In this document: piece by piece, positions 1 to 64,000 of the stretch | Numbering within the stretch: position 1 is the first letter of the stretch | Layout: the number at the start of each line of letters is the position of its first letter | Origin: Desulfoscipio sp. XC116 | Lineage (GTDB): Bacteria; Bacillota; Desulfotomaculia; Desulfotomaculales; Desulfallaceae | Direction: 5' to 3' | Assembly: GCF_039851975.1 (NCBI RefSeq) | Contig: NZ_CP156660.1 | Span: forward strand, 186,001-250,000 | Length of the DNA: 64,000 nucleotides | Position numbers and translations under genes: made by a program | The notes under the pieces: model-generated | Told to the model about the DNA's origin: nothing | What the model saw: the letters and a program-made list of their open reading frames with translations, nothing else | The model's database searches: none

Positions 1-2
1 AA

Positions 3-173
3 TTGCCGATGATCCGGCATAAAAGGCCCAAATACGACCGCGAGTTGCTGCTGAAAGCAGGTTTTTCAAGGGTTGATGTTACAAAAGACCATTTTCGCAA
101 CTACCCATTAAGGCTTGAATTCTGGAGGTATGGGTATCAAGGGAAAAAGTTTCGAGTTATAGCGTACAAGTAA
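3..173 (+). CDS. C-terminal end of an unidentified protein (cut by window edge)
   Basis: An open frame enters from the left edge and ends at TAA 171-173, giving 56 codons. The tail contains AGFSRVDVTKDHF and ends RVIAYK. This pattern (a Gly-Phe-x-x-V strand, a hydrophobic strand near the end) resembles the last strands of SAM-dependent methyltransferases, but that is only a resemblance. The rest of the gene lies outside the window. It is followed by about 140 bp with no gene before the first TPP-riboswitch repeat. Confidence 0.45.
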   Translation: MPMIRHKRPKYDRELLLKAGFSRVDVTKDHFRNYPLRLEFWRYGYQGKKFRVIAYK

Positions 174-389
174 ATAGAGTAATAATTACGTATGCAACTG
201 CTGTAGCGATATGCATTTGGTAATAATCTCCCCCAATGCCTAGTTATTATATACCGTTCAGGCAATTGGCTAAGGCAGATCGGAAACACGGATTATTAGA
301 TTTAAAAGCGCCCCCCTTTATTTTAAACCGGTCTGGTAGTATAATTAGGTAGCGGCGCAAATTAAAGCAAAATAAAATACAGGAAGTCA

Positions 390-473
390 TTTGGGGTGCC
401 GAAAGGCTGAGAGGCGGATGCCAACCCACTGAACCTGCTCTGGGTAATGCCAGCGAAGGGAAATGCAACTAAG
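390..473 (+). promoter_or_regulatory. TPP riboswitch (THI element), left copy
   Basis: It carries the conserved thiamine-pyrophosphate aptamer blocks: CTGAGA at 407-412 and ACCTGCTCTGGGTAATGCCA further on, closed by GGGGTGCC near the 5' end. It is followed by a terminator hairpin at 483-511. Here it precedes only a truncated 36-codon frame, so it probably regulates nothing useful. Confidence 0.93.
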
Positions 474-482
474 TTATTTGTG

Positions 483-511
483 GCACTCCGAGCAGGGGTG
501 CTTTATTTTTT
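483..511 (+). terminator. Intrinsic terminator of the left TPP riboswitch
   Basis: GCACTCC (483-489) pairs with GGGGTGC (495-501) with one T-G wobble, followed by a T-rich run TTTATTTTTT. Its place between aptamer and RBS fits control by transcription attenuation when TPP binds. Confidence 0.8.
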
Positions 512-543
512 GCGGTTACAATAGTAAGAAGGAGTGAGACAGG

Positions 544-654
544 ATGATTGGCAAAGTCAATGATAATTTTTTTACCAAAGCGATTCTGCCGGAAACAGGC
601 GCCTTAAACCAGGAGGTGATAGTAGCGGATAAGCGGATAAGGGGTCAGGCTTAA
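544..654 (+). pseudogene. Truncated 5' copy of the AIR-synthase-like gene (36 codons)
   Basis: The ATG at 544 follows a good RBS (GAAGGAGTGAG). The first 27 codons match the intact gene at 5718 apart from one Ser-to-Asn change. After the repeat boundary at 623 the frame runs into unrelated DNA and stops at TAA 652-654 after nine new codons. This is the remnant left when the 310-bp block was duplicated. No function is expected for the peptide. Confidence 0.88.
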
Positions 655-706
655 ACTTGTTTAAACTAACTGTATTATCTGGATACTTGGATGCGAATCC
701 GATAAG

Positions 707-832
707 CATGTCAATGTTCAATACCTTCCTTTTTTAATCCATCTGGTGAAACTGTCCGTGCTGTATTTTGGGTTATCATTCGTAATTGGCATCATGCTGG
801 GAATAGCGATGGCCACCAGACTAAAGACCAAA
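707..832 (+). pseudogene. Inverted 126-bp fragment of the large ABC permease gene
   Basis: This stretch matches the reverse complement of 4126-4251, inside the 709-aa permease gene, without gaps and with about six mismatches. Translated forward it gives membrane-segment residues such as VKLSVLYFGLSFVIG. It therefore derives from the same gene or a close paralogue. It joins directly to a different remnant at 833. Confidence 0.88.
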
Positions 833-1030
833 CTGAGAGAGAAGCATAAAACATTTATTCTGGCTATTGATGAAAGTTAGTATTTAAACGCGGGTGTTTT
901 TCGGGATATTAAAATGCTTATGAATGCTCATTTCGATAGCCTGGATTGCTTTGCTCTGGTTTTTATCGGCCAGCCCTATCTATTTTCTGACGTAAAAAAG
1001 TCAAAATATGCGCGCAGGTTTGAGCATTAG
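833..1030 (+). pseudogene. Remnant of a TniB/ExeA-type transposition ATPase
   Basis: The frame continues from the permease fragment and reads HKTFILAIDES-stop-YLNAG, then HFDSLDCFALVFIGQPYL. In TniB/ExeA-like AAA ATPases that partner transposases, the Walker B motif reads like (V)LIIDEAxxL and is followed about 35 residues later by LxLxLVGQPxL. Both landmarks are present at the expected distance. The Walker B acidic pair is kept, but a TAG follows it. Walker A and the N-terminal half are missing. The family call rests on motif recall, not a database search. Confidence 0.6.
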
Positions 1031-1653
1031 TTATCAGCGTACAAGTGTTTTTCAATCTGATGGCCGCCATAGAAAAGAATAAATGCGATTATAGCTACCA
1101 CGGGAAATTTGCTTAAGCTGCCGGCATTATTGAAGGAGCCGATTTCGAAGATGCTTAGCGGAGAATAAAACAAGACCAGCATAAATACCGAGCTGTAGGC
1201 AAAATTTATGATCAGCGGGATAAATGTATTTTGAAATAATAAAGAAAGGAAATACCCCAGGGCAATCAAAAACAGGCTCTGGATTATTATAACGATAAAC
1301 AAAAACCAAACAAAATCAAATAAAAAAGAAAAATAAACAAACACCATCAATACATGCAAAACAAAGAACGCCCACAGGCCGATCATTTTAAAAAAGAGGC
1401 TGTCCCTGCCGGATTTATAAACAAAAAGCAATTCCTTGCCAGGCGCATTTAGGTACTCTTTTAAAATAAACAGCGGCCACCAGACAGCAAAACTGGGAAT
1501 AAACAATTGAGATATTGTGGCGCATTCCGGAAAATTGCCGCCGTCCCCCTTTGTGCTGGCAAGGACTGTAAGGGGAACCAATATAAAAAGAATAACGGGC
1601 GGTACAAAAAAGTACAGCCGCTGGTTCTTAAGCTCAAGATATAACCTGCGCAT
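1027..1653 (-). CDS. ABC transporter membrane protein, small permease subunit
   Basis: A 208-aa integral membrane protein with about six hydrophobic segments (for example LYFFVPPVILFILVPLTVLA near the N terminus and FPVVAIIAFILFYGG near the end). It is the third gene of a minus-strand operon after a large permease and an ATPase, so it is probably the second membrane subunit of an ABC-2-type exporter. I place the start at the ATG at 1653, which overlaps the ATPase stop (TAATG) and has AAAGGGG about 7 nt upstream. An in-frame ATG 24 nt earlier lies inside the ATPase gene and has a worse RBS. The substrate is unknown. Confidence 0.8.
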   Translation of the reverse strand: MRRLYLELKNQRLYFFVPPVILFILVPLTVLASTKGDGGNFPECATISQLFIPSFAVWWPLFILKEYLNAPGKELLFVYKSGRDSLFFKMIGLWAFFVLHVLMVFVYFSFLFDFVWFLFIVIIIQSLFLIALGYFLSLLFQNTFIPLIINFAYSSVFMLVLFYSPLSIFEIGSFNNAGSLSKFPVVAIIAFILFYGGHQIEKHLYADN

Positions 1654-2501
1654 TAGGCCAGCCCCTTTACCAGACACATGTACCCGTCCTCAAGGGTGGG
1701 TTTTTCGCTTGGATAATCCTGGTTCTCCTTTACTAGGATCCGATGGTAGATCTGGCCTTCTATCTCGCTGACCCTGAGAATAAATTTTTCACCGGCCATA
1801 CTGCCGGCATCTTTTGCATTGATTTGATACACTTTGTTTATTGCAATATTTCTTAATTCATCACAAGAGCCGTTAAATAAAACCCGGCCCCCGTCAATCA
1901 CGATAACGCTATGGCAGCAGGCGTCCACATCCTCCACAATGTGCGTGGAAATAAGTATCATTTTGTCTTTCTTAAGCTCACTCACAGTGTTTTTAAACCT
2001 GGCGCGTTCGCCGGGATCAAGCCCCGCCGTGGGTTCGTCCAACAGCACTACCTTGGGGTCCCCCAGGATGGCCTGGGCGATTCCGGCCCTTCTTAGCATT
2101 CCTCCCGACAATGTTTTAACCCTGTCCTGGGCCTTGTCTTCCAAATTAACGCTGGTGAGCGCCTTTGTTATCTCAGGGGCGCATTTGTTCTTTGCCACGC
2201 CCTTTAAGGAACAGATGTAGTCCATCATTTCATATAAGGTGAGTTCCTGGAACATGCCAAAGGCCTGGGGCAGGTAACCCAGATCCTGATGAAAACTATT
2301 TGACCGGTGAATTGGTTTATTGTTATACAATATCTCACCTTGCCGGGGTTCGTACAGCCCCGCAATGCAGCGCATCAGCGTGGTTTTTCCCGCGCCGTTG
2401 GCGCCTAATAATCCGTAAACCTTGGCGTCCAACTGCAGGTTTACGGAATTAAGCACCGCCCTTTTTTTTAAGCTCTTGCTCAGATCTTTAACTGCGATCA
2501 T
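1653..2501 (-). CDS. ABC transporter ATP-binding protein
   Basis: A 282-aa cytoplasmic ATPase. It has Walker A GANGAGKTT near residue 34, signature LSGGM near 133, Walker B VVLLDEPTAGLD near 153 and a switch His (STHIVEDVD). The ABC domain covers about residues 1-200. The remaining 80 residues form a C-terminal extension seen in many ABC-2 exporter ATPases (CcmA/NatA-like). Its ATG at 2501 overlaps the end of the large permease gene by 14 bp, and its stop overlaps the small permease start, so the three are translationally coupled. It would power export, or perhaps self-immunity, through the two flanking membrane proteins. Confidence 0.93.
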   Translation of the reverse strand: MIAVKDLSKSLKKRAVLNSVNLQLDAKVYGLLGANGAGKTTLMRCIAGLYEPRQGEILYNNKPIHRSNSFHQDLGYLPQAFGMFQELTLYEMMDYICSLKGVAKNKCAPEITKALTSVNLEDKAQDRVKTLSGGMLRRAGIAQAILGDPKVVLLDEPTAGLDPGERARFKNTVSELKKDKMILISTHIVEDVDACCHSVIVIDGGRVLFNGSCDELRNIAINKVYQINAKDAGSMAGEKFILRVSEIEGQIYHRILVKENQDYPSEKPTLEDGYMCLVKGLA

Positions 2502-4617
2502 CTCCCAGTTCCTCCTTCACGATTCTTTCCACCAATTCCAAGTAAGCTGTTTCATTTGCCGCAGTAAAATAATTGAAGAAAATGCGCAGGTTTTCTTCTT
2601 GGCGCGGTGATTCATAAAATAGATATTTGGCCGCCTTTTCACTGACAATTTGGCCTAAGTCGGACAATCGTCTTTCATTATCTGAATGTGCTTCTTTTTC
2701 TTGCTCATTCATATTCAAATATGTTTCTCGATCCACATTGGAGTTTTTTGCGGTAAGTAATTGCATTTCATCTATCTCTTTCAGAAGCAGATTAAGATCG
2801 ACTGCGTTTTTAAACAGCGGGTCGGTCTCGTCTTGCCGGTTAAAAAGATATTTTAAATATTGCCGATAGTGCGACATGCACAAGCTATCGGTTTGGGGTT
2901 TAATGATCGATTCCATAATACTTTCGGCTAATTGCGGCCCATTGTTGCAATAGATAGCCGTAATGTGGTCGCTCATGACTACAACATCCTCGGTGTTGGA
3001 GTTAAGCGCAAAACTATCGGGTACTTGAAAGAATTTCTTATCCGCAATCCGGCTGAATAGCTCCGGTACCGGCCGGTCCAAGCGCTTGAATATATCAACT
3101 AACAGCTCTTGCGCCTCATCAATATATTCTCTTTTCGGCAAATCGCTGCGCATCGGCTCCGCGTATATATTTTCAGCCACTTCATCATACATGCCGGCTA
3201 GCAACGTCACCCCGTTTGACTTGCCATGGAAGGAGTTGCCGCTGCCGGCGAGATTGCAGAATACCTTTAATTTGGACCGGACTTGCACTGAATATTTGCT
3301 TTCGTTTGGTGAAGTGTTGATGACATAGCCATACCGATCCAAATCCCATATGTTTGTCCGGCCGGGCTTGGGATAATAGGCAAAATATCCGGGTAAGGCT
3401 ACCGCTTGCCGGTTGGCGTAATACTTTGGCGATTTGCCGTAATATGTAAAGGTAAGCCTGTCCGCGCCGTTTAAGCCACCGATACTGATGTAATCATCCG
3501 CGCGGGTAAATGGCATCTCCCCGTCTTCTGTACGCACGCTGGTCAGGGTGTACCCATGATAAAGGGTAAAATCATAGCTGTTCAAATCATGATTGTCAAT
3601 GGCGACTTCCACTACGGCGTGCAGTTCATTGCTGATTGTCAAATCCATTTTATATTCTTCAATAATGAATCCGGTTTTATAGTCACTATCATTTTCTTTG
3701 GGTCTATCCATGTAATAAAAGGGATCGGCGTAGGGATAAGAATCAACTCTCATGTCCATTGACAAAGTCGACCCCCTGACAGAAAACAAGCTGACGCCCA
3801 GCAGCACAATCAGGCAACTGGCGGCTAACAGCGCTTTTTTAGTCCTTCGGTTAAAACACTTGGTTAGAATTAGGGTTAAGGGAAATAAAACCCAGAACCC
3901 GGCCAAAATCCACCGAATCGGCTCCATTGGAAATCCGTAGAAAGGATAAATCCTAAAGTTGCTCCCTAATTGATATGGTACGATGGTAAGAAAATCCTTG
4001 AAGTAATAAAGCATTCTCTCGGCCGGATAAGAGTTGAAAAGTAAATACGGTACTCTGAAAGGCACATCAATAAAAGTGGTATTTAACAACATAAAAATAA
4101 CCGTAAGGCTGTATACGGCCAACCTTTTGGTCTTTAGCCTGGCGGCCATCGCTGTTCCCAGCATGATGCCAATTACGAATGATAACCCAAAATACAGTAC
4201 AGACAGTTTCACCAGATGGATTAAAAAAGGAAGATATTGAACATTGACATGATAATATATAAATAGAATAAAGGAAAAAAACATAACCGCAGGGAGCGCA
4301 ACGATTGTTAATAAACACAGTACGATTGCCGCGTAAGCTTTGAGTAATCCCCGCCGGTATGTTTTAAAGTACTCTGCCATGTTGTTGTCGTACATTTTGA
4401 TTGCAAGCTCATAGCTGCAGTAAATGAAAAAGACAATCAGGAGAATACAGAGGCGTGCCAGCCAAACGCAAGTGGAGAATATATCCTGATATTGTAAGTA
4501 GTTATTTAAACAGAATATGAGATATGTTAGGATTAAAGCCAACAAAATGAAATATGGCAGGCTCAGATTTTTACTGCGTAAGAATATGGATAGCGTAGCT
4601 TTATACAGCTTACTCAA
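2488..4617 (-). CDS. Large ABC-2-type permease with C-terminal extracytoplasmic M1-peptidase-like domain
   Basis: A 709-aa protein. The first about 280 residues hold some seven to eight membrane segments (for example LPYFILLALILTYLIFCL and FVIGIMLGTAMAA). The remaining about 430 residues look soluble and probably lie outside the membrane. This part has features recalled from permeases fused to M1-aminopeptidase-like domains (YYGKSPKYYANRQAVALPGY, then GRTNIWDLD). I see no HExxH zinc motif; the nearest candidate region reads VVVMSDHITAIYC, so the domain is probably non-catalytic. The start is TTG 4617 with GGAGG six to seven bases upstream. It is the first gene of the operon, preceded by a strong inverted repeat at 4641-4677. 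A 126-bp inverted scrap of the gene lies at 707-832. Confidence 0.8.
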   Translation of the reverse strand: MSKLYKATLSIFLRSKNLSLPYFILLALILTYLIFCLNNYLQYQDIFSTCVWLARLCILLIVFFIYCSYELAIKMYDNNMAEYFKTYRRGLLKAYAAIVLCLLTIVALPAVMFFSFILFIYYHVNVQYLPFLIHLVKLSVLYFGLSFVIGIMLGTAMAARLKTKRLAVYSLTVIFMLLNTTFIDVPFRVPYLLFNSYPAERMLYYFKDFLTIVPYQLGSNFRIYPFYGFPMEPIRWILAGFWVLFPLTLILTKCFNRRTKKALLAASCLIVLLGVSLFSVRGSTLSMDMRVDSYPYADPFYYMDRPKENDSDYKTGFIIEEYKMDLTISNELHAVVEVAIDNHDLNSYDFTLYHGYTLTSVRTEDGEMPFTRADDYISIGGLNGADRLTFTYYGKSPKYYANRQAVALPGYFAYYPKPGRTNIWDLDRYGYVINTSPNESKYSVQVRSKLKVFCNLAGSGNSFHGKSNGVTLLAGMYDEVAENIYAEPMRSDLPKREYIDEAQELLVDIFKRLDRPVPELFSRIADKKFFQVPDSFALNSNTEDVVVMSDHITAIYCNNGPQLAESIMESIIKPQTDSLCMSHYRQYLKYLFNRQDETDPLFKNAVDLNLLLKEIDEMQLLTAKNSNVDRETYLNMNEQEKEAHSDNERRLSDLGQIVSEKAAKYLFYESPRQEENLRIFFNYFTAANETAYLELVERIVKEELGDDRS

Positions 4618-4640
4618 ACTAATCCTCCTCTACCAAAAGG

Positions 4641-4677
4641 CAGATTATAGGGGCATATCAAATACCCCTATAATCTG
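4641..4677 (-). terminator. 13-bp inverted repeat between small-gene remnants and the ABC operon
   Basis: CAGATTATAGGGG (4641-4653) and CCCCTATAATCTG (4665-4677) are perfect arms around an 11-nt loop. On the minus strand it is followed by CCTTTTGG rather than a clean T-run, so it may be a leaky terminator or attenuator ahead of the permease RBS, or an mRNA stabiliser. Confidence 0.55.
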
Positions 4678-4690
4678 GCAACTAAAGTTA

Positions 4691-5020
4691 TTAGTGATTT
4701 AATACTTGACCCTGACCGTGGCAGTCCGTGTAAGCATACTGGGGATTTAATTGCACTCTCCATAATTTCGTGCCCGACAAAGATGAACTTCCAGAAGCCT
4801 TGGAACCAATAGCCATCAATGATGTTTTTTCACTAATCCATTCAGTTCCACTGCTCCGCTGCAAATCAATATAAAGTTTATGTCCAGAACTCTCATAGTT
4901 CTCGCCTTTATACTTTGCGCCATTGCAAGATCCCCTCCCTAAGGATATAATTGACCATGAGGGTATGGGATTTGGTTGACCTCTCCAAGGTACTTTGGCG
5001 GTTGAAGAGGGTGATGCCAC
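4691..5020 (-). pseudogene. Possible remnant of a small secreted protein
   Basis: The frame ending at TAA 4691-4693 has a plausible secreted beta-rich tail: SSGHKLYIDLQRSSG, then SGTKLWRVQLNPQY and DCHGQGQV. The upstream part of the same frame (positions about 4930-5020) looks like out-of-frame noise, and no signal peptide or RBS fits it. It may be the 3' end of a gene whose export signal was lost. Its place just upstream of an exporter operon suggests a former substrate or partner, which is inference only. Confidence 0.35.
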
Positions 5021-5092
5021 CGTACTCTCTTTTCTTTGTTACAACAAATTCCTTGTTTTTACCATACCATAATATCAACTGTCTTTCCATAG

Positions 5093-5203
5093 CTATGGTC
5101 TGAAAGGTGGACGCAATCCGAGGATGGCGATCGCCAAACTGAGCAATACGACGCTTTCGGGTATGGAATGAAATATTACGGCCGCCGGCGGCAGTTGATC
5201 CAT
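5093..5203 (-). pseudogene. N-terminal remnant of a membrane protein (36 codons)
   Basis: ATG 5203 follows a strong RBS (GGAGGTG). The peptide has a single hydrophobic run after a short head: HSIPESVVLLSLAIAILGLR. The SIPE-(hydrophobic) start resembles the first transmembrane helix of multi-pass sensor or accessory membrane proteins. A TAG at 5093-5095 ends it directly after the first helix, and no continuation is seen in other frames. Either a broken gene or, less likely, a genuine single-pass microprotein. Confidence 0.4.
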
Positions 5204-5487
5204 TATTGAACACCTCCGTTCGGCAAAACTTTATTGTTTGAATCTCCTTTCGCCATGGATTACCGTAACAGGGGCGTTTTTTCCAGCAGAGATGGTCATA
5301 ATATATAGCAATTACCGGTCAGGCGATTCCGTCAGTTTCCGGGCTTTTTTGCTTAACCGCAGCAGTTAGATCTTCTTCCAAAAGAAAGTAGGGTTTTTGG
5401 ATTTATGTCAAATGTTTTATAATAAGCTTCTTTTAACTGTTATATGCCATTTTAATCTGAGAAAGGAGCTTCACATTATTTTATCAG
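5204..5487. other. Intergenic stretch before the right-hand repeat
   Basis: About 280 bp with no convincing gene. A weak sigma-A-like candidate, TTGGAT (5397-5402) and TATAAT (5418-5423) with only 15 bp between, points toward the riboswitch and thiamine operon. A GAAAGGAGCTT at 5461 looks like an orphan RBS with no following frame. Confidence 0.35.
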
Positions 5488-5563
5488 CCCTTTATTTTAA
5501 ACCGGTCCGGTAGTATAATTAGGTAGCGGCGCAAATTAAAGCAAAATAAAATACAGGAAGTCA

Positions 5564-5647
5564 TTTGGGGTGCCGAAAGGCTGAGAGGCGGATGCCAACC
5601 CACTGAACCTGCTCTGGGTAATGCCAGCGAAGGGAAATGCAACTAAG
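5564..5647 (+). promoter_or_regulatory. TPP riboswitch controlling the thiamine operon
   Basis: The aptamer hallmarks are CTGAGA at 5581-5586 and ACCTGCTCTGGGTAATGCCA starting near 5604. It lies about 70 nt upstream of the first gene of the operon, with an intrinsic terminator between them. High TPP should favour termination and shut off the AIR-synthase-like gene, thiD, thiE and the HAD phosphatase. Confidence 0.96.
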
Positions 5648-5656
5648 TTATTTGTG

Positions 5657-5685
5657 GCACTCCGAGCAGGGGTGCTTTATTTTTT
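5657..5685 (+). terminator. Riboswitch expression-platform terminator
   Basis: GCACTCC (5657-5663) pairs with GGGGTGC (5669-5675), followed by TTTATTTTTT. It is identical to the left copy. It lies between aptamer and RBS, which fits transcriptional attenuation. Confidence 0.82.
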
Positions 5686-5717
5686 GCGGTTACAATAGTA
5701 AGAAGGAGTGAGACAGG

Positions 5718-6743
5718 ATGATTGGCAAAGTCAATGATAATTTTTTTACCAAAGCGATTCTGCCGGAAACAGGCGCCTTAAGCCAGGAGGTGATAGTGGG
5801 GCCGCGCATGGGTGTTGACGCGGCTATTTTGAAAATAGGGGACCGGTTCATGGCCGTAGCCGAGGACCCTATCTTCCCCGGACCGACCACCTCGCCTGAG
5901 GATTTCGGCTGGATCACCGTACACATTGGGGCCAGTGACGTAGCGGTAACGGGTATTAAACCGCGGTTTATGACCTATTCCCTGCTTATCCCGCCTGAAA
6001 CTTCCGAAGAGTACATAAGCCGCCTGGTGCGCAGCATTAGCGCAAGTGCCCGGGAGCTGGGGATTGCCATAGTGGGCGGGCATACCGGTTTTTACGGGGC
6101 GGTAACTGTCCCGACTATCGGTGGCATTACCGTGTGGGGAATGGGCCGGGAATATATAACACCCGCGGGAGCCCGGGTGGGTGACGCGGTGCTGATTACC
6201 AAAGGGGCTGCTATTGAAGCAGCCGCTTTATTGGGCAGCGAACTGGGGGGCAGCCTGCGGGAGGCGGGTGTGGCCGAAGAGCTGATTGAACGGGCCGCCG
6301 GCAGAATTAGAGAAATCACAGTAGTGGAAGATGCCCTTTTGGCTGCTGCCTGCGGGGGGGTGCATGCTATGCACGACGCGACGGAAGGCGGATTGGCCAG
6401 GGGGCTGTGGGAAGTAGCCCAGGCCTCCGGCGTGGGTTTGCGTATCCGTCGCCCGGCGGTAATACTGCCTGAAGATATAAAAGCTGTCTGCAGCCATTTT
6501 CAATTAAATCCTTTCGAGGTAATCAGCGAGGGAACCCTGGTGCTCACCGTGCATCCGGAGCGGGCCGAGGTTGTTTTAAACGCCTATCAAAGGGCCGGTC
6601 TGCCGGCCGCTGTAATTGGGGAGGTAGTGCCCCGTGAGGAAGGCTGTCGCTGGGTGGAAGCGAACGGCAGTGTGGAGGAATTATTGCCTCCGCCGGTGGA
6701 TCGTTTCTGGGAAGTTTTCTTTGGCGCCCTGGCTCAGGCTTAG
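5718..6743 (+). CDS. AIR-synthase (PurM)/HypE-like protein, first gene of TPP-regulated operon
   Basis: A 341-aa protein of the PurM/HypE/ThiL/SelD superfamily, which use ATP to activate or phosphorylate small molecules. Seen: an N-terminal acidic loop (VAEDPIFPGP), the GGHTGF motif near 119, MHDATEGGLARGLWEVA near 214 and ISEGTLV near 268. The C-terminal PRIC cysteine motif of true HypE is absent, so hydrogenase maturation is unlikely. ThiL (TMP kinase) belongs to the same superfamily, and no other ThiL is present here. The TPP riboswitch and ThiD/ThiE neighbours point to a thiamine role, perhaps phosphorylation of TMP or of a precursor. This is inference. ATG 5718 has GAAGGAG upstream. Confidence 0.82.
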   Translation: MIGKVNDNFFTKAILPETGALSQEVIVGPRMGVDAAILKIGDRFMAVAEDPIFPGPTTSPEDFGWITVHIGASDVAVTGIKPRFMTYSLLIPPETSEEYISRLVRSISASARELGIAIVGGHTGFYGAVTVPTIGGITVWGMGREYITPAGARVGDAVLITKGAAIEAAALLGSELGGSLREAGVAEELIERAAGRIREITVVEDALLAAACGGVHAMHDATEGGLARGLWEVAQASGVGLRIRRPAVILPEDIKAVCSHFQLNPFEVISEGTLVLTVHPERAEVVLNAYQRAGLPAAVIGEVVPREEGCRWVEANGSVEELLPPPVDRFWEVFFGALAQA

Positions 6744-6964
6744 TTATTACGAACCCGTTCAGCTAAAGCTAAACATCGGGGCTGCAGATGGGGATTCCGC
6801 CTCGTCTGAAGTAAAAATAGGAACTCCCACTTATAGAAGTGAGAGTCTTGGCATTTGATCAGGATTTGATACTGCTGCAGACTGAAAACGGCGGGGCATT
6901 TTGAAGGATCTGAAAGAAATTCTTTCCTGCGTTCTGTGCCTCAAGAAAGGAATGTTTATATAAA

Positions 6965-7783
6965 GTGATTAAAGTTTTAACCATAGCGGGCTCCGATTCC
7001 TGCGGAGGGGCCGGTATACAAGCCGACCTGAAAACTTTCAGTGCTTTGGGCACTTACGGTATGAGTGTAATAACAGCGGTAACCGCTCAAAATACCCGGG
7101 GCGTATATAATGTCCGGGAGCTGGACCCGGAGATTGTCAGGGATCAAATAAACGCGGTTTTCGAGGACATCAAGGTAGATGCCGTTAAAATCGGTATGGT
7201 TTCCAATGCCGCCATTATTGCGGTTATTGCTGAATCTTTGCTTAGACACAAGGCCCAAAAAATTGTTTTGGACCCGGTAATGATCTCTAAAAGCGGCTGT
7301 AATCTTTTGCAGCCTCAAGCCCGGGATGCTTTAATAAAAGAGCTTTTACCCTTAGCCGAGGTGGTCACGCCCAATCTTTTGGAGGCGGAGACTATCATCG
7401 GGGAGAAAATATCAACTTTGCCCGCCATGGAGAAGGCCGCTGTGGCAATAAAATCGTTGGGTGCGAATAATGTGGCGGTTAAAGGCGGGCACCTGGAGGG
7501 CGACGCCGTTGATGTCCTGTATGACGGAAATACTTTCCGCCATTTTGCGAGCGGCAGAATACCCACTGCACATACCCATGGCACGGGCTGCACCTTTTCC
7601 TCGGCTATCGCGGCCTTTCTGGCTAAAGGACATCCGGTGGAGGAGGCTGTGGCCGGGGCCAAGGAATACATCAGCGGGGCTATAGCCCACGCCTTTCCAC
7701 TGGGGCAAGGGGTGGGGCCGACCCATCATTTTTATCGGTTTTACAGTAATAGTGACGGGATCAACGGCGGAGGTGAAAGATAA
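6965..7783 (+). CDS. thiD: Hydroxymethylpyrimidine/phosphomethylpyrimidine kinase ThiD
   Basis: A 272-aa ribokinase-fold enzyme that phosphorylates HMP and HMP-P to the pyrophosphate used in thiamine synthesis. It opens with the family signature [20 protein letters not shown], followed by [18 protein letters not shown], and near the C terminus has [19 protein letters not shown] with the catalytic GTGC loop. Length is normal. The start is GTG 6965 with GAAAGGAAT some way upstream; the spacing is long and the start is less certain than the gene. About 220 bp without a gene separate it from the AIR-synthase-like gene, yet no terminator is obvious there. Its stop overlaps the thiE ATG. Confidence 0.96.
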
Positions 7784-8409
7784 TGCCATGTGATTATAGT
7801 TTATACCTGGTTACCGACCGGGCTATTCTTGAAGGCCGGGATCTGTTCCAGGCGGTGGAATCCGCCTTGCGCGGGGGGGTAACCCTGGTACAGCTGAGAG
7901 AGAAGGAAATCTCCAGCCGTGATTTTTATCAAACTGCCCTGGCTCTAAAGGATCTCACCGTCAAATATAAAGTGCCGTTACTGATCAACGACCGGCTGGA
8001 CATTGCTCTGGCTGTTGACGCCGACGGTATCCATATCGGTCGGGAGGACTTGCCTGTTCAGGTGGCCCGCCGCTTGCTGGGACCGCAAAAAATAATCGGT
8101 TATTCTGTTTCCGATATTGAAGAAGCCATATACGGGGCAAAGAACGGGGCTGATTACCTGGGAGCGGGTCCTGTTTATACTACCACAACCAAGGCGGTCA
8201 CTGTCGAACCGCTGGGCATGGAAGGGCTGCGGAGTATCAAGGAGTCGGTGTCTATTCCCGTTGTGGGGATAGGCGGTATTAACTTGAACAATATAAGGGA
8301 AGTCAAAAAATCGGGCGCGGATGGCGTGTCTATTGTCTCGGGCATCCTGGGCAGCGGTGACCCGGCCCGTACCTCTAGGGAGCTTTGTGATGCTTGGCGA
8401 AAAGGATAA
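7783..8409 (+). CDS. thiE: Thiamine-phosphate synthase ThiE
   Basis: A 208-aa TIM-barrel enzyme that joins HMP-PP and thiazole phosphate to give thiamine monophosphate. Diagnostic segments are VQLREKE, LLINDRLDIALAVDADGIHI, GREDLP, YLGAGPVYTTTTKA and VVGIGGIN, covering the pyrophosphate and thiazole-phosphate sites. ATG 7783 overlaps the thiD stop (TAATG) and has GGAGGTGAAAGATA in front, a strong RBS. It is therefore translationally coupled to ThiD under the TPP riboswitch. Confidence 0.97.
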   Translation: MPCDYSLYLVTDRAILEGRDLFQAVESALRGGVTLVQLREKEISSRDFYQTALALKDLTVKYKVPLLINDRLDIALAVDADGIHIGREDLPVQVARRLLGPQKIIGYSVSDIEEAIYGAKNGADYLGAGPVYTTTTKAVTVEPLGMEGLRSIKESVSIPVVGIGGINLNNIREVKKSGADGVSIVSGILGSGDPARTSRELCDAWRKG

Positions 8410-8424
8410 TGAAAGGTGCAGCCG

Positions 8425-9048
8425 ATGAAGAAGGTGTTCTTTGTTGACTTTGACGGGACCATTACCCAAACGGATACCTGCCAGGCTATGGTGGAGGCCT
8501 TTGCCGGCGATGGCTGGCAGCAAATAAACGAGTTGTGGGAGCAAAGGAAAATATCTACCGAGGAATGCGCCAACAGGACGTTTCAGCTCTTTCGCGCCAC
8601 CTTGGATGATCTGCGCAAGCTGCTTAATACAATTAAGATTGACGAGGGCTTTGAGGCTTTCATTGATTTTTGCCGCCAAGAAGGCTATCCGGTTTATATA
8701 TTAAGCGACGGCTACGACTTTTGCATTGAATACATACTAAAAAAGTATGGCTTTGAAATTCCTTATTATGCCAACCATCTGGTGTATGAGGAAGGGTTTC
8801 GTATCAGTTGCACCTACTATAACCGGGAGTGCGGTTTGTGTGGTACGTGTAAACGTTCCCTGCTGGAGCGTTTAGCCGAACCGGGCAGCCAGGTGATTTA
8901 TGTGGGGGACGGCACCTCCGACACCTGCCCCGCCGCTCACAGCAATCTCGTATTCGCCAAGGGGCGGCTGCTTGAATACTGTCGGGCCGAGGGGATTTCC
9001 GCCGTACCCGTCACCAGTTTCACCGACGTACTTGAAAAGCTGAGTTAA
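8425..9048 (+). CDS. HAD-family phosphatase (MtnX/SerB-like), last gene of thiamine operon
   Basis: A 207-aa haloacid-dehalogenase phosphatase. Motif I is FVDFDGTITQTD, motif II ILSDG near residue 90 and motif III/IV YVGDGTSDTC near 160. It resembles the MtnX/HAD-IB branch. A CGLCGTCK cluster between motifs II and III could bind metal. Sitting 15 bp after thiE, it is a good candidate for a thiamine-monophosphate phosphatase or for removal of a damaged thiamine intermediate; substrate is inference. I choose ATG 8425 (GAAAGGTG eight bases upstream) over GTG 8416. Its 3' end overlaps the convergent PIN gene by 4 bp. Confidence 0.85.
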   Translation: MKKVFFVDFDGTITQTDTCQAMVEAFAGDGWQQINELWEQRKISTEECANRTFQLFRATLDDLRKLLNTIKIDEGFEAFIDFCRQEGYPVYILSDGYDFCIEYILKKYGFEIPYYANHLVYEEGFRISCTYYNRECGLCGTCKRSLLERLAEPGSQVIYVGDGTSDTCPAAHSNLVFAKGRLLEYCRAEGISAVPVTSFTDVLEKLS

Positions 9049-9734
9049 AGGTAGAGAGTTTCCATAGCTTTAACAAATTGTCCCCATTCCGGATTTATCT
9101 TTTGTTCGTGTTGGGTTAGATAATATTGATACTTGTATAGCATTCTTAATGCTTTCTTATTACCTGTATTTGTTTTACAAAGATAAAAAATGATTTCATA
9201 CATTTTAATGGCCTGGATATTATCAAGGCCCGTCGACCATTCTTCTGCCTTTTCGATTAGCTGGATAGCATTTGAATCATGTGCGGCAAAATATGGCAAT
9301 CCCTTTACAGCTATATAAGCAAGCGTTTTAACTTCGCCACGGTCATCTTTGTTGTTAAGCAATGGGTCATATCTTGTTAAAGGATAGATCTTTGCTTCAA
9401 TGGAATTTCTGATCACTTGTTCTTCAGGAGTTAGTCTTGAGTCTTTATGAATAATCAGGCGTGATGGTCTATCATTTATAATTGTCTGGATATAAGCTTG
9501 TTCTGATGGCATTACCAACTCATCATAAACAGTTTCGTGAATTGCTAAATTAGGGAACGCTTGGAATATTGGATCAAGCCATACCTGTTGAAAAAGAGGA
9601 AAATCAAAACCCCTTTTTGTATATTTGCTTCTGTCGGGAGGAATGAGAAAGTTGGCATCCAAAGTAATGGTTTGATCTGGATGTCTTAAAATACTTATAA
9701 GGGCTGGGTTTGGGGAGGTTAGATCAACGTTCAT
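9045..9734 (-). CDS. PIN-like nuclease-fold protein, effector-like gene of the XRE/ImmA module
   Basis: A 229-aa protein with PIN-type acidic landmarks: an N-terminal strand ending in Asp (TITLDANFLIPP), a Glu on helix AIHETVYDEL, and further on DDRGEVKTLAYIAVKGLPYF followed by AAHDSN. These match the usual D...E...D(x)GE...D order. The start is ATG 9734, overlapping the metallopeptidase stop by 11 bp, with GGGGAGG six bases upstream. A longer frame extends into the upstream gene and is not needed. It is the third gene of a tight operon with an ImmA/IrrE peptidase and an XRE regulator. It may be an RNase toxin; it is longer than typical VapC (about 130 aa). Confidence 0.72.
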   Translation of the reverse strand: MNVDLTSPNPALISILRHPDQTITLDANFLIPPDRSKYTKRGFDFPLFQQVWLDPIFQAFPNLAIHETVYDELVMPSEQAYIQTIINDRPSRLIIHKDSRLTPEEQVIRNSIEAKIYPLTRYDPLLNNKDDRGEVKTLAYIAVKGLPYFAAHDSNAIQLIEKAEEWSTGLDNIQAIKMYEIIFYLCKTNTGNKKALRMLYKYQYYLTQHEQKINPEWGQFVKAMETLYL

Positions 9735-10608
9735 CTCTAACCTCCCCATTAAAGAATTCTTCAAATTCATTTGCATCTTCGTCAGAAACTTCGATATTAT
9801 AACCATAATCATGGGGGTTTTTGTTGAAAAGGCTTAGGGTGTTTATGAATTTATCTTCATCTATAATGTTGTCCTCAAAGTTTCGTATAATCACTTCGAT
9901 GTCTTTGGGTGAGGTGCCAATGTTATTGGTAGCGGTGTTAAGCTTTAAAAAAATTTCGTTGTTAATGGCTCTGCCCATGCGTCCGTATTCTTCATCCATA
10001 TTACGCTCATTGATGGAATAGAGTTGTTCGTATTGTTGATTAGAAATAACATCAATTTCTTTTAATCTTCTGACTAGCGAACGATATGGGAGCCACCAAG
10101 TACATTGTAGTCTGGCGATGAAACGTAATAATGTCTTGATCTGTACTTTTTTAAGTGAAGAGTCTTTAAATTCGTTAAGAATAATGTGCTCTAATATGCT
10201 TTCAGGCAGTAAAAATTCCGCAGCAAATCGATTAGCCTCAGCTTCAGCCAACAAATTCTCCTCTTCGGCAACACGACTAAGATGTGACCCGGTTTTAGTA
10301 TAAAAATGATAAAGTTCGTGAGCAACAGCAAAAACCTGCCTATCAAAATAGTCGGCGGTATTTAAGCCAATGAAAATCAGCTCTTCGTTACTTTCTTTAG
10401 AGTACATAAGAACAGCAGAAAAAGCTGGTTTTTCACCTTCTGATTTAATGGGGTATTCCAGTAACAAAATGTTCATGTTCTCAAGAATAGTAAATATTTG
10501 ACTGGCAATCGGTGTGTCGCCTACAAAACCTAATGTACGTCTCTTTATTTCAGCAAGCCTTTTGATTCTGTTAATCTGCAGTTTATCAAGCGCGATTGGG
10601 GGTTGCAT
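9724..10608 (-). CDS. ImmA/IrrE-type metallopeptidase
   Basis: A 294-aa protein with the zinc-peptidase motif HELYHFY near residue 94 followed by EAEANRFAAEFLLPE, the classic ImmA/IrrE (DUF955) arrangement in which the second Glu completes the metal site. These peptidases cleave a partner XRE repressor, as ImmA does with ImmR. The partner here would be the overlapping upstream XRE gene (23-bp overlap). The C-terminal third has no recognised domain. The downstream PIN gene is translationally coupled, so the module looks like regulator, protease and effector. The natural trigger is unknown. Confidence 0.9.
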   Translation of the reverse strand: MQPPIALDKLQINRIKRLAEIKRRTLGFVGDTPIASQIFTILENMNILLLEYPIKSEGEKPAFSAVLMYSKESNEELIFIGLNTADYFDRQVFAVAHELYHFYTKTGSHLSRVAEEENLLAEAEANRFAAEFLLPESILEHIILNEFKDSSLKKVQIKTLLRFIARLQCTWWLPYRSLVRRLKEIDVISNQQYEQLYSINERNMDEEYGRMGRAINNEIFLKLNTATNNIGTSPKDIEVIIRNFEDNIIDEDKFINTLSLFNKNPHDYGYNIEVSDEDANEFEEFFNGEVRDER

Positions 10609-10951
10609 TTTTAAATTTGCTCCTTAATAATATTTGCTGCCTAAGAGTTAGCATCATTTTGAAAAGCTTCTCGACACCTTCTTTTTCATTTTCGCTTAAT
10701 GCTTCGCTACGTAATGCAATAAAAGAGTTTGTCTCTTGCTTTTCAATGAACATATCAGTAATTTCAAAGTCAAGTGTGTTAGCTAAAGATTCAAATTGGG
10801 TAATAGACGGAATAAAATTTTCGCGTTCTATGCGACCTATCATAACTCTATTGATGCCGGTAAGATTACTTAATTGTTCTTGGGTTAACTTTTTTTCTTC
10901 GCGTTTTAATTTTACGGTTTCTGCAAGTTTTGCAGTCGATAATTTTCTCAT
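10586..10951 (-). CDS. XRE-family transcriptional regulator
   Basis: A 121-aa protein with an N-terminal helix-turn-helix: KLTQEQLSNLTGINRVMIGR followed by IERENFIPSITQFESLANTL, residues about 20-62. The remaining half is helical and probably dimerises or binds the peptidase. It is first in the operon, with GGGAGG upstream of ATG 10951 and a good sigma-A promoter at 10997-11025. It probably represses its own operon and is relieved by the ImmA/IrrE peptidase. Confidence 0.92.
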   Translation of the reverse strand: MRKLSTAKLAETVKLKREEKKLTQEQLSNLTGINRVMIGRIERENFIPSITQFESLANTLDFEITDMFIEKQETNSFIALRSEALSENEKEGVEKLFKMMLTLRQQILLRSKFKNATPNRA

Positions 10952-10996
10952 TTTTAGGGCCTCCCTTCAGTACATAGTATGCCCTTTTTAAATTAG

Positions 10997-11025
10997 ATGA
11001 TACTAGAAATAACATCACAAGTCAA
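10997..11025 (-). promoter_or_regulatory. Sigma-A promoter of the XRE/ImmA/PIN operon
   Basis: On the minus strand TTGACT (11020-11025) and TATCAT (10997-11002) are separated by exactly 17 bp, about 45 bp upstream of the XRE start. Confidence 0.75.
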
Positions 11026-11274
11026 TCGCGGGATGAATCAAGTCCAAAAATATGATAATGTAATTTTAAATAACATAAAAATGCACGGGGTAATATAGTA
11101 AATAAACTCTGCCTACACTTTACATGCCACTTAAGCTGTTAATTTACACGTTTACATCTTTAAAAAATATTTAAACTAAAAAAGCGGGTTCACTGGTTGT
11201 AAAATATACAAAGGCTTGAGGCCGAGGGCTTGCATTTCCGAACAAAATAAATTTCAGCCGAGGTGAGCATGAAA
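11026..11274. other. AT-rich intergenic region
   Basis: About 240 bp of AT-rich DNA between divergent genes. No frame or RNA gene stands out. It presumably holds regulatory sites for the XRE operon to the left and the small gene to the right. Confidence 0.4.
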
Positions 11275-11511
11275 ATGAATTATGAAAAATCTCAAAAACA
11301 AAAACAATTTAATGCCGCCAGTTACTATCTTTTACCGCATGAACTAAAGGAATTGCAAAGAAAATATGGCCGGCCGGGGGAGATAGCGCCGGGTCAACCG
11401 GCTCCCAGGAAGCGCAAGCGTTTGGATGACCGCTTATCCGAGATGGATCGTAAGGAGAAAAACTTTATTGATCTTAGTGAAATTGATTATGAAGGTCCGG
11501 TTGTCCATTAG
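11275..11511 (+). CDS. Small basic hypothetical protein
   Basis: A 78-aa, charged, soluble protein with a Lys/Gln-rich head, YYLLPHELKELQRKYG, a Pro/Lys/Arg hinge (APRKRKRLDDRLSEMDRK) and an acidic tail. I do not recognise the family. The RBS is GAGGTG (11260-11265), which favours ATG 11275 (9-nt spacing) over ATG 11269 or GTG 11263. It stands alone and is followed by a palindromic repeat and a terminator. Confidence 0.6.
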   Translation: MNYEKSQKQKQFNAASYYLLPHELKELQRKYGRPGEIAPGQPAPRKRKRLDDRLSEMDRKEKNFIDLSEIDYEGPVVH

Positions 11512-11555
11512 TATTGTGTCAGACTTACATGTTGCTGACGCGGTATGCTTGCAAC

Positions 11556-11652
11556 TGTCATTGCGAGCGCACGAGCGCAAGCGAAGCAATCCCAAACTGC
11601 GTAAAATGGCCCAACATGTTATTGCCACATCGCTTTGCTTTTCGCAATGACA
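11556..11652. repeat. Palindromic dispersed-repeat unit
   Basis: TGTCATTGCGA (11556-11566) and TCGCAATGACA (11642-11652) are inverted ends. Inside are GCGAAGCAATCCC and TTGCCACATCGCTTTGC, again roughly inverted. The TCATTGCGAG/GAAGCAATC wording is typical of short palindromic repeats spread through several bacterial genomes. It sits between a gene and its terminator. Confidence 0.7.
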
Positions 11653-11717
11653 GACTAAGCTGATTTTCATCTTCTGCTGGTGCCGTGCAAGTGGCATGGA
11701 TGTCTTTTATAAAAAAA

Positions 11718-11755
11718 CAGTCCGGTGGCTAAAAGGCTTCCGGACTGTTTTTATT
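11718..11755 (+). terminator. Intrinsic terminator
   Basis: CAGTCCGG (11718-11725) pairs with CCGGACTG (11740-11747), followed by TTTTTATTTT. The upstream A-run could let it also serve the convergent gene on the minus strand. Confidence 0.85.
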
Positions 11756-11832
11756 TTCCGTCCAAAAATCTTTTGGATTATTTCCCACTTTACTTCCGTC
11801 ATGCTTCTCAAACATTATTTTTGAATGGATTG

Positions 11833-12846
11833 TTAATATTCATCAGGATCATCCGGGGTAAGTTTTCTCTCCATTCTTGGAGTGGATTCTACTTTATTGT
11901 CTTTATGTGGAATTTCTGTAATATATCGTTGTGGAACAGCACATGTAATTGTTTTAAACTTATGTCCAGTTGAGGTGTGACCTTGAAACATATAATGGGG
12001 AATAACGTATTTTTGTTCATACCCTAGAGGTTTGTTAAGATATATTAATTCAATATTTTCTATTTCACCAGTTGCTTCATATACGTTTTCAAGAAAAACA
12101 GTGGCATTACCTTTTTCTATTTGCTTTATCGCCTGTTGAGGTGAAATTAAAGGATAATCCTCAAATTCTTCAACATCGCGCCAAACTGAGGCGGCTCCAA
12201 TAACTTTACCATGATCACCAAAGTAAACAGATATCTTTGGACCGACGCCGGTCCAAGTATAATTGTTAAGATTTCTAGAAAACATGACTTCTACCATAAA
12301 AGGTTTTGTTACTTCTTTGCCGTAAACTTTCGAGGTGACTGTATGCTCGTTTATACTTTTAAAAAAGGCCTCTTCTTTAAATAATCCTTTTTCCTGCAGG
12401 AAATTTTTAGCCAGATTAACGTATTCTTTATTATTTAAAATACTTATTGGATCTGTGTTCATTGTAAAGTCCTGCGTCATATAAGAAAAAGAGCCTGTGG
12501 AACGATCTACAATATAATCTCCATCTGCAGAAAAAACTCTAAAATCTATGTTGCGTTCTTCAACATTACTATTAATTTTTAGTTTATTTGCTGTTTCTCT
12601 TATGTCCGCTAATTGAAGCTCAGGATTAATTACTTTGTATACTTTCATTGATTGGGGCATTTGAGGAGGATTTGTCTTTAAGGTTAATTCGGCTAGCTTT
12701 CCATTAGATCCGGTTTTGTCTAATGCGATAGATTCTAGTTTAGGCAAATCGTTTGTCGCGTGTAGGTTATTAAGCTTTACAGTACCAAAACATAAAATTA
12801 AAAACGCGATTAATAATGTAAAGAAAACTAATTTGTTTTTCTTCAT
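11833..12846 (-). CDS. Membrane-anchored or secreted hypothetical protein (YycH/YycI-like layout)
   Basis: A 337-aa protein with an N-terminal signal or anchor (KKNKLVFFTLLIAFLILCFG) and an extracytoplasmic remainder. There is no lipobox cysteine after the helix in the usual place. Segments such as LISPQQAIKQIEKGNATVF and the repeated YVNLAKNFLQEKGL resemble PepSY/YycH-like two-lobed extracytoplasmic proteins, but I cannot assign it firmly. The RBS is AAGGAGGG ten bases from ATG 12846. A decayed frame lies just upstream on the same strand. Confidence 0.6.
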   Translation of the reverse strand: MKKNKLVFFTLLIAFLILCFGTVKLNNLHATNDLPKLESIALDKTGSNGKLAELTLKTNPPQMPQSMKVYKVINPELQLADIRETANKLKINSNVEERNIDFRVFSADGDYIVDRSTGSFSYMTQDFTMNTDPISILNNKEYVNLAKNFLQEKGLFKEEAFFKSINEHTVTSKVYGKEVTKPFMVEVMFSRNLNNYTWTGVGPKISVYFGDHGKVIGAASVWRDVEEFEDYPLISPQQAIKQIEKGNATVFLENVYEATGEIENIELIYLNKPLGYEQKYVIPHYMFQGHTSTGHKFKTITCAVPQRYITEIPHKDNKVESTPRMERKLTPDDPDEY

Positions 12847-12879
12847 GAAAAGATTGCCCTCCTTAATTCACCTTATTAA

Positions 12880-13172
12880 TTACCAGTTTAGATCATAGTC
12901 CCAATGTTCGTAACTTTCAGGATCTGAAGTATATGGTTTAGGATCGCGAGAAACGTCGCCGGATTCCCATAAATAGTCATTTCTTGAAGCCAAGGCGCCA
13001 AATATTCTTGCTGTGTTTTCCCATTCTCAATCATCAGAATTGCTGCAAGGTCCATTAATTATCCCTCAACTGCATCATCAGCACATGATAAGCTCCATAA
13101 ATCTGTGTTATGTTCATCATTGTAATTATTATATCTAGTTACTGCCTCAATTCCTACTTCATAAAGCTTGAA
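12880..13172 (-). pseudogene. Decayed hypothetical gene upstream of the secreted protein
   Basis: Reading the minus strand, one frame gives EVGIEAVTRYNNYNDEHNTD and LWSLSCADDAVEG, then a stop. Another continues with INGPCSNSDD, stop, EWENTARIFGALASRNDYLW and a natural-looking end at TAA 12880-12882. The intact-looking protein text across interrupted frames indicates a pseudogene. Family not recognised; the Trp- and Asp-rich tail suggests an extracytoplasmic or phage-like protein. Confidence 0.5.
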
Positions 13173-13356
13173 ATATTACCCGCGACCGAAGAAGTAGGGA
13201 AAATGGCAAAGGAATATCAAACTGTGCTTGGTATTCCAAAAAAATCAGCATTGGATGCTGTGCATATTGCTATATAATTTGGGTTATCTTCTAACCTGGA
13301 ATTGCAGGCATCTGGCTCATGGAGAAGAAATGCAAACATTATTTGAATGGATATAG
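13167..13356 (+). pseudogene. Broken PIN-domain (VapC-like) toxin gene, 3' half
   Basis: The sequence reads PKKSALDAVHIAI in one frame, then after a frame change LLTWNCRHLAHGEEMQ to a TAG at 13354-13356. ALDAxHIA followed by LLTWNxRHLA is the typical C-terminal half of PIN-domain proteins. The upstream half is missing, and a TAA and a frameshift separate the two parts. Confidence 0.75.
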
Positions 13357-13436
13357 TGATCGTTTATGTGGCGAGAAGGAAAATTGATTTCAGCAATTTT
13401 CCTGTTTATAATGGAATCATGGAAATATGTATTATG
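13331..13436 (+). repeat. Promoter-bearing direct repeat, copy A
   Basis: About 105 bp, starting AATGCAAACATTATTTGAAT and holding a promoter, resembles 15859-15969 at roughly 80 percent by eye. It begins in the tail of the broken PIN gene and runs past TATAAT. Copy B precedes the AbrB/RelE module. Confidence 0.75.
13384..13412 (+). promoter_or_regulatory. Sigma-A promoter in repeat copy A
   Basis: TTGATT (13384-13389) and TATAAT (13407-13412) with a 17-bp spacer. The next good gene downstream is the HIT protein, about 155 bp away. Confidence 0.7.
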
Positions 13437-13567
13437 GCAAAGATCTGGCTGAGCGCCCAGCTTCTTATGCTATTTCAATTGTTTGGTAGATACTGTCTAA
13501 AGTCCGGGTTAATTGCTAAGCAAGCCTCTGGGTTTCCAGGGGTTTTGCTTTTAAAGGAGGTCGCCTA

Positions 13568-13981
13568 ATGCAGGGATGTATTTTTTGTGGAAAACCGGAA
13601 ACCGAAATAATTGCGGAAAATAAGTTGGCGCTAGCTTTCTTTGATAAATATCCGGTTAATAAGGGACACGTGCTTGTTGTGCCCAAACGTCACGTAGAGA
13701 CGTTCTTTGATGCTGACTGGCAGGAAATTATGGATATAAATAAGCTAATTTTTGAAGTTAAGGATATATTGCAAATTAGATTTAATCCCGCTGGTTTTAA
13801 TATCGGAGTCAATGTCGGCCGGTCTGCCGGTCAGACAATTTTTCATTTGCATTACCACATTATACCGCGCTATGAGGGTGACGTGGAGGACCCGAGGGGC
13901 GGCATTAGAAGAATTAAAAAAAGCATTGTGCCATATCTTGAGGAAGGGGAATTGCCCAATAATTTCTTTAAACGATATTGA
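13568..13981 (+). CDS. HIT-family nucleotide-binding hydrolase
   Basis: A 137-aa histidine-triad protein. The HxHxHxx motif is HLHYHIIPR near residue 110, preceded by GQTIF. Other family landmarks are GCIFC at the N terminus and KGHVLVVPKRHVETFFD near 32-48. Such proteins hydrolyse AMP-lysine, AMP-NH2 or dinucleoside polyphosphates. Start ATG 13568 has AAAGGAGG eight bases upstream. It lies between the broken PIN gene and a BlaI-type regulator, with no sign of shared function. Confidence 0.95.
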   Translation: MQGCIFCGKPETEIIAENKLALAFFDKYPVNKGHVLVVPKRHVETFFDADWQEIMDINKLIFEVKDILQIRFNPAGFNIGVNVGRSAGQTIFHLHYHIIPRYEGDVEDPRGGIRRIKKSIVPYLEEGELPNNFFKRY

Positions 13982-14015
13982 CAGCCTGGTTTAAACGATA
14001 GTATGCTGATCATGC

Positions 14016-14034
14016 GGTCTAACGGTGTTAGACC
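14016..14034. promoter_or_regulatory. Perfect inverted repeat, likely operator of the BlaI-type repressor
   Basis: GGTCTAAC (14016-14023), spacer GGT, GTTAGACC (14027-14034). Located 16 bp before the repressor's start. BlaI/MecI dimers bind short dyads in their own promoters, so autoregulation is likely. Confidence 0.65.
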
Positions 14035-14049
14035 AAAGAGGTGATTATT

Positions 14050-14409
14050 TTGGAAAATTATAAACTGGGCGCTATGGAAACAAAATTTGCCGAACTGATG
14101 TGGGAGCACGAGCCTATCACATCGGGCCAGTTGGTTAAGCTCTGCGCAAAAGAGTTTAGTTGGAAAAAGTCGACTACTTATACAATGCTGAGGCGTATAT
14201 GCCAACGAAAGATATTTCAAAATAAAGACGGCGTCGTTTCTTCGATCATAACCAGGCCGGAATTTCAGGCCTTGCAAAGCGAGCAATTTGTCAAAGAAAC
14301 TTTTGGCGGGTCGCTCCCCCTTTTTTTAGCGGCGTTTACGACGCGTAAAAAAATGAGCGATAATGAGATTAACCAGCTGCAAAAGTTAATCAATCGGCAT
14401 AAGGGGTGA
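14050..14409 (+). CDS. BlaI/MecI-family transcriptional repressor
   Basis: A 119-aa winged-helix repressor: KLGAMETKFAELMWEHEPIT and SGQLVKLCAKEFSWKKSTTY form the DNA-binding region, with TMLRRICQRKIF as the recognition side and a helical C-terminal dimerisation part. BlaI proteins are cleaved when the BlaR1/MecR1-type membrane protease is activated. I choose TTG 14050 because GAGGTG lies 6 nt upstream; the GTG at 14041 overlaps that RBS. The gene ends 4 bp before the membrane protease gene. Confidence 0.92.
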   Translation: MENYKLGAMETKFAELMWEHEPITSGQLVKLCAKEFSWKKSTTYTMLRRICQRKIFQNKDGVVSSIITRPEFQALQSEQFVKETFGGSLPLFLAAFTTRKKMSDNEINQLQKLINRHKG

Positions 14410-14413
14410 GGAA

Positions 14414-15811
14414 ATGGACGCTCTATTTATACAAGTTTTGAATATGAGCTTGACGGCAGGCTATGCAGTGCTTTTTGTTCTGGTTGCCAGGCTGTTTTTG
14501 AAAAAAACTCCGAAAATATTTTCTTACGCGTTGTGGAGCGTCGTTCTGTTCCGGCTGGTCTGTCCGTTTTCTTTTGAGAGTTTGTTCAGCCTGCTTTTTA
14601 TAAACGCCAATCCGATACCCGCCCATATTATGTATGCGGAGGCTCCGCAAATCAATACGGGCATAAATCTTGTGGATAACGCGGCCAATCCGATTTTGTC
14701 AACACAAACAGCCCTGCCGGGCGCTAGTGTCAACCCCATGCAAATATGGGCCTTTGCGGGCGGTATGATCTGGCTGGCGGGGATTGCCGTATTGCTGATT
14801 TACAGTCTGATATCTCTTCTCCGCTTGCGTTCCAAACTGGTCGGCGCGGTGAAATTGCGCGGCAATATTTACCTGGCCGATCATATTGCGTCCCCTTTTG
14901 TAATGGGTATGATACGCCCGAAAATCTATTTGCCGTCCATGCTTTCGGAACGGGAGCAGGGTTATATCGTTTTGCATGAACAGACGCATATCGGACGCTT
15001 TGACCATATTATAAAAATTGTCGCGTTTCTTGTCCTCACCGTTCATTGGTTTAACCCCCTGGTTTGGCTGGCGTTTATCCTGTGTGTGAAGGACATGGAA
15101 ATGTCCTGTGACGAAAGCGTGATCAAGCATATGGATACGGACATACGCAAAGAATACTCCGCATCTTTATTGAGCCTGGCCACGGGCGGAAAAATTGTCG
15201 CCGGGATGCCGCTGGCCTTTGGTGAGGGCGATGTGAAAAGCAGGATAAAGAATGTGTTGAATTATAAGAAATCCGCCTTTTGGATAATTGTTGCGGCATT
15301 GGTTGTGGTATTGGCGGTCGGTGCGGGGCTGGCAACCAATCCTCGAGACAACAGCCGACCTCGGGAAAGTACTGCCGCGGGCCTCCTAAAGTACAGGACC
15401 GAGTATGTTGGGAACAACTCAAAGGTTGGTGGCATCATTAACGCACTCGAATATCCCGATAAAGTAAAATACAACTCCTTTGAGCTGCAGACTGACGGTG
15501 CTCCGCTAATGATCACCATTAACTTTGACACCGATGCGGAAAGGCGGGATTTTCATACAGGCGCTCTTAATGCAGACCCGTTCCGCAAAAACGCTATAAT
15601 AATGTTTGCGCTGATACACAATGTTGAATGTATTACGTTTGTGCTTGACGACGGGGTCAATCCCTACTCAATACAGTTTACTCGTGATGCTGCCGATATG
15701 TTCGCCGACGGTGACGTATGGTCCTACTCGGAGTCGCCGGAACAATTTGAAAGGCTCATAAAAATGCTGGAGCCGATGAAAAAAAGTGCTAATTTGAAGA
15801 AACTAAAGTAG
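14414..15811 (+). CDS. BlaR1-type M56 membrane metallopeptidase with DUF4825-like sensor
   Basis: A 465-aa protein with N-terminal membrane segments (for example GYAVLFVLVARLFL and MIWLAGIAVLLIYSLISLL), the zinc motif HEQTHIGRFDH near residue 190 and the downstream DMEMSCDESVIK glutamate ligand. A last membrane span (WIIVAALVVVLAVGAGLA) leads to an extracytoplasmic tail of about 150 residues starting GLLKYRTEYVGNNSKVGGII, which I recall as DUF4825-like. It is not a penicillin-binding domain, because no SxxK/KTG set is visible. With the BlaI-type gene it forms a signal, protease and repressor pair for an unknown, non-beta-lactam-typed signal. No obvious target gene follows. Confidence 0.88.
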   Translation: MDALFIQVLNMSLTAGYAVLFVLVARLFLKKTPKIFSYALWSVVLFRLVCPFSFESLFSLLFINANPIPAHIMYAEAPQINTGINLVDNAANPILSTQTALPGASVNPMQIWAFAGGMIWLAGIAVLLIYSLISLLRLRSKLVGAVKLRGNIYLADHIASPFVMGMIRPKIYLPSMLSEREQGYIVLHEQTHIGRFDHIIKIVAFLVLTVHWFNPLVWLAFILCVKDMEMSCDESVIKHMDTDIRKEYSASLLSLATGGKIVAGMPLAFGEGDVKSRIKNVLNYKKSAFWIIVAALVVVLAVGAGLATNPRDNSRPRESTAAGLLKYRTEYVGNNSKVGGIINALEYPDKVKYNSFELQTDGAPLMITINFDTDAERRDFHTGALNADPFRKNAIIMFALIHNVECITFVLDDGVNPYSIQFTRDAADMFADGDVWSYSESPEQFERLIKMLEPMKKSANLKKLK

Positions 15812-15858
15812 CCCGTGCACAGGTCATACCGCCACCGGCAGTGGTTTTAAGCTAGATT

Positions 15859-15969
15859 AATGCAAACATCATTTTTGAATAGATATAGTGATCGTTTATG
15901 TGACGAGCAGAAAAATTGATTTTGCTCATTTTCTTGGTTATAATGAAATCAAAGAAATATGCATGATTG
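15859..15969 (+). repeat. Promoter-bearing direct repeat, copy B
   Basis: Partner of 13331-13436. It begins AATGCAAACATCATTTTTGA, keeps the PIN-tail-like wording and carries TTGATT/TATAAT at the same relative place. It probably marks a second, more decayed PIN tail. Confidence 0.72.
15916..15944 (+). promoter_or_regulatory. Sigma-A promoter of the AbrB/RelE module
   Basis: TTGATT (15916-15921) and TATAAT (15939-15944), 17-bp spacer, 62 bp upstream of the antitoxin start. Confidence 0.75.
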
Positions 15970-16005
15970 CAAAAATTTGAACATATACTGTAAGGAGATA
16001 TGAAA

Positions 16006-16380
16006 ATGGCGACTAACTCAGTTAGGAGAAGTTCAGTGGAACGTAAGATTATTAGTATTTCCGGTAAAAGGCAGGTGACAATACCGCAAAAATATTATGA
16101 GGCGTTGGGTTTCAGTAATGAAGCTGAATGCATTTTACAAAACAATGCTATTGTTATACGTCCTATTAACGAAAACACAGGAAGTGAGTTCGCCGAGCAA
16201 ATTCTTGCAGATTTAATTGCTCAAGGGTTGACGGGCCAGGAACTTCTCGCCAAGTTTAAGGAAATGAATAAAAACATTGCTTCCGCTATGGATAAACTAA
16301 TCAGTGAGGCAGACAGCATTGCAAAGGGTGAGAAAAAAGGTCTAAAAATGGCTGATATTTTTGAAGCGGAGGACAGGTAA
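16006..16380 (+). CDS. SpoVT/AbrB-type antitoxin
   Basis: A 124-aa protein. Residues about 12-52 form a swapped-hairpin AbrB domain (KIISISGKRQVTIPQKYYEA followed by LGFSNEAECILQNNAIVIRP). The rest is an acidic helical tail that would wrap the toxin. I place the start at ATG 16006, eight bases after AAGGAG; ATG 16000 is too close to that RBS. It is followed directly by a RelE-like gene. Such antitoxins bind their own promoter, here at 15916-15944. Confidence 0.88.
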   Translation: MATNSVRRSSVERKIISISGKRQVTIPQKYYEALGFSNEAECILQNNAIVIRPINENTGSEFAEQILADLIAQGLTGQELLAKFKEMNKNIASAMDKLISEADSIAKGEKKGLKMADIFEAEDR

Positions 16381-16381
16381 G

Positions 16382-16672
16382 GTGTATGAAATCCGTTTCA
16401 CGGGAGCCGCCGGGAGATACTTGAAAAAGGTCAAAGAAAAAGACCTGAAAAAAGCATTCCAAAGCGCTCTTAATGAAATAAGCAGTGACCCGTACATTGG
16501 AGAATTAAAAACAGGTGATTTGGCCGGGGTATATTGTTATAATATTTGCTACAGCAAAACCAATTATGAGCTTGCTTATAAAATTTATGGAGAAGATGGG
16601 CAAATGGTAGTTGTGATTTTGGCTGGGACAAGGGAAAATTTTTATAATAAATTAAAGCGATATATGAAGTAG
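16382..16672 (+). CDS. RelE/ParE-superfamily toxin
   Basis: A 96-aa basic protein with the RelE fold pattern: VYEIRFTGAAGRYLKKVKEK, KKAFQSALNEISSDPYIG, then LAGVYCYNICYSKTNYELAY and VVVILAGTRENFYNKLKRY. Such toxins cleave mRNA on ribosomes or block gyrase. I favour GTG 16382, 2 bp after the antitoxin stop; a TTG at 16361 would overlap the antitoxin by 20 bp. The pair is a type II toxin-antitoxin module. Confidence 0.88.
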   Translation: MYEIRFTGAAGRYLKKVKEKDLKKAFQSALNEISSDPYIGELKTGDLAGVYCYNICYSKTNYELAYKIYGEDGQMVVVILAGTRENFYNKLKRYMK

Positions 16673-16767
16673 CTGATACTTAAGTAATCACCAAGATTTA
16701 AGTAAATTCGTGCTAAGATATGTAAAGAGATGTTTCCTAACGTTCATTTTTAAGGAACATTTAGAGG

Positions 16768-16826
16768 CCGTTACAAAGACGGAATACACAAAGTTGTTCT
16801 ATAGACAGTAGTTCTTATGCTTTATG
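16768..16826 (+). pseudogene. 3'-end scrap of a ParE-type toxin gene
   Basis: About 59 bp resembling 19450-19510, the end of the second toxin gene. It reads VTKTEYTKLFYRQ then TAG. The rest of that gene copy is missing. It is a marker of recombination between toxin-antitoxin loci. Confidence 0.65.
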
Positions 16827-16884
16827 CAGTAAAAATTACCCCTGTTGAAATAAATGAATTTATATGTTATCCTTAATTAAACAA

Positions 16885-16896
16885 AACGTTCGGTAT
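16885..16896. promoter_or_regulatory. Putative TetR operator upstream of tetR-type gene
   Basis: AACGTTCGGTAT shares the ACGTTCGG core with the perfect palindrome at 17527-17538. It overlaps TATGAT (16893-16898), a possible -10, so the regulator probably blocks its own promoter. Confidence 0.55.
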
Positions 16897-16912
16897 GATT
16901 AGGGGTATTCTT

Positions 16913-17503
16913 TTGAATAGACGCCGCTTTGAAAGTGAACAAACAAAAGAGCGAATCGCAGCTCAGGCCAAAGAACTATTTGCGCAAAAAGGTTATGCCG
17001 CTACCTCTATTGACGATCTTTGTAAAGCAACAGGCAGCAGCAAAGGCAGTATCTATTACCATTTTAAAAGTAAAGACCATCTTTTTCTGTACCTTGTTGA
17101 GCAGGGCATCTTGGAATGGGCCGCGGATTGGAAAGCTATTGCCGCTGATTATAAAACTTGTGCCGACAAGCTGTATGGCCATTTCACTCATTTTATTAAA
17201 CATTTTCAGACTTATCCCTTACTGAAAGCTCAACATGAATTTATGGCGGCGCAAGAAGCCGATCCGGAAATTCTTAACCGGATAAGTGAAGTATCCGACC
17301 TGGTCTATGAAACCGTAGACGACTTACTGGAAGAAGGGATGCAAAAAGGAGAATTTAAAAAAGAAAAAACCAGGGACCTTACTTTAATCTTGGTTGGTAT
17401 ACTAAACGGCATAAGCAATCATTTTGGAACTATGGAAGATAGTGAACTGAAATCTCTTTATCAAAAGGGAATTTCAGTTTTTCTCACGGGAATTAAAAGT
17501 TAG
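16913..17503 (+). CDS. TetR-family transcriptional regulator
   Basis: A 196-aa regulator with an N-terminal helix-turn-helix (RIAAQAKELFAQKGYAATSI and DDLCKATGSSKGSIYYHFKS) and a helical ligand-binding domain. I prefer TTG 16913, which has AGGGG seven bases upstream. An ATG at 16895 lies inside the presumed promoter/operator. ACGTTCGG sites lie on both sides of the gene, so it probably controls itself and the glycosyltransferase gene 52 bp downstream. Ligand unknown. Confidence 0.92.
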   Translation: MNRRRFESEQTKERIAAQAKELFAQKGYAATSIDDLCKATGSSKGSIYYHFKSKDHLFLYLVEQGILEWAADWKAIAADYKTCADKLYGHFTHFIKHFQTYPLLKAQHEFMAAQEADPEILNRISEVSDLVYETVDDLLEEGMQKGEFKKEKTRDLTLILVGILNGISNHFGTMEDSELKSLYQKGISVFLTGIKS

Positions 17504-17526
17504 CTTTTCTTTTGCCCCTTATTATA

Positions 17527-17538
17527 CCGAACGTTCGG
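17527..17538. promoter_or_regulatory. Putative TetR operator upstream of the glycosyltransferase
   Basis: CCGAACGTTCGG is a perfect 12-bp palindrome lying 17 bp upstream of the glycosyltransferase ATG, sharing its core with 16885-16896. Confidence 0.65.
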
Positions 17539-17555
17539 ATTGCGGGAGGATTGAA

Positions 17556-18725
17556 ATGCAAACAGTCTATCTTATTCTAGCGATTATTAATGTTCTGCTA
17601 TGGACATGGTTAGCCTTTCAATTGTTTGCCGGGTTAAAAAAGATGACTATCCTGAGCAGCGGACAAAAATTGATTTCCAAACAGGAACCCGCCTCTTCAC
17701 TGCCTTCGGTTTCCATCATTGTTGCGGCATGTAATGAAGAGGATGCCATCGGAAGCGCCGTAGAATCACTCATGGGGCAAAATTACCGAAATTATGAAGT
17801 GATCGTTGTCAATGACCGTTCAACCGATAATACAGGAAATATTTTAGATGACCTAAGAGCCCGATATTCCAACTTAAAAATCTTGCACATCAAAGACCTG
17901 CCTTCCGGGTGGTTGGGAAAGAATCATGCTCTTTATTCGGGAGCCATGCAAGCCCATGGTGATTGGTTATTATTTACGGACGGAGATATTATCTATTCTT
18001 CTTCATGTCTGCAACAAGCCGTTGAGTATGCTCTGAGCAAGAAATTAGATCATTTAACGCTTATTCCGAGATTTACGGGTAAAAATCTTTTGAGTCGAGC
18101 TATGGCATCCCATATTTTTCTGCTTATCGTAACTATGGGACGCCCCTGGAGGGCCTCGATGCCGGACACTCCGGAATATACAGGACTCGGGGCATTTAAT
18201 CTCCTTAAACGATCGACATACATGGACATTGGAACTCATCAAGCGATTTCTTTACGGCCTGATGATGATGCTAAATTGGGGAAACTCGTGAAGAAAAATG
18301 GGTTTAGGCAAGAAATGGCTTTTGGCAAGGAATTAATCCAAATTGAATGGTATCAAAATCTAAGACAGGTCATCAAGGGATTTGAAAAAAATTGTCTTTG
18401 CATGTCTGAATACCGGCCACTATTAGCAATATTATCATATCCTTTTGGTTTTATTATCAATATATTTCCATTTGTCGGCTTGTTTTCGGGAAATCTCTTC
18501 ACAAGATTAAGTTGTCTTTGGGTTGTGCTTGTAATCTTTGCTATGTACAGGGCTTTTTCGAAATACTCCGCTAATCCCACTTGGCATGCTTTCTTCCATC
18601 CGATAGAAGGATTAATAAGCATGTATGCTTCCGGCATCGCATTGTTTAAAACCTTAAAAACCGGTAGCGTTACATGGCGGGGTACCGAATATCCAGTGGA
18701 AATTCTAAAACGGAATGTTGTCTAG
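17556..18725 (+). CDS. Membrane-bound family 2 glycosyltransferase (CrtQ/HpnB-like)
   Basis: A 389-aa protein: an N-terminal membrane helix, a GT2 domain (VSIIVAACNEEDAIGSAVES near 52, VVNDRSTDNT near 88, LLFTDGDI with the DxD-type site near 140, RPDDDAKL near 230) and two or three C-terminal membrane helices. The layout matches CrtQ/HpnB-like glycosyltransferases that modify carotenoids, hopanoids or other lipids. The acceptor is unknown. RBS GGGAGGA seven bases before ATG 17556. The TetR gene and operator upstream suggest envelope-stress or lipid-responsive control. Confidence 0.88.
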   Translation: MQTVYLILAIINVLLWTWLAFQLFAGLKKMTILSSGQKLISKQEPASSLPSVSIIVAACNEEDAIGSAVESLMGQNYRNYEVIVVNDRSTDNTGNILDDLRARYSNLKILHIKDLPSGWLGKNHALYSGAMQAHGDWLLFTDGDIIYSSSCLQQAVEYALSKKLDHLTLIPRFTGKNLLSRAMASHIFLLIVTMGRPWRASMPDTPEYTGLGAFNLLKRSTYMDIGTHQAISLRPDDDAKLGKLVKKNGFRQEMAFGKELIQIEWYQNLRQVIKGFEKNCLCMSEYRPLLAILSYPFGFIINIFPFVGLFSGNLFTRLSCLWVVLVIFAMYRAFSKYSANPTWHAFFHPIEGLISMYASGIALFKTLKTGSVTWRGTEYPVEILKRNVV

Positions 18726-18901
18726 ATTCGGGTCCGTTCATCGCGTACATTTTCTCCGTGACTGAACTGTACTCGTAGTCTTGATTAATAGCTTAACTTC
18801 TGTCAGATAACCAAAGTGTAAAAGAATCCAAAGGCATATAATATAAGAGAAATCTAACCAGATATTCTATTCGTTATACTTCTGTAAATAGCAAAACCAG
18901 C

Positions 18902-18930
18902 TTCACTTTGTATGAAAATAAAGATATAAT
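18902..18930 (+). promoter_or_regulatory. Sigma-A-type promoter of the Phd/ParE module
   Basis: TTCACT (18902-18907) and TATAAT (18925-18930) with 17-bp spacing, 34 bp before the antitoxin start. The 175 bp before it hold no visible gene. Confidence 0.65.
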
Positions 18931-18964
18931 TATATCAAGAAAATGCTATGGGGGGTGTGAAACT

Positions 18965-19231
18965 ATGATAATAAAACCATCAGCAGCATTGAGAAATGAT
19001 TACTCTACGATATCAAATCTCGCAAAGGAAACAAAAGAGCCTATATATATTACAAAGAATGGCGAGGGGGATTTGGTTCTTATGAGTATTGATGCCTTTG
19101 AAAAGAGGGAACAGATTTTACAGCTTCGTGCGCAAGTTCTGCGTGCAGAGCAGGAAAGAATTAGTGGAGCGGAAACCCTCAGTATTCCAGAGGCAAGAAG
19201 AAAACTTAGAGAGCGGGCAAATGAAGTTTAA
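18965..19231 (+). CDS. Phd/YefM-type antitoxin
   Basis: An 88-aa protein: MIIKPSAALRNDYSTISNLA forms the DNA-binding N terminus, EPIYITKNGEGDLVLMSIDA the central beta part, and an Arg/Glu-rich C-terminal helix the toxin-binding region. The true start is ATG 18965 with GGGGGGTG upstream; the longer frame from 18908 covers the promoter. It overlaps the toxin start by 11 bp. Confidence 0.92.
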   Translation: MIIKPSAALRNDYSTISNLAKETKEPIYITKNGEGDLVLMSIDAFEKREQILQLRAQVLRAEQERISGAETLSIPEARRKLRERANEV

Positions 19232-19490
19232 AATTGAAATTCTACCTTCCGCCTGGGAGGATTTAAAAAGGATTGAGGATTATTATTTGATACAGTTTGA
19301 TTTCCAAACTGCAATTAAGGTAAGCGAGCATATCCTGAGTAGTATGGAACGGTTGGAGAATTTCCCGGATTCGGGTGCTATGACGCCGGATACTTGGCTG
19401 AATGAACAAGGCTATCGTAAGATTAAGGATGTGATTTACATCTGCCATATTGCTGATACAAGGACAGAATACACAAAGTTATTTTATTGA
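19221..19490 (+). CDS. RelE/ParE-type toxin
   Basis: An 89-aa protein. MKFKIEILPSAWEDLKRIED is the usual first strand and helix, followed by SSMERLENFPDSGAM and GYRKIKDVIYICHIADTRTE, ending YTKLFY. The scrap at 16768-16826 ends YTKLFYRQ, so this copy stops only about two residues early and is probably intact. The start ATG 19221 lies inside the antitoxin gene. Confidence 0.88.
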   Translation: MKFKIEILPSAWEDLKRIEDYYLIQFDFQTAIKVSEHILSSMERLENFPDSGAMTPDTWLNEQGYRKIKDVIYICHIADTRTEYTKLFY

Positions 19491-19619
19491 CAGCAGCTCC
19501 TATGCTTTATGGGCTGTAGTTTTGGATAGGTTGAGAGAAGCTGCGTTAAATGCACGAATCTTTATCGAGTATTGTAACCGTCCAGTGGAACAAATTTAAA
19601 ACGATCGTGGGGTAATATA

Positions 19620-20018
19620 TTGAAAAAAGTAACCGCAGCCATAATTGAAACGAATGGCCGTGTTCTTATTGCCCAAAGGCCCGGGGGAGACAAGCTGGGC
19701 TTAAAGTGGGAGTTCCCGGGCGGGAAAATCGAGCGGGGGGAAACTCCGGAGCAGTGCTTGGTGCGGGAGATTAAAGAGGAGCTGAACCTTGATATTAAGA
19801 TAAAGAAGCATTTTATGAACAGTTGCTATAAGTACGAGACCGGCGAAATTGAATTAATATGCTACCTTGCGGAAATTGCCGGCGGCAAATTAAAATTAAA
19901 TTTTCATGCGGCGTTAGAATGGGCCGCTAAAGAACAATTAAAGGAATTTGATTTTGCTCCGGCGGATATTCCTGTCAGGGAATGCTATGAGAGAGGCATA
20001 GGGATAGCAAAATGCTAA
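19620..20018 (+). CDS. NUDIX hydrolase, MutT-like (8-oxo-dGTP diphosphatase type)
   Basis: A 132-aa enzyme. Residues about 36-58 form the Nudix box (GGKIERGETPEQCLVREIKE plus EL), with the preceding KWEFPGG typical of MutT. The predicted role is removal of oxidised nucleotides. TTG 19620 is the start; GTGGGGTAAT lies upstream. It overlaps the DNA glycosylase gene by 7 bp, so the two form a small DNA-maintenance operon. In the 130 bp before it I see only a short frame of unknown meaning (LDRLREAALNARIFIEYC). Confidence 0.93.
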   Translation: MKKVTAAIIETNGRVLIAQRPGGDKLGLKWEFPGGKIERGETPEQCLVREIKEELNLDIKIKKHFMNSCYKYETGEIELICYLAEIAGGKLKLNFHAALEWAAKEQLKEFDFAPADIPVRECYERGIGIAKC

Positions 20019-20515
20019 AGCCGGTTCCGGATATCCTGGAAAAAAACCTTAGAATAATCTTTGTGGGCTATAACCCCAGCATTCGCTCCTCGGAAACCGG
20101 GCACCACTTTGCCAACCCGAGCAATCGGTTCTGGAACATTTTGCACAGGGCCGGGCTAACATCCCGCAAATACAGGCCGGAGGAGGATGTCGGTTTGCTG
20201 AAATCGGGGTATGGTATGACCAATATAGTGCCCCGCCCCACCCGGGCGGCCGCGGATATTACGAATCAGGAATATAAGGATGGCGCGGCGGAACTATATC
20301 GGAAGATATCGTATTACAGGCCGCGTATAGTGTGCTTTGTTGGCAAGGGAGTCTATGAAAAATACAGCGGTCGGCGGAATGTGCCCTGGGGTAAGCAGGA
20401 AAAACCCATGCTATCCGGGGTATCCGACTTTGTGGCCCCCTCGTCAAGCGGCTTGGTACGCATGAAACTGGACGAGGTTGTAGTAATTTACAGCGGCTTA
20501 AAGGAGTTTACATAA
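20012..20515 (+). CDS. mug: Mug/TDG-family mismatch-specific uracil/thymine DNA glycosylase
   Basis: A 167-aa enzyme that removes U or T (and etheno-C) from mismatches with G. The first motif is FVGYNPSIRSSETGHHFANP, carrying the catalytic Asn of GxNPS. Also seen are SNRFWNILHRAG, YGMTNIVPRPTRAAADI and the C-terminal PSSSGLVRM intercalation motif. Length is normal for Mug. ATG 20012 overlaps mutT-like. Confidence 0.93.
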   Translation: MLKPVPDILEKNLRIIFVGYNPSIRSSETGHHFANPSNRFWNILHRAGLTSRKYRPEEDVGLLKSGYGMTNIVPRPTRAAADITNQEYKDGAAELYRKISYYRPRIVCFVGKGVYEKYSGRRNVPWGKQEKPMLSGVSDFVAPSSSGLVRMKLDEVVVIYSGLKEFT

Positions 20516-20767
20516 GATGATCTAATATAGAGAGAGCGCGTTGACGATCACTTCAACACAGTTCATTAATCTTCACCAATCCCTTTCCCCAAGTAAACAC
20601 ATTTTCCCCGTTTTCCACTTTTATCGCAGTCACTTTTCTCATACATTGGTTTGGTCCTAAATCCTCTGACGTCGAATTTAATACTAATTCTCATACTTGA
20701 GCATAATATAATCTTAGGATTCAAAATGTTAGTATTAGAATTAAAGTTAATTAGGCGAGGGAATAGT

Positions 20768-21325
20768 GTGAAGAATGAACTGCAGAACTCAGTATATTAT
20801 GATGATAAGTTTGCGCTGAGCAAAGCTGTCGTTTCCCTGGAAGCAATTCTTCCGCCCCCTGAAAGGAATATAACGTATTTTTGTATCGGTTCGGACTTGA
20901 GCACGGGTGATTGTTTTGGCCCGTTAACCGGTACACTATTGAAAAGGATAGGCATTCCTAATGTAATAGGGTCTTTAGACGATACGGTACATGCCAAGAA
21001 CATGGAAGAAAAAATAAGGCAATTGAACAATAGAAATTATGTAGTGGCCATTGATGCAACCATGGGACATTTTAAAGATGTAGGCAACTTGTTATTTGGC
21101 AAAAAACCTGTTTGCCCCGGTGCGGCTTTTCAAAGGGAATTGGCTCCGGTGGGGGATGCTTCGGTAGTGTTTAACGTAGCGGCTAATGGTTTTGCCAACT
21201 TCCTGGTATTGGGCTGCGCCAGCCTGAACAAGGTATGGTTAGCCTCAAACTTGTTGGCGAGGGCCATAAGCGTTTTATCTTATAGAAGGAAAAAAGGAAT
21301 ATGCTCGTCCAATAAATATATGTAA
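20768..21325 (+). CDS. yyaC: YyaC-type spore protein (DUF1256, germination-protease-like fold)
   Basis: A 185-aa protein. CIGSDLSTGDCFGPLTGTLL near 40, VHAKNMEEKI, and GHFKDVGNLLFGKKPVCPGA followed by LAPVGDASVVFNV are the YyaC family signatures. YyaC is made in sporulating Bacillus and resembles spore protease. I use GTG 20768, which has GAGGG upstream. About 250 bp upstream hold no other visible gene. Confidence 0.88.
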   Translation: MKNELQNSVYYDDKFALSKAVVSLEAILPPPERNITYFCIGSDLSTGDCFGPLTGTLLKRIGIPNVIGSLDDTVHAKNMEEKIRQLNNRNYVVAIDATMGHFKDVGNLLFGKKPVCPGAAFQRELAPVGDASVVFNVAANGFANFLVLGCASLNKVWLASNLLARAISVLSYRRKKGICSSNKYM

Positions 21326-21445
21326 TAGCAAGTATACCGCATTTTTTATACGACATGAACCGCAGTGGGAAGTGTAAATAACTCCGGGTAAATGGCTTGA
21401 TTCCGCTATAAACTGCTTAAGCCGGCAATGGCTTTTCAGTGTTAT

Positions 21446-22087
21446 TTATATTTCAGGTGATGTTAAGCCTTCCCGGATGGCGTATTTAGTAAGTTCCGCA
21501 ATGCTTGTTAACTTTAGCTTTTTCATAATTTGTCTGCGATGCGTTTCTACGGTTTTTTCACTAACGAAGAGGAGTGCGGCGATCTGAGTGGTGGTTTTGC
21601 CTTCCGCTATTAATTGAAGTACTTCTCGTTCCCGGGGTGTTAACAAGGAAAAGACACTTTCTTCATTGTTCTTGTATAAATAGTCTTGAATTAAGCTCCC
21701 CGTAACACTGGGGCTTAGGTAATACTGACCGGCGGTAACACATTCTATCGCCCTTACCAGTTCTTCAAAGGCACAGTCCTTTAACAGGTACCCCCATGCT
21801 CCCGCCTTAAACATTTCCGCTACATAGCGCCTGTCGGAATGCATAGATAAGCCAATTATCTTTATCCCGGGATTCTCGGTCAAGACATGACGGGTGGCTT
21901 CGATACCGTTTAGTTCGGGCATAGCCACATCCATAACAATAACTTCCGGGGACGTTTCTCTGGCCGCCTGTACGCATTCTCTGCCGTTGACCGCCTCTGC
22001 TATTACATTCATACTGGGGTGTCCGTCAAGCAATGCCCGAAGGCCGTCACGAATCATCTTGTGGTTATCAGCAATTATAATTTTCAT
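21446..22087 (-). CDS. NarL/FixJ-type response regulator
   Basis: A 213-aa protein. The receiver domain has phospho-acceptor Asp53 (VIVMDVAMPELNG), a Thr/Ser switch at GLSMHS and Lys at LLKDC. The C-terminal LuxR-type HTH is LLTPREREVLQLIAEGKTTT followed by VSEKTVETHRRQIMKKL. Coupled to the PAS histidine kinase immediately upstream (13 bp gap). Targets unknown. Confidence 0.95.
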   Translation of the reverse strand: MKIIIADNHKMIRDGLRALLDGHPSMNVIAEAVNGRECVQAARETSPEVIVMDVAMPELNGIEATRHVLTENPGIKIIGLSMHSDRRYVAEMFKAGAWGYLLKDCAFEELVRAIECVTAGQYYLSPSVTGSLIQDYLYKNNEESVFSLLTPREREVLQLIAEGKTTTQIAALLFVSEKTVETHRRQIMKKLKLTSIAELTKYAIREGLTSPEI

Positions 22088-22100
22088 TACGTCAACACTC

Positions 22101-24209
22101 CTAATTCTGATTTAAATTAATGATACTTACTTTGTTAAGGGGCGCTTCCAGTAAAACGCGAGTTCCCTTACCTGGTCTGGACTCAATTTCAAACTTTCCG
22201 CCGAGATACTTTACCCTTTCGCGAATGCTGAAATGGCCGAATCCCTCCGACCTTCTTAATCCTTTATTTAATGGGTTGAAACCCACTCCGTCATCTTCAA
22301 TGGAAACCGATATTTGGTTTTCTGTATCGCTTTTAATGTTTATCCAAACTTTTTGAGCCTGAGCATGCTTGACAATATTAAATAATAGCTCCCTTATCGC
22401 CTGGAATAGGATAACTTGTGTTTCGTTATCCGGATTTTCAGGTATTCCGTCCTTTTCCAGGCGAACCAGTAGTCTGTGCCGACTCTGGACCTGTTCGCAC
22501 AGCCATTCAACGGCCGCTATGAAGCCCAATTCGTATAAAACAGGGGGGCTTAAATCAAAGGTCAGGGATCTGGTATAACGGATTGATTCTTCAACCAAAT
22601 AACGAATTTCTTCTACTAATCCTATATTTTTTTTTTCAACTAGATTCTTTAACAACCCCAGCTTTATACTTGTAAGAGCCAGGGATTGTCCGATGTAATC
22701 ATGAATTTCGGTGGCAATTCTGCGCCTTTCCCGTTCTTCGGTCAAGGAAAGGGTTACCGCCAGAGACTGCAGCCTCTCCCTGTAAACAGCCTCTCTATCT
22801 TCCGCTCTTTTACGTTCGTTAATATTACGGGCGACACCGAGGAAAGCGTATGACTGCCCGGCGGAATCATGTAAAAATGTAGTTCGTACTTCGGCCCAGG
22901 CGATGGACTTATTTTTGCACATCAATTCCAGGACCATCGCAAATTCCCGAAACGGGTCGGACTCATCATACTTATCTTTGGCAAATTCCTCCTGAAGAGT
23001 TTTAAATATTACATGCATGGAAGAAGGTAGTATATACTCTTCCAATTCCATTTCCTTGATTTCTTCCACGCTATAGCCCAGCGAGCGCTGAGCCGAGGGA
23101 CTTAAATAATTGAACTGCAAGTTAAAGTCTATTATCCAAATAACGTCGGATACATTTTCCGCCAGCATACGATAAAGCTTTTCACTTTCCCGCAGAGCTT
23201 GTTCCATTTGTTTCTGCTCCGTTATATCTGAAATAACGCCGTTTAATTCCGTTAACCGGCTTCCTTTTTTTAACGGTTGACCGGATATCATTACAAATCT
23301 GAAGCAGCCGTTCGCATTTCGCACGCGAAGCTCGAATGTCTCAAGGCAGCCTTTCATACTCTGCTCAATGCAGTAGCGAGCTTTTTCTCTGTCAATTTCA
23401 TGTACTAATTCAAAAAAACTTATACCTATTATTTTTTCCGGCTGGTAATGTAGTATTTTTACAATGGCCGGGCTGATGTATGTGAAAATAAAGCATTGAT
23501 CGATAACAAAGACTGCTTGATTTATGTTTTCTATCATGGTGCCCACCGTATTCAGTACGGCGGTACTAAAGTCCTGTTCTTTCTTTAACGCAGTCCTGAT
23601 GTTTTGGGCATAAACAAATAAGATACTGAGAGCAACAATAAATGTTAAGATAGAAGTAAGAAGATAATCCCACCACGGTGTCGTCCATGCCAAAGGATGC
23701 AGCAAAGGATAGTTGGCTTTATGAACACCCCATAAGATTAATGCCCACCCGGTTATTGGTCTGCCAATGCCTTTAATTTTTGGAGAACGCAGAAAATAGA
23801 CCCCTGTTAAAACATAAACGGCGGCTAAAAAAATATAAACCGGTAATATAATTAAAGAAAACGGATAATTAACGAAAGAAGCCCGGATAATCCAGACGGC
23901 TATTAAAATAGAGCCATAGACCCATTTGCCGGAGAATTTTCTTTCCAGGAAAACATAGGTGCCCCATAGAAAAACCATTCCGGAGACAAGGGCCATAACC
24001 TGGGTTAGTATTAAATAATAAACCGGGTTTTCGTGTTTGTCGGAGATCATCCAAATGCCGATACACAGCTGCAGCGAATAAAAAAACCAGCTTAAAGCCC
24101 AGATTCCCACGTATCGCTGCCGGTCTTTAGTATAGACAAAAAAATAAACAAATACCAATATCATTATGCCCAAAGTTTTTGCGGTTACAGTAATGATAAT
24201 CCAGTACAT
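22101..24209 (-). CDS. Membrane PAS-domain sensor histidine kinase (HisKA_3, NarX-like)
   Basis: A 702-aa protein. The first about 205 residues contain some seven membrane helices (a 7TM-type sensory block starting IIITVTAKTLGIMILVFVYF). Two PAS domains follow (about 225-340 and 345-470, each with PAS-like YISPAIVKIL and LSPSAQRSLGYS). The dimerisation domain is RRIATEIHDYIGQSLALTSI with the phospho-His, and the ATPase has NIVKHAQ and DDGVGFNP. It should sense a membrane-associated or redox signal and phosphorylate the NarL-type regulator downstream. Confidence 0.92.
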   Translation of the reverse strand: MYWIIITVTAKTLGIMILVFVYFFVYTKDRQRYVGIWALSWFFYSLQLCIGIWMISDKHENPVYYLILTQVMALVSGMVFLWGTYVFLERKFSGKWVYGSILIAVWIIRASFVNYPFSLIILPVYIFLAAVYVLTGVYFLRSPKIKGIGRPITGWALILWGVHKANYPLLHPLAWTTPWWDYLLTSILTFIVALSILFVYAQNIRTALKKEQDFSTAVLNTVGTMIENINQAVFVIDQCFIFTYISPAIVKILHYQPEKIIGISFFELVHEIDREKARYCIEQSMKGCLETFELRVRNANGCFRFVMISGQPLKKGSRLTELNGVISDITEQKQMEQALRESEKLYRMLAENVSDVIWIIDFNLQFNYLSPSAQRSLGYSVEEIKEMELEEYILPSSMHVIFKTLQEEFAKDKYDESDPFREFAMVLELMCKNKSIAWAEVRTTFLHDSAGQSYAFLGVARNINERKRAEDREAVYRERLQSLAVTLSLTEERERRRIATEIHDYIGQSLALTSIKLGLLKNLVEKKNIGLVEEIRYLVEESIRYTRSLTFDLSPPVLYELGFIAAVEWLCEQVQSRHRLLVRLEKDGIPENPDNETQVILFQAIRELLFNIVKHAQAQKVWINIKSDTENQISVSIEDDGVGFNPLNKGLRRSEGFGHFSIRERVKYLGGKFEIESRPGKGTRVLLEAPLNKVSIINLNQN

Positions 24210-24325
24210 AAATGCACCCCATTAAGATTTATTTAACGTTCTTTTTCTATAATACGACAGAATTCTACAAATATTATAAGGTATAGTCTAATAGGATGCT
24301 CATGCGCTGAATGTGGTGCCAGAGT

Positions 24326-24360
24326 CAAGGGGCGTCCGCCGTTTTAAACGGAACCCCTTG
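24326..24360. repeat. Imperfect hairpin in the kinase/MCP spacer
   Basis: CAAGGGG (24326-24332) pairs with CCCCTTG (24354-24360), with an inner CCG...CGG stem around TTTTAAA. The rest of the 300-bp spacer (24210-24513) has no gene. It may be a terminator or a short dispersed repeat. Confidence 0.5.
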
Positions 24361-24513
24361 GAATCGTATGTTATTGGAGAAAATTATAAATCATACTGTT
24401 TTCTCTAGCCTGGCTATTGGGGAAAGAAGTGCATGGTGTGAATGTCGGACGGGGACAAGCTGTTGTTTAGCTTTATTCAATATAAAAGCTGTACAATGGG
24501 TTGGCAATATAGA

Positions 24514-26112
24514 TTATATTTTAAATTTCAATACCACATCATTAAGTTCCGTAGACAATTTACTCAGTTCTTCCGTTGAGGCTGAGACTTCCTCCATGGC
24601 GGCGGTTTGCTCCTCGGTGGTTCCGGCTACGTTCTGTACGCCGGCGGAAACCTGCTGAGCGGCAGCGGCAACGTTTTGCACCTGATCGGTCAGTTCTTTA
24701 ACGGCGTTAATGATTTCAGAGAAGCTTTCACCTACTTCGCCTACAACTTTGTTGCCCTGGTCAACTTTTTCTACCCCGATAGACATGGCTTGCTCTGCCT
24801 GTTCTGCTTGATTCTGTATTTCCTTGATCAGCTGTTTAATTTCCTTGGTGGACTGGGCGGATTGTTCGGCCAATTTGCGTACTTCCTCTGCCACAACAGC
24901 AAAACCTCTGCCGGCTTCTCCGGCTCTGGCGGCCTCTATGGCGGCGTTTAGGGCTAAAAGATTAGTCTGGTCGGCAATGTTGGTAATTACTTCAACAAAC
25001 TGACCAATCTTGCCTATCGCAGTGCCAAGGGCTGTCACTGAGTTGTTAACCTGCAGGTTGGAAGCTGAGATTTCCCGCATTTGTTCGGTGACCATTTCAA
25101 TACCGTGGAAGCCTTTATCCGCATGTTGTGATGCGACATTTGCCTGTCGGGAAACATCCTGGGTGCTTTCAGACACATTTTCCATTGTGCTGGCCACCTC
25201 GCCCATGGTGGATGCTGTCTCAGCCGCCGCGGCGGAAGTTTGCTGGGCTTGAGATGTAAGCTGTTGAGCCGAATCCGACAACTGGCCGGAAGAATCCTTA
25301 AGTTTTTTGATTATACTGATGAAACTCGCCTGCATTTGATTAAGAGCAGCGGCCAGATCCCCCAGTTCATCGGATGACCTTATATTTATTTTTTCCCTCA
25401 AGTCGCCGTCGGCGTACTTATTGGCTCCGGAGACCATCTGTAAGATGGGGTTTTTCAACATCCTGGTCATAGTAACGCTCAATATAATGCCGATTATAAC
25501 CGAAATGAAAAGCATAACTATGGATGCCGTAATAATCTTGGCAGCGTCCGAATTGGATTTATTTAAACTTTGGACCACTATTTGATTATTATTTTCCACG
25601 AGTTTTTGAAGGCTTTCTGAAAGCTGGTTGGTATAAGGGATTAACTCATTCGTAATTACATTCATTTCTGCAAATTTAGCATCGGCCTGTTTTTCATTGC
25701 CGGCATTCAGTTCATTATGGTATGCTCTTACCACCGGGGAAAGCCTGTTGATCAAGCCGTCCCTGTATTGGTTTGATGCGTCGATTAATTTTTGCACTTC
25801 CGGTCTATCTTCTTCCGTGGTTATCTGCAGCAATTTGTTCTCGTTATCCAGTACTTGATTTATACTTTCTTCCAATTGTTGATAATATGTTTCATCTCCA
25901 TAAGCAATAAAGCCTCTTATGGCCGCTACGGCATCTTTAAAAATGTTTTCGGTTTCAAACTGCAAGATTAAGCATTCATTTGCCTTGCTTATGTTATTTA
26001 TATCTTTCTTAATAGATGTAAGATTGAAATAAGCGCTGCCACCCAGTATAACAACCATTACCAGCATCATAATATAACCCAGACTTACTTTGGCACCCAG
26101 TTTGAGCTTCAT
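24514..26112 (-). CDS. Methyl-accepting chemotaxis protein
   Basis: A 532-aa transducer. It has an N-terminal membrane helix ([19 protein letters not shown]), a four-helix-bundle ligand domain (about 35-185), a second helix ([19 protein letters not shown]), a HAMP domain and the cytoplasmic signalling hairpin with [20 protein letters not shown] near 395. The tail has no CheR-binding pentapeptide. A cheW gene follows upstream in the same operon. Ligand unknown. Confidence 0.96.
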
Positions 26113-26139
26113 ATTGTCAACCTCCCTAACTTATAAGCA

Positions 26140-26553
26140 CTATTGATATAAATTATTTAACTTTAAAACAATACACAAATTATTCTCTATTCTGATTATT
26201 TCGTCAATAACTCCTGTATCAATATTGACATTGTTTACGGGTGTAATATCGACATCACTATAGGAACTCACTTCCAGAACACGGTCTACTATCATACCAA
26301 ATTTACTGTTGTCCGATTGAATGACGATAATACGGTTGTCCTTATGATAATCACGGTAGTTAAGCCCGAGTTTGCGGCACAGATTAACTACCGGTATCAC
26401 CTGACCGCGCAAATTGATTATGCCTTCAATAAAGTGGTCGGCTTCCGGTACCGGGGTTACCTGCACCATCCGTATGATTTCATTAACCCTCATAATGTCC
26501 ACTCCGTATAGGCAATTATCCAGCTCAAATATTACCGCCTGCTTTTGTTCCAT
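26140..26553 (-). CDS. cheW: Chemotaxis coupling protein CheW
   Basis: A 137-aa single-domain CheW. VIFELDNCLYGVDIMRVNEI starts the first beta-barrel, followed by INLRGQVIPVVNL, the most conserved CheW segment, and MIVDRVLEV. It couples MCPs to CheA. It is first in a two-gene operon with the MCP; no cheA is in the window. Confidence 0.95.
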   Translation of the reverse strand: MEQKQAVIFELDNCLYGVDIMRVNEIIRMVQVTPVPEADHFIEGIINLRGQVIPVVNLCRKLGLNYRDYHKDNRIIVIQSDNSKFGMIVDRVLEVSSYSDVDITPVNNVNIDTGVIDEIIRIENNLCIVLKLNNLYQ

Positions 26554-26775
26554 TCATTGCACCCCCTCTCTTTTAGATATTGCCTGAAAGCGATACGCAC
26601 CAGAAAATCAGCCTTCTTACCTTATGTATCGGAATTTTAGTAAAAGCGGGAGATCGGGATTTTCCTTATTAAAGGGGTCGTAAATCCTTATGCACATTAT
26701 GCAGGATATACTTATATGAAATTCTGTAATGTAAACCATAAATGCTGTAAAAAGGTTCAGTCAATTAATAGCTTA

Positions 26776-26805
26776 TTGGCAACTATACTCATTCCATGCT
26801 ATCAT
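26776..26805 (+). promoter_or_regulatory. Possible sigma-A promoter of the sulfite reductase operon
   Basis: TTGGCA (26776-26781) and TATCAT (26800-26805), spacer 18 bp, 57 bp upstream of the predicted start. The rest of the 26554-26861 spacer has no gene. Confidence 0.5.
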
Positions 26806-26861
26806 TTACCCAAAAGTTCCCGGGGGTATTGGAATTAATTAGATGTAAGGAGGGTATAGCA

Positions 26862-27584
26862 TTGAACAAGGCTATCTTTAAGCAAAGTAATGGAATGTAC
26901 GCTGTCAACATAGTGGCGGCCTGTGGTGTATTTACCCCGGAGCAGTTTGCCGGCTTGGGACAAGCTGCCTTGGAATGCGGCGTATTCAGATTGAAGCTGA
27001 CCACCAGGCAAACCGTGGTGGCAGTGCTAAACGAAGAATATCTGGCTAAACTGGAAGCCCGTCTTTCCGCGCTTGGCTTGTCTGTTTCTCCTTATGGCGG
27101 GACCGTTCGAGCCGTTAAAGCCTGTGCCGGAAATGCCGCACTGTGTCAGCGAGCTCTGGGAAATGCCCTGGATCTCGGGATTGCCATGCAAGAAAAATTC
27201 CTGGGGCGAGAATTGAATAAAGACGTAAAAATTGCGGTGGCCGGCTGCTCACGCGGATGTACCGATCCGTTGTGCGCAGACTATGGACTTATCGCGCGGG
27301 GTCAGGATTCCTTTGATGTATATATCGGCGGTCGCGGTGGTACAAGGAAGCCGCTGCACGGCCAATTGCTCGCGGAGGATTTGACCGGCGACGAGGTATG
27401 CAAGCTGTTTGAGTATGTAATAGATACGTATTCCAAACTGGCCCAGCCCAAGGAACGATTGGCTTCCACCGTGGCCAGGGTTGGAGTGGGAGAGTTTATC
27501 CCGCCCCAAGGGATGTTTGCATCGAAGCAGAAACAGTCTGATAATGAATTTTTAGCATTTATATCCGGGAAAGAGGAGGCGTAA
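26862..27584 (+). CDS. Small siroheme-type nitrite/sulfite reductase (aSiR-like)
   Basis: A 240-aa protein with one ferredoxin-like half domain (FRLKLTTRQTVVAVLNEEYL) and the siroheme/[4Fe-4S] site: KACAGNAALC (Cys88, Cys95) and GCSRGCTDPLCADYG (Cys129, Cys133). Full-size assimilatory enzymes have two half domains and about 500-600 aa. This size matches the small monomeric sulfite reductases described from sulfate reducers such as Desulfovibrio vulgaris. It would reduce sulfite to sulfide. TTG 26862 has AAGGAGGG seven bases upstream; the longer frame from 26796 runs into the promoter. A cysteine-rich gene follows after 2 bp. Confidence 0.87.
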   Translation: MNKAIFKQSNGMYAVNIVAACGVFTPEQFAGLGQAALECGVFRLKLTTRQTVVAVLNEEYLAKLEARLSALGLSVSPYGGTVRAVKACAGNAALCQRALGNALDLGIAMQEKFLGRELNKDVKIAVAGCSRGCTDPLCADYGLIARGQDSFDVYIGGRGGTRKPLHGQLLAEDLTGDEVCKLFEYVIDTYSKLAQPKERLASTVARVGVGEFIPPQGMFASKQKQSDNEFLAFISGKEEA

Positions 27585-27586
27585 AA

Positions 27587-28048
27587 ATGACCGGCACCCT
27601 GAGATCTTCTGCACTGGTTGACCTTGACGCCATGATCTTGCCGCTGCAAAAAATATGTATCGAGTGCGACCATTATCAATCCGGTGCATGCAAACCGGCG
27701 GCATGTATGGTCGGATTTGCTCTTCGGTCCCTGCAATTTGCGCGGCAAAAGGGGATTCTTGACATTCCAGGTGCTTGTAAGCATATCACCCAATCGGATA
27801 TGAAGCATTATTTTGTAGAAAACGTTGTTCCCGCTTTAGCCCAAACTTGCTTGCAGTGTCGGGAATGCCGGGATAACCATTCAGCGGATTGCGTAATTTC
27901 CCTCGCCCGTACCTGTTTGGAAAACACCATTCTGGAAAAAAATATAGAGTACCCGGGCAATGTATTTATGTATCTGGCCATGGTCAAGGAACAGAGCCCT
28001 GAAATTGCCAAAATGTTGGCCGAAGAAATGCAAAGGAAAAAAGAATAA
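27587..28048 (+). CDS. Ten-cysteine protein, partner of the small sulfite reductase
   Basis: A 153-aa protein I cannot assign. Cysteines fall at 24, 27, 35, 40, 64, 88, 91, 94, 102 and 110. The pattern CxEC-x7-C occurs twice (24/27/35 and 91/94/102), suggesting an internal duplication and two metal or Fe-S sites. No signal peptide or membrane helix is seen, so it is cytoplasmic. It starts 2 bp after the sulfite reductase with GAGGAGGCG upstream. It may donate electrons, load siroheme/Fe-S or bind sulfur, which is inference from position and cysteine content. Confidence 0.75.
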   Translation: MTGTLRSSALVDLDAMILPLQKICIECDHYQSGACKPAACMVGFALRSLQFARQKGILDIPGACKHITQSDMKHYFVENVVPALAQTCLQCRECRDNHSADCVISLARTCLENTILEKNIEYPGNVFMYLAMVKEQSPEIAKMLAEEMQRKKE

Positions 28049-28121
28049 ATAATAGAGAAATTTGATGAAGATTTAAGGCAGCAGTTTCCGTAAGGCTTGA
28101 TATTGCAAGGCCCGTTTAGCG

Positions 28122-28244
28122 TTGGACGACGGGTACGCCTTCGGGCCCGGCGGCGATGGTTTTCAGAGGTTTAATCTGGCCTGCCCTCGTATTGTATTGC
28201 AGCAAGCGCTGGAGAGATTGGAACAGGCTGTTGAAGAGTTATAA
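28122..28244 (+). pseudogene. 3' remnant of a MalY/PatB-type aminotransferase or cystathionine beta-lyase
   Basis: Forty codons reading LDDGYAFGPGGDGFQRFNLA then CPRIVLQQALERLEQAVEEL and TAA. The GPGGxGFxRxNxACPR wording is the C-terminal signature of the MalY/PatB PLP family, which includes cysteine-sulfur lyases. Everything upstream is missing. Its place after the sulfite reductase pair is suggestive of a lost sulfur-metabolism gene. Confidence 0.72.
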
Positions 28245-28311
28245 AAGTTGTAAAGAACTGTGAAAGATGAAAATGGTTTACGTAATGAAAACGGTTTTTC
28301 TATAATTTAGA

Positions 28312-28356
28312 AGCAGCCGGCGAACTGTTTTTAACAGCTTTCGCCGGCTGCTTTTC
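28312..28356 (+). terminator. Intrinsic terminator
   Basis: GCAGCCGGCGAA (from 28313) pairs with TTCGCCGGCTGC (to 28351), with an internal AACTG/CAGCT extension, followed by TTTT. It probably ends the sulfite reductase transcript. Confidence 0.75.
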
Positions 28357-28370
28357 GGTTCCCGGCTGGA

Positions 28371-28500
28371 CGGGACTATTGTCGAGATGTTTTGCCAATG
28401 GTATACAGAAAAACGCAAAAAGTCAGCCGGTCTAAGACGCCCCATCGGTAAATGTTGGGACGCTTTTTGCGTTTCCCAAGCATTTGCCAAAATTGTCCCG
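28371..28500. repeat. 130-bp imperfect palindrome
   Basis: The outer arms are CGGGACtATT and AATTGTCCCG; inner blocks TTTTGCCAATG/CATTTGCCAAAA and AAACGCAAAAAG/CTTTTTGCGTTT are also inverted. The centre is GTCTAAGACGCCCCATC. This looks like a foldback element or MITE relic. The 330 bp to its right (28501-28833) show no gene. Confidence 0.65.
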
Positions 28501-28833
28501 CCTATCGGCATGATGAGGATATCCTTTGTTGGGAGGTGGAAAATAAGCTCTGTAAGGCTCACGGGAAAGTTTGTATTGTAAAGGCCCTTGTGAGATGGTG
28601 CATCCCTTTTCTGTTGTACTATTAATGATATCCTGTTTAATGCCGATATACCTTTAAGTAATACTTAGGGGTTGAATGGAAATAGAATATTTCCCGTGTT
28701 GCCCGGTTTTACTTTCTTCATTGGGGTTTTATTGTAATATTCAGTGCATTGGGTTGGAAATGAAGGATGGCCGTGGCATGTTTGATAAATATATTGAGGT
28801 TCAATTCAGATTAAGTTACCAAGGGTGATTTTA

Positions 28834-29982
28834 GTGGAGTTTGTGGCTGAACTAAGACAGTTTGAGGTTCTGCGAAGCAATCAAATACTTTTACTTAAAA
28901 ATTATATTTGGAAAAAATACCCTGATTGCAGCATGTACCAGCGATCTATTATCTTAGTCGATGCAATTCATAAAGTAATTGATAAGAATATGCAAGAATT
29001 TAATAAAGAAATCAGAGACCAGGTGAAATATAAGATTCTTCAGCGGGCCGTAAAAACTAAGAATTACGACATCGACGGATCTGATATATTTCGTGCATGT
29101 CTTTTTTTAAAAGATACACGGGATAGTTTTAAAGCTTCTCTTGTGAACTGGTTAAATAAAAAATGCAGCAATACAGTTAAAGAAAGATATATTGATCTAT
29201 TGCTTAGCAAGGTTGCCGATTCTTACAATGAATATGCTGATTATGAATTAGAATATATAATCTCCGAAGTATTATGCGATTTAGAAGATGATTGCTGTTT
29301 TAATGCAGGTGTAATAGATGCCTCTCAGTTGGGAAGTTTTTTTGCTGAAAGAGTTTATGCAATTTATGAAGATTTTAAAATTAAAGCCGTCAGGTGGTAT
29401 ATTCCTCATTGTATTCTGATTGCTTGTTTATTCATGTCTGCATCTATAATTGAAAACGAATTTGTTTTGAGACAGGAAAACATTTTTAACGCAAATAACC
29501 CCCCAATAGCAGCTAGTGAGACTGAAGATGCTTTTATGCAAGACAAAGTGCTGCAATATAAGAAGGTAGATAAGGAAAGGTTACTCCATTATTTATCGGG
29601 AAGAGGATCTCTGCTCAGCGAGGAACCGTATTTTTCTTCAATAATCCAGGCTTCTCAAGAGTATAATGTTAATCCACTGCTATTATTTGCAATTACAGGT
29701 CAGGAGCAAGCTTTCGTGCCTAAAAATCAGATAAATGCAAAATTGATCGCAAATAATCCGTTTAATGTCTATGGCAGTTGGCAAGCTTATAATACCGATA
29801 CTTTGGATTCAGCCCGTATTGCAGCTAATTTAATCGCAACGCTAAGCAAAAATAAACCGGCGTCAATCGATCCAATAGTTTGGATAAATACGCAATACGC
29901 AGAGGACGAGACCTGGTATATTGGGGTCCAAAAATTGTTGAGAGAGATAGATGAAGAAGTAATAAAGAAAGCTTCGAAGTAA
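28834..29982 (+). CDS. Membrane-anchored protein with C-terminal lysozyme-like/glucosaminidase domain
   Basis: A 382-aa protein in three parts. Residues about 1-185 are helical and cytoplasmic with no family recognised. One membrane span follows (WYIPHCILIACLFMSASII). The outside domain from about 240 includes FSSIIQASQEYNVNPLLLFA, ITGQEQAFVPKN, NNPFNVYGSW and DSARIAANLIATL, the pattern of lytic transglycosylase or glucosaminidase folds, with Glu in TGQE as candidate acid. GTG 28834 has AAGGGTGATT seven bases upstream and is preferred over GTG 28825. Its 5' region is AT-rich with unusual Lys/Asp content. Confidence 0.65.
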   Translation: MEFVAELRQFEVLRSNQILLLKNYIWKKYPDCSMYQRSIILVDAIHKVIDKNMQEFNKEIRDQVKYKILQRAVKTKNYDIDGSDIFRACLFLKDTRDSFKASLVNWLNKKCSNTVKERYIDLLLSKVADSYNEYADYELEYIISEVLCDLEDDCCFNAGVIDASQLGSFFAERVYAIYEDFKIKAVRWYIPHCILIACLFMSASIIENEFVLRQENIFNANNPPIAASETEDAFMQDKVLQYKKVDKERLLHYLSGRGSLLSEEPYFSSIIQASQEYNVNPLLLFAITGQEQAFVPKNQINAKLIANNPFNVYGSWQAYNTDTLDSARIAANLIATLSKNKPASIDPIVWINTQYAEDETWYIGVQKLLREIDEEVIKKASK

Positions 29983-30850
29983 GCTTGCGGCGAAGTTGCT
30001 ATTCCCGAATTTGCCTGCAATAAGGTATTCCATTGTACCTTAATTCATCCGTTGCTTGGCATTCAACTTTAACCCCTGATGGTAATAGGCCCCGGCGGCC
30101 GCTCTTTTACCAGGCGCGTGGGCGAACGATAATTTTCGGGTGGAGATAGGGCGTTGGAGGGGGCGTCTCTTGAGAGACACCAGTCAGTTACATAAGGTTC
30201 GGTATTATTTTGGCGGCATATGGTCTGAGTTTGCATCCTGTATGTTTTGGGAATCTTGGGAGGACCGTAATATAAAATCATAGGTAATATTGTTTAATCG
30301 TGGCATGCGTTGCTGAATTTTAATTGTTGAAAGCCTATTTTCTTGCTGAGGGCGCTGCTGCTTTTGGTGAAGTAGTGGTTCGGTTATGGACAAAGCAGAA
30401 ATTGATGCGTTTTCTCGGTGAGAATTGCCGACTTTATTTATGGAGGGGGGCATGAGGTGGGCCGGAGGTAGTGCTCATACGCCCGGGCAACATTGTTTGG
30501 TCGGACGAAACGTCATGCAAGAGGTGAAAGCCATTGACCAGGATATAAATGCTATCTTTATTGCCTCGGAGCTATGCTATACCCTTGGTGTCTTCTAAAA
30601 TTTACCTATGGGTATCTCGTGTGTTCTGTTAAGAAGAAGAAAACTTGACAGTGTTTTTATACCATGTTAGCGGTCCGGAATATCTTAGGTGAATCGAACT
30701 TTGAAAATCAGCAGATCCGACAGCTAGTGCATCTTGAGATACCGGAGACAGTCCCGGTGGATGTATCATAGACTCGGTAGAGTGATAGTTTACCAGAACA
30801 AGTTGTTCGCCTAGATGTTCACAAGAACAATTGTAAGGGTGGTTAAAACA
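29983..30850. other. 868-bp region without a convincing gene
   Basis: A long spacer before the surface-protein gene. Base composition and wording look like decayed coding DNA, but no frame is well supported. TTGACA near 30648 lacks a good -10. The 5' leader of the S-layer gene may be long, as in many surface-layer genes. One small frame is listed separately at 30440-30598. Confidence 0.5.
30440..30598 (+). CDS. Doubtful 52-codon frame in the spacer
   Basis: ATG 30440 opens 52 codons with a protein-like second half (RNVMQEVKAIDQDINAIFIA then SELCYTLGVF). There is no RBS before the first ATG; a GGAGGGGGG lies just inside the frame. Family unknown. It may be the tail of a dead gene. Confidence 0.2.
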   Translation: MEGGMRWAGGSAHTPGQHCLVGRNVMQEVKAIDQDINAIFIASELCYTLGVF

Positions 30851-33800
30851 ATGTGTAGAGTTTTAAGAAAGAAACCAATAACGCTAGTTCTAACAATGGT
30901 TATTTTGTGCGGCCTGGTACTGGGTTTGGGTTTTAGTCTGGGAATGGGTACTGTTTATGCCGGCGGTTCACCAAGCGGATCAGGTACGGCAGATGATCCT
31001 TATCAGATTACAGGTGTTGCCGATCTTAATTGGATACGAGACAACTTTCCGACGGTAAAGGATAAATATTTCGTGCAGACAGTCGATATAGACCTGGGCG
31101 GAGTCAGTAATTTTAGTCCGCTTGATGATCCTGATGATTGGGATGGGTTTACCGGTACATATGACGGTGCCTGGCATACCATATCGAACATGAAAGTTAC
31201 CAGCGCAGTAAACAATTATTATGCCGGCTTTTTCATTTGCATAGGAGAAACCGGTGCTGTAAGGAATATAAAATTTTCCGATGTAGATATTAATATATCG
31301 CCAACCCGAACCGAATACATGGGGACTATTGCGGCTTTGAATTACGGCACTCTGGAAAATTGCTATGTAACCAGCGGAAATATTATAGGTGGTAATAGCA
31401 CCGGGGTAGGCGGATTAGTGAGTGATAATGGAGGGACAATAACTTCCTGTTATAATGCTGCGCATGTTTCTGTGGGGATATACGATGCCCGTATGACCAC
31501 TGTAGGCGGGATAGCTGCCTCAAACAGTGGTTTTATACGCAACTGTTGGAATTCAGGCAACATGACAAGCGCTGATGATCAGGCGGTTGCAGCCGGTATT
31601 ACCGCAACAACAAATGCTAATTCAGTAAGTAATTGTTATTCAACGGGCACTGTTTTGACTGCGGTTAAAGGCGGTGGTATCGCGGGAACAGCGTTTTCCG
31701 GGAACCTGTTTTCAAATTTTTATTTAACTGGGACAAGCACAAACGGTATAGGAATGCTGGATAATGGTGCCGCATCAAACTCTCAGGCTGAACCCGAGGA
31801 TGATACCCAAATGAGAACTGCTTCTACTTTTTCCGGTTGGGATTCATCTGATACGTGGTCGATAATAAACGGTCAGTATCCCGCGCTTTTGACGACGGCA
31901 AACACGCCTGTGGCTGTAAGCGCCCTGGGTGGTGATGCATTGGCAACAATTAGATGGAATAAGGCCAAGAGGGCTGGAGGTTACCGCATATACTGGAGAA
32001 CTGCGGAAGGTTCGTATAATGAAACAGACTATGCTGATGCTTTGGGTTACGAAGCGACCAGCACCACGATAAACAATCTGGCAGATGATACAACCTATTA
32101 CTTTGTTGTCAAGGCAATCTGCGATGAAGCCGTTCCAAGTTCGGCTTCAAATGAAGTTTCAGCAACAACAAACGCACCGCCGTATGCGGGAGCCCGAACA
32201 GCTGAGGCATTGGCATCTACACTGACACCTTCAGTGGGTGATACGACAGAAATCACCTTGACCGTAAAAGACTCACTGGGAAATACAGACACCGGCTTCG
32301 GCGGTGCAATTAACGTCACCCTAACCGGAGCATCGGCAGCGCCGGATAACAGCTACGGCAGCTTTAACGGCACAACTCTGGATGTAACATCCGCCGTATC
32401 GGGTCAATCTATCCCGGTAGTCTTCACAAACGGTACGGCAACAGCCGACCTGGTATTAAACGGCGCAACAGCCCAAACCATCGGCTTCAGCGTAGCCGGA
32501 GTAGCCACCCCTGAAGCCAATACACTAGCCATAACCCCGACAGCAGGTCCGGCCGTAAGCATGTCCCTAACCACCGGCATAACCGCCCCGGCGGCCAATG
32601 GCGGTCAATTTGCGCAGCAGCCGGAGATCACCCTGAAGGATGCATACGGCAACACTTGCACCGGCGACAACAGCACCCAGGTAACGGCATCAAAAAAAGA
32701 TAGCGGCAACTGGACTTTAACCGGAACAGTCACAGCAGCAGCCGACAACGGCATCGTAACCTTCACCGACCTGGGTGCCGGCAACACCGCCCGGGTAGAT
32801 AATGCGCAATTAGCGTTTAACGCCACAGGACTTAGTCAGATAACCAGTTCGCCAGTTGTATTGAGCCCGCCGGGCCTGTCCATTATTACCGGGAGTTTGC
32901 CGTACGGCACAGTGGGAGAATGCTACAGTGCAACACTAACCGCCAGCGGCGGCACAGCGCCATATACCTGGACCATAACCGGATTGCCGGCGGAACTGGG
33001 ATATAATTCAGTGCAAGGTGCGGTTTACGGTACACCTGTTGATACCGGTGAATACAGTGTTTCAGCGGCGGTTTATGACAGTGGTAGTCAAAACGCCAGC
33101 AAAAATTTCATATTAACTATCGACAATGTCCCGGCAGTTCATGTAATCGGAATAGCGCTCAACAAAAACAGCTTAACCCTAACCGCGGGAGGGAGAAGTG
33201 AAACCTTAACATATATGATAACTCCGGCCAACGCAACAAATCAATCAGTAACCTGGTATTCCAGCAATCCGTCGGTGGCAACTGCGGTATATGGGGTTGT
33301 AACACCCGTGGCTGTTGGAATTGCAGAAGTAACCGCAACCACAATTGACGGAGGCTTCACCGATACCTGCTTTGTTACCGTAAACACCCAATCATCCGGC
33401 GGTGACGATAATGACGATAATGATGACAACGAAAGCAGCGGTAATAATAGCAGTAATGATAATAACAGTACACCGAACAACATTTCAATTAACGGCCGGG
33501 AACAACAAGGCATTGGTACAACAACCGTAACAACAACTGGAAACGGACAGACGGTTACCACCGTTACCGTTGACCAGCGGCGGATTGAACAGACATTGGA
33601 AGCGGAAGGCAGTAACGCGGTGGTAACCATATCTGCAAATGCCGATTCCGACATAACCATCGGCGAGCTTAACGGGCAGACGGTCAAAAGCATGGAACAA
33701 AAGCAAGCAGTGCTGAATGTCAGCACCGGTGAAGCTTCATATACGCTGCCGGCGGCGCAGATAAACATTGACGCGGTTTCGGAACAAGTCGGTCGGCAAG

Positions 33801-34717
33801 TCGAACTCAAAGATATTAAAGTGACCGTGAAAATATCCAAGACCCCTAATGAAACAGTAAGGGTAATCGAGAACGATGCGGAAAGAGGCGGATATACCAT
33901 TATCGCGCCGCCGGTAAGCTTTGACATTACCTGCACATATGGCGACAAGACTATTCAAGTGGATAGATTCAACTCCTATGTGGAGAGAACCATAGCCATA
34001 CCCGAGGGAGTAGACCCGCAGAAAATTACCACCGGGGTTATAGTCAACCCCGATGGAACAGTAAACCATGTGCCGACACAAATAGTTGTCATAAACGGCA
34101 AATATTACGCTAAAATGAACAGCCTGACTAACAGCACCTATTCGGTAATCTGGAACCCTGTAGTTTTCAGTGACGCAATAAATCACTGGGCCGAAGAGCC
34201 GGTAAATGAAATGGGCTCCAGGAAAGTCATCGGCGGTATTGGCGATAACAGATTTGCGCCGGACAGAGAGATCACTCGGGCCGAGTTCGCTTCTATAACC
34301 ATGCGTGCTCTGGGGCTGGTGGAAAACGATAATAAAAGTGCGTTCAAGGATGTAAAAGACAGCGACTGGTTTGCCGGCGCGGTAAGCATAGCCAATGAAT
34401 ACGGACTGATCAGCGGCTATACTGACGGCACTTTCCGCCCCAATAATAAAATAACCAGGGAAGAAGCGATGTCCATAATTTCCAAGGCGATGAATCTGGC
34501 TGGCATGGACACAGATACCACGGATACTGAAACGCAACTGGCAAGCTTTAATGATCGGGATAAAGTAGGTGGTTGGGCCAAAGATGCAGTCGCATCCTGT
34601 ATAAAATCCAATATAGTTAAAGGCAGCAACCAGATGCTCAGCCCCAAAGAAAATATCACCAGGGCTGAGACAGCGGCAATAGTAATGAGACTGCTTCAAG
34701 AGGCGGGGCTTATATAG
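30851..34717 (+). CDS. Large S-layer-anchored surface protein with GLUG, fibronectin/Ig-like and SLH domains
   Basis: A 1288-aa exported protein. It has a signal peptide (ITLVLTMVILCGLVLGLG... ending near TVYAGG), a repeat-rich part with GLUG-type motifs (VGGIAASNSG, GTLENCYVTSG), a fibronectin-III-like segment (GGYRIYWRTAEGSYN), Ig/adhesin-like segments, a Big_2-like domain (SLTLTAGGRSETLTYMITPA), an Asp/Asn/Ser-rich linker, a conserved segment, and three SLH domains in the last about 185 residues (HWAEEPVNEMGSRKVIGGIG, FKDVKDSDWFAGAV, WAKDAVASCIKSNIVKG). SLH domains bind pyruvylated wall polymer. I use ATG 30851 with AAGGGTGG upstream rather than ATG 30815, which has no RBS. Probable role: adhesion or surface layer. 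Confidence 0.92.
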   Translation: MCRVLRKKPITLVLTMVILCGLVLGLGFSLGMGTVYAGGSPSGSGTADDPYQITGVADLNWIRDNFPTVKDKYFVQTVDIDLGGVSNFSPLDDPDDWDGFTGTYDGAWHTISNMKVTSAVNNYYAGFFICIGETGAVRNIKFSDVDINISPTRTEYMGTIAALNYGTLENCYVTSGNIIGGNSTGVGGLVSDNGGTITSCYNAAHVSVGIYDARMTTVGGIAASNSGFIRNCWNSGNMTSADDQAVAAGITATTNANSVSNCYSTGTVLTAVKGGGIAGTAFSGNLFSNFYLTGTSTNGIGMLDNGAASNSQAEPEDDTQMRTASTFSGWDSSDTWSIINGQYPALLTTANTPVAVSALGGDALATIRWNKAKRAGGYRIYWRTAEGSYNETDYADALGYEATSTTINNLADDTTYYFVVKAICDEAVPSSASNEVSATTNAPPYAGARTAEALASTLTPSVGDTTEITLTVKDSLGNTDTGFGGAINVTLTGASAAPDNSYGSFNGTTLDVTSAVSGQSIPVVFTNGTATADLVLNGATAQTIGFSVAGVATPEANTLAITPTAGPAVSMSLTTGITAPAANGGQFAQQPEITLKDAYGNTCTGDNSTQVTASKKDSGNWTLTGTVTAAADNGIVTFTDLGAGNTARVDNAQLAFNATGLSQITSSPVVLSPPGLSIITGSLPYGTVGECYSATLTASGGTAPYTWTITGLPAELGYNSVQGAVYGTPVDTGEYSVSAAVYDSGSQNASKNFILTIDNVPAVHVIGIALNKNSLTLTAGGRSETLTYMITPANATNQSVTWYSSNPSVATAVYGVVTPVAVGIAEVTATTIDGGFTDTCFVTVNTQSSGGDDNDDNDDNESSGNNSSNDNNSTPNNISINGREQQGIGTTTVTTTGNGQTVTTVTVDQRRIEQTLEAEGSNAVVTISANADSDITIGELNGQTVKSMEQKQAVLNVSTGEASYTLPAAQINIDAVSEQVGRQVELKDIKVTVKISKTPNETVRVIENDAERGGYTIIAPPVSFDITCTYGDKTIQVDRFNSYVERTIAIPEGVDPQKITTGVIVNPDGTVNHVPTQIVVINGKYYAKMNSLTNSTYSVIWNPVVFSDAINHWAEEPVNEMGSRKVIGGIGDNRFAPDREITRAEFASITMRALGLVENDNKSAFKDVKDSDWFAGAVSIANEYGLISGYTDGTFRPNNKITREEAMSIISKAMNLAGMDTDTTDTETQLASFNDRDKVGGWAKDAVASCIKSNIVKGSNQMLSPKENITRAETAAIVMRLLQEAGLI

Positions 34718-34764
34718 CGGCAGGAACTGTTTGGTATTGCATAAACAAAGCATATTGCAAAAAA

Positions 34765-34797
34765 GTCTCTGTCCTTCGTTGACAGAGGCTTCTTTTT
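34765..34797 (+). terminator. Intrinsic terminator after the surface protein
   Basis: GTCTCTGTC (34765-34773) pairs with GACAGAGGC (34781-34789) around CTTCGTT, followed by TTCTTTTT. Confidence 0.82.
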
Positions 34798-34898
34798 AGA
34801 ACAATTTAATTAAAAAAAGATTTTAATAAGTTACATATCTTGCTTATAGTAGAAAGTCATGGCTCGCTAAAAATGCTTATCGAAATTAAGAATATGTT

Positions 34899-35774
34899 TT
34901 AATATGTAAGTATTTCATAACCCGTTTCCGTTACGAGCACTGTTTTTTCCCATTGTGCGGAGGGCTTCCCATCGACAGTATAAACTGTCCAGTTATCGCT
35001 CTCGTTTATTGATATTTCGGCTTTTCCCATATTTATCATAGGCTCTACGGTAAAAACAAGACCTGGAACCAATAGCATCCCTGTTCCTTGTTTGGATACA
35101 TAACTGACCCAAGGGTCTTCGTGAAATTGCAGGCCGATACCGTGTCCTCCAATTTCCCGAACAACAGAATAGCCATTTTTCTTGGCATGGTCATTAACCG
35201 CTTGCCCCACATTTCCCAGCAATCCCCAAGGTTTTATCTGCTCAATGCCCAGCTCCATACATTCTTTCGCAACATTAACAAGTCTTTGCTTTTCGCTGGA
35301 AACATCACCGACACAAAACATGCGGGAAGAATCCGAAAAAAAGCCGTTATAAATCGTAGATACATCGATATTTGCAATATCCCCATCTCTTAGAATTACA
35401 CGGTCAGATGGGATACCATGACATACAACGTTATCTATTGAGATGCAAACGCTTTTGGGGTATCCGTGATAATGAAGAGTTGCCGGTACGCCTCCTAACT
35501 CCTTAGTTTTTTCATAAATCAGCCGGTCAAGTTCTTCAGTAGTTACTCCGTCAATAACATAGTCTCCGATATAATCCAGTAAGGCTATGTTTAGTTTACT
35601 GCAATCCCTGATTCCTTGAATTTGCTGTTGGGTTTTAAGCAATCCGAGGTGAGGTACTGCGCACCCTTTTGAATGGTAGATGGCCATTTGCTCCTCAATC
35701 GGGGCATGACATTTTTTGTATTTGCGTCCGCTGCCGCACCAGCAGGGATCGTTTCTTCCCAGTCCGCCAGACAT
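34899..35774 (-). CDS. map: Methionine aminopeptidase type I with N-terminal SEC-C zinc motif
   Basis: A 291-aa enzyme that removes initiator Met. The N terminus carries a SEC-C motif (GRNDPCWCGSGRKYKKCH), a zinc finger thought to aid ribosome or SecB-type docking. The pita-bread catalytic domain follows: NIDVSTIYNGFFSDSSR with two Asp ligands, REIGGHGIG with the His, FTVEPM with one Glu and QWEKTVLVTE with the last. It starts 2 bp after an AraC-type gene, so the two are co-transcribed. Confidence 0.96.
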   Translation of the reverse strand: MSGGLGRNDPCWCGSGRKYKKCHAPIEEQMAIYHSKGCAVPHLGLLKTQQQIQGIRDCSKLNIALLDYIGDYVIDGVTTEELDRLIYEKTKELGGVPATLHYHGYPKSVCISIDNVVCHGIPSDRVILRDGDIANIDVSTIYNGFFSDSSRMFCVGDVSSEKQRLVNVAKECMELGIEQIKPWGLLGNVGQAVNDHAKKNGYSVVREIGGHGIGLQFHEDPWVSYVSKQGTGMLLVPGLVFTVEPMINMGKAEISINESDNWTVYTVDGKPSAQWEKTVLVTETGYEILTY

Positions 35775-35776
35775 AT

Positions 35777-36163
35777 TTACTCCTTTACATTTGCAAACTC
35801 GGGGGAAGCAATACCCTGTGGAGTGCGTTGTTCAAAAGAGGCACTTGAAGCTTTGCGGTATTGGCGGGGAGAACATTTGAACATTGCCCCAAATGCCCTT
35901 GTCAATGATTCGGATGATGAGTACCCGTAACGAAAAGCGATATCGGTTATTTTGTCATCGGTGCTGCGAAGATCATTAGCAGCGGCTGTTAACCTGCGTT
36001 GAGTGAGGAATTGTTTATATGTCATTCCCATGTATTCCCGGAACTTTGCGGAACAGTAAAACGGCGAGTAACCAACATACGATGACATATCTTTTAGCGT
36101 CGGGTCCTCAGTTAGGTGATTCTCTACCCATTTCACCATTATTTCTATTGTTTGAACAGGCAT
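35777..36163 (-). CDS. AraC-family DNA-binding protein (HTH domain only)
   Basis: A 128-aa protein that is essentially the double HTH of AraC regulators: LKDMSSYVGYSPFYCSAKFR near 30, then ITDIAFRYGYSSSESLTRAF near 80, with the family end SPRQYRK. There is no ligand-binding domain. I use ATG 36163 (AAGGAGTG six bases upstream). Stand-alone AraC HTH proteins of this size occur in Firmicutes. Target unknown. Confidence 0.88.
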   Translation of the reverse strand: MPVQTIEIMVKWVENHLTEDPTLKDMSSYVGYSPFYCSAKFREYMGMTYKQFLTQRRLTAAANDLRSTDDKITDIAFRYGYSSSESLTRAFGAMFKCSPRQYRKASSASFEQRTPQGIASPEFANVKE

Positions 36164-36320
36164 TTGCTTCACTCCTTTTCCCAGTATATCAGTCAATATG
36201 GATAATTACCTGACATAAGTTGCAAACATTGAAATAAAGGCCGTATTCCTTTGCAGGATTTTACCATAGATTTCTATAATATATAATTGCATAAGCCCAT
36301 AATTTTTTATATTAATCCAA

Positions 36321-36349
36321 TTGACCCGGGTCTGATCTAATAGTATACC
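36321..36349 (+). promoter_or_regulatory. Sigma-A promoter of the small cysteine-containing protein
   Basis: TTGACC (36321-36326), 17-bp spacer, TATACC (36344-36349), 29 bp upstream of ATG 36379. Confidence 0.65.
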
Positions 36350-36378
36350 AAGAATTTATTAAAAAGGAGTGCTGATTT

Positions 36379-36591
36379 ATGAACCAATGCCAATACGCTT
36401 CCACCTGCCCCATCTATTCAGTTTTTAAAACAGAAACTTTAAAAAACATATATATCAAAAACTACTGCAACGGGCCAAAGATGGGGAATTGTCAGAGGCT
36501 CACAATGCGCGAGTCCGGAAAGGTGCCGCCTAAAGAATTGTTGCCGGACGGCAAAATGCTAACAGCCACGCATTTTAATGCCAAGAAATAA
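36379..36591 (+). CDS. Small four-cysteine protein
   Basis: A 70-aa protein with Cys4, Cys10, Cys30 and Cys38 in the pattern MNQCQYASTCPIYSVFK then NYCNGPKMGNCQRL, ending in KVPPKELLPDGKML. I recall similar short proteins scattered through anaerobes, sometimes as domains next to signalling modules, but no function is known to me. The four cysteines could bind zinc or an Fe-S cluster. RBS AAAAAGGAGTG eight bases before ATG. Confidence 0.72.
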   Translation: MNQCQYASTCPIYSVFKTETLKNIYIKNYCNGPKMGNCQRLTMRESGKVPPKELLPDGKMLTATHFNAKK

Positions 36592-36667
36592 TATTTTTAA
36601 AATACCCTCTTGCCTTCAACCTGCGCTTTGCGGTTATTGCCGGGAGAGGCGCATTTTTGTTGCATGC

Positions 36668-37687
36668 CTACACTAGATACTCTACTTTGGCGCCGGGGAA
36701 ATGCTTATCAATCTCCCGCCGGAACAGTTCATCCATCTCTTCCAGCGTCTCCTTTGGATAAACGTATTTGCCGTAACCAAACTGCCCGAATTTAAACTTG
36801 CGATTTTCCTCATGCATAGGCAGAGTGGTGTCCGGGAACACTTCCAGGATGCGTTTCTTTGCCGATGCTGTGAACCGGTGGGAGATTAATTCAAAGGTAA
36901 TATTCTGCCCGACTGCGGGCAGTAATTCCTCTGCCAGGAAGCGGATTAATTGGGTGTAATCGCTTTGCCAGCCCGGGTAGCTGAAGATAGGGGCGATTAA
37001 AAAGCCCAGGGGGTAACCCGCTTTCGCTACACGCCGGGCGGCATTCAAACGGGCCTGGATTGCCGGGGTGCCGTGCTCGTAGGATTTAATGATGTAGTTG
37101 GTATTGATACTGAAGCGAAAGCGGGTATGTCCGTTGTGCCGCGTGTCCAGCAGCGTATTCACATCGGTGAACTTGGTAACGAAACGAAAACGGGCCAGGG
37201 GCTGTTGGCCGAAAAATTCCACAGCCCGGGCCAGCGAGCCGGTGTACGGTTCCACGGGAATGGGGTCGGAAGTGGCCGCCCCTTCAAACAAGGTGGTTTC
37301 CGGGGCCCTCTTTTTTATATACTTTTCCGCTTGTTCAAGTATTTCATCAATGTTTACGTATACCCTTATATATGGTTTTTTACCCAGTGTGGTATTTAAA
37401 TAACAATATTGACATCGGCCGCTGCAGCTGGTGCTCAGGGGCAGTTGATAGTGAGCTGATGGTTTGCAAGGTGAAAACTGCAGCGTGCGGCGCACCCCCA
37501 CCACCAGAGTGCGCTTGGCCTCCAAGTATGCTTCACGATGCGTTTTGCCGGGTATGCCCGTTACCCGGTTGTGACTGCCGATCATGGCCACGGGTATTCC
37601 GTCTGTCTTGAATCTTTGGTACAGCTGCTGACCCAGAGGGTAATCAAGCGCTGCCTGCTCAAAAAAAACCCGTCTTGGTATAAACAA
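36668..37687 (-). CDS. splB: Spore photoproduct lyase (radical SAM)
   Basis: A 339-aa radical-SAM enzyme that repairs 5-thyminyl-5,6-dihydrothymine in germinating spores. The [4Fe-4S] motif is CSGRCQYC (Cys88, Cys92, Cys95), followed by Tyr96. In Bacillus SPL the H-atom donor is Cys141 in a (A)CTSD-type motif; here the aligned text is FEGAATSDP with Ala, while a Cys74 (FSPCKPSAHY) is present. I recall that Clostridium SPL uses a cysteine near 74 in this way. Family length is normal (about 340). It supports an endospore-forming host. Confidence 0.93.
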   Translation of the reverse strand: MFIPRRVFFEQAALDYPLGQQLYQRFKTDGIPVAMIGSHNRVTGIPGKTHREAYLEAKRTLVVGVRRTLQFSPCKPSAHYQLPLSTSCSGRCQYCYLNTTLGKKPYIRVYVNIDEILEQAEKYIKKRAPETTLFEGAATSDPIPVEPYTGSLARAVEFFGQQPLARFRFVTKFTDVNTLLDTRHNGHTRFRFSINTNYIIKSYEHGTPAIQARLNAARRVAKAGYPLGFLIAPIFSYPGWQSDYTQLIRFLAEELLPAVGQNITFELISHRFTASAKKRILEVFPDTTLPMHEENRKFKFGQFGYGKYVYPKETLEEMDELFRREIDKHFPGAKVEYLV

Positions 37688-37990
37688 AAATACTCCCTCC
37701 GGTTCCGGGTAATCTTATATATCGCTTAGTATGTCCATAAGATGCATAGCTGATTTATAATGAACACAAATTTTGATATCCATGCTACAATCATGCTGCA
37801 ATGTAACACCGGCAGAAAGATGAAGACTTATTTTCAGAATATAATAATTCAATTTAATGTTTTTCTGCAAAGCATTATGTGCCATAATAAAATAATTACA
37901 CATAATTTAGAAGGCCCGGGTACGAGGTAAAGATGCAAATAATCTTAAGCGTAAAGTGCTATAGCTTTTAACGTTAGAAAGGGAAGGGTG
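37688..37990. other. Intergenic region between splB and the methyltransferase
   Basis: About 300 bp of AT-rich DNA between divergent genes. I see no small gene or RNA. It presumably holds both promoters, including a sporulation-type promoter for splB that I cannot define by eye. Confidence 0.4.
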
Positions 37991-38938
37991 ATGGGAATGC
38001 CAAACACCGGTTCATTCCAGCTGCCGCAGGAATTTTTAATTGTCGGCGCGGCTGTGCAAACGGGTTTATTTGAAGAGTTAAAGAATAATCCCTGTAATCT
38101 GGAAGAATTGGCTGTCAGGACGAAAACCGACCGCAGGTCAGTGTGGACGGTTATTGAAGCTTTGATTGCTTTAAAGTACCTGGAATACGACGGTGAAAAA
38201 ATTAAGCTCACCGAAGAGGCGGATAATATCTTTTTTAATCCCGGCCACGAACAGTATACAGGTTTTTCATTCATGCATGCTTACAATATAATGAAGGCAT
38301 GGACGCAGTTGCCGGAAGTTATGCATAGCGGGCAACCGGTTCCGAAAAAAGATGTATCCAGCCACTCCAAGCATTTCATCAAGGCTATGAGCCATCATGC
38401 CCGGAAGTCGGCACCGCAAATTGTTGATTATTGCTTAAAAGAATTGCCCGCGAATCCCAGGGTTCTTGATGTAGGCGGCGGTCCGTTAACCTATGCCAAT
38501 GCTTTTGCCGGCAAGGGGGCCATGGTGACTGTATTGGACCTGTCCGGAGTTATAGATATGATGCGGCCGGAACTGGATACTGAACTGCCCATTAAAATGG
38601 TCAAAGGTGATTTTACCAAGGGGCTGCCTCCGGGACCTTATGACCTGGTATACCTTGGCAATGTGTGCCATATATACGGTGAGCGGGAGAATAGAAAATT
38701 ATTTCAAGATGCGGCAGCTGAACTGGAGCAGGGAGGACAAATCGTAATCAATGACATGATCCGGGGTACAGGCGTGATGCCTGCATTATTCGGGGTAAAC
38801 ATGCTGGTTAATACAACTTCCGGGGGAACATGGACTTTCGAGCAATATAGAACATGGCTGGCCGCGGCCGGCTGTTCCGCAGCACCCTGGAAAGAGGTGG
38901 GCGGCAGACAGTTGATTAAGGCTGCCAAGGTTCAATAA
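37991..38938 (+). CDS. SAM-dependent O-methyltransferase with N-terminal winged-helix dimerisation domain
   Basis: A 315-aa protein. Residues about 12-95 are a winged-helix domain (LEELAVRTKTDRRSVWTVIE), and a Rossmann methyltransferase follows with the SAM loop PRVLDVGGGPLTYANAFAGK near 155. VYLGNVCHIYGERENRKLF and GGQIVINDM complete the fold. This layout matches plant-type/CrtF-like O-methyltransferases. Substrate unknown. GTG 37988, ATG 37991 and ATG 37997 compete for the RBS GGGAAGGG; I report 37991. It stands alone. Confidence 0.85.
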   Translation: MGMPNTGSFQLPQEFLIVGAAVQTGLFEELKNNPCNLEELAVRTKTDRRSVWTVIEALIALKYLEYDGEKIKLTEEADNIFFNPGHEQYTGFSFMHAYNIMKAWTQLPEVMHSGQPVPKKDVSSHSKHFIKAMSHHARKSAPQIVDYCLKELPANPRVLDVGGGPLTYANAFAGKGAMVTVLDLSGVIDMMRPELDTELPIKMVKGDFTKGLPPGPYDLVYLGNVCHIYGERENRKLFQDAAAELEQGGQIVINDMIRGTGVMPALFGVNMLVNTTSGGTWTFEQYRTWLAAAGCSAAPWKEVGGRQLIKAAKVQ

Positions 38939-38955
38939 TATGCATTGGCAGGGAA

Positions 38956-39075
38956 AAGTACGTTCATACGGTAGTAGATTTTCTTGCTCAATATATAGAA
39001 GATGTCGCTAATTCAGAAGAAGCCTTAGCTATTTTAAATTATGAGGAAGAAAGAAGAATTTTAAGATTACTTTAG
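38956..39075 (+). pseudogene. C-terminal remnant of an unidentified gene
   Basis: A 39-codon frame reads TVVDFLAQYIEDVANSEEAL, then AILNYEEERRILRLL and TAG. It has no start codon with RBS and looks like an acidic helical protein tail. The family is not recognised. Confidence 0.35.
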
Positions 39076-39140
39076 GTCAGTGGCGTTGCGGATGTTCATA
39101 ACTTTAATTACCTTATTCCAAAAGTAAAACTAATTATAGC

Positions 39141-39188
39141 AAAAAAGTCGAACATGAATAAAGGTACTTATTCATGTTCGACTTTTTT
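39141..39188. terminator. Strong bidirectional terminator
   Basis: AAAAAAGTCGAACATGAATA on the left and its inverse TATTCATGTTCGACTTTTTT-like arm on the right form a stem of about 20 bp around AGGTAC. The A-run and T-run allow termination from either side. Confidence 0.88.
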
Positions 39189-39383
39189 GCGTTTGTTAAA
39201 ATTTTATTGGAAAAAGTGCAGCAAATATTTATAAATTTACCTGTAAATTACAAAAAAGAGCGGGTTTAGCCGCTAAATTAAAAAAAAATAATAAATAAGC
39301 ATAAAAATTACTATAAAATTTTAATTTTAAAAGCAGGAATTATTAAATATATGTCGAAAAAATTTTAAAAAGGAGTGGTGCTC

Positions 39384-40097
39384 ATGGAGAACAATGGCGA
39401 AATAAATAATTTTTTAAATAAATTTTTTCAATTAGTAGGCAATGAAAATCAATGTGATAGCGTGATCTTTCGCAATGCAATTAACATAGCTAACGCCATT
39501 GTTGGAACCTTTGGTAAATACTGCGAGGTTGTAATCCATGATTTACGTACACCGGAGTCTTCCATAATTTATATGGCCGGCAATGTAACAAATCGTAAAG
39601 TCGGTGCACCGATAACCAATTTTGTTCTAGAAAACTTAAGAAAATACGGTAACAGCTGCAAAGATTCGATTGGTTATAAAAGTGTTACCAAAGATGGGAA
39701 CATCTTAAAATCATCTACAATATACATTAAAAACGCTACTGATAAAATTATTGGTACAGTATGTATTAATTACGACATTACGGCGTTAATAAATCATTTG
39801 GAAGAAATAACCAAATTCGACGACTCAAATGATCAAGAAGAAATAAACGAATTTTTTGCAACGGATGTTACGGAAATACTTGATATTATAATTAATCAAG
39901 CAATAATAGCCAAAGGCATTCCCATGGAAGAAATGAAAAAAGAAGATAAAATTGAAATAGTTGGTGCGTTAGATGTAAAGGGAGTATTTTTAATTAAAGG
40001 AGCAGTAGATAAATTAGCTTTAGCTTTAGGAGTCTCAAGATACACTATTTATAATTACTTGGAACAAGAACGTTCACAAAGGAATGCTATTTATTAA
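39384..40097 (+). CDS. YheO/DauR-type transcriptional regulator
   Basis: A 237-aa regulator. The N-terminal PAS-like YheO domain has FGKYCEVVIHDLRTPESSII and GTVCINYDITALI. The C-terminal HTH is FLIKGAVDKLALALGVSRYT followed by IYNYLEQER. In the family, DauR represses D-arginine catabolism. Here it heads an operon-like set with RidA, D-cysteine desulfhydrase and an NhaC carrier, so it probably senses a D-amino acid. ATG 39384 has AAGGAGTGG upstream; the GTG at 39375 overlaps that RBS. Confidence 0.9.
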   Translation: MENNGEINNFLNKFFQLVGNENQCDSVIFRNAINIANAIVGTFGKYCEVVIHDLRTPESSIIYMAGNVTNRKVGAPITNFVLENLRKYGNSCKDSIGYKSVTKDGNILKSSTIYIKNATDKIIGTVCINYDITALINHLEEITKFDDSNDQEEINEFFATDVTEILDIIINQAIIAKGIPMEEMKKEDKIEIVGALDVKGVFLIKGAVDKLALALGVSRYTIYNYLEQERSQRNAIY

Positions 40098-40143
40098 TTA
40101 ACATTCCTTTAAATAAAAAATTAATTAAAGAAAGGAGTTAGGA

Positions 40144-40527
40144 ATGGCGGAGGTCAAAGTAGTTCAAACCACAGATGCACCTGCAGCGATAGGGCCTTAC
40201 TCTCAAGGAAGGTTTGCCGGGCCATTTTTATTTGTGTCCGGGCAGCTGCCGATTAACCCTCTTAGTGGCCAGATGGACGAAGCGATAGCTGATCAAACAC
40301 ATCGATCTTTAAAAAATCTCAAGGCGATTGTTGAATCTGCCGGCGGTACATTAGAAAGCGTTGTCAAAACTACGGTGTTTCTAAAAGACATGAATGATTT
40401 TGCCCGGGTCAATGAGGTGTACAGACAGTATTTTAAAGAGAACTATCCCACTAGATCTGCTATAGAGGTCGCTCATCTGCCAAAGGATGCCAAGGTGGAA
40501 ATAGAAGCAATCGCCTATATCGGATAA
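40144..40527 (+). CDS. ridA: RidA-family reactive enamine/imine deaminase
   Basis: A 127-aa YjgF/YER057c/RidA protein. TTDAPAAIGPYSQGRF, FVSGQLPINP, VVKTTVFLKDMNDFARVNEV and the C-terminal PTRSAIEVAHLPKDAKVEIE with the catalytic Arg are all present. RidA hydrolyses 2-aminoacrylate released by PLP enzymes, exactly the intermediate made by cysteine desulfhydrases such as the next gene. RBS AAAGGAG eight bases before ATG. Confidence 0.95.
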   Translation: MAEVKVVQTTDAPAAIGPYSQGRFAGPFLFVSGQLPINPLSGQMDEAIADQTHRSLKNLKAIVESAGGTLESVVKTTVFLKDMNDFARVNEVYRQYFKENYPTRSAIEVAHLPKDAKVEIEAIAYIG

Positions 40528-40552
40528 AAAATTAACTGAAAGGGGTTAAATC

Positions 40553-41551
40553 ATGAATCTAGCAAAGTTTCCGCGCAGGCGTTATACAGAAGGCCAAACA
40601 CCACTGGAATTTTTACCTAACTTTACAAAGGCGCTGGGTGGTCCAAACATTTATATTAAACGTGATGATTTGCTAGGCTTAACTGCCGGTGGCAACAAGA
40701 CCAGGAAATTGGAGTTTTTAGTAGCCGATGCTTTAGCCCAGGGAGCCGACACACTAATTACCTGTGGAGCTGTACAAAGCAACCACTGTCGTTTGACCCT
40801 TGCCGCTGCCGTTAAGGAAGGCTTAAAGTGCCGCCTTGTGTTGGAGGAAAGAGTTAAAGGAAGCTATAAGCCTGATGCCAGTGGCAACAACTTTCTATTC
40901 CACCTGCTTGATGTAGAAGATATTACTGTGGTTCCCGGTGGTTCCAATATGCTTGCAGAAATGCAAAAAGTAGCTGATCAGTTAGCCGCCGAAGGCAGAA
41001 AGGGTTATGTCATTCCCGGTGGCGCCTCTAATGAAATTGGCTCCACTGGTTATGTAGCCTGCGCCCAAGAGATACTTGCCCAAATTTTTGATAAAGGCAT
41101 TAATCTTTCTTATGTTGTTTGTCCTTCCGGCAGTACCGGTACACACGCTGGTTTGATTACAGGTTTTTATGGTGAGAACAGTAATATCCCGGTTCTTGGT
41201 GTTAACGTAAGCCGCAGGAAAGATGTTCAGGAAGAAATGGTTTATGACCTTGTTAAACGAGTGTCCAAGCATGTAGGAGTTAAGGGTGAAATTCCAAGGA
41301 ATGCAATTACTTGCTTTGACGAATATGTAGGTCCCGGGTATTCTATCCCCACGGAGGCAATGGCCGAAGCAGTAAGATTGTTAGCCAGAACAGAAGGTAT
41401 TTTACTTGATCCGGTATACTCAGGCAAGGCGATGGCCGGATTGATTGATTTAGTGCGCAAAGGGTACTTCAAGAAAGAAGATAATGTACTGTTTGTTCAT
41501 ACCGGTGGTTCACCCGCGCTTTATGCATATATTCCACACATATTAGACTAA
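40553..41551 (+). CDS. dcyD: D-cysteine desulfhydrase (PLP, ACC-deaminase family)
   Basis: A 332-aa fold-II PLP enzyme. The PLP lysine is in GGNKTRKLEFLVADAL near 50, TCGAVQSNHCRLTLAAAV near 75 holds the phosphate and carboxylate contacts, and CPSGSTGTHAGLITG near 185 binds the PLP phosphate. The family contains D-cysteine desulfhydrase and ACC deaminase; the neighbours (RidA, DauR-like) favour D-cysteine or a related D-amino acid. Products would be pyruvate, ammonia and sulfide. RBS AAAGGGG eight bases before ATG. Confidence 0.9.
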   Translation: MNLAKFPRRRYTEGQTPLEFLPNFTKALGGPNIYIKRDDLLGLTAGGNKTRKLEFLVADALAQGADTLITCGAVQSNHCRLTLAAAVKEGLKCRLVLEERVKGSYKPDASGNNFLFHLLDVEDITVVPGGSNMLAEMQKVADQLAAEGRKGYVIPGGASNEIGSTGYVACAQEILAQIFDKGINLSYVVCPSGSTGTHAGLITGFYGENSNIPVLGVNVSRRKDVQEEMVYDLVKRVSKHVGVKGEIPRNAITCFDEYVGPGYSIPTEAMAEAVRLLARTEGILLDPVYSGKAMAGLIDLVRKGYFKKEDNVLFVHTGGSPALYAYIPHILD

Positions 41552-41555
41552 AAAA

Positions 41556-41587
41556 GGTCCACCCTTATTGGTTTGATAGGGTGGGCC
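41556..41587 (+). repeat. Hairpin between desulfhydrase and carrier genes
   Basis: GGTCCACCCTTA and TAGGGTGGGCC are near-perfect inverted arms around a nine-base loop. No T-run follows on the plus strand, so it is more likely an RNA-processing or stability element than a full terminator. Confidence 0.5.
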
Positions 41588-41677
41588 ACATACCAAAAAC
41601 ATTTATATTTCTCAATTTTCTATTATAGACTTTATTTGCCTTAAATGCAAATGATTTTCTAAAAGGAGGCGAATTTT

Positions 41678-43117
41678 ATGAGTGAAAACACTTCCGTTTT
41701 AAATGAAAATAAACGGTTGGAAATGTACGGCGGGTTTTGGGGCGGAATCCTACCGCTGTTGGTATTAATAACTGTTTTAATATGGTTATCCGTAGCAGAC
41801 CGGGGTGGTACCGTACCATTTTGGGCGGCCGGTTGGTTGGCAATAGTTGCCGGTTTGTTCTTAGCCAAGGACAAGAGACATTATTCCGAGGCCGTTTTAA
41901 GAGGATTTGGTGACAGGAGTGGTGTCGTAATTGTCGGTTGCTGGCTAATGGCGGGGGTTTTTGGCAAGCTTATGGTGGCCGGTGGATTAGTAGACGGTTT
42001 ACTCTGGTTTGGTATGGAAACCGGAACTCAAGGTGCGTTGTTCGTTCTGATAGCATTTGTATCAGCAATGCTCTTTTCCCTGGGTACAGGCACCAGTACC
42101 GGAACAGTACTTTCCTTAACTCCTGTTTTATTCCCCGCCGGTGTGTTTTTGGGTGCTGATCCAGTTATGTTAGCCCTGGGGATCCTGTCCGGTGCTTGCT
42201 TTGGTGATAACTTGGCTCCTATTTCAGATACTACAATTGTTTCGGCATACACTCAAGATGCACAAATGAAAGATGTTGTTAGAAGTCGTTTTCCTCTTGC
42301 CATTATTGCTGCCGGTATAACTGGGGTTATCCTCCTTATTACTGGCGGTGGTGGAGAAGTTAGACCCCTTCCCGAAATTGAAGCCCAAGTGGATCCGAGT
42401 GGCTTATTAATGTTGATTGGCTTTGCAATCGTTGTTATTAGTGCCCTGAGAGGCAGACATATCATAGAATCACTGGTTTACGGCAATGTATCGGCGATAG
42501 TGTTAGGCTTAATTAGCGGAAACCTGGCACTGCATAATGTCTTTAGTATCCCGGCGGTAAAAGGTGATTCAACCGGTTTAATTCAAGATGGCATAAATGG
42601 CGTAGTAGGTGCCATAATATTTGCACTGTTGGTATTGGCTGTTACCCAGATCCTGGTGGAAAGCGGTGTTATGCTCAGGATTTTATCTTGGGCACAGAAA
42701 ACCTTGGCTAAAACAGTGAGACAAGCTGAGTTGGCAATCATCGGTATCACAATTCTATTCTCTATTCCAATTGCAGCAAACGCGCCAGCCCTGTTGTTGG
42801 TTGGCCCGAGTATCGTTAAACCACTGGGTGAGAAATTTAACCTTGCTCCTGAAAGGCGAGCCAACCTTATGGACTGTGCTGTATGCACACTGTTTTTTAC
42901 CATGCCTTGGCATATTGCGGTAGTGGTTTGGCATAGTTCGGTTTTATCTGCGGCGGAAGCATATAATATCGTACCCCCATCTATTACGGCTGCATTTTAT
43001 AATCCGTATTCATGGGCACTGTTAGGCGTAATTATTTTCTCGGCAATAACCGGTTGGAATAGAAAATATGCCTCAGAACCTAGTGGCAATAAAGATTTAT
43101 TGACACCGAATATGTAA
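41678..43117 (+). CDS. NhaC-family Na+/H+ antiporter-type carrier
   Basis: A 479-aa membrane protein with about 11-12 hydrophobic segments. The NhaC signatures SLGTGTSTGTVLSLTPVLFP and SGACFGDNLAPISDTTIVSA (with paired acidic residues) are clear. NhaC-type proteins include Na+/H+ antiporters and amino-acid or malate/lactate exchangers (MleN, TyrP-like). Placed after the desulfhydrase, it may import D-cysteine or exchange substrate for product. RBS AAAGGAGGCG upstream of ATG. Confidence 0.88.
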   Translation: MSENTSVLNENKRLEMYGGFWGGILPLLVLITVLIWLSVADRGGTVPFWAAGWLAIVAGLFLAKDKRHYSEAVLRGFGDRSGVVIVGCWLMAGVFGKLMVAGGLVDGLLWFGMETGTQGALFVLIAFVSAMLFSLGTGTSTGTVLSLTPVLFPAGVFLGADPVMLALGILSGACFGDNLAPISDTTIVSAYTQDAQMKDVVRSRFPLAIIAAGITGVILLITGGGGEVRPLPEIEAQVDPSGLLMLIGFAIVVISALRGRHIIESLVYGNVSAIVLGLISGNLALHNVFSIPAVKGDSTGLIQDGINGVVGAIIFALLVLAVTQILVESGVMLRILSWAQKTLAKTVRQAELAIIGITILFSIPIAANAPALLLVGPSIVKPLGEKFNLAPERRANLMDCAVCTLFFTMPWHIAVVVWHSSVLSAAEAYNIVPPSITAAFYNPYSWALLGVIIFSAITGWNRKYASEPSGNKDLLTPNM

Positions 43118-43125
43118 CTTAAAAC

Positions 43126-43298
43126 AAAGGGGGTGTCGCAAAACTGCTTTTTTAGAGTAGTGAGCTACGCTTCCTTTTCTTTATTAAATTAGACTTAGCT
43201 ACTAAATTAAACTCGGCGGATTATTCCAATAATAATCCGGTATCTTATAGAGGGCTGTTGTATTACGAACTATTTAGTTCGTTATGCAACAGCCCTTT
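43126..43298. mobile_element. MITE-like or solo IS-end element (173 bp)
   Basis: The left end reads AAAGGGGGTGTCGCAAAAC; the inverse of the right end reads AAAGGGCTGTTGCATAAC. These are imperfect terminal inverted repeats of about 18 bp. GGGGGTGTCGCAAAA-type ends are familiar from DDE-transposase IS elements of Firmicutes. There is no transposase between them, so it would move only in trans. Target-site duplication is not obvious. Confidence 0.5.
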
Positions 43299-43306
43299 TG
43301 TTTTTT
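43252..43306 (+). terminator. Terminator at the right end of the MITE-like element
   Basis: GGGCTGTTG pairs with CAACAGCCC, with a second inner stem ACGAACT/AGTTCGT, followed by TTTTGTTTTTT. It can end the carrier transcript. Confidence 0.78.
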
Positions 43307-43564
43307 GATATTCACGTACCAGCCGGTCCTCCGTCCCATTACCCTGGCGGCCAACAAGGGCGGTATAGCGCAGGGATAGACGATCAAGGCGGCTGGAAGT
43401 CTGAGGCGCGGCGGTTAACGGCATTCGGGTCATGATACATTAGCCGCGCGGTCATCTGCTGGTGCGTCCAAAAATACTTTACTTTGCTTACAAAATCGTA
43501 AGGAATATTACAGCCGATTGTAAGCTGCGGATGATAATCTAACACTGAAGGGGGAGAAGAAATT
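43305..43564. other. Spacer with a possible decayed minus-strand frame
   Basis: The minus strand has a 62-codon frame at 43384-43572 (segment SKVKYFWTHQQMTARLMYHD), without RBS or recognisable family. Otherwise the 260 bp hold nothing visible before the ABC ATPase RBS GGGGGAG. Confidence 0.3.
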
Positions 43565-44263
43565 ATGATCATACTGGAAACTAAAGCCTTGAAAAAGATC
43601 TACGGAAGCGGCAGCAACATGGTAAGAGCTGTGAACGGGGTTGATTTATCAGTGGAAGAAGGCGAGTTTCTGGCCATTATCGGCAGCTCCGGTTCAGGCA
43701 AAACCACGCTATTACATATGATGGGCGGATTGGATCGACCTAGCGAAGGAAAAATTTTCATTGATAATAAAGAGATATATACCATGAGTGACAATCACTT
43801 GGCGATATTCAGGCGGCGCAAGGTTGGTTTTGTTTTTCAAGCATATAATCTCATCCCGGTGCTTAATGTCTGGGAAAATATCTGTTTACCCATGGAACTG
43901 GATGCCAAAGCGGTAGATAGGGGTTTTATAGCTGACCTGATGGAGAGTCTGAATATTTATGACAAGCGCAAAGCATTGCCAAATCAGCTTTCCGGTGGGC
44001 AGCAGCAGCGGGTGGCTATTGCCAGAGCCCTGGCGACCCGGCCATCCATTATTCTGGCCGACGAGCCTACCGGAAATCTTGATTCCAAAACCAGCCTGGA
44101 AGTGGTAAATCTATTAAAACAGTCGGTAAAAAAATACCATCAAACCCTGGTCATGATTACCCATAATGAAACTTTAGCCCGGATGGCTGATCGCATCGTA
44201 AGGATTGAGGATGGGAAACTTATTTGTCAGGGGGGAGCAGCTTGCGAACCTATATCAGAATAG
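43565..44263 (+). CDS. ABC transporter ATPase (MacB/LolD/BceA-type)
   Basis: A 232-aa ATPase. It has Walker [10 protein letters not shown] near 38, Q-loop VFQAYNLIP, signature [16 protein letters not shown] near 142 and Walker [13 protein letters not shown] near 163. The SGGQQQR and EPTGNLD wording is typical of ATPases that pair with FtsX-like permeases. It overlaps the permease start by 22 bp. With the two-component system downstream it resembles peptide-sensing/detoxification modules of the Bce/Vra type. Confidence 0.95.
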
Positions 44264-46935
44264 CCTGTCGCTACATAAGACAATATCCGCAAAGAACAAT
44301 AGCGATGATTTTAAGTATTACCCTCAGTGTTTTTCTCATTGTGGCTATCGGCTCGTTGAATGAAAGCGCCAAAAACTCACAGGTTGTACACTGTAAAAAC
44401 TACGGAGCCCAACATGTAATATACAGGGAACTTGATCAAAAGCAAACAGAAAAAGTTAAAGCGTATCGGAATGCGCAGCGAGTGGCTGTTGCAGCTTTTT
44501 ATGGTGAATGGAAAAGTCCTAACGGATTAATCGTAAACTTACTGGCAACAGATGATAATATCTTATCCATGGAAAGCACTTGCCTCAAGGCAGGAAAATT
44601 TCCAAGCCAGACAGACGAAATTGCCATAGAAGGCTGGGTTTTGGATCAGTTAAGACTGCCGCATAAATTGGGGCAGACCCTGGAAATAAGCCTGGGGGAA
44701 AAGGGCGAAAAACGGAACTATACGTTGGTAGGAATTGTCAAAGATCGGCTGGACGAGAAATCGAGCGGCCAACTGGATGCTTTTGTGACCTTGCATAAAG
44801 AAATCTTGTCGGAAAGAGATGGGCACCTCCATGCCCTGATTGAATTTAAACAAAAAGTTAAAATAAAAGAAGAGATCAATAAACTTAGCCAAGAGATAGG
44901 TTTAGATGCCAATAGTAAAGAACAAAATATTTTACCCAATAATATGTTGCTGTCGGCTATGGGGCAGATCAATACGGTTGACTGGGATCTGGTCAAAATT
45001 TCCCTGCTGCTCATGCTGGTAGCGGGAATGGTGATCTTCAGCGTTTATAGCATTTCCGTCTTAAGGAGAGTTCAGGATTACGGGATGATGAGCGCCATCG
45101 GCTCAAGTTCCCGGCAGATTCTCTATATAATACTCTGGGAAATCGTCATTATCTATTTAATTGGAGTTATACTGGGTATAGCAAGCGGCGCTGCTTTTGT
45201 TCAGTTATTTAAAGGGGCTGCCACTGACATATTTATCTTTGATGCTCTGGATGCGTTCGCTAACGTGCCTCTTGACATTATTGTGATATCGGATCTGTCC
45301 GTCAAACTGGCTGTTTTAACCGCTCTGGGGTCAGTGCTTGCCGCCGGGATAAGGGTTGCCCGGATGGCTGCCCGTATATCTCCGCTCGAAGCCATAAACC
45401 GCAGCACCCAGGATGAAAAAATACACTTTAGTGAAAAGGATGGTTGGCTTGAAAGGCAGTTGGATATAACGAAAAAGATTACCATAAAGAATTTAAAGAG
45501 AAACAAGAAAACAGCCATTTTTACTATAATTGCCATGTCTATAGGGTGCTGCTTGTTTATGGTGAAGTCCTTCACGTTTGAACTCTGGGAACGTGAACAG
45601 GATTTGTACTATGCAGATATAAGGCCTGGTCTGGATGATGAATTCCGATTAAATGTTAATAACGGGGTACCAATGATGGTAGGATATACCCGGAAGCAGA
45701 TTGCTGAGCTGAAAGGTCGGCCTGAGGTCAAGAAGTTAACAGCCACCCAGATGCTGTATGGGCGGATGAGAATTGCTGATGGCCGGTTAAATGGAGAGTA
45801 TGGTAAAAACTACATCAAAGCTATGGAAAAAAGGTTATCTGCATTCGATAAAGAAGTTGAAGACGTGATAGAAGGCCCTGCTGACAGAATGGGATTCGCT
45901 TTCCCGGGTGATAGTGATCGTGAGCTGGTAATCAGGAGTACGATCCTGGGCTTGTCTGAGGCAGAGTGGGCTTCTTTCAGCAAAAATCTAATACCAAAAG
46001 AGCAGCTGGCAGGTGAAAATAGCAACAGGCCCCTGGCTATTATCCATATTCCCGAGGTAAATAAGCAGGGAACATTTTGGAGCCGATCCGGAAAAGAAAA
46101 ACTGAAAATGGAACCGATTTTAAATATGAAAGTCGGGGATACCATTGGGATTACTTATCCCCGTGAGGGGTATGAAGAATCCCTGGATAATTGGAACCTC
46201 ATCCATCAGTATGAAAAGTACCGGGGCAAATATGTCGACCGGGAATTCACGGTAGCCGGGATTACTAAAGTCCTGCCCGAGCAAGATTCTTATTGGTTGG
46301 GAGCAAAAGACGCACCTTATATAATAATACCGGGCCGGGTATTCCAGAAAATAACGGGGATAGATAGTTATCGTATCCTGAGTCTTGATATGAAGGATGG
46401 CTTTAGTGAGTCTGACTACAAAAGCCTGAAGGAAAAGGTTCATCAAACAGCGGAGCTGGTTCCCGGAACGGGAATGGCGGATAGAGTTGAAAGTAATAAG
46501 GAGAGTGAGAAGGCTCGAAATGAATATCTCCTGTTCTATGCCGCCATTGCGGCGGTGTTGATAATTATTGGCGGTCTAAGTATCTATAACAATGTTAATT
46601 ATAATCTCATCTCTCGTCTGCGGGAGCATGGTATCCTTAAGGCTATCGGCCTGACCGCCGGTCAGTTTAAAGGGATGCTAAGATTTGAAGGCTTACTATA
46701 TGGGGCGATGTCGGCGCTTTTCTCCTGCGCAATGGCATTATTGATTGAACTGGGTATGTTTGTGTATTATGCATATTTTTCTCGTACCCTGATGCGGGAG
46801 CAGTTCTTTATCGAATGGAAATCATTTTTGCTGGTAATCTTGATCAATTTATGCATAGGATATCTGGCGGCCCTGGGTCCGGCCGGACAGATTAATAAAC
46901 TTCCGATCACCGAGGCAATCAGGAGTACTGAATAA
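44242..46935 (+). CDS. FtsX/MacB-type ABC permease with large extracytoplasmic domains
   Basis: An 897-aa protein with an N-terminal helix (TIAMILSITLSVFLIVAIGS), an outside domain, a three-helix FtsX block near 250-380 (LKISLLLMLVAGMVIFSVYS), another helix near 420 (AIFTIIAMSIGCCLFM), a second outside domain of about 300 residues, and a last three-helix block (YLLFYAAIAAVLIIIGGLSI). This is the duplicated MacB/FtsX layout in one chain, longer than BceB (about 650 aa). I choose TTG 44242 with AGGGGGGAG upstream over TTG 44224. It may release lipoproteins or antimicrobial peptides. Confidence 0.88.
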   Translation: MRTYIRIACRYIRQYPQRTIAMILSITLSVFLIVAIGSLNESAKNSQVVHCKNYGAQHVIYRELDQKQTEKVKAYRNAQRVAVAAFYGEWKSPNGLIVNLLATDDNILSMESTCLKAGKFPSQTDEIAIEGWVLDQLRLPHKLGQTLEISLGEKGEKRNYTLVGIVKDRLDEKSSGQLDAFVTLHKEILSERDGHLHALIEFKQKVKIKEEINKLSQEIGLDANSKEQNILPNNMLLSAMGQINTVDWDLVKISLLLMLVAGMVIFSVYSISVLRRVQDYGMMSAIGSSSRQILYIILWEIVIIYLIGVILGIASGAAFVQLFKGAATDIFIFDALDAFANVPLDIIVISDLSVKLAVLTALGSVLAAGIRVARMAARISPLEAINRSTQDEKIHFSEKDGWLERQLDITKKITIKNLKRNKKTAIFTIIAMSIGCCLFMVKSFTFELWEREQDLYYADIRPGLDDEFRLNVNNGVPMMVGYTRKQIAELKGRPEVKKLTATQMLYGRMRIADGRLNGEYGKNYIKAMEKRLSAFDKEVEDVIEGPADRMGFAFPGDSDRELVIRSTILGLSEAEWASFSKNLIPKEQLAGENSNRPLAIIHIPEVNKQGTFWSRSGKEKLKMEPILNMKVGDTIGITYPREGYEESLDNWNLIHQYEKYRGKYVDREFTVAGITKVLPEQDSYWLGAKDAPYIIIPGRVFQKITGIDSYRILSLDMKDGFSESDYKSLKEKVHQTAELVPGTGMADRVESNKESEKARNEYLLFYAAIAAVLIIIGGLSIYNNVNYNLISRLREHGILKAIGLTAGQFKGMLRFEGLLYGAMSALFSCAMALLIELGMFVYYAYFSRTLMREQFFIEWKSFLLVILINLCIGYLAALGPAGQINKLPITEAIRSTE

Positions 46936-46991
46936 AAAGAACACTATATAATGGGCGGCGGTATTTTACCTCCGCCTTAAGTACAGGATCC

Positions 46992-47075
46992 CGTCAAAGT
47001 CGATTTTTCTCGCAATATATAGATGAGATAAATTTTATTAAACACTAAATGTTGACCAATATAATGACTTTGACG
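46992..47075. promoter_or_regulatory. Inverted repeat upstream of the two-component system
   Basis: CGTCAAAGTC (46992-47001) and GACTTTGACG (47066-47075) are perfect inverses 64 bp apart, in the spacer between permease and response regulator. TTGACG within the right arm could also serve as a -35, with TATTTA 16 bp later. Candidate binding sites for the response regulator. Confidence 0.4.
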
Positions 47076-47167
47076 ATACCGCGGCCTTAGGTATTTATTA
47101 GCCGGATGTAGTACTGGTGGGGATATAATTAGAACATGGATAATCCGTATAAAGGAGCAGGTAGGCC

Positions 47168-47869
47168 ATGGGAGAATTAATCAGGATCCTGTTGGTGGAA
47201 GATGATGAGTCTTTAAGCCGGGGGATAAGTTTTAAATTAAGCAAGGAAGGTTTCACGGTTCTGGCAGCCGGATCACTCGTGGAAGCAAGAGAATTATATA
47301 GTAAAAATACTATTGACCTTATGGTGTTGGATGTTGCTTTACCGGATGGAGACGGTTTTCAGTTTTGTCGGGAGATCAGGAGGCAAAGTGAGGTTTTTAT
47401 TGTTTTTCTCACCGCCTGCGATCAGGAAGTAGACATTGTAATGGGGTATGATATGGGGGCGGATGATTATATTAGCAAACCGTTTAGCCTGAGTGTGCTG
47501 GTCTTGAAAATCAATGCTGTTTTGAGAAGGGGCAAAGCACTAAAAGGACATGAGATGCTGGTATCAAAAGAGATCATATTATATCTCAGCACGATGAGGT
47601 TATTTAAAAACGAACAGGAGATATACCTGACCAAAACGGAGATGAAACTATTCCGGTATCTTACGCAAAACCCCCAACAAATCATTAGTAAAGAGCAGTT
47701 TCTCGATGAATTATGGGATATCGACGGTGATTTTATTAATGAGAACACCCTGCAAGTACACATCAGGAGACTGCGGGAGAAGATCGAAGCTAGCCCCTCA
47801 AAGCCACAATATATAAAAACTATCAGAGGGGCCGGATATATATGGGCTGAAAGATGTGTCTATCAATGA
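47168..47869 (+). CDS. OmpR-family response regulator
   Basis: A 233-aa regulator. The receiver has EDDES near the N terminus, phospho-Asp in LMVLDVALPDGDG (about residue 55) and the switch region FLTACDQ with Lys in ISKPFS. The winged-helix domain ends in HIRRLREKIEASPSKPQYIK and TIRGAGYIW. RBS AAAGGAG upstream of ATG. It probably controls the adjacent ABC transporter. Confidence 0.95.
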   Translation: MGELIRILLVEDDESLSRGISFKLSKEGFTVLAAGSLVEARELYSKNTIDLMVLDVALPDGDGFQFCREIRRQSEVFIVFLTACDQEVDIVMGYDMGADDYISKPFSLSVLVLKINAVLRRGKALKGHEMLVSKEIILYLSTMRLFKNEQEIYLTKTEMKLFRYLTQNPQQIISKEQFLDELWDIDGDFINENTLQVHIRRLREKIEASPSKPQYIKTIRGAGYIWAERCVYQ

Positions 47870-48939
47870 TATTTAGAAAAGATCCGCTTATAAAAAGGCT
47901 ATTTCTTATTTTAATAGCCGGCCTTATTCTGATGGGTTTTTTGCTTATTATGAATAGCCTTTATTTCATAAAGCAGCTTGCCGGCGCTGCCGGAATTGCT
48001 TCCGGTGTCAATTGCCAGGGCTTTGTTGTGGGAAATATTGCGGTGGTGATGCTTATGATAAGCATCAATATTACGCTTTTTGCAGGAATAGGAAGATGCC
48101 TGGTTCATAAACTTGATTATCTGTCTATGGCTGTGGACCAGATCATGGATGGCAAACATCCCGTTTTTGTGGAAGAGGAAGGTATATTCTCCCGCCTTGA
48201 ATCACAGTTTGGGCAGATGTCTAGAAGAATGGAACTGGGGTTTGAGGAGCTAAGGAAAGAAAAAGAAAACTTGCATGCCCTGGTTACCGATATCTCCCAC
48301 CAAATTAAAACCCCCTTGTCTGCTATTAAGGTATTCAATTCTCTCTTGCTTGAGGAAGGACTTTGCCCCGGAGAAAAAGAGGAGTTCTTAAGCAGAACCA
48401 AGGAACAAATTGATAAATTGGAATGGCTGTCTGAAGCTCTTGTCAAAATATCTAAAATGGAAGTAGGAATGATCCGGCTTAAAATGCAGCAGGCGGATAT
48501 AAAAAGGACAATTCTTGCCGCGGTGAATGAAGTTTATTCAAGGGCCTTAGAGAGAAATATAGAAATTATTATAGAAGATTTGCAGAGCATTTCCATATAT
48601 CATGATATAAAGTGGACTAAAGAAGCGGTTGTAAATGTACTCGAAAATGCGATCAAATATAGTGAGGATAACGGTGCGGTAAACATATCCATGGAAAGAC
48701 TCGAAACATATATAAAAATAGATATCAAAGATAACGGAATCGGCATTTCGCCCCATGAGATTGGCAAGGTTTTTAATCGGTTTTATCGAGGGGCGGCACA
48801 GAAGGTGATGGGGGCGGAAGGCTCTGGAATAGGCTTATACTTGAGTAGAAAGATTATCGAAGAGCAGGGCGGGGCTATTATGGCCGGCTCTTCCGGAGCG
48901 GGACAGGGAAGCCGGTTTACCATATTATTAACCTTATAA
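47854..48939 (+). CDS. Short-loop membrane sensor histidine kinase
   Basis: A 361-aa kinase. Two membrane helices (LFLILIAGLILMGFLLIMNS and FVVGNIAVVMLMISINITLF) are joined by a short loop of about 20 residues, the intramembrane-sensing layout of BceS-like kinases. A HAMP-like linker follows, then the H-box VTDISHQIKTPLSAIK, N-box NVLENAIKYS and G-boxes DNGIGISPHE and GSGIGLYLS. It overlaps the response regulator end; ATG 47854 and ATG 47866 (ATGA overlap) are both possible. Confidence 0.92.
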   Translation: MCLSMIFRKDPLIKRLFLILIAGLILMGFLLIMNSLYFIKQLAGAAGIASGVNCQGFVVGNIAVVMLMISINITLFAGIGRCLVHKLDYLSMAVDQIMDGKHPVFVEEEGIFSRLESQFGQMSRRMELGFEELRKEKENLHALVTDISHQIKTPLSAIKVFNSLLLEEGLCPGEKEEFLSRTKEQIDKLEWLSEALVKISKMEVGMIRLKMQQADIKRTILAAVNEVYSRALERNIEIIIEDLQSISIYHDIKWTKEAVVNVLENAIKYSEDNGAVNISMERLETYIKIDIKDNGIGISPHEIGKVFNRFYRGAAQKVMGAEGSGIGLYLSRKIIEEQGGAIMAGSSGAGQGSRFTILLTL

Positions 48940-49120
48940 GGAGCATCGAAGGTTACACGAGGGGTTATTGGCTTTATCTAACAGCTGTGAATTATTCAAA
49001 ACCCCTCTGAAATATTCAACGCCTTTTATCCCATTTTACTTCAGGTAGGGTGGAATCCCCATCTAAAAGCCCCGATGTTCAGCTTTACCCGATGTTCAGC
49101 TTTAGCTGAGCGAGTTCACT

Positions 49121-50317
49121 TTACGCCCTGTTATCGGAGCTGGTCACCAGCTCTTTTTTTGCTTTATCCTTAAGTACCAGATAGGAAATCAGCGCTAACA
49201 CGCCCGGTATAGCCGACAGCTGATACATAACAGCGTAGCTGGTGGCCTGGGCAACTGCTCCCCACATTACCGCCCCCAGCCCAATACCTAAATCAAAGGC
49301 GGAAAAGAAGGTGCTGTTGGCCGTGCCACGCCGTGCGGGAACTACATCCTTCACAGCCAAAGCCTGCATGCTGGGCATTATGCCGCCAAATCCAACACCG
49401 TAAAGGATGCCCGCCAGCAGAAACATCCATAATTGCTGCGCCTGGGATAAAACCAACATCGCGGCGATAATCAGCACCATCCCGGGCAGCACCACCACAT
49501 CAAAGCCCCTTCGGTCGGCCAAAATCCCGGAAAACGGTCGGGCAACCGTAAGAGCCAGTGCGTAAACGGTAAAAAAGATGCCGATATTGGTAATGCCCTG
49601 CTGGCCTGCGTATATGGCTATAAAGGAAACCACCGCCCCATAGGTGGTGGCAGCTAATAGCAACGATACAGAGGGCCTAATGGCCTTTGGTTCAATTAGA
49701 GACTTGATTCCCCGCCTGCTCTGGCTTTTATTCTCCACCCGGGGATACCGGATGAGCACAGCCAATGCCAAGGCTATAATGGACAAAACGGTAGATGTGT
49801 AAAACAGGGTGGGGAAACCTGCGCGGTTAAGTATATAAAGCCCGATCACCGGTGCTATGGCCATGGATATTGTACTGGTGAGGCCAAAATATCCCATGCC
49901 CTCACCCAACCTTCTGCGTGGGATTAAATCGGTGGCCGCCGTTCCCGCCGCGGTGCTAATGATACCCCAGCCGAAGCCATGCAGGAACCTGAAACCCAGT
50001 AAGGCAATAATGCTAAAGGCCCAGTTGTACGCTAGAACCGATAACATGAAAACGGCCAGACCCAGTAATAAAGGGCCCCGCCTGCCGCTGGAGTCTAAAA
50101 TTTGCCCGACAAAGGGGCGTACCAGTAAGGCGGAAACCGTAAAAACCCCTACAATCATGCCCATTGCCGTCTCCTGGCCGCCCAGATGTTTGGCATAAAC
50201 GGGTAAGGTGGGTAAAAGCATCTGGAAGGATATAAAGATAAAGAAATTAACAAAAAAGATAATTACAAAGTCCCTTGTCCATAAAGCATCGGTTGAATGT
50301 CCCCGGGTGGCATGCAA
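49121..50317 (-). CDS. MFS transporter, drug/metabolite exporter type
   Basis: A 398-aa, 12-helix major facilitator. The loop-2/3 motif GQILDSSGRRGPLLLG, the repeat GILADRRGFDVVV and the proline-glycine-rich fifth helix (RRLGEGMGYFGLTSTISMAI) fit the multidrug/exporter groups. I set the start at TTG 50317, which has AAAGGGGAAAC upstream. Longer frames from 50371 would begin inside the promoter at 50360-50388. Substrate unknown. Confidence 0.88.
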   Translation of the reverse strand: MHATRGHSTDALWTRDFVIIFFVNFFIFISFQMLLPTLPVYAKHLGGQETAMGMIVGVFTVSALLVRPFVGQILDSSGRRGPLLLGLAVFMLSVLAYNWAFSIIALLGFRFLHGFGWGIISTAAGTAATDLIPRRRLGEGMGYFGLTSTISMAIAPVIGLYILNRAGFPTLFYTSTVLSIIALALAVLIRYPRVENKSQSRRGIKSLIEPKAIRPSVSLLLAATTYGAVVSFIAIYAGQQGITNIGIFFTVYALALTVARPFSGILADRRGFDVVVLPGMVLIIAAMLVLSQAQQLWMFLLAGILYGVGFGGIMPSMQALAVKDVVPARRGTANSTFFSAFDLGIGLGAVMWGAVAQATSYAVMYQLSAIPGVLALISYLVLKDKAKKELVTSSDNRA

Positions 50318-50359
50318 AAAAATGTTTCCCCTTTCATTACGAAAACTTGCGATCATAAA

Positions 50360-50388
50360 ATTATACGGCAAATGACCATGAAAATCAA
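50360..50388 (-). promoter_or_regulatory. Sigma-A promoter of the MFS gene
   Basis: On the minus strand TTGATT (50383-50388) and TATAAT (50360-50365) with a 17-bp spacer. It excludes the upstream alternative starts of the MFS gene. Confidence 0.78.
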
Positions 50389-50409
50389 TCGGTACTCAAC
50401 CGTTTTTTA

Positions 50410-50820
50410 TTAACCGCACTTTACCAGTGCCTCTCCCTCAATAACAATTTCACCCAGCTGGTTAAAGCAAGTAGTTTTCAAAGTTAGACGCCTTTTATCC
50501 TCTTTTCTGCCAATTACTTCGACTATTGCGGTGACGGTATCTCCTATTCTAACAGGAGCGGTAAATTTTAGGTTTTGCCCGAGATATATGGTCCCTTCTC
50601 CGGGCAGCTTGCAACCAATAACAGCAGATATCAGACCCGCTGTCAGCATACCGTGCGCTATCCGTTCCTTGAAAATAGAACCGGCGGCAGCTTCCTTATT
50701 TATATGCACCGGGTTAAAATCACCGCTAATGCCGGCATATAAATACACATCAGTCTCACTCATTGTTTTAGATAGAGAGGCATTATCACCAATCTTTATT
50801 TGTTCAAAAGGTATACCCAT
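50410..50820 (-). CDS. MaoC-type (R)-specific enoyl-CoA hydratase
   Basis: A 136-aa hot-dog protein. The catalytic Asp/His pair lies in GISGDFNPVHIN, and RIAHGMLTAGLISAVIG and LKFTAPVRIGDTVTAIVEVI complete the MaoC pattern. It hydrates trans-2-enoyl-CoA to (R)-3-hydroxyacyl-CoA. It follows the thiolase gene by 44 bp on the same strand. Having both a MaoC and a crotonase in the locus gives access to R and S hydroxyacyl-CoA. Confidence 0.92.
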   Translation of the reverse strand: MGIPFEQIKIGDNASLSKTMSETDVYLYAGISGDFNPVHINKEAAAGSIFKERIAHGMLTAGLISAVIGCKLPGEGTIYLGQNLKFTAPVRIGDTVTAIVEVIGRKEDKRRLTLKTTCFNQLGEIVIEGEALVKCG

Positions 50821-50864
50821 GCTTATCCCTCACTGTATTTTTATTGCACATCCCAAGTGTGTTA

Positions 50865-52181
50865 TTATACTTCAATAATGCATGCGTCCCCCTGGGTCAG
50901 ACCTCCGCAAATAGCACACGCCCCTATACCGCCACCCCGCCTTTTCAACTCATAGGCCATGGTCATGATTAAACGTGCGCCACTGGATGTATTAGGGTGG
51001 CCAATGGCAATGGCCCCGCCATTTACATTTAATTTTTTCTTTATCGATCGGTACATATCCTTATCCGTATCTAATAAAGGCTGGGATGATACCAATTTAA
51101 CCATATCGGCATAGCTTTCCGCAGCAAATTTTCGGCTGGCTAAAAGTTTGGCGGAGATCAATGGCACACAAGCAAATGCTTCATTTATCTCAATCAAATC
51201 CAATTCATTAATCGTTAAATTTAATTTATCCAGGCATTTCTTAATTGCAAAAGCAGGTGAAACAGGCATTATTCTCGGTTGGAGAGCGATCGTAGACATC
51301 GTCATAATAGTACAGATGGGCTCACAGCCTAATTTCTCCGCGTTTTCTCTCTTTGTCAGTATCAAAGCGGCAGCACCGTCATTCATACCGGGAGAGTTGC
51401 CTGCGGTACAGGTGGGGTTGCCGAATATAGGTTTTAGTTTGGCAAGTGCTTCCCTTGATATATCAGGGCGATATTGTTCATCAATCTCCAGTGTTTTTCC
51501 GGAAATAATATTACCCTTCTTATCCTTGTCCTGTAATTCCAAGGGCATCATTTCAGCTTTAAAAAACTGTTCTTGGTATGCCTTACCGTACTTCATATGA
51601 CTTTCAAAAGCAAAGTCATCCTGTTCTTCCCTGGACACATTATATTCCACTGCCAGATTCCCGGAGTCTACCGCAACCGGGGCATAATCTTTATAACCAA
51701 GCGGGAAGATTGGATCTTCCAAATTCAGTCCGCCAATTCGGACTCCGGACCATCTAAGGTTTCTGGCTAAATACGGAACAGTGCTAAAGCTTGTGGCTCC
51801 GCCCACCAGGACCATGCCGGCTTCATCCAGCTTGATGCTCCTGGAACCATAATTGGCGGCCGACATAGCTGAAACACAGGCTTTATCAAAAGTACATGAT
51901 GGTTTCTCCGGGGGAATGCCCGCCTTTAACATGGACTGTCTTGCCACCACAGGCGTATATGGGTCTTTACAATTTGTTGTATCACCTATGCCCCACCATA
52001 CTTCGTCAATTTGATCCGGTTCCAAACCGGCCCTGATTAGCGTCTCTTTCATTGCGATAGCGCCTAAATCATAGATGTCGGTATTTTTTAAAGAGCCTCC
52101 AAACTTGCCAAAGGGCGTTCTGGCAGCGCTAATAACAACTATATCGTTACGGTTTTTTTGCTTAAGTAGATTTTCCTTCAT
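50865..52181 (-). CDS. Acetyl-CoA acyltransferase (thiolase)
   Basis: A 438-aa thiolase. The nucleophilic Cys is in ACVSAMSAANYGSRS near 100, the His in GGAIAIGHPNTSSGARL near 390 and the second Cys in GACAICGGLTQGD near 425. The start AARTPFGKFGGSLKNTDIYD is typical. It is slightly longer than standard thiolases (about 390), with extra sequence in the loop domain. It would cleave 3-ketoacyl-CoA in beta-oxidation or condense acetyl-CoA. Separated from the acyl-CoA dehydrogenase by a spacer with a 62-bp palindrome. Confidence 0.94.
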   Translation of the reverse strand: MKENLLKQKNRNDIVVISAARTPFGKFGGSLKNTDIYDLGAIAMKETLIRAGLEPDQIDEVWWGIGDTTNCKDPYTPVVARQSMLKAGIPPEKPSCTFDKACVSAMSAANYGSRSIKLDEAGMVLVGGATSFSTVPYLARNLRWSGVRIGGLNLEDPIFPLGYKDYAPVAVDSGNLAVEYNVSREEQDDFAFESHMKYGKAYQEQFFKAEMMPLELQDKDKKGNIISGKTLEIDEQYRPDISREALAKLKPIFGNPTCTAGNSPGMNDGAAALILTKRENAEKLGCEPICTIMTMSTIALQPRIMPVSPAFAIKKCLDKLNLTINELDLIEINEAFACVPLISAKLLASRKFAAESYADMVKLVSSQPLLDTDKDMYRSIKKKLNVNGGAIAIGHPNTSSGARLIMTMAYELKRRGGGIGACAICGGLTQGDACIIEV

Positions 52182-52279
52182 TTACCGGACTCCTTATCAT
52201 ATTTTAAGCGGCTGTTCGAAAATCCTGCCCGAAATCCGCTTATAATCTCCATGTTAGCTGGCTTTTGCGGTGCTCATGT

Positions 52280-52341
52280 AGGTGCCGGGTGTTGAAATGT
52301 TGAAAGATTAAAATCTTTCAACATTTCAACACCCGGCACCT
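52280..52341. repeat. Perfect 62-bp palindrome (30-bp arms, 2-nt centre)
   Basis: Left arm 52280-52309 starts AGGTGCCGGGTGTTGAAATG; right arm 52312-52341 is its exact reverse complement; AA lies between. No T-run follows. The structure would form an extremely stable RNA hairpin or DNA cruciform between acyl-CoA dehydrogenase and thiolase genes. The rest of the spacer 52182-52376 has no gene. Confidence 0.95.
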
Positions 52342-52376
52342 AAGCTTGCCTTTCAACAAACTCTTTAAGCAAATAT

Positions 52377-53519
52377 TTACTTAATTAGATTGCGGGCGAT
52401 AACAATTCTTTGTATTTGGTTGGTACCCTCATAGATTTGAGTGATTTTGGCATCCCTCATGTAACGTTCCACCGGGTATTCAGTTGTATATCCATATCCA
52501 CCGAAAATTTGTACCGCATCGGTAGTCACTTGCATGGCCGTATCGGAAGCATACAGTTTGGCCATGGCGGAAAGTTTGCTTAGCTCTTCAGATTGATCAT
52601 CAATAGCCACGGCGGCCCGGTACACCAATGACCGGGCCGCTTCTATCTGAGTGGCCATGTCGGCAAGCATAAATTGAATACCTTGGAATTCACAAATTGG
52701 TTGACCAAATTGTTCCCTTTGTTTGGAATACTCCAGGGCAGCGTCCAAAGCCCCCTGGGCAATACCCAGTGCTTGAGCGGCCACGCCGGTACGGGTGTGA
52801 TCTATGGATTTCATTACTATTTTAAAACCCTCACCTTCCCGGCCAAGGAGATTTTCCCGGGGTATGCGGCAATTCTCGAAAATTAGTTCCCTCGTTGTCG
52901 AGCCGCGGATACCCATTTTGCTCTCTTTCTTGCCAAAAGTGAAGCCCGGGGTTCCCTTCTCAACGAAAAAGGTGCCGATCCCCTTCACACCCTTTGACTT
53001 GTCCGTCATAGCCGCCACGGTGTAGATTTCCGCTTCTCCCCCGTTGGTAATAAAGTGTTTTACACCGTTGAGAATGTAATAATCGCCATCTCTGGTGGCT
53101 GTTGTAGTCATGCGGGAGGCATCCGACCCGGCCCCCGGCTCGGTAAGTCCCAGGGCGCCCAGAACCTGGCCGCTGGCCATGGGAGTAAGATATTTTTTCT
53201 TTTGTTCTTCTGTACCGGCTAAAAATACCGGAGCTATAGCCAGAGCCTGTGTAGTTAGAATAACTGAAGTGGAAGCACAGACCCGGGCCACTTCTTCTAT
53301 GGCTATAACATGGCTTAGAGTATCTGAACCGGCACCGCCATATTCCTCGGGTACATTAATACCCAACAGCCCATATTCGGCCAACAGTTTCATATTATCC
53401 CACGGGAACTCCCCGGCCTGATCTATTTGTGCCGCCCTGGGGGCAAATTTTTCCCGCGCCAGTTCCCGGGTCATTTTCCTCAACATAATTTGTTCTTCGG
53501 TAAGTCTCATTGTCATCAT
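52377..53519 (-). CDS. Acyl-CoA dehydrogenase
   Basis: A 380-aa FAD enzyme of standard length. Seen: LAREKFAPRAAQIDQAGEFP at the N terminus, LTEPGAGSDASRMTTTATR near 125, VKHFITNGGEAEIYTV, HTRTGVAAQALGIAQGALDA, FGGYGYTTEYPVERYMRDAK and the catalytic Glu in QIYEGTNQIQR near 365. This is the butyryl/short-chain-type arrangement. It forms an operon with crotonase and 3-hydroxyacyl-CoA dehydrogenase. Electron acceptor (ETF) genes are not in the window. Confidence 0.96.
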   Translation of the reverse strand: MMTMRLTEEQIMLRKMTRELAREKFAPRAAQIDQAGEFPWDNMKLLAEYGLLGINVPEEYGGAGSDTLSHVIAIEEVARVCASTSVILTTQALAIAPVFLAGTEEQKKKYLTPMASGQVLGALGLTEPGAGSDASRMTTTATRDGDYYILNGVKHFITNGGEAEIYTVAAMTDKSKGVKGIGTFFVEKGTPGFTFGKKESKMGIRGSTTRELIFENCRIPRENLLGREGEGFKIVMKSIDHTRTGVAAQALGIAQGALDAALEYSKQREQFGQPICEFQGIQFMLADMATQIEAARSLVYRAAVAIDDQSEELSKLSAMAKLYASDTAMQVTTDAVQIFGGYGYTTEYPVERYMRDAKITQIYEGTNQIQRIVIARNLIK

Positions 53520-53542
53520 CGACGCCCCTTAACCAGTTAATA

Positions 53543-54325
53543 TTAATAACCTTTGAACTGCGGTTTTCTTTTTTCCAAAAAGGCACCGGTCCCTTCTTTT
53601 CTATCTTCAGTTGAGCAAGCCACGGCAAAATTTGCACTCTCTACCGCACAGCCACGTCTCAGGTCTACTTCCAGACCATCGTTAATACTCCTTTTGGCCA
53701 TAGCCAAAGCAACCGGAGATTTCCGGGCCAGCAAGTTCGCCAATGAAATGGTTTCTTCCAGCAGCTTATCAGCGGGAACCACCTTTTCCACTAATCCAAT
53801 CTGCAAAGCCAATTGTGCATCGATGATCATCCCGGAAAAAACCATCATCTTGGCCATGCCTTTACCGACCAGCCGGGGTAAGCGCTGGGTGCCACCATAA
53901 CCCGGGATAACCCCCAGATTGATTTCAGGCAAGCCAAACTTGGCCTTATCTGAAGCAATCCTTATGTCACCGGCCATAGCCAATTCGCAACCCCCGCCCA
54001 GTGCATAACCGTTTATGGCCATCAGTACAGGTTTATCACAGTGCTCTATTTTAAAGAAAATATCTATTCCACGGGTGCTTTTGTCCTGGGCGGCTTTAAC
54101 TGATGGCAGACTTTGCAATTCATTTATATCCGCCCCGGCTACAAAGGCTTTATCTCCCTGACCGGTAATTACAATTACCCTTACCCCGGGATCGGCGGAG
54201 CCCCGGTTAAAAGCATCTTCAAGTTCACCTACAGTTTCTTCATTCAGTGCATTTAAAGTGTCGGGGCGGTTTATGGTAATTATAAATAGCGCATCTTTCT
54301 TTTCCGTTAAAATATTGTAGGCCAT
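53543..54325 (-). CDS. Enoyl-CoA hydratase (crotonase)
   Basis: A 260-aa crotonase. FVAGADINELQSL near 62 forms the oxyanion loop, INGYALGGGCELAMAGDIRI near 100 has the first catalytic Glu region, and FGLPEINLGVIPGYGGTQRL near 133 has the second Glu. It hydrates crotonyl-CoA-type substrates to (S)-3-hydroxyacyl-CoA. I choose ATG 54325, seven bases after AAAGGTGG; GTG 54337 overlaps that RBS. It lies 14 bp after the dehydrogenase. Confidence 0.95.
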   Translation of the reverse strand: MAYNILTEKKDALFIITINRPDTLNALNEETVGELEDAFNRGSADPGVRVIVITGQGDKAFVAGADINELQSLPSVKAAQDKSTRGIDIFFKIEHCDKPVLMAINGYALGGGCELAMAGDIRIASDKAKFGLPEINLGVIPGYGGTQRLPRLVGKGMAKMMVFSGMIIDAQLALQIGLVEKVVPADKLLEETISLANLLARKSPVALAMAKRSINDGLEVDLRRGCAVESANFAVACSTEDRKEGTGAFLEKRKPQFKGY

Positions 54326-54339
54326 ATCAATACCCACCT

Positions 54340-55188
54340 TTAGCGGTAGGCATATACCCCCTCTCCTGATTTACGCCCCAGTCTGCCCGCCGCCACATAT
54401 TCCTTGAGCAGGGGGCAGGGACGATATTTGGAATCATTAAACCCTTGATAAAGGGATTCCATGGTATGGAGCAATATGTCTATGCCCACCAGGTCCGCTA
54501 ATTGCAACGGGCCAATGGGGTGATTGGCGCCCAGCAGCATACCCTGATCAATATCTTCTTTTTTATTGCCTTCCATAAGCAAGTAAAATGCTTCGTTCAG
54601 CATGGGGACCAGCAGTCTGTTGACAATGAAGCCGGGAGTGTTATTGGCGTCTACCACTGTTTTACCCATTTTTTCAGCCACTTGTTTAACTCTGTCCATA
54701 ACCTGTGCATCGGTAGCCAAAGCCGGAATTATTTCCACTAATTTCATTACAGGAACCGGGCTAAAGAAATGCATGCCTACAACTTGGTGCGGCTTTTGAG
54801 TAACCGAAGCTATTTCTGTAATGGAAAGTGAAGAGGTGTTAGTGGCCAGAATAGTTTCCATGCTGGTTAGTGAATCAATTTTTTTGAACATATTTTTTTT
54901 CAAGTCCATTTTTTCAGGAACAGCTTCAATCACCATTTGCGCATCCGAACAAACAGCCAAATCCGTTCCCGGGGCTACCCGGGCCATGATTTGCTCCTTT
55001 TCAGCTTCCGAAAGTTTACCCTTGCTAACCTTGCCCTGGAGCAGTCTATTTATATTGGCTACCCCACGGTCAACGAATTCCTGGCTGATATCTATTATAT
55101 TTACCTTGTAGCCCGCCTGAGCCGCCACCTGGGCAATGCCGGAACCCATCAAACCGGCTCCTATTACAGTTATAGTATTAATTTGCAT
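54340..55188 (-). CDS. 3-hydroxybutyryl-CoA dehydrogenase
   Basis: A 282-aa NAD-dependent enzyme. The Rossmann start is TITVIGAGLMGSGIAQVAAQ, followed by TNTSSLSITEIASVTQKPHQ, VVGMHFFSPVPVMKLVEII with the catalytic His, and the helical C-terminal domain with NTPGFIVNRLLVPMLNEAFY. Length is normal. RBS GGAGGGG upstream of ATG. It is the first intact gene downstream of the sigma-54 promoter at 55446-55461. Confidence 0.96.
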   Translation of the reverse strand: MQINTITVIGAGLMGSGIAQVAAQAGYKVNIIDISQEFVDRGVANINRLLQGKVSKGKLSEAEKEQIMARVAPGTDLAVCSDAQMVIEAVPEKMDLKKNMFKKIDSLTSMETILATNTSSLSITEIASVTQKPHQVVGMHFFSPVPVMKLVEIIPALATDAQVMDRVKQVAEKMGKTVVDANNTPGFIVNRLLVPMLNEAFYLLMEGNKKEDIDQGMLLGANHPIGPLQLADLVGIDILLHTMESLYQGFNDSKYRPCPLLKEYVAAGRLGRKSGEGVYAYR

Positions 55189-55204
55189 TTTTCACCCCTC
55201 CATG

Positions 55205-55381
55205 TTATTCAGTAACATAACCATAAACCGACCAACCGCCATCCACTACAATTGTCTGGCCGGTTATATAACTGGCATCATCTGAGGCCAGGAAAACCGC
55301 TACTTTAGCCACTTCATCAACATTACCCAGACGTCCCATGGGGCAGCGCCTGCTAAGTTTTGCTTGATTCGGGGTTCATCA
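55205..55381 (-). pseudogene. C-terminal remnant of a short-chain dehydrogenase (FabG-like)
   Basis: The frame reads [20 protein letters not shown] then [20 protein letters not shown] and ends at TAA 55205-55207. This is the typical SDR C terminus. Everything before about 55381 is missing; TGA codons precede it. It lies between the sigma-54 promoter and the 3-hydroxybutyryl-CoA dehydrogenase, so a first operon gene was deleted. Confidence 0.85.
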
Positions 55382-55445
55382 TGGTTCTTGACGTTTTACT
55401 GTCCGGGCTAATACTTATTTATACAGCCGGTATCATGTAATATAT

Positions 55446-55461
55446 TGCAAATCAGATACCA
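55446..55461 (-). promoter_or_regulatory. Sigma-54 (-24/-12) promoter of the beta-oxidation operon
   Basis: Minus strand TGGTATCTGATTTGCA: GG at -24 and GC at -12 are exactly 10 nt apart as required. It points to the SDR remnant and the 3-hydroxybutyryl-CoA dehydrogenase start, about 260 bp downstream. A sigma-54 activator gene and a cluster of repeated sites lie just upstream. Confidence 0.72.
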
Positions 55462-55693
55462 TTATGGAGCCAAACATATTTTAGCGCACTAAATCCTCAT
55501 TTGAGACAGTCAGCCTTAAATCCTCGAAAAAGATGGAATTTCGTATCGGTTCATTGCCAATACATATTCCTGTAAATATCCGTTCAATAAAAATGTCAAT
55601 TCACTTCACACAGCTAGTCAGAACCGATAATGGTTTAATTTCCGGTTAGCCCTTTTTAGTTCCCAACAGCGGAATCACTTCCAAAGGCAATCT

Positions 55694-55779
55694 AATTGGT
55701 GCAATTATGCACCAATTTTGTTTTGTTTCTGCACCATCTCATGCTAAACACTGAAATACCCTGGTTCATAATTGCACCA
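55694..55779. promoter_or_regulatory. Cluster of four TGCACCA sites, likely activator-binding region
   Basis: AATTGGTGCA (55694-55703) and TGCACCAATT (55708-55717) are perfect 10-bp inverted arms around ATTA. Further TGCACCA copies occur at 55730-55736 and 55773-55779. They lie about 235-335 bp upstream of the -24/-12 promoter, the usual distance for an enhancer of a Fis-type sigma-54 activator. Confidence 0.7.
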
Positions 55780-55787
55780 GGGTATCT
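55752..55787. repeat. Inverted repeat after the activator gene
   Basis: ATACCCTGGT and ACCAGGGTAT are perfect 10-bp arms around a 10-nt loop that contains a TGCACCA site. On the minus strand it follows the activator stop codon and may act as a terminator, though the T-run is poor. Confidence 0.5.
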
Positions 55788-57277
55788 CAGTAAACGTTAT
55801 GAAGTTTTATATTATATTTCCTTATTCGCCGTACAATGGTTGAGTGATCTACTTTTAAGGCACTTGCAGCTTTTCTGATGGTCCCGTATTTTTTAAGTGA
55901 TTGCAAAATCACTTGTTTTTCCAATTCTTCGATTGAATCTCTTAAACCTTTTTCTGTTAAACCATTCGCTTTGTGATAGTCCTCATCATTCTGATAAAAA
56001 ATGATGTGTTTGGGCAGACACTTGCTGCTTATTACTCTTTCCTCGTTGAATATTACCAGATTTTCAATGGTATTTTGCAGCTCGCGAACATTACCGGGCC
56101 AATTATAGTTTTCCAATGCATCACATACGTCGGAAGCAAAAATTTTATCTGTACAGTATTTCTTGTTGAAATTGTTTAAGAAATGGCTTGCTAAAGGGAC
56201 TATATCAGCCTTTCTATCCCTAAGACTGGGAATTGATATATTAACAACATGCAGACGATAGAAAAGATCTTTGCGAAAGGTGCCTGTTGCCACCATATCG
56301 GGCAAGTCTTTATGCGTTGCTGAGATTATCCGTACATCCAATCTAGTTGGTTTGACTCCCCCAAGGCGGTAAATTTCCTGGTTCTCAATGGCTCTTAATA
56401 ACTTAACTTGAAGGTTTAATGGCAAGTCGCCAATTTCATCCAAAAGAATTGTGCCTTTGTTGGCAACCTCCAACAGCCCCATTTTTCTGCTTTGAGCGCC
56501 GGAAAACGCCCCCTTTTCAAACCCAAATAATTCGGATTCCAATAGGCTCTCGGGTATGGCGCCACAATTAATCTGCACAAATGGTCCATCTTTTCTGCCG
56601 CTATACTTGTGTATTAACTTAGTCAAAACTTCCTTGCCTACACCGGACTCACCCGTCAAAAGTACATTTGCGTCCACTTGCGATACCTTGATTGCACTTT
56701 CCAGCACCTTCTTCATCTTATTGCTTCTAACGATGACGTCATCGGTTTCCAGCAGCTTATTGCGCAGTTCTTTTAGTTCCGCCAGGAATACCTCCGGAAG
56801 TTTGTTATGGGAATTATCGTCCACTATCTTCTTTAACTTATTTAATTCTCTCATTTCACGGTAATTGGCAATGTAGAATACCACGTTACCGTGGTTATCA
56901 TGCACAGGAACACTGGTGATAAATACTTCCACTCCTGTTTTTACTTTTTGGATAATTGATAAGGGATTTGTACCTAAAATTTTTCTTGAATTTGTAAGAA
57001 TCACTCCTTCTCTCAACATATCTTTGGTTGTTTTGCCAATTATCTGATCCATTGATATGCCGGAAATTCTCTCTACAGCTTTATTACCATAAAAAATCCG
57101 GCCTTGATGATCCGACAGCAGGTAACCGTCAAATGAGTAGTCCAATAAATAAAGCAGCAAATTCAATATTCCATTGAAATCATACCTGGAATTGGATGTA
57201 TCAGTTCCTGGCGTTGGATTGAACAAGTTGATGTTTTTACTAAGAATATTCTTAACTTTATGGTATTGGCTGGACAT
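55787..57277 (-). CDS. PAS-domain sigma-54-dependent transcriptional activator
   Basis: A 496-aa activator. An N-terminal PAS domain (about 40-150; LSDHQGRIFYGNKAVERISG) senses the signal. The AAA+ domain has Walker A TGESGVGKE, the sigma-54 contact loop GAFSGA (a Ser variant of GAFTGA), Walker B ILLDEIGDLPL and the arginine-finger region VRELQNTIENLV. A Fis-type HTH ends the protein (YGTIRKAASALKVDHSTIVR). I choose ATG 57277, six bases after AAAGGAG. It probably binds the TGCACCA cluster and activates the neighbouring -24/-12 promoters. Confidence 0.95.
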   Translation of the reverse strand: MSSQYHKVKNILSKNINLFNPTPGTDTSNSRYDFNGILNLLLYLLDYSFDGYLLSDHQGRIFYGNKAVERISGISMDQIIGKTTKDMLREGVILTNSRKILGTNPLSIIQKVKTGVEVFITSVPVHDNHGNVVFYIANYREMRELNKLKKIVDDNSHNKLPEVFLAELKELRNKLLETDDVIVRSNKMKKVLESAIKVSQVDANVLLTGESGVGKEVLTKLIHKYSGRKDGPFVQINCGAIPESLLESELFGFEKGAFSGAQSRKMGLLEVANKGTILLDEIGDLPLNLQVKLLRAIENQEIYRLGGVKPTRLDVRIISATHKDLPDMVATGTFRKDLFYRLHVVNISIPSLRDRKADIVPLASHFLNNFNKKYCTDKIFASDVCDALENYNWPGNVRELQNTIENLVIFNEERVISSKCLPKHIIFYQNDEDYHKANGLTEKGLRDSIEELEKQVILQSLKKYGTIRKAASALKVDHSTIVRRIRKYNIKLHNVY

Positions 57278-57542
57278 TATATGCTCCTTTATGGTCTTTA
57301 ACAAGCATAAATTCTACGCCTTTGCCAAATACACCTTTTTAGAAAAAGTATAAAAAGAGGATATTGCGGGGAGTATCAGAAATGTCTTGATATTTAAGCC
57401 ATCGGTACAAACCTTGCGATATTCAACTCTAAGTATTTAACCTTAGACAATCTTTTGCGGGAGGTTCTTAAGGAGTGATTTTTTATTAAACGGAATTTAC
57501 CGTAAGGTTTCAGGTTCAGCCTTATGAGAACTGATGTGCATG

Positions 57543-57746
57543 CATGATGGCACTACTTCGGCGGTGCCTATTTACGACCCCGCCACCCGTAAGATAATCG
57601 GTATTCCGGTAATGAGTGGAACTTGAGAAATGGTACACCGGCACACGCTGGGCGTGGTGATCGCAGCGGTTGATTCAATTGAAAAACAAATATCCGCCTG
57701 CGAATGGCTAGAACATCTGAAATTGCAAATCAGTATAAGAACTTGA
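57543..57746 (+). pseudogene. Remnant of an AcoR-type GAF-domain sigma-54 activator
   Basis: The frame reads GTTSAVPIYDPATRKIIGIP, a TGA, then RHTLGVVIAAVDSIEKQI. AcoR-like activators have SAAPIxDPxTGxxxGVLDxSG followed by HPHTLxLVxAAAxxIE in their N-terminal GAF domain, and the spacing matches. The AAA+ and HTH parts are absent. A second regulator once stood here. Confidence 0.65.
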
Positions 57747-58071
57747 TTATGAATGCTTTGCAGGGTTAATAACTTTGGACAATTTCGGAAACGTTATACA
57801 TGCAACAAAAAAGCCATGGATACCTTTGGTATAAAAGAGAATCCGGTTAATTACTAAAATCGCCACACTTCCTCTTCTCACATAGAAGGGACGCATATCC
57901 TCGAATTTTCCATTTATGTCACCGCCTGCTCCCTTATACCCCGGTGAATTTGATCAACTCCCTAAACCGACGGGGATTAAACCTCGCATTAATGGGGCTA
58001 AGCCCAAAGAGAATAGCCCTATGAGCCAAGCCCCAAACCATGTTATCATTAAATTGCATCACCTAACTGAC
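57747..58071. other. Spacer without a convincing gene
   Basis: On the minus strand a hydrophobic frame (WFGAWLIGLFSLGLAPLMRG) at about 57960-58050 could be a scrap of a membrane protein, without RBS or family. Nothing else is visible. Confidence 0.3.
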
Positions 58072-59331
58072 TTAGTCAACTATAATCATGTCTTTCGTTT
58101 CTTTCATAAAGTATCCGAATATTGCACCTGTCGCATAGATCACGGATACTAACCCCAAAGCTAAACCCAGACTATACTGGCTGGCAATACCACCCATTAA
58201 AAAGGGAGCTAAGGCCGACATCATTCTGCCGCTGGCATAGGCAAAGGCGGTTCCGATACCACGTACACCGGTTGGAAATTGTTCAGCAACAAAGGCTGCC
58301 AGTGGTCCCCAATAGCCGTATGTTATAAAGCCAAATACCCCTGCCATCCACAATATTGCCGTTGGGCTGTTTAGGTTGATCCAGATCAACATAACAACTG
58401 CCGAGGCCAGGGATCCGAAGATAAAATTTGCCCGGCGTCCGAGTTTGTCTGCAAGAAATCCATAAAAATAATACCCAATAAAGCCTCCCACATTTAAAAT
58501 CATTAAATAACCGCTCATGTCTTTTAAATTTAGGCCCCGTTCTGTTGAAAGGTAGGCTGGAATCCACGATCCCGCTCCCCAGTAAGAAACCAGGCAGCTT
58601 GCGCAAAGTCCGAAAGCCAATAATGTGGTTTTCAGATTGGCTCCTTTGAGAAGATCAGTCCAGGTTGCTGCCTTAACATTAGTTTTGGAGATGGATTCTT
58701 TTCCTTCGGTTTTGTTGCTTTGTGCTTTTAACCAGGCTGGTGATTCGGGAACAAGTACAGCGATATACACTGCTGCAATCAAAGAAATGATTCCTGAAAA
58801 GAAAAGAATCTGCCAACCATAGGTTGGCACAAAGTAAGCATTCACTCCAAGAGCCAAAGCGTAGCCCAGTGGCCAACCGCTCTGCACTGCCGAAGTAGCA
58901 CGAGCCCTTTGTTCAGGAGGGAAGAATTCACTTACTAATGCCGCGCCAATAACCCATTCTCCTCCCAGCCCTATACCGGCTATAAATCTTAGGACGATTA
59001 ATTGTATATAATTTGTCGCAAATCCACACAAGAAGGTAAAAACACCAAACCAGATAAGGCACAAGATCAGCATTCTTTTGCGGCCAAACTTATCGATCAT
59101 TGGTCCCCAAAAATAACCGCTTAAGGCTGCGCCAAAAATGGTCGCTGTACCAATTAGCCCGGCACTGGCCAAACTAATGCCCCATGTTTTTACCAGCAAA
59201 GGGATCACCAGGGCCAAAACCATAAAGTCTTGAGCATCGAAAATATAGCCTAATATTGCACCAGTCAAGGCTTTATACTTATACTTAAAAGGATTAGCTA
59301 TTATTTTTTGGTTATAGTTTAACTCCGCCAT
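58072..59331 (-). CDS. MFS carboxylate:H+ symporter-type transporter (AAHS/MHS-like)
   Basis: A 419-aa, 12-helix transporter. The loop motif GPMIDKFGRKRMLIL, the long signature RFIAGIGLGGEWVIGAALVS with EFFPPEQRARATS, and the second-half FLADKLGRRANFIFG are typical of MFS importers for aromatic acids or other organic acids. It likely brings in the acid that the adjacent acyl-CoA synthetase activates. RBS GGGAGGAAATAAG before ATG. A 29-aa membrane microprotein gene lies 33 bp upstream in the same operon. Confidence 0.9.
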   Translation of the reverse strand: MAELNYNQKIIANPFKYKYKALTGAILGYIFDAQDFMVLALVIPLLVKTWGISLASAGLIGTATIFGAALSGYFWGPMIDKFGRKRMLILCLIWFGVFTFLCGFATNYIQLIVLRFIAGIGLGGEWVIGAALVSEFFPPEQRARATSAVQSGWPLGYALALGVNAYFVPTYGWQILFFSGIISLIAAVYIAVLVPESPAWLKAQSNKTEGKESISKTNVKAATWTDLLKGANLKTTLLAFGLCASCLVSYWGAGSWIPAYLSTERGLNLKDMSGYLMILNVGGFIGYYFYGFLADKLGRRANFIFGSLASAVVMLIWINLNSPTAILWMAGVFGFITYGYWGPLAAFVAEQFPTGVRGIGTAFAYASGRMMSALAPFLMGGIASQYSLGLALGLVSVIYATGAIFGYFMKETKDMIIVD

Positions 59332-59364
59332 CTTATTTCCTCCCTAAGTTCATTCTTACTTAAT

Positions 59365-59454
59365 TTACTTGAACCGTCCTAATACAAATTTCTTCACTGC
59401 AAAATAAAGTCCAATATATAAAGTAAGGATCAGTATCTGTTTCCATCCCTCCAT
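59365..59454 (-). CDS. 29-aa single-span membrane microprotein
   Basis: ATG 59454 opens a 29-codon frame: a short head MEGWKQ, one hydrophobic helix (ILILTLYIGLYFAV) and a basic tail KKFVLGRFK, giving a clear positive-inside orientation. GAAGGG lies 5 nt upstream and AAGGAGG a little further. It sits between the SDR gene and the MFS gene on the same strand, 33 bp before the MFS start. Short one-helix subunits are known for several secondary transporters, so a role as small partner of the MFS carrier is plausible. It is too short for ordinary gene callers. Confidence 0.62.
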   Translation of the reverse strand: MEGWKQILILTLYIGLYFAVKKFVLGRFK

Positions 59455-59541
59455 GGATTCCCTTCAGCCTCCTTAAAGATCATGACAGGAGCGTCTTTAC
59501 CAGGCAGTCCGTCCACTATTATTGCTGGCGGCAATCCTAGA

Positions 59542-60321
59542 TCAAACAGCCAATAATCCACCGTCAATACTTAGGGTAATTCCGGTGCAATAACTTGATC
59601 CTGGGGAAGCAAGGAATAATACTCCGGTCTTTAATTCATCCTCACTGCCCAAACGGTGCATGGGAATTAAGTTTTGAGTAAGCTCTTCATGGTACTCTTT
59701 GTTTCCGTCACTTAATTGAGATGGGAACCAGCCCGGAGCTATGGCATTTACGGTTATATTGTATTTAACCCATTTTATCGCTAAATCTCTGGTTAAACCG
59801 AGCAGAGCGGCCTTGCTCACCGGATAAGCCACAGCATCCATATATTTAGCGTAAGTTCCCACAAAAGCTAAATAGGAAGCTATGTTGATAATTCGCCCGT
59901 AGTTCTGTTTGGACATGATTTGACCGGCTTTTTGGGCCATAAGCCACGCACCGGTCAAATTAGTTTCAATAACCTTATTCCAGCCGCTTAATGGAAGTTC
60001 AAAGGTTGGAGCACCCCAGGTGGTTCCTGAATTGTTAATAAGGATATCAACTCTGCCAAACTCTTTCATGACCAGATCATATAGATCATCGATCATTTGA
60101 GGCTTTCTTAAATCCAGGGCAACGGGAAGCATGCGTACTCCCAGTTCCTTCGCCATCTGCATAGCAGCCTCTTGGCAACGCCCTAAATTTCGAGCTGCAA
60201 TAACCAAATTAGCTCCGGCTTCTCCCAGGGCGTAGGCCATTTGCCTGCCGATTCCTGTTGCTCCTCCGGTTACGACGGCCACCTGACCTGTTAGGTCCAA
60301 TAGTTCTCTAATATGTCTCAC
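59542..60321 (-). CDS. SDR-family oxidoreductase
   Basis: A 259-aa classical SDR. NAD(P) motif TGGATGIGRQMAYALGEAG, NNSGTTWG, catalytic Ser in INIASYLAFVG, YPVSK with Tyr and Lys, and the end SSYCTGITLSIDGGLLAV. It probably oxidises a 3-hydroxyacyl-CoA or a cyclic alcohol intermediate. It is first in the operon SDR, microprotein, MFS, downstream of a near-consensus sigma-54 promoter at 60481-60496. Confidence 0.93.
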   Translation of the reverse strand: MRHIRELLDLTGQVAVVTGGATGIGRQMAYALGEAGANLVIAARNLGRCQEAAMQMAKELGVRMLPVALDLRKPQMIDDLYDLVMKEFGRVDILINNSGTTWGAPTFELPLSGWNKVIETNLTGAWLMAQKAGQIMSKQNYGRIINIASYLAFVGTYAKYMDAVAYPVSKAALLGLTRDLAIKWVKYNITVNAIAPGWFPSQLSDGNKEYHEELTQNLIPMHRLGSEDELKTGVLFLASPGSSYCTGITLSIDGGLLAV

Positions 60322-60480
60322 GTAATCTTTCCCTCTCTGTAATTTAGTTAAGGCATGAATCTGATAGTTCCCTTACCTGTGATAATGCTTAACGATTTGC
60401 GTCACCCTCTTCAATGCCCGTTCATTTTATCAAACTCCTTTCCGTTAAACTAATTGGAATATTCGGATATTTTTAACTAT

Positions 60481-60496
60481 TGCAATCTTTGTGCCA
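60481..60496 (-). promoter_or_regulatory. Sigma-54 promoter of the SDR/microprotein/MFS operon
   Basis: Minus strand TGGCACAAAGATTGCA matches the consensus TGGCAC-N5-TTGCA at every fixed position. It lies 160 bp upstream of the SDR start. Confidence 0.83.
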
Positions 60497-60560
60497 AAGG
60501 TAATTTACATTTAACATGCAGGGGATTAAGTGGTCATGGTTTTGTTGGATACGCATCGTC

Positions 60561-60576
60561 TGGCAATATATTTGCA
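60561..60576 (+). promoter_or_regulatory. Sigma-54 promoter facing the acyl-CoA synthetase
   Basis: Plus strand TGGCAATATATTTGCA keeps GG and GC exactly 10 nt apart and differs from consensus by one base. It points right, 250 bp upstream of the synthetase, and is 64 bp from the divergent promoter on the other strand. Confidence 0.68.
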
Positions 60577-60652
60577 ATTAACCGTAGAAATATAGTAATT
60601 CGGATTATAATAAATCAATTTAAAACCTTCCCACTATTACGAATTGTATAAA

Positions 60653-60751
60653 TCGCTGTCTACAACAGAAATTAATAATTTTTTAGAGGAAAGTAAAAAA
60701 CTGGGTGATCTCCAAATACCGGTGGAATGCATGTTTGTTGATGCGATCTAG
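60653..60751 (+). pseudogene. Short remnant frame in the synthetase leader
   Basis: Thirty-two codons, SLSTTEINNFLEESKKLGDL then QIPVECMFVDAI and TAG, without RBS. It looks like a scrap of a real protein, possibly from a transposase or another enzyme, but I cannot name it. Confidence 0.3.
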
Positions 60752-60825
60752 AGTTACCACATGCAAACTATTAAAGAAGAGAATTAACAAAACATTTAAA
60801 TAATAGTTTAAGGGGGGAATGTGTT

Positions 60826-62418
60826 TTGAAAAAAATATGGTTTGAAAATTATCTTTCGGACACAAGGCATGAATTGACTTATCCCGAAATCCCAGTTTTT
60901 CAGTTTTTAACTGACAGTGCCCTGGAGTTTCCAGAGAACGATGCCATTATCTTTGCAGACAAGCATACTTCTTTTGGTGAGCTTGATTTGTACACCAATC
61001 GTTTTGCCAGATTTTTGCAGGATAACGGAGTGCAAAAAGGAGACCGGGTGGCCATATTGGCGCCTAATTGCCACCAGAATGTGATTAGCTTTTTTGGAGC
61101 GCTGAAGATTGGTGCCGTTGTGGTGCAGAATAACCCGATGTATGTGGAAAGGGAACTGGAACACCAGTTAAATGACTCGGGCAGCGAAACACTGGTTTGT
61201 TTGGCTGATCTTTATCCAAAAATTAAGAACATCCGCTCAAACGTCAATCTGAAAAACATTATTACTTTCAATATAGACGACTCTCCTGTCTTAACCGGTG
61301 ATGATACAGTTGATTTGCAGACAATACTTAGCAGCTGCAGTTCCGACTACCGGCAGGAATTAGTTGGCCCCGGCGACCTGGCGCTGTTGCAGTATACCGG
61401 CGGTACTACGGGAGTGTCTAAAGGATGTATGTTGACACATCGTAATCTTGTGGCTAATGTACTGCAAACCGCTGAGGTTCTTGGTAAAAACTATCGTCGC
61501 TGGAACGATTATGTTATTGGAGTCCTACCGCTTTTCCATGTGTACGGTCTTACCTGCATTATGAACATGTCTGTTTACATGGGGGTAACAATGATTTTGT
61601 TTCCGCGTTTTGATCCCAAGACAGTTATTGAAGCTATTGACGGCTATAAAGTTGGTGTATTCTTTGCTAGTCCTACAATGCTTATCGCAATCAATAGTTA
61701 TAAGGAAATAGGCAACTACAATTTGCGTTGCCTTCATACTTGCATTAGTGGTTCAGCCCCTCTGCCCAACGAAGTGAAAGAAGCATTCTTTAAACTGACC
61801 GGAGTGGAAGTGGTCGAGGGCTATGGTTTGTCTGAAGCATCCCCGGTTACGCATAGCAACCCTGTGAATGGAAAAGTTAAGATTGGCAGCATTGGTCTGC
61901 CCATACCGGATACGGATATGAGAATTGTTGACATTAATACAGGTGGGGAATGCTCGGCTAAGCAAACCGGGGAATTGTGGGTTAGAGGTCCACAGGTTAT
62001 GAGCAGCTATTGGAACCGTCCGGATGAAACCGCCAATGTTCTGGAAAACGGCTGGCTCAAAACCGGTGATGTTGTCGAAGTCGATGAAGAAGGTTATGTT
62101 TATATCGTCAGCAGAAAAAAGGATGTAATCATTGCCAGTGGATACAATATTTATCCGGTTGAAGTGGAAGATGTTTTATTTGCCCATCCCAAAGTTCAAG
62201 AGGCGGTGGTGATCGGTATACCCGATGCATACCGGGGAGAATCAGTTAAAGCGGTTATCGTGCTAAAGGATGGGGAAAATGCTACGCCGGAAGAGGTTAT
62301 TGCCTATTGCCGCACCAAGCTTGCCGCGTATAAAGTGCCGCGCCAGGTGGAATTTAGAGATGTATTGCCCAAATCGGCGGTAGGTAAAATATTGCGCCGT
62401 GTTTTGCGGGAGGGATAA
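60826..62418 (+). CDS. Acyl-CoA synthetase (AMP-forming)
   Basis: A 530-aa ligase. P-loop LLQYTGGTTGVSKGCMLTHR near 185, GYGLSEASPVTHSNP near 335, GELWVRGPQVMSSYWN, GWLKTGDVVEVDEEGYVYIV near 415, and the catalytic Lys in KSAVGKILRRVL at the end. It adenylates a carboxylic acid and forms the CoA thioester, feeding the neighbouring beta-oxidation genes. TTG 60826 is the start, with AAGGGGGGAA nine bases upstream. Acid chain length cannot be told from sequence alone. Confidence 0.95.
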   Translation: MKKIWFENYLSDTRHELTYPEIPVFQFLTDSALEFPENDAIIFADKHTSFGELDLYTNRFARFLQDNGVQKGDRVAILAPNCHQNVISFFGALKIGAVVVQNNPMYVERELEHQLNDSGSETLVCLADLYPKIKNIRSNVNLKNIITFNIDDSPVLTGDDTVDLQTILSSCSSDYRQELVGPGDLALLQYTGGTTGVSKGCMLTHRNLVANVLQTAEVLGKNYRRWNDYVIGVLPLFHVYGLTCIMNMSVYMGVTMILFPRFDPKTVIEAIDGYKVGVFFASPTMLIAINSYKEIGNYNLRCLHTCISGSAPLPNEVKEAFFKLTGVEVVEGYGLSEASPVTHSNPVNGKVKIGSIGLPIPDTDMRIVDINTGGECSAKQTGELWVRGPQVMSSYWNRPDETANVLENGWLKTGDVVEVDEEGYVYIVSRKKDVIIASGYNIYPVEVEDVLFAHPKVQEAVVIGIPDAYRGESVKAVIVLKDGENATPEEVIAYCRTKLAAYKVPRQVEFRDVLPKSAVGKILRRVLREG

Positions 62419-62647
62419 TTAATAACTGCAAAAAAAATTAATTCATCGTCATATTTTTTACTAGGACATGTTTATCTATAGGAGTTCTTTGCAACAAGTC
62501 CCGTGTTATTTCCGGGTAGCATTTGGCCACCGGAATTTATCGCTATGCTTGCAGCCTAAAGTTACGGTCTTGGTGCTCAATATTTTTTATTCCTCTTATG
62601 CCTGGTTTGTATTGGATAAAAGAATGAATAGGCTAGACCCTTTACAA

Positions 62648-62684
62648 GGGAATCCGGAAAACGGTCCATGTCTTCCGGATTCCC
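62648..62684. terminator. 12-bp perfect hairpin between convergent genes
   Basis: GGGAATCCGGAA (62648-62659) and TTCCGGATTCCC (62673-62684) around a 13-nt loop. It lies between the 3' ends of the synthetase and the minus-strand acyl-CoA dehydrogenase, a typical place for a shared terminator, although T-runs are weak. The other 230 bp of the spacer have no gene. Confidence 0.6.
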
Positions 62685-62701
62685 CAGGCACTTAACAACT
62701 T

Positions 62702-63772
62702 TTATTCGTTTTCCTCAATCAGCGCTCTAGCCGCAGTCAGTGCCAGCACCTCGTTGGAACCATCCTCAATTAGTGCTGCCCGGGCGTCTCTCAGCAGTTT
62801 TTCAATGTGATATTCCTTACTCACCCCGTAGCCACCAAACAACTGGACCGCTTCGTTGGCGACTTCAAAGGCTGCATTGGTGCAATATACTTTGGATAAT
62901 ATAGAGTATCGGGTTACTGGCGGAAAGTTGGTGAAATTGTAATTCATCACCGCCCGAGAGACAGCGCGGGCTGTCTCTACCTTTTGGAACATATCAAAAA
63001 GCTTTTTTTGTACCAGTTGATGCTCACATAGAAGCTTGCCACCTTGCACCCTTACTTTGGAATAAGCTAACGCCTCTTCAAAGGCTGCCCTGGCTACGCC
63101 GGTAAACATGGCCCCCATGGTAGCGTTGGCAATGGCCAGTGTGGCGTCCAGCATAGTTTCGTAAGTATCGGGTTGGGACAGCATAAAATGCTTGGGCAAC
63201 CGCACATTATCAAAGTAAATCTCTCCCTGGGGCAGTTCCCGCTGGCCCATTTTGTCCAGGCATTTGCCTTTGGAAACGCCTGGTAAGTCCAAAGGTGCCA
63301 CGGCCACACCGCCGCCGGCCAGCCCCATAGATTTTTCAATATTTAAAAAGAGAAGGGCATGGGTGGCCTGCGGTCCGTTGGAAACCCAGGATGATTTTTG
63401 CCCGTTCAAAACCCAAACGTCCCCGTCCTGCCGGGCCGAAAGCTGACCGGTTATTTGGGGGTCCTTAAACCATGGCATGCCCACGGTGAGCTGGTCGGAG
63501 CCGTGGTTAGGCTCGGTGATGGCCCAGCAGCCGATGAAACTGTTGTCGGTTTTCTCTACAAAGGGTTTAATAACCTCATCGATTACCTTATCTTCATCAT
63601 CGGGAGCCATTGATGCGAAGAAGGCCGGAAAACAATCCACCCCAATGGATACAGCAAAACCGGCGCTTCCCCAGCCTATTTCCTCCCAAAATATATGAGC
63701 TTCCAGCGGGGAGAGCCCCAATCCGCCGTTGGAAACTAAAACTAGCTGTTCGGATACAAGTATTCCCGCCAC
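62702..63772 (-). pseudogene. 5'-truncated acyl-CoA dehydrogenase
   Basis: About 340 residues of acyl-CoA dehydrogenase follow GGLGLSPLEAHIFWEEIGWG. Seen: ITEPNHGSDQLTVG, LNGQKSSWVSNGPQATHAL, MGQRELPQGEIYFDNVRLPK and FGGYGVSKEYHIEKLLRDAR. About 60 N-terminal residues expected in the family are missing, and the 14 residues before GGLG (AGILVSEQLVLVSN) do not fit. The frame's GTG at 63772 has no RBS. DNA to the right reads open on the plus strand, so a rearrangement at about 63730-63745 removed the gene's start. The catalytic motif is also unusual: IEDGSNEV in place of YEGTNEI. Confidence 0.78.
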
Positions 63773-64000
63773 CAGGAATACTCCCGAAGCCGATAAATTT
63801 CTGGTTCGCGGGCGACCGGATTACATCGGCGGATTAAGTGGGTTTTATGATCTAAATTGGCATGCCAACTTGAATACGACTGAGAGTATTCGATCGGGAA
63901 AACCAGAGGCCAAAATCAATTATCATACCTCGCCGGAAGAAGAATTATGGAGATTTTTACGAAGACAGGTCCACAGCAGCCTTGGGGGTGGAAAAGAGAT
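63749..64000 (+). pseudogene. Open frame running off the right edge, start missing
   Basis: From about 63749 the plus strand is open for more than 80 codons to the window end: NTPEADKFLVRGRPDYIGGL, then SGFYDLNWHANLNTTESIRS, and a charged segment SPEEELWRFLRRQVHSSLGG. No start codon with RBS is present, and the frame's left part overlaps the dead acyl-CoA dehydrogenase antisense. It is probably the remainder of a gene cut by the same rearrangement. Family not recognised. Confidence 0.4.

Follow-up and report, generated by a model that had tools for sequence, protein, structure and literature searches.

Two divergent sigma-54 promoters of Desulfoscipio sp. XC116 probably meet at a rearrangement junction that cut each from its adjacent activator gene

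Background

Sigma-54 promoters are considered to depend on EBPs. In Clostridiales, as described by Nie et al. 2019 (PMC6615313), many EBPs use a TGT-N10-12-ACA motif located 100-250 bp upstream, EBP genes adjoin their targets, and these targets include butyrate/acyl-CoA-type operons. Work on Desulfovibrio vulgaris orp1/orp2 (PMC3897727) describes a single EBP that serves both divergent operons through palindromic sites with the help of IHF. After fleQ deletion in Pseudomonas fluorescens, highly expressed or activated relatives can replace an EBP, according to PMC10482368. Sigma-54 binding sites that lack an EBP in their neighbourhood may in some cases be idle (PMC4591121).

The locus described here lies in a 64,000-nucleotide stretch of the Desulfoscipio sp. 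XC116 genome (the window) and encompasses two divergent sigma-54 elements between an SDR/microprotein/MFS operon and an acyl-CoA synthetase gene. It shares with the Clostridiales systems of PMC6615313 the consensus, the element spacing and EBP targets of the butyrate/acyl-CoA type, and the Clostridiales enhancer type and EBP adjacency recur in some relatives of the locus. Unlike those systems, the two window promoters lack recognised enhancers as well as cognate EBPs encoded next to them, the comparison of enhancers resting on the TGT-N10-12-ACA motif. Two divergent sigma-54 promoters are also found at orp1/orp2 (PMC3897727), but the two sides of the window pair appear to derive from two EBP systems and those of orp are served by one EBP. 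The P. fluorescens case (PMC10482368) likewise involves sigma-54 promoters without their cognate EBP and a possible take-over; it arose under laboratory selection, whereas the window would be a natural case with a putative take-over. For the topics searched in an open-access library, the listings showed neither a paper treating this locus nor one describing GATGC arrays as EBP sites.

Results

Both elements displayed the -24 GG and -12 GC at standard spacing. Relative to TGGCAC-N5-TTGCW, the minus element TGGCACAAAGATTGCA had no mismatch and the plus element TGGCAATATATTTGCA had one. They point apart across a gap of 64 bp (60497-60560), at distances of 160 nt (SDR) and 250 nt (synthetase) from the start codons (Table 1). 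Sites and gene calls thus agree with the first-pass annotation, which had described a full-consensus minus and a nearly consensus plus element facing these same genes. Only one other position of the window, 8063, matched with 0-1 mismatch. Matches with up to two mismatches can be ascribed to chance, since 27 were found against 33.4 expected.

A 16-site matrix, built from all TGGCAY sites of the genome outside ORFs of at least 100 aa and excluding the window, ranked the minus element first (16.5) and the plus element third (15.4) across the whole window, with site 28456 (15.7) in second place. When four of the nine further TGGCAA/G sites outside such ORFs and outside the window were added (20-site matrix, omitting 2692548, 1373153, 3161469, 3899933 and the repeat copy 3591313), the plus element ranked first and the minus element second. 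Simulated copies of the 329-nt region held an equally good plus-strand site in about 0.1% of cases. Leave-one-out scores of the 16 training sites ranged from 6.4 to 23.7, three being below 16.5 and two below 15.4. By these scores, both elements appear to be credible sigma-54 promoters, on the weak side for this genome because few training sites score lower.

Table 1. Features around the promoter pair (window coordinates)
Feature	Position	Strand	Remark
Nearest remaining EBP gene, PAS-AAA-HTH_50	55787..57304	-	
Two TGGTnCA-N4-TGCACCA dyads beside the EBP gene	55697..55714, 55762..55779		upstream of HBDH/crotonase operon
MFS transporter	58072..59331	-	nearest model: aromatic acid/H+ symport, below curated cut-off
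29-aa microprotein MEGWKQILILTLYIGLYFAVKKFVLGRFK, ahead of MFS gene	59365..59454	-	
SDR dehydrogenase	59542..60321	-	91% in D. palustris
Sigma-54 (-24/-12) promoter of SDR-microprotein-MFS operon	60481..60496	-	TGGCACAAAGATTGCA
Approximate junction of the two segments	60505..60520	.	meeting point near 60510-60516
Promoter and leader of former ACS-A/ACS-B operon	60512..60657	+	alignment to G009/G012
Sigma-54 promoter toward acyl-CoA synthetase	60561..60576	+	TGGCAATATATTTGCA
Decayed 3' stub of ACS-A	60648..60805	+	aligns to ACS-A residues 464-498
Acyl-CoA synthetase ACS-B	60826..62418	+	92% D. palustris, 85% G009, 84% G012

The genome contained 26 matches to TGGCAY-N5-TTGCW (4 for the reversed control) and 50 to the TGGCAN version (12 for the control). 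Sites outside ORFs of at least 100 aa accounted for 17 of 26 TGGCAY, 5 of 12 TGGCAA and 5 of 12 TGGCAG matches. A single copy of rpoN was present, along with 35 Sigma54_activat matches, 30 of them above 210 bits and five at 31-49 bits, these five probably corresponding to other AAA proteins. Neighbours less than 1 kb apart among the 50 genome matches formed two pairs only, both divergent (the 60481/60561 elements and 169320/169600); about 0.013 divergent pairs within 100 bp were expected. The second pair (169320-169615; L066:11321-11616) lies between an HBDH side and an acyl-CoA synthetase. Between its elements a perfect inverted repeat with arms of more than 20 nt, containing GGCGTTCAATTAATTAAC, was observed, and none of the other 252 loci fetched contained it.

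The reading frames of the SDR, MFS, microprotein and ACS-B genes were all open. The microprotein, which probably forms one membrane helix, was encoded directly before the MFS gene in 3 of 19 loci (L116, 90%; L131, 65%; L133, 44%). The nearest remaining EBP would be a candidate activator. The dyads beside its gene have a weak sigma-54-like site downstream of them, at 55446, and a looser TGGTnCA/TGCACCA pattern had one further genome match, at 1634703. As the first-pass annotation had noted, no TGCACCA was present near the pair (none in 60322-60825), and a dyad of the TGCACCA type came no closer than in shuffles. A TGGTGCA dyad near the promoters was rejected as well, the best match having 6 mismatches, as in shuffles. 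Three further remnants or partial genes were observed in the vicinity: a GAF-type EBP remnant (57528-57743, plus strand), a remnant of an SDR C-terminus, judged by residues (55205-55339, minus strand), and an acyl-CoA dehydrogenase ORF (62702-63772, minus strand) with Pfam matches for the middle and C-terminal domains only.

The first-pass annotation had also considered a different activator site, to be sought as conserved dyads in 60322-60825. No close dyad with G/C-bearing arms was found in that segment (arms 6-10, gap at most 14, more than two G/C per arm), and what it did contain was an imperfect 17-nt palindrome (60444-60477) just downstream of the minus element, largely conserved in Desulfocucumis palustris with its core AATTGGAATATTCGGATATTT kept. 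An 8-nt repeat, ATTCGGAT, occurs downstream of each element (60461-60468 and 60598-60605). Palindrome and repeat could be a site of an unrecognised regulator.

A scan of named genomes yielded 78 loci with an SDR relative, two of them close (D. palustris, 91%, and Desulfosporosinus sp. PR, 89%). In D. palustris, window positions 60200-60514 aligned at 87% identity with an identical minus 16-mer, and homology resumed only at 60785. Gene order in this genome was MFS-SDR, a gene on the other strand for a 652-aa EBP with GAF-PAS-AAA-HTH_8 domains, and the acyl-CoA synthetase (92%). The best match of this EBP in the Desulfoscipio genome reached 43% only. The loss of an AcoR-like regulator, suspected in the first-pass annotation, is consistent with this arrangement: the GAF-PAS-AAA-HTH protein, which we take to be AcoR-like, sits between SDR and synthetase in D. 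palustris and is missing here. The GAF remnant at 57528-57743 was rejected as the lost regulator, being 35-48% identical to the EBP group and in the wrong place.

Desulfosporosinus sp. PR carries the same EBP (90%), encoded upstream of the SDR gene with one ORF between them (L117). The counterpart of the minus site in this genome, TGGCATGACAATTGCA, kept 12 of 16 bases including all key bases, which is weak evidence of constraint because its flanks were also 79% identical (33/42). Full-length EBP homologues (51-58%) were found in three Syntrophomonas loci (L118, L123 and L131). The EBP or a full-length homologue was present at 5 of 19 SDR loci, counted within flanks of at most 8 kb, several of them shorter; L127 showed a partial match (45%) ending at the locus edge and L122 a 34% match. 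Neighbourhoods were viewed for 39 of 98 loci, leaving aside L134-L165 and L167-L193 (59 loci, all at most 51% identical).

Scans of chosen stretches of these loci revealed paired TGT-N11-ACA motifs, 34-35 bp apart, in L116 (5646/5680), L117 (4215/4250 and 7702/7737) and L118 (5568/5603), L116 and L117 being close relatives and so not independent. Downstream of the L117 7702/7737 and L118 pairs, a sigma-54 site follows at about 130-235 bp, in agreement with both the motif (TGT-N10-12-ACA) and the distance (100-250 bp) given for many Clostridiales EBPs in PMC6615313. The motif pair is probably a candidate enhancer for the GAF-PAS EBP. The pairing of EBP and motif is weak, because the D. palustris pair is on the synthetase side, about 2.1 kb from the SDR promoter, and no pair was present in the stretches examined of L123 and L131, both of which bear the EBP. 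No TGT-N10-12-ACA was found in window 60322-60825, an absence that says little alone since only 0.5 would be expected by chance in 504 nt. The lost TGT-N11-ACA sequence was not recovered elsewhere in the genome either (10 matches at 3 mismatches against 11 for the control). In Desulfosporosinus sp. PR, the stretch L117:7693-7899 upstream of the SDR promoter contained pieces matching the tail and interior of the EBP together with the second copy of the motif pair, as if an EBP fragment had been duplicated.

On the synthetase side, an 801-base search of 113 genomes of the order matched four of them (own genome, G076, G009 and G012). Matches covered window 60680-60997 in G009 (72%) and 60648-60998 in G012 (71%), where a tandem synthetase gene, ACS-A, precedes the ACS-B orthologue and homology runs on into ACS-B. 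A synthetase of at least 76% identity was encoded in six other genomes among 120 searched. Five of these (G009, G012, G010, G044 and G013) harbored the order EBP-A, sigma-54 site, ACS-A, ACS-B, with an acyl-CoA dehydrogenase gene between ACS-A and ACS-B in G013 only. The sixth, D. palustris, had no ACS-A and no detectable G009-like promoter.

The window leader aligned with that of G009 over 121 columns at 64%, and with that of G012 in a 24-nt block over the element (79%) and a 52-nt block (75%). All 10 key bases of the plus element were kept in G009 at a flank identity of 65/102 (64%), for which the chance, given flank identity alone, is about 1%. At the sixth position, G009, G012, G044, G013 and the window all carried A or G instead of the consensus base. 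Judged by these alignments, the plus element is orthologous to the ACS-A/ACS-B operon promoter of the relatives. The counterpart site in G010 was weak (TGGTATTGGACTTGCA).

Between the leader and ACS-B lie the last ~50 codons of ACS-A, with a stop (33 residues aligned at 48% identity, with E ~1e-7 against a small set of references). The leader jumps into this ACS-A end at AAATyGC, and G009 has AAATCGC in its leader and AAATTGC in ACS-A. Direct repeats of at least 8 were absent inside 60600-60700, and a plasmid collection gave no match to 60497-60826. An ORF stub in this area (60614-60748) had been considered as an EBP N-terminus from its position and a faint likeness. It was rejected and attributed to the ACS-A 3' end: profile searches gave E of 3.4 and 13 when run across the window and 0.12 when restricted to the scar, its 1.4 bits were exceeded by 3 of 300 shuffles, and pairwise scores were no better than those of shuffles.

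The ACS promoters of the relatives displayed an array of GATGC units starting at 0/5/15/26 (27 in G010), located 62-74 bp upstream of the -24 element, and a second GATGC pair, 10 bp apart, between promoter and start codon. Array and pair were present in all six ACS promoters, those of the five relatives and that of the genome's own ACS paralogue near 2519717-2519747 (L092:3518-3548). The paralogue promoter kept the same element order as the relatives; outside the start region, its upstream DNA could not be aligned convincingly with the window. Among all fetched loci, four GATGC within 45 bp occurred elsewhere only in L140 and L178 (L253 being the paralogue again). In all five relatives, the EBP encoded beside the array contained AAA, HTH_50 and a pair of CBS stretches, with a PAS domain clear in G009 and weak in some others. 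This CBS-domain EBP probably binds the GATGC array. Direct repeats are unusual for EBP enhancers.

An EBP-A orthologue was encoded in the genome itself at 3.37 Mb, 59-73% identical to those of the five relatives with a nearly identical helix, and adjoining an ACS-A-like gene (61%). Its locus (L260) lacked four complete units; on reading, it displayed the same array with GATGT in place of one unit, together with three downstream GATGC copies and a sigma-54-like site (TGGCTAAAGTTTTGCT) that is weak. Nowhere in the window did GATGC form a cluster (four within 45 bp), the only copies near the elements being single ones at 60553 and 60740. The SDR promoter segment occupies roughly the expected place of the array.

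DNA homologous to the D. palustris SDR promoter thus extends from the left to 60514, where the match ends, and DNA homologous to the G009/G012 ACS promoter begins at about 60512.

Discussion

At the promoter pair, a rearrangement probably joined two sigma-54 units that had once been independent, cutting each from its enhancer and its adjacent EBP gene. Site matches, homologies and missing genes and motifs were read directly from the genomes compared; the order of events, the pairing of each EBP with a motif and the present activity are what we infer from them. The minus unit (MFS-microprotein-SDR) would once have been served by the adjacent GAF-PAS EBP, probably through paired TGT-N11-ACA. The plus unit would be the ACS-A/ACS-B operon promoter, served by the CBS-domain HTH_50 EBP, which probably bound the upstream GATGC array and the second GATGC pair downstream of the promoter. 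The join near 60510-60516 may have deleted the upstream DNA of both promoters, including both EBP genes and the GATGC array. A second deletion at the short shared AAATyGC would have taken ACS-A along with the second GATGC pair, so that 250 nt of leader now precede ACS-B. The simplest history would start from an ancestor in which the two units were close together. D. palustris would then have lost ACS-A and the plus promoter. In the window lineage, the GAF EBP would have disappeared, as would the CBS EBP and its array, and most of ACS-A would have gone in a separate event. An intermediate with both units side by side was not seen in the relatives, including D. palustris, the closest to both halves.

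One might suppose that the plus element matches by chance and that the minus promoter is the only real one, as the plus element deviates at one consensus position and 7 of 12 genome TGGCAA sites are inside ORFs of at least 100 aa. This is very improbable given its rank of 1 or 3 in the window, a simulated chance of about 0.1% or less, and its orthology to the G009/G012 promoter, where the same position deviates. Less remote, yet still rather unlikely, is activation of both promoters by one EBP from a shared unrecognised site in or near the 64-bp gap, in the manner of orp. A second divergent pair in the genome (169320/169600, HBDH versus synthetase) and the precedent of DVU2106 and the orp operons (PMC3897727) speak for it, as do the palindrome and the ATTCGGAT copies on both sides, which otherwise lack an explanation. 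Against it, 60322-60825 offered neither a close dyad of the kind described above nor any TGT-N10-12-ACA, GATGC cluster or TGCACCA dyad. The relatives, moreover, pair the two promoters with different EBPs, which adjoin them, and with different candidate enhancer motifs, so that the common activator implied by the first-pass annotation was not supported.

That the promoters are non-functional leftovers, with operons silent or read from other promoters, deserves somewhat more weight while staying doubtful. Both neighbouring EBP genes and the recognised enhancers are lost, ACS-A is destroyed, more gene remnants lie nearby (57528-57743 and 55205-55339) and both elements are on the weak side among the genome's own sites. 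Yet both sites retain their key bases, with the plus flank having diverged to 64%, the four reading frames remain open, and sigma-70-like sites occur at close to the chance rate (4 found, 2.4 expected). Rewired or weak activity would be ranked higher than silence, given that neither the two elements nor the reading frames are disrupted.

Under the rearrangement reading, both elements should remain binding sites for RNA polymerase-sigma54 but have no recognised enhancer in their vicinity. Each promoter would most likely be weakly or conditionally activated by an EBP in trans, or be near silent. The GATGC EBP orthologue at 3.37 Mb would be a trans candidate for the plus site. For the minus site, the candidates would be the EBP encoded at 55787-57304 and the remainder of the 30. 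Such rewiring is possible because EBPs can be replaced by relatives under selection, as PMC10482368 indicates.

The locus combines two intact promoters without neighbouring EBP genes or recognisable enhancer motifs, and the full array is retained at a paralogue promoter of this genome; locus and intact paralogue thus provide a built-in comparison for the natural decay or rewiring of sigma-54 circuits. In the relatives, GATGC units in strict phasing go together with a CBS-domain EBP and with acyl-CoA synthetases, a regulatory system that is directly testable. Only tentatively can it be proposed that the fused promoters of two EBP circuits, both of whose cognate enhancers were lost, are now driven together by a non-cognate EBP. 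If this were true, uptake and activation of an acid would have become one regulon through rearrangement, a natural case of enhancer loss and take-over.
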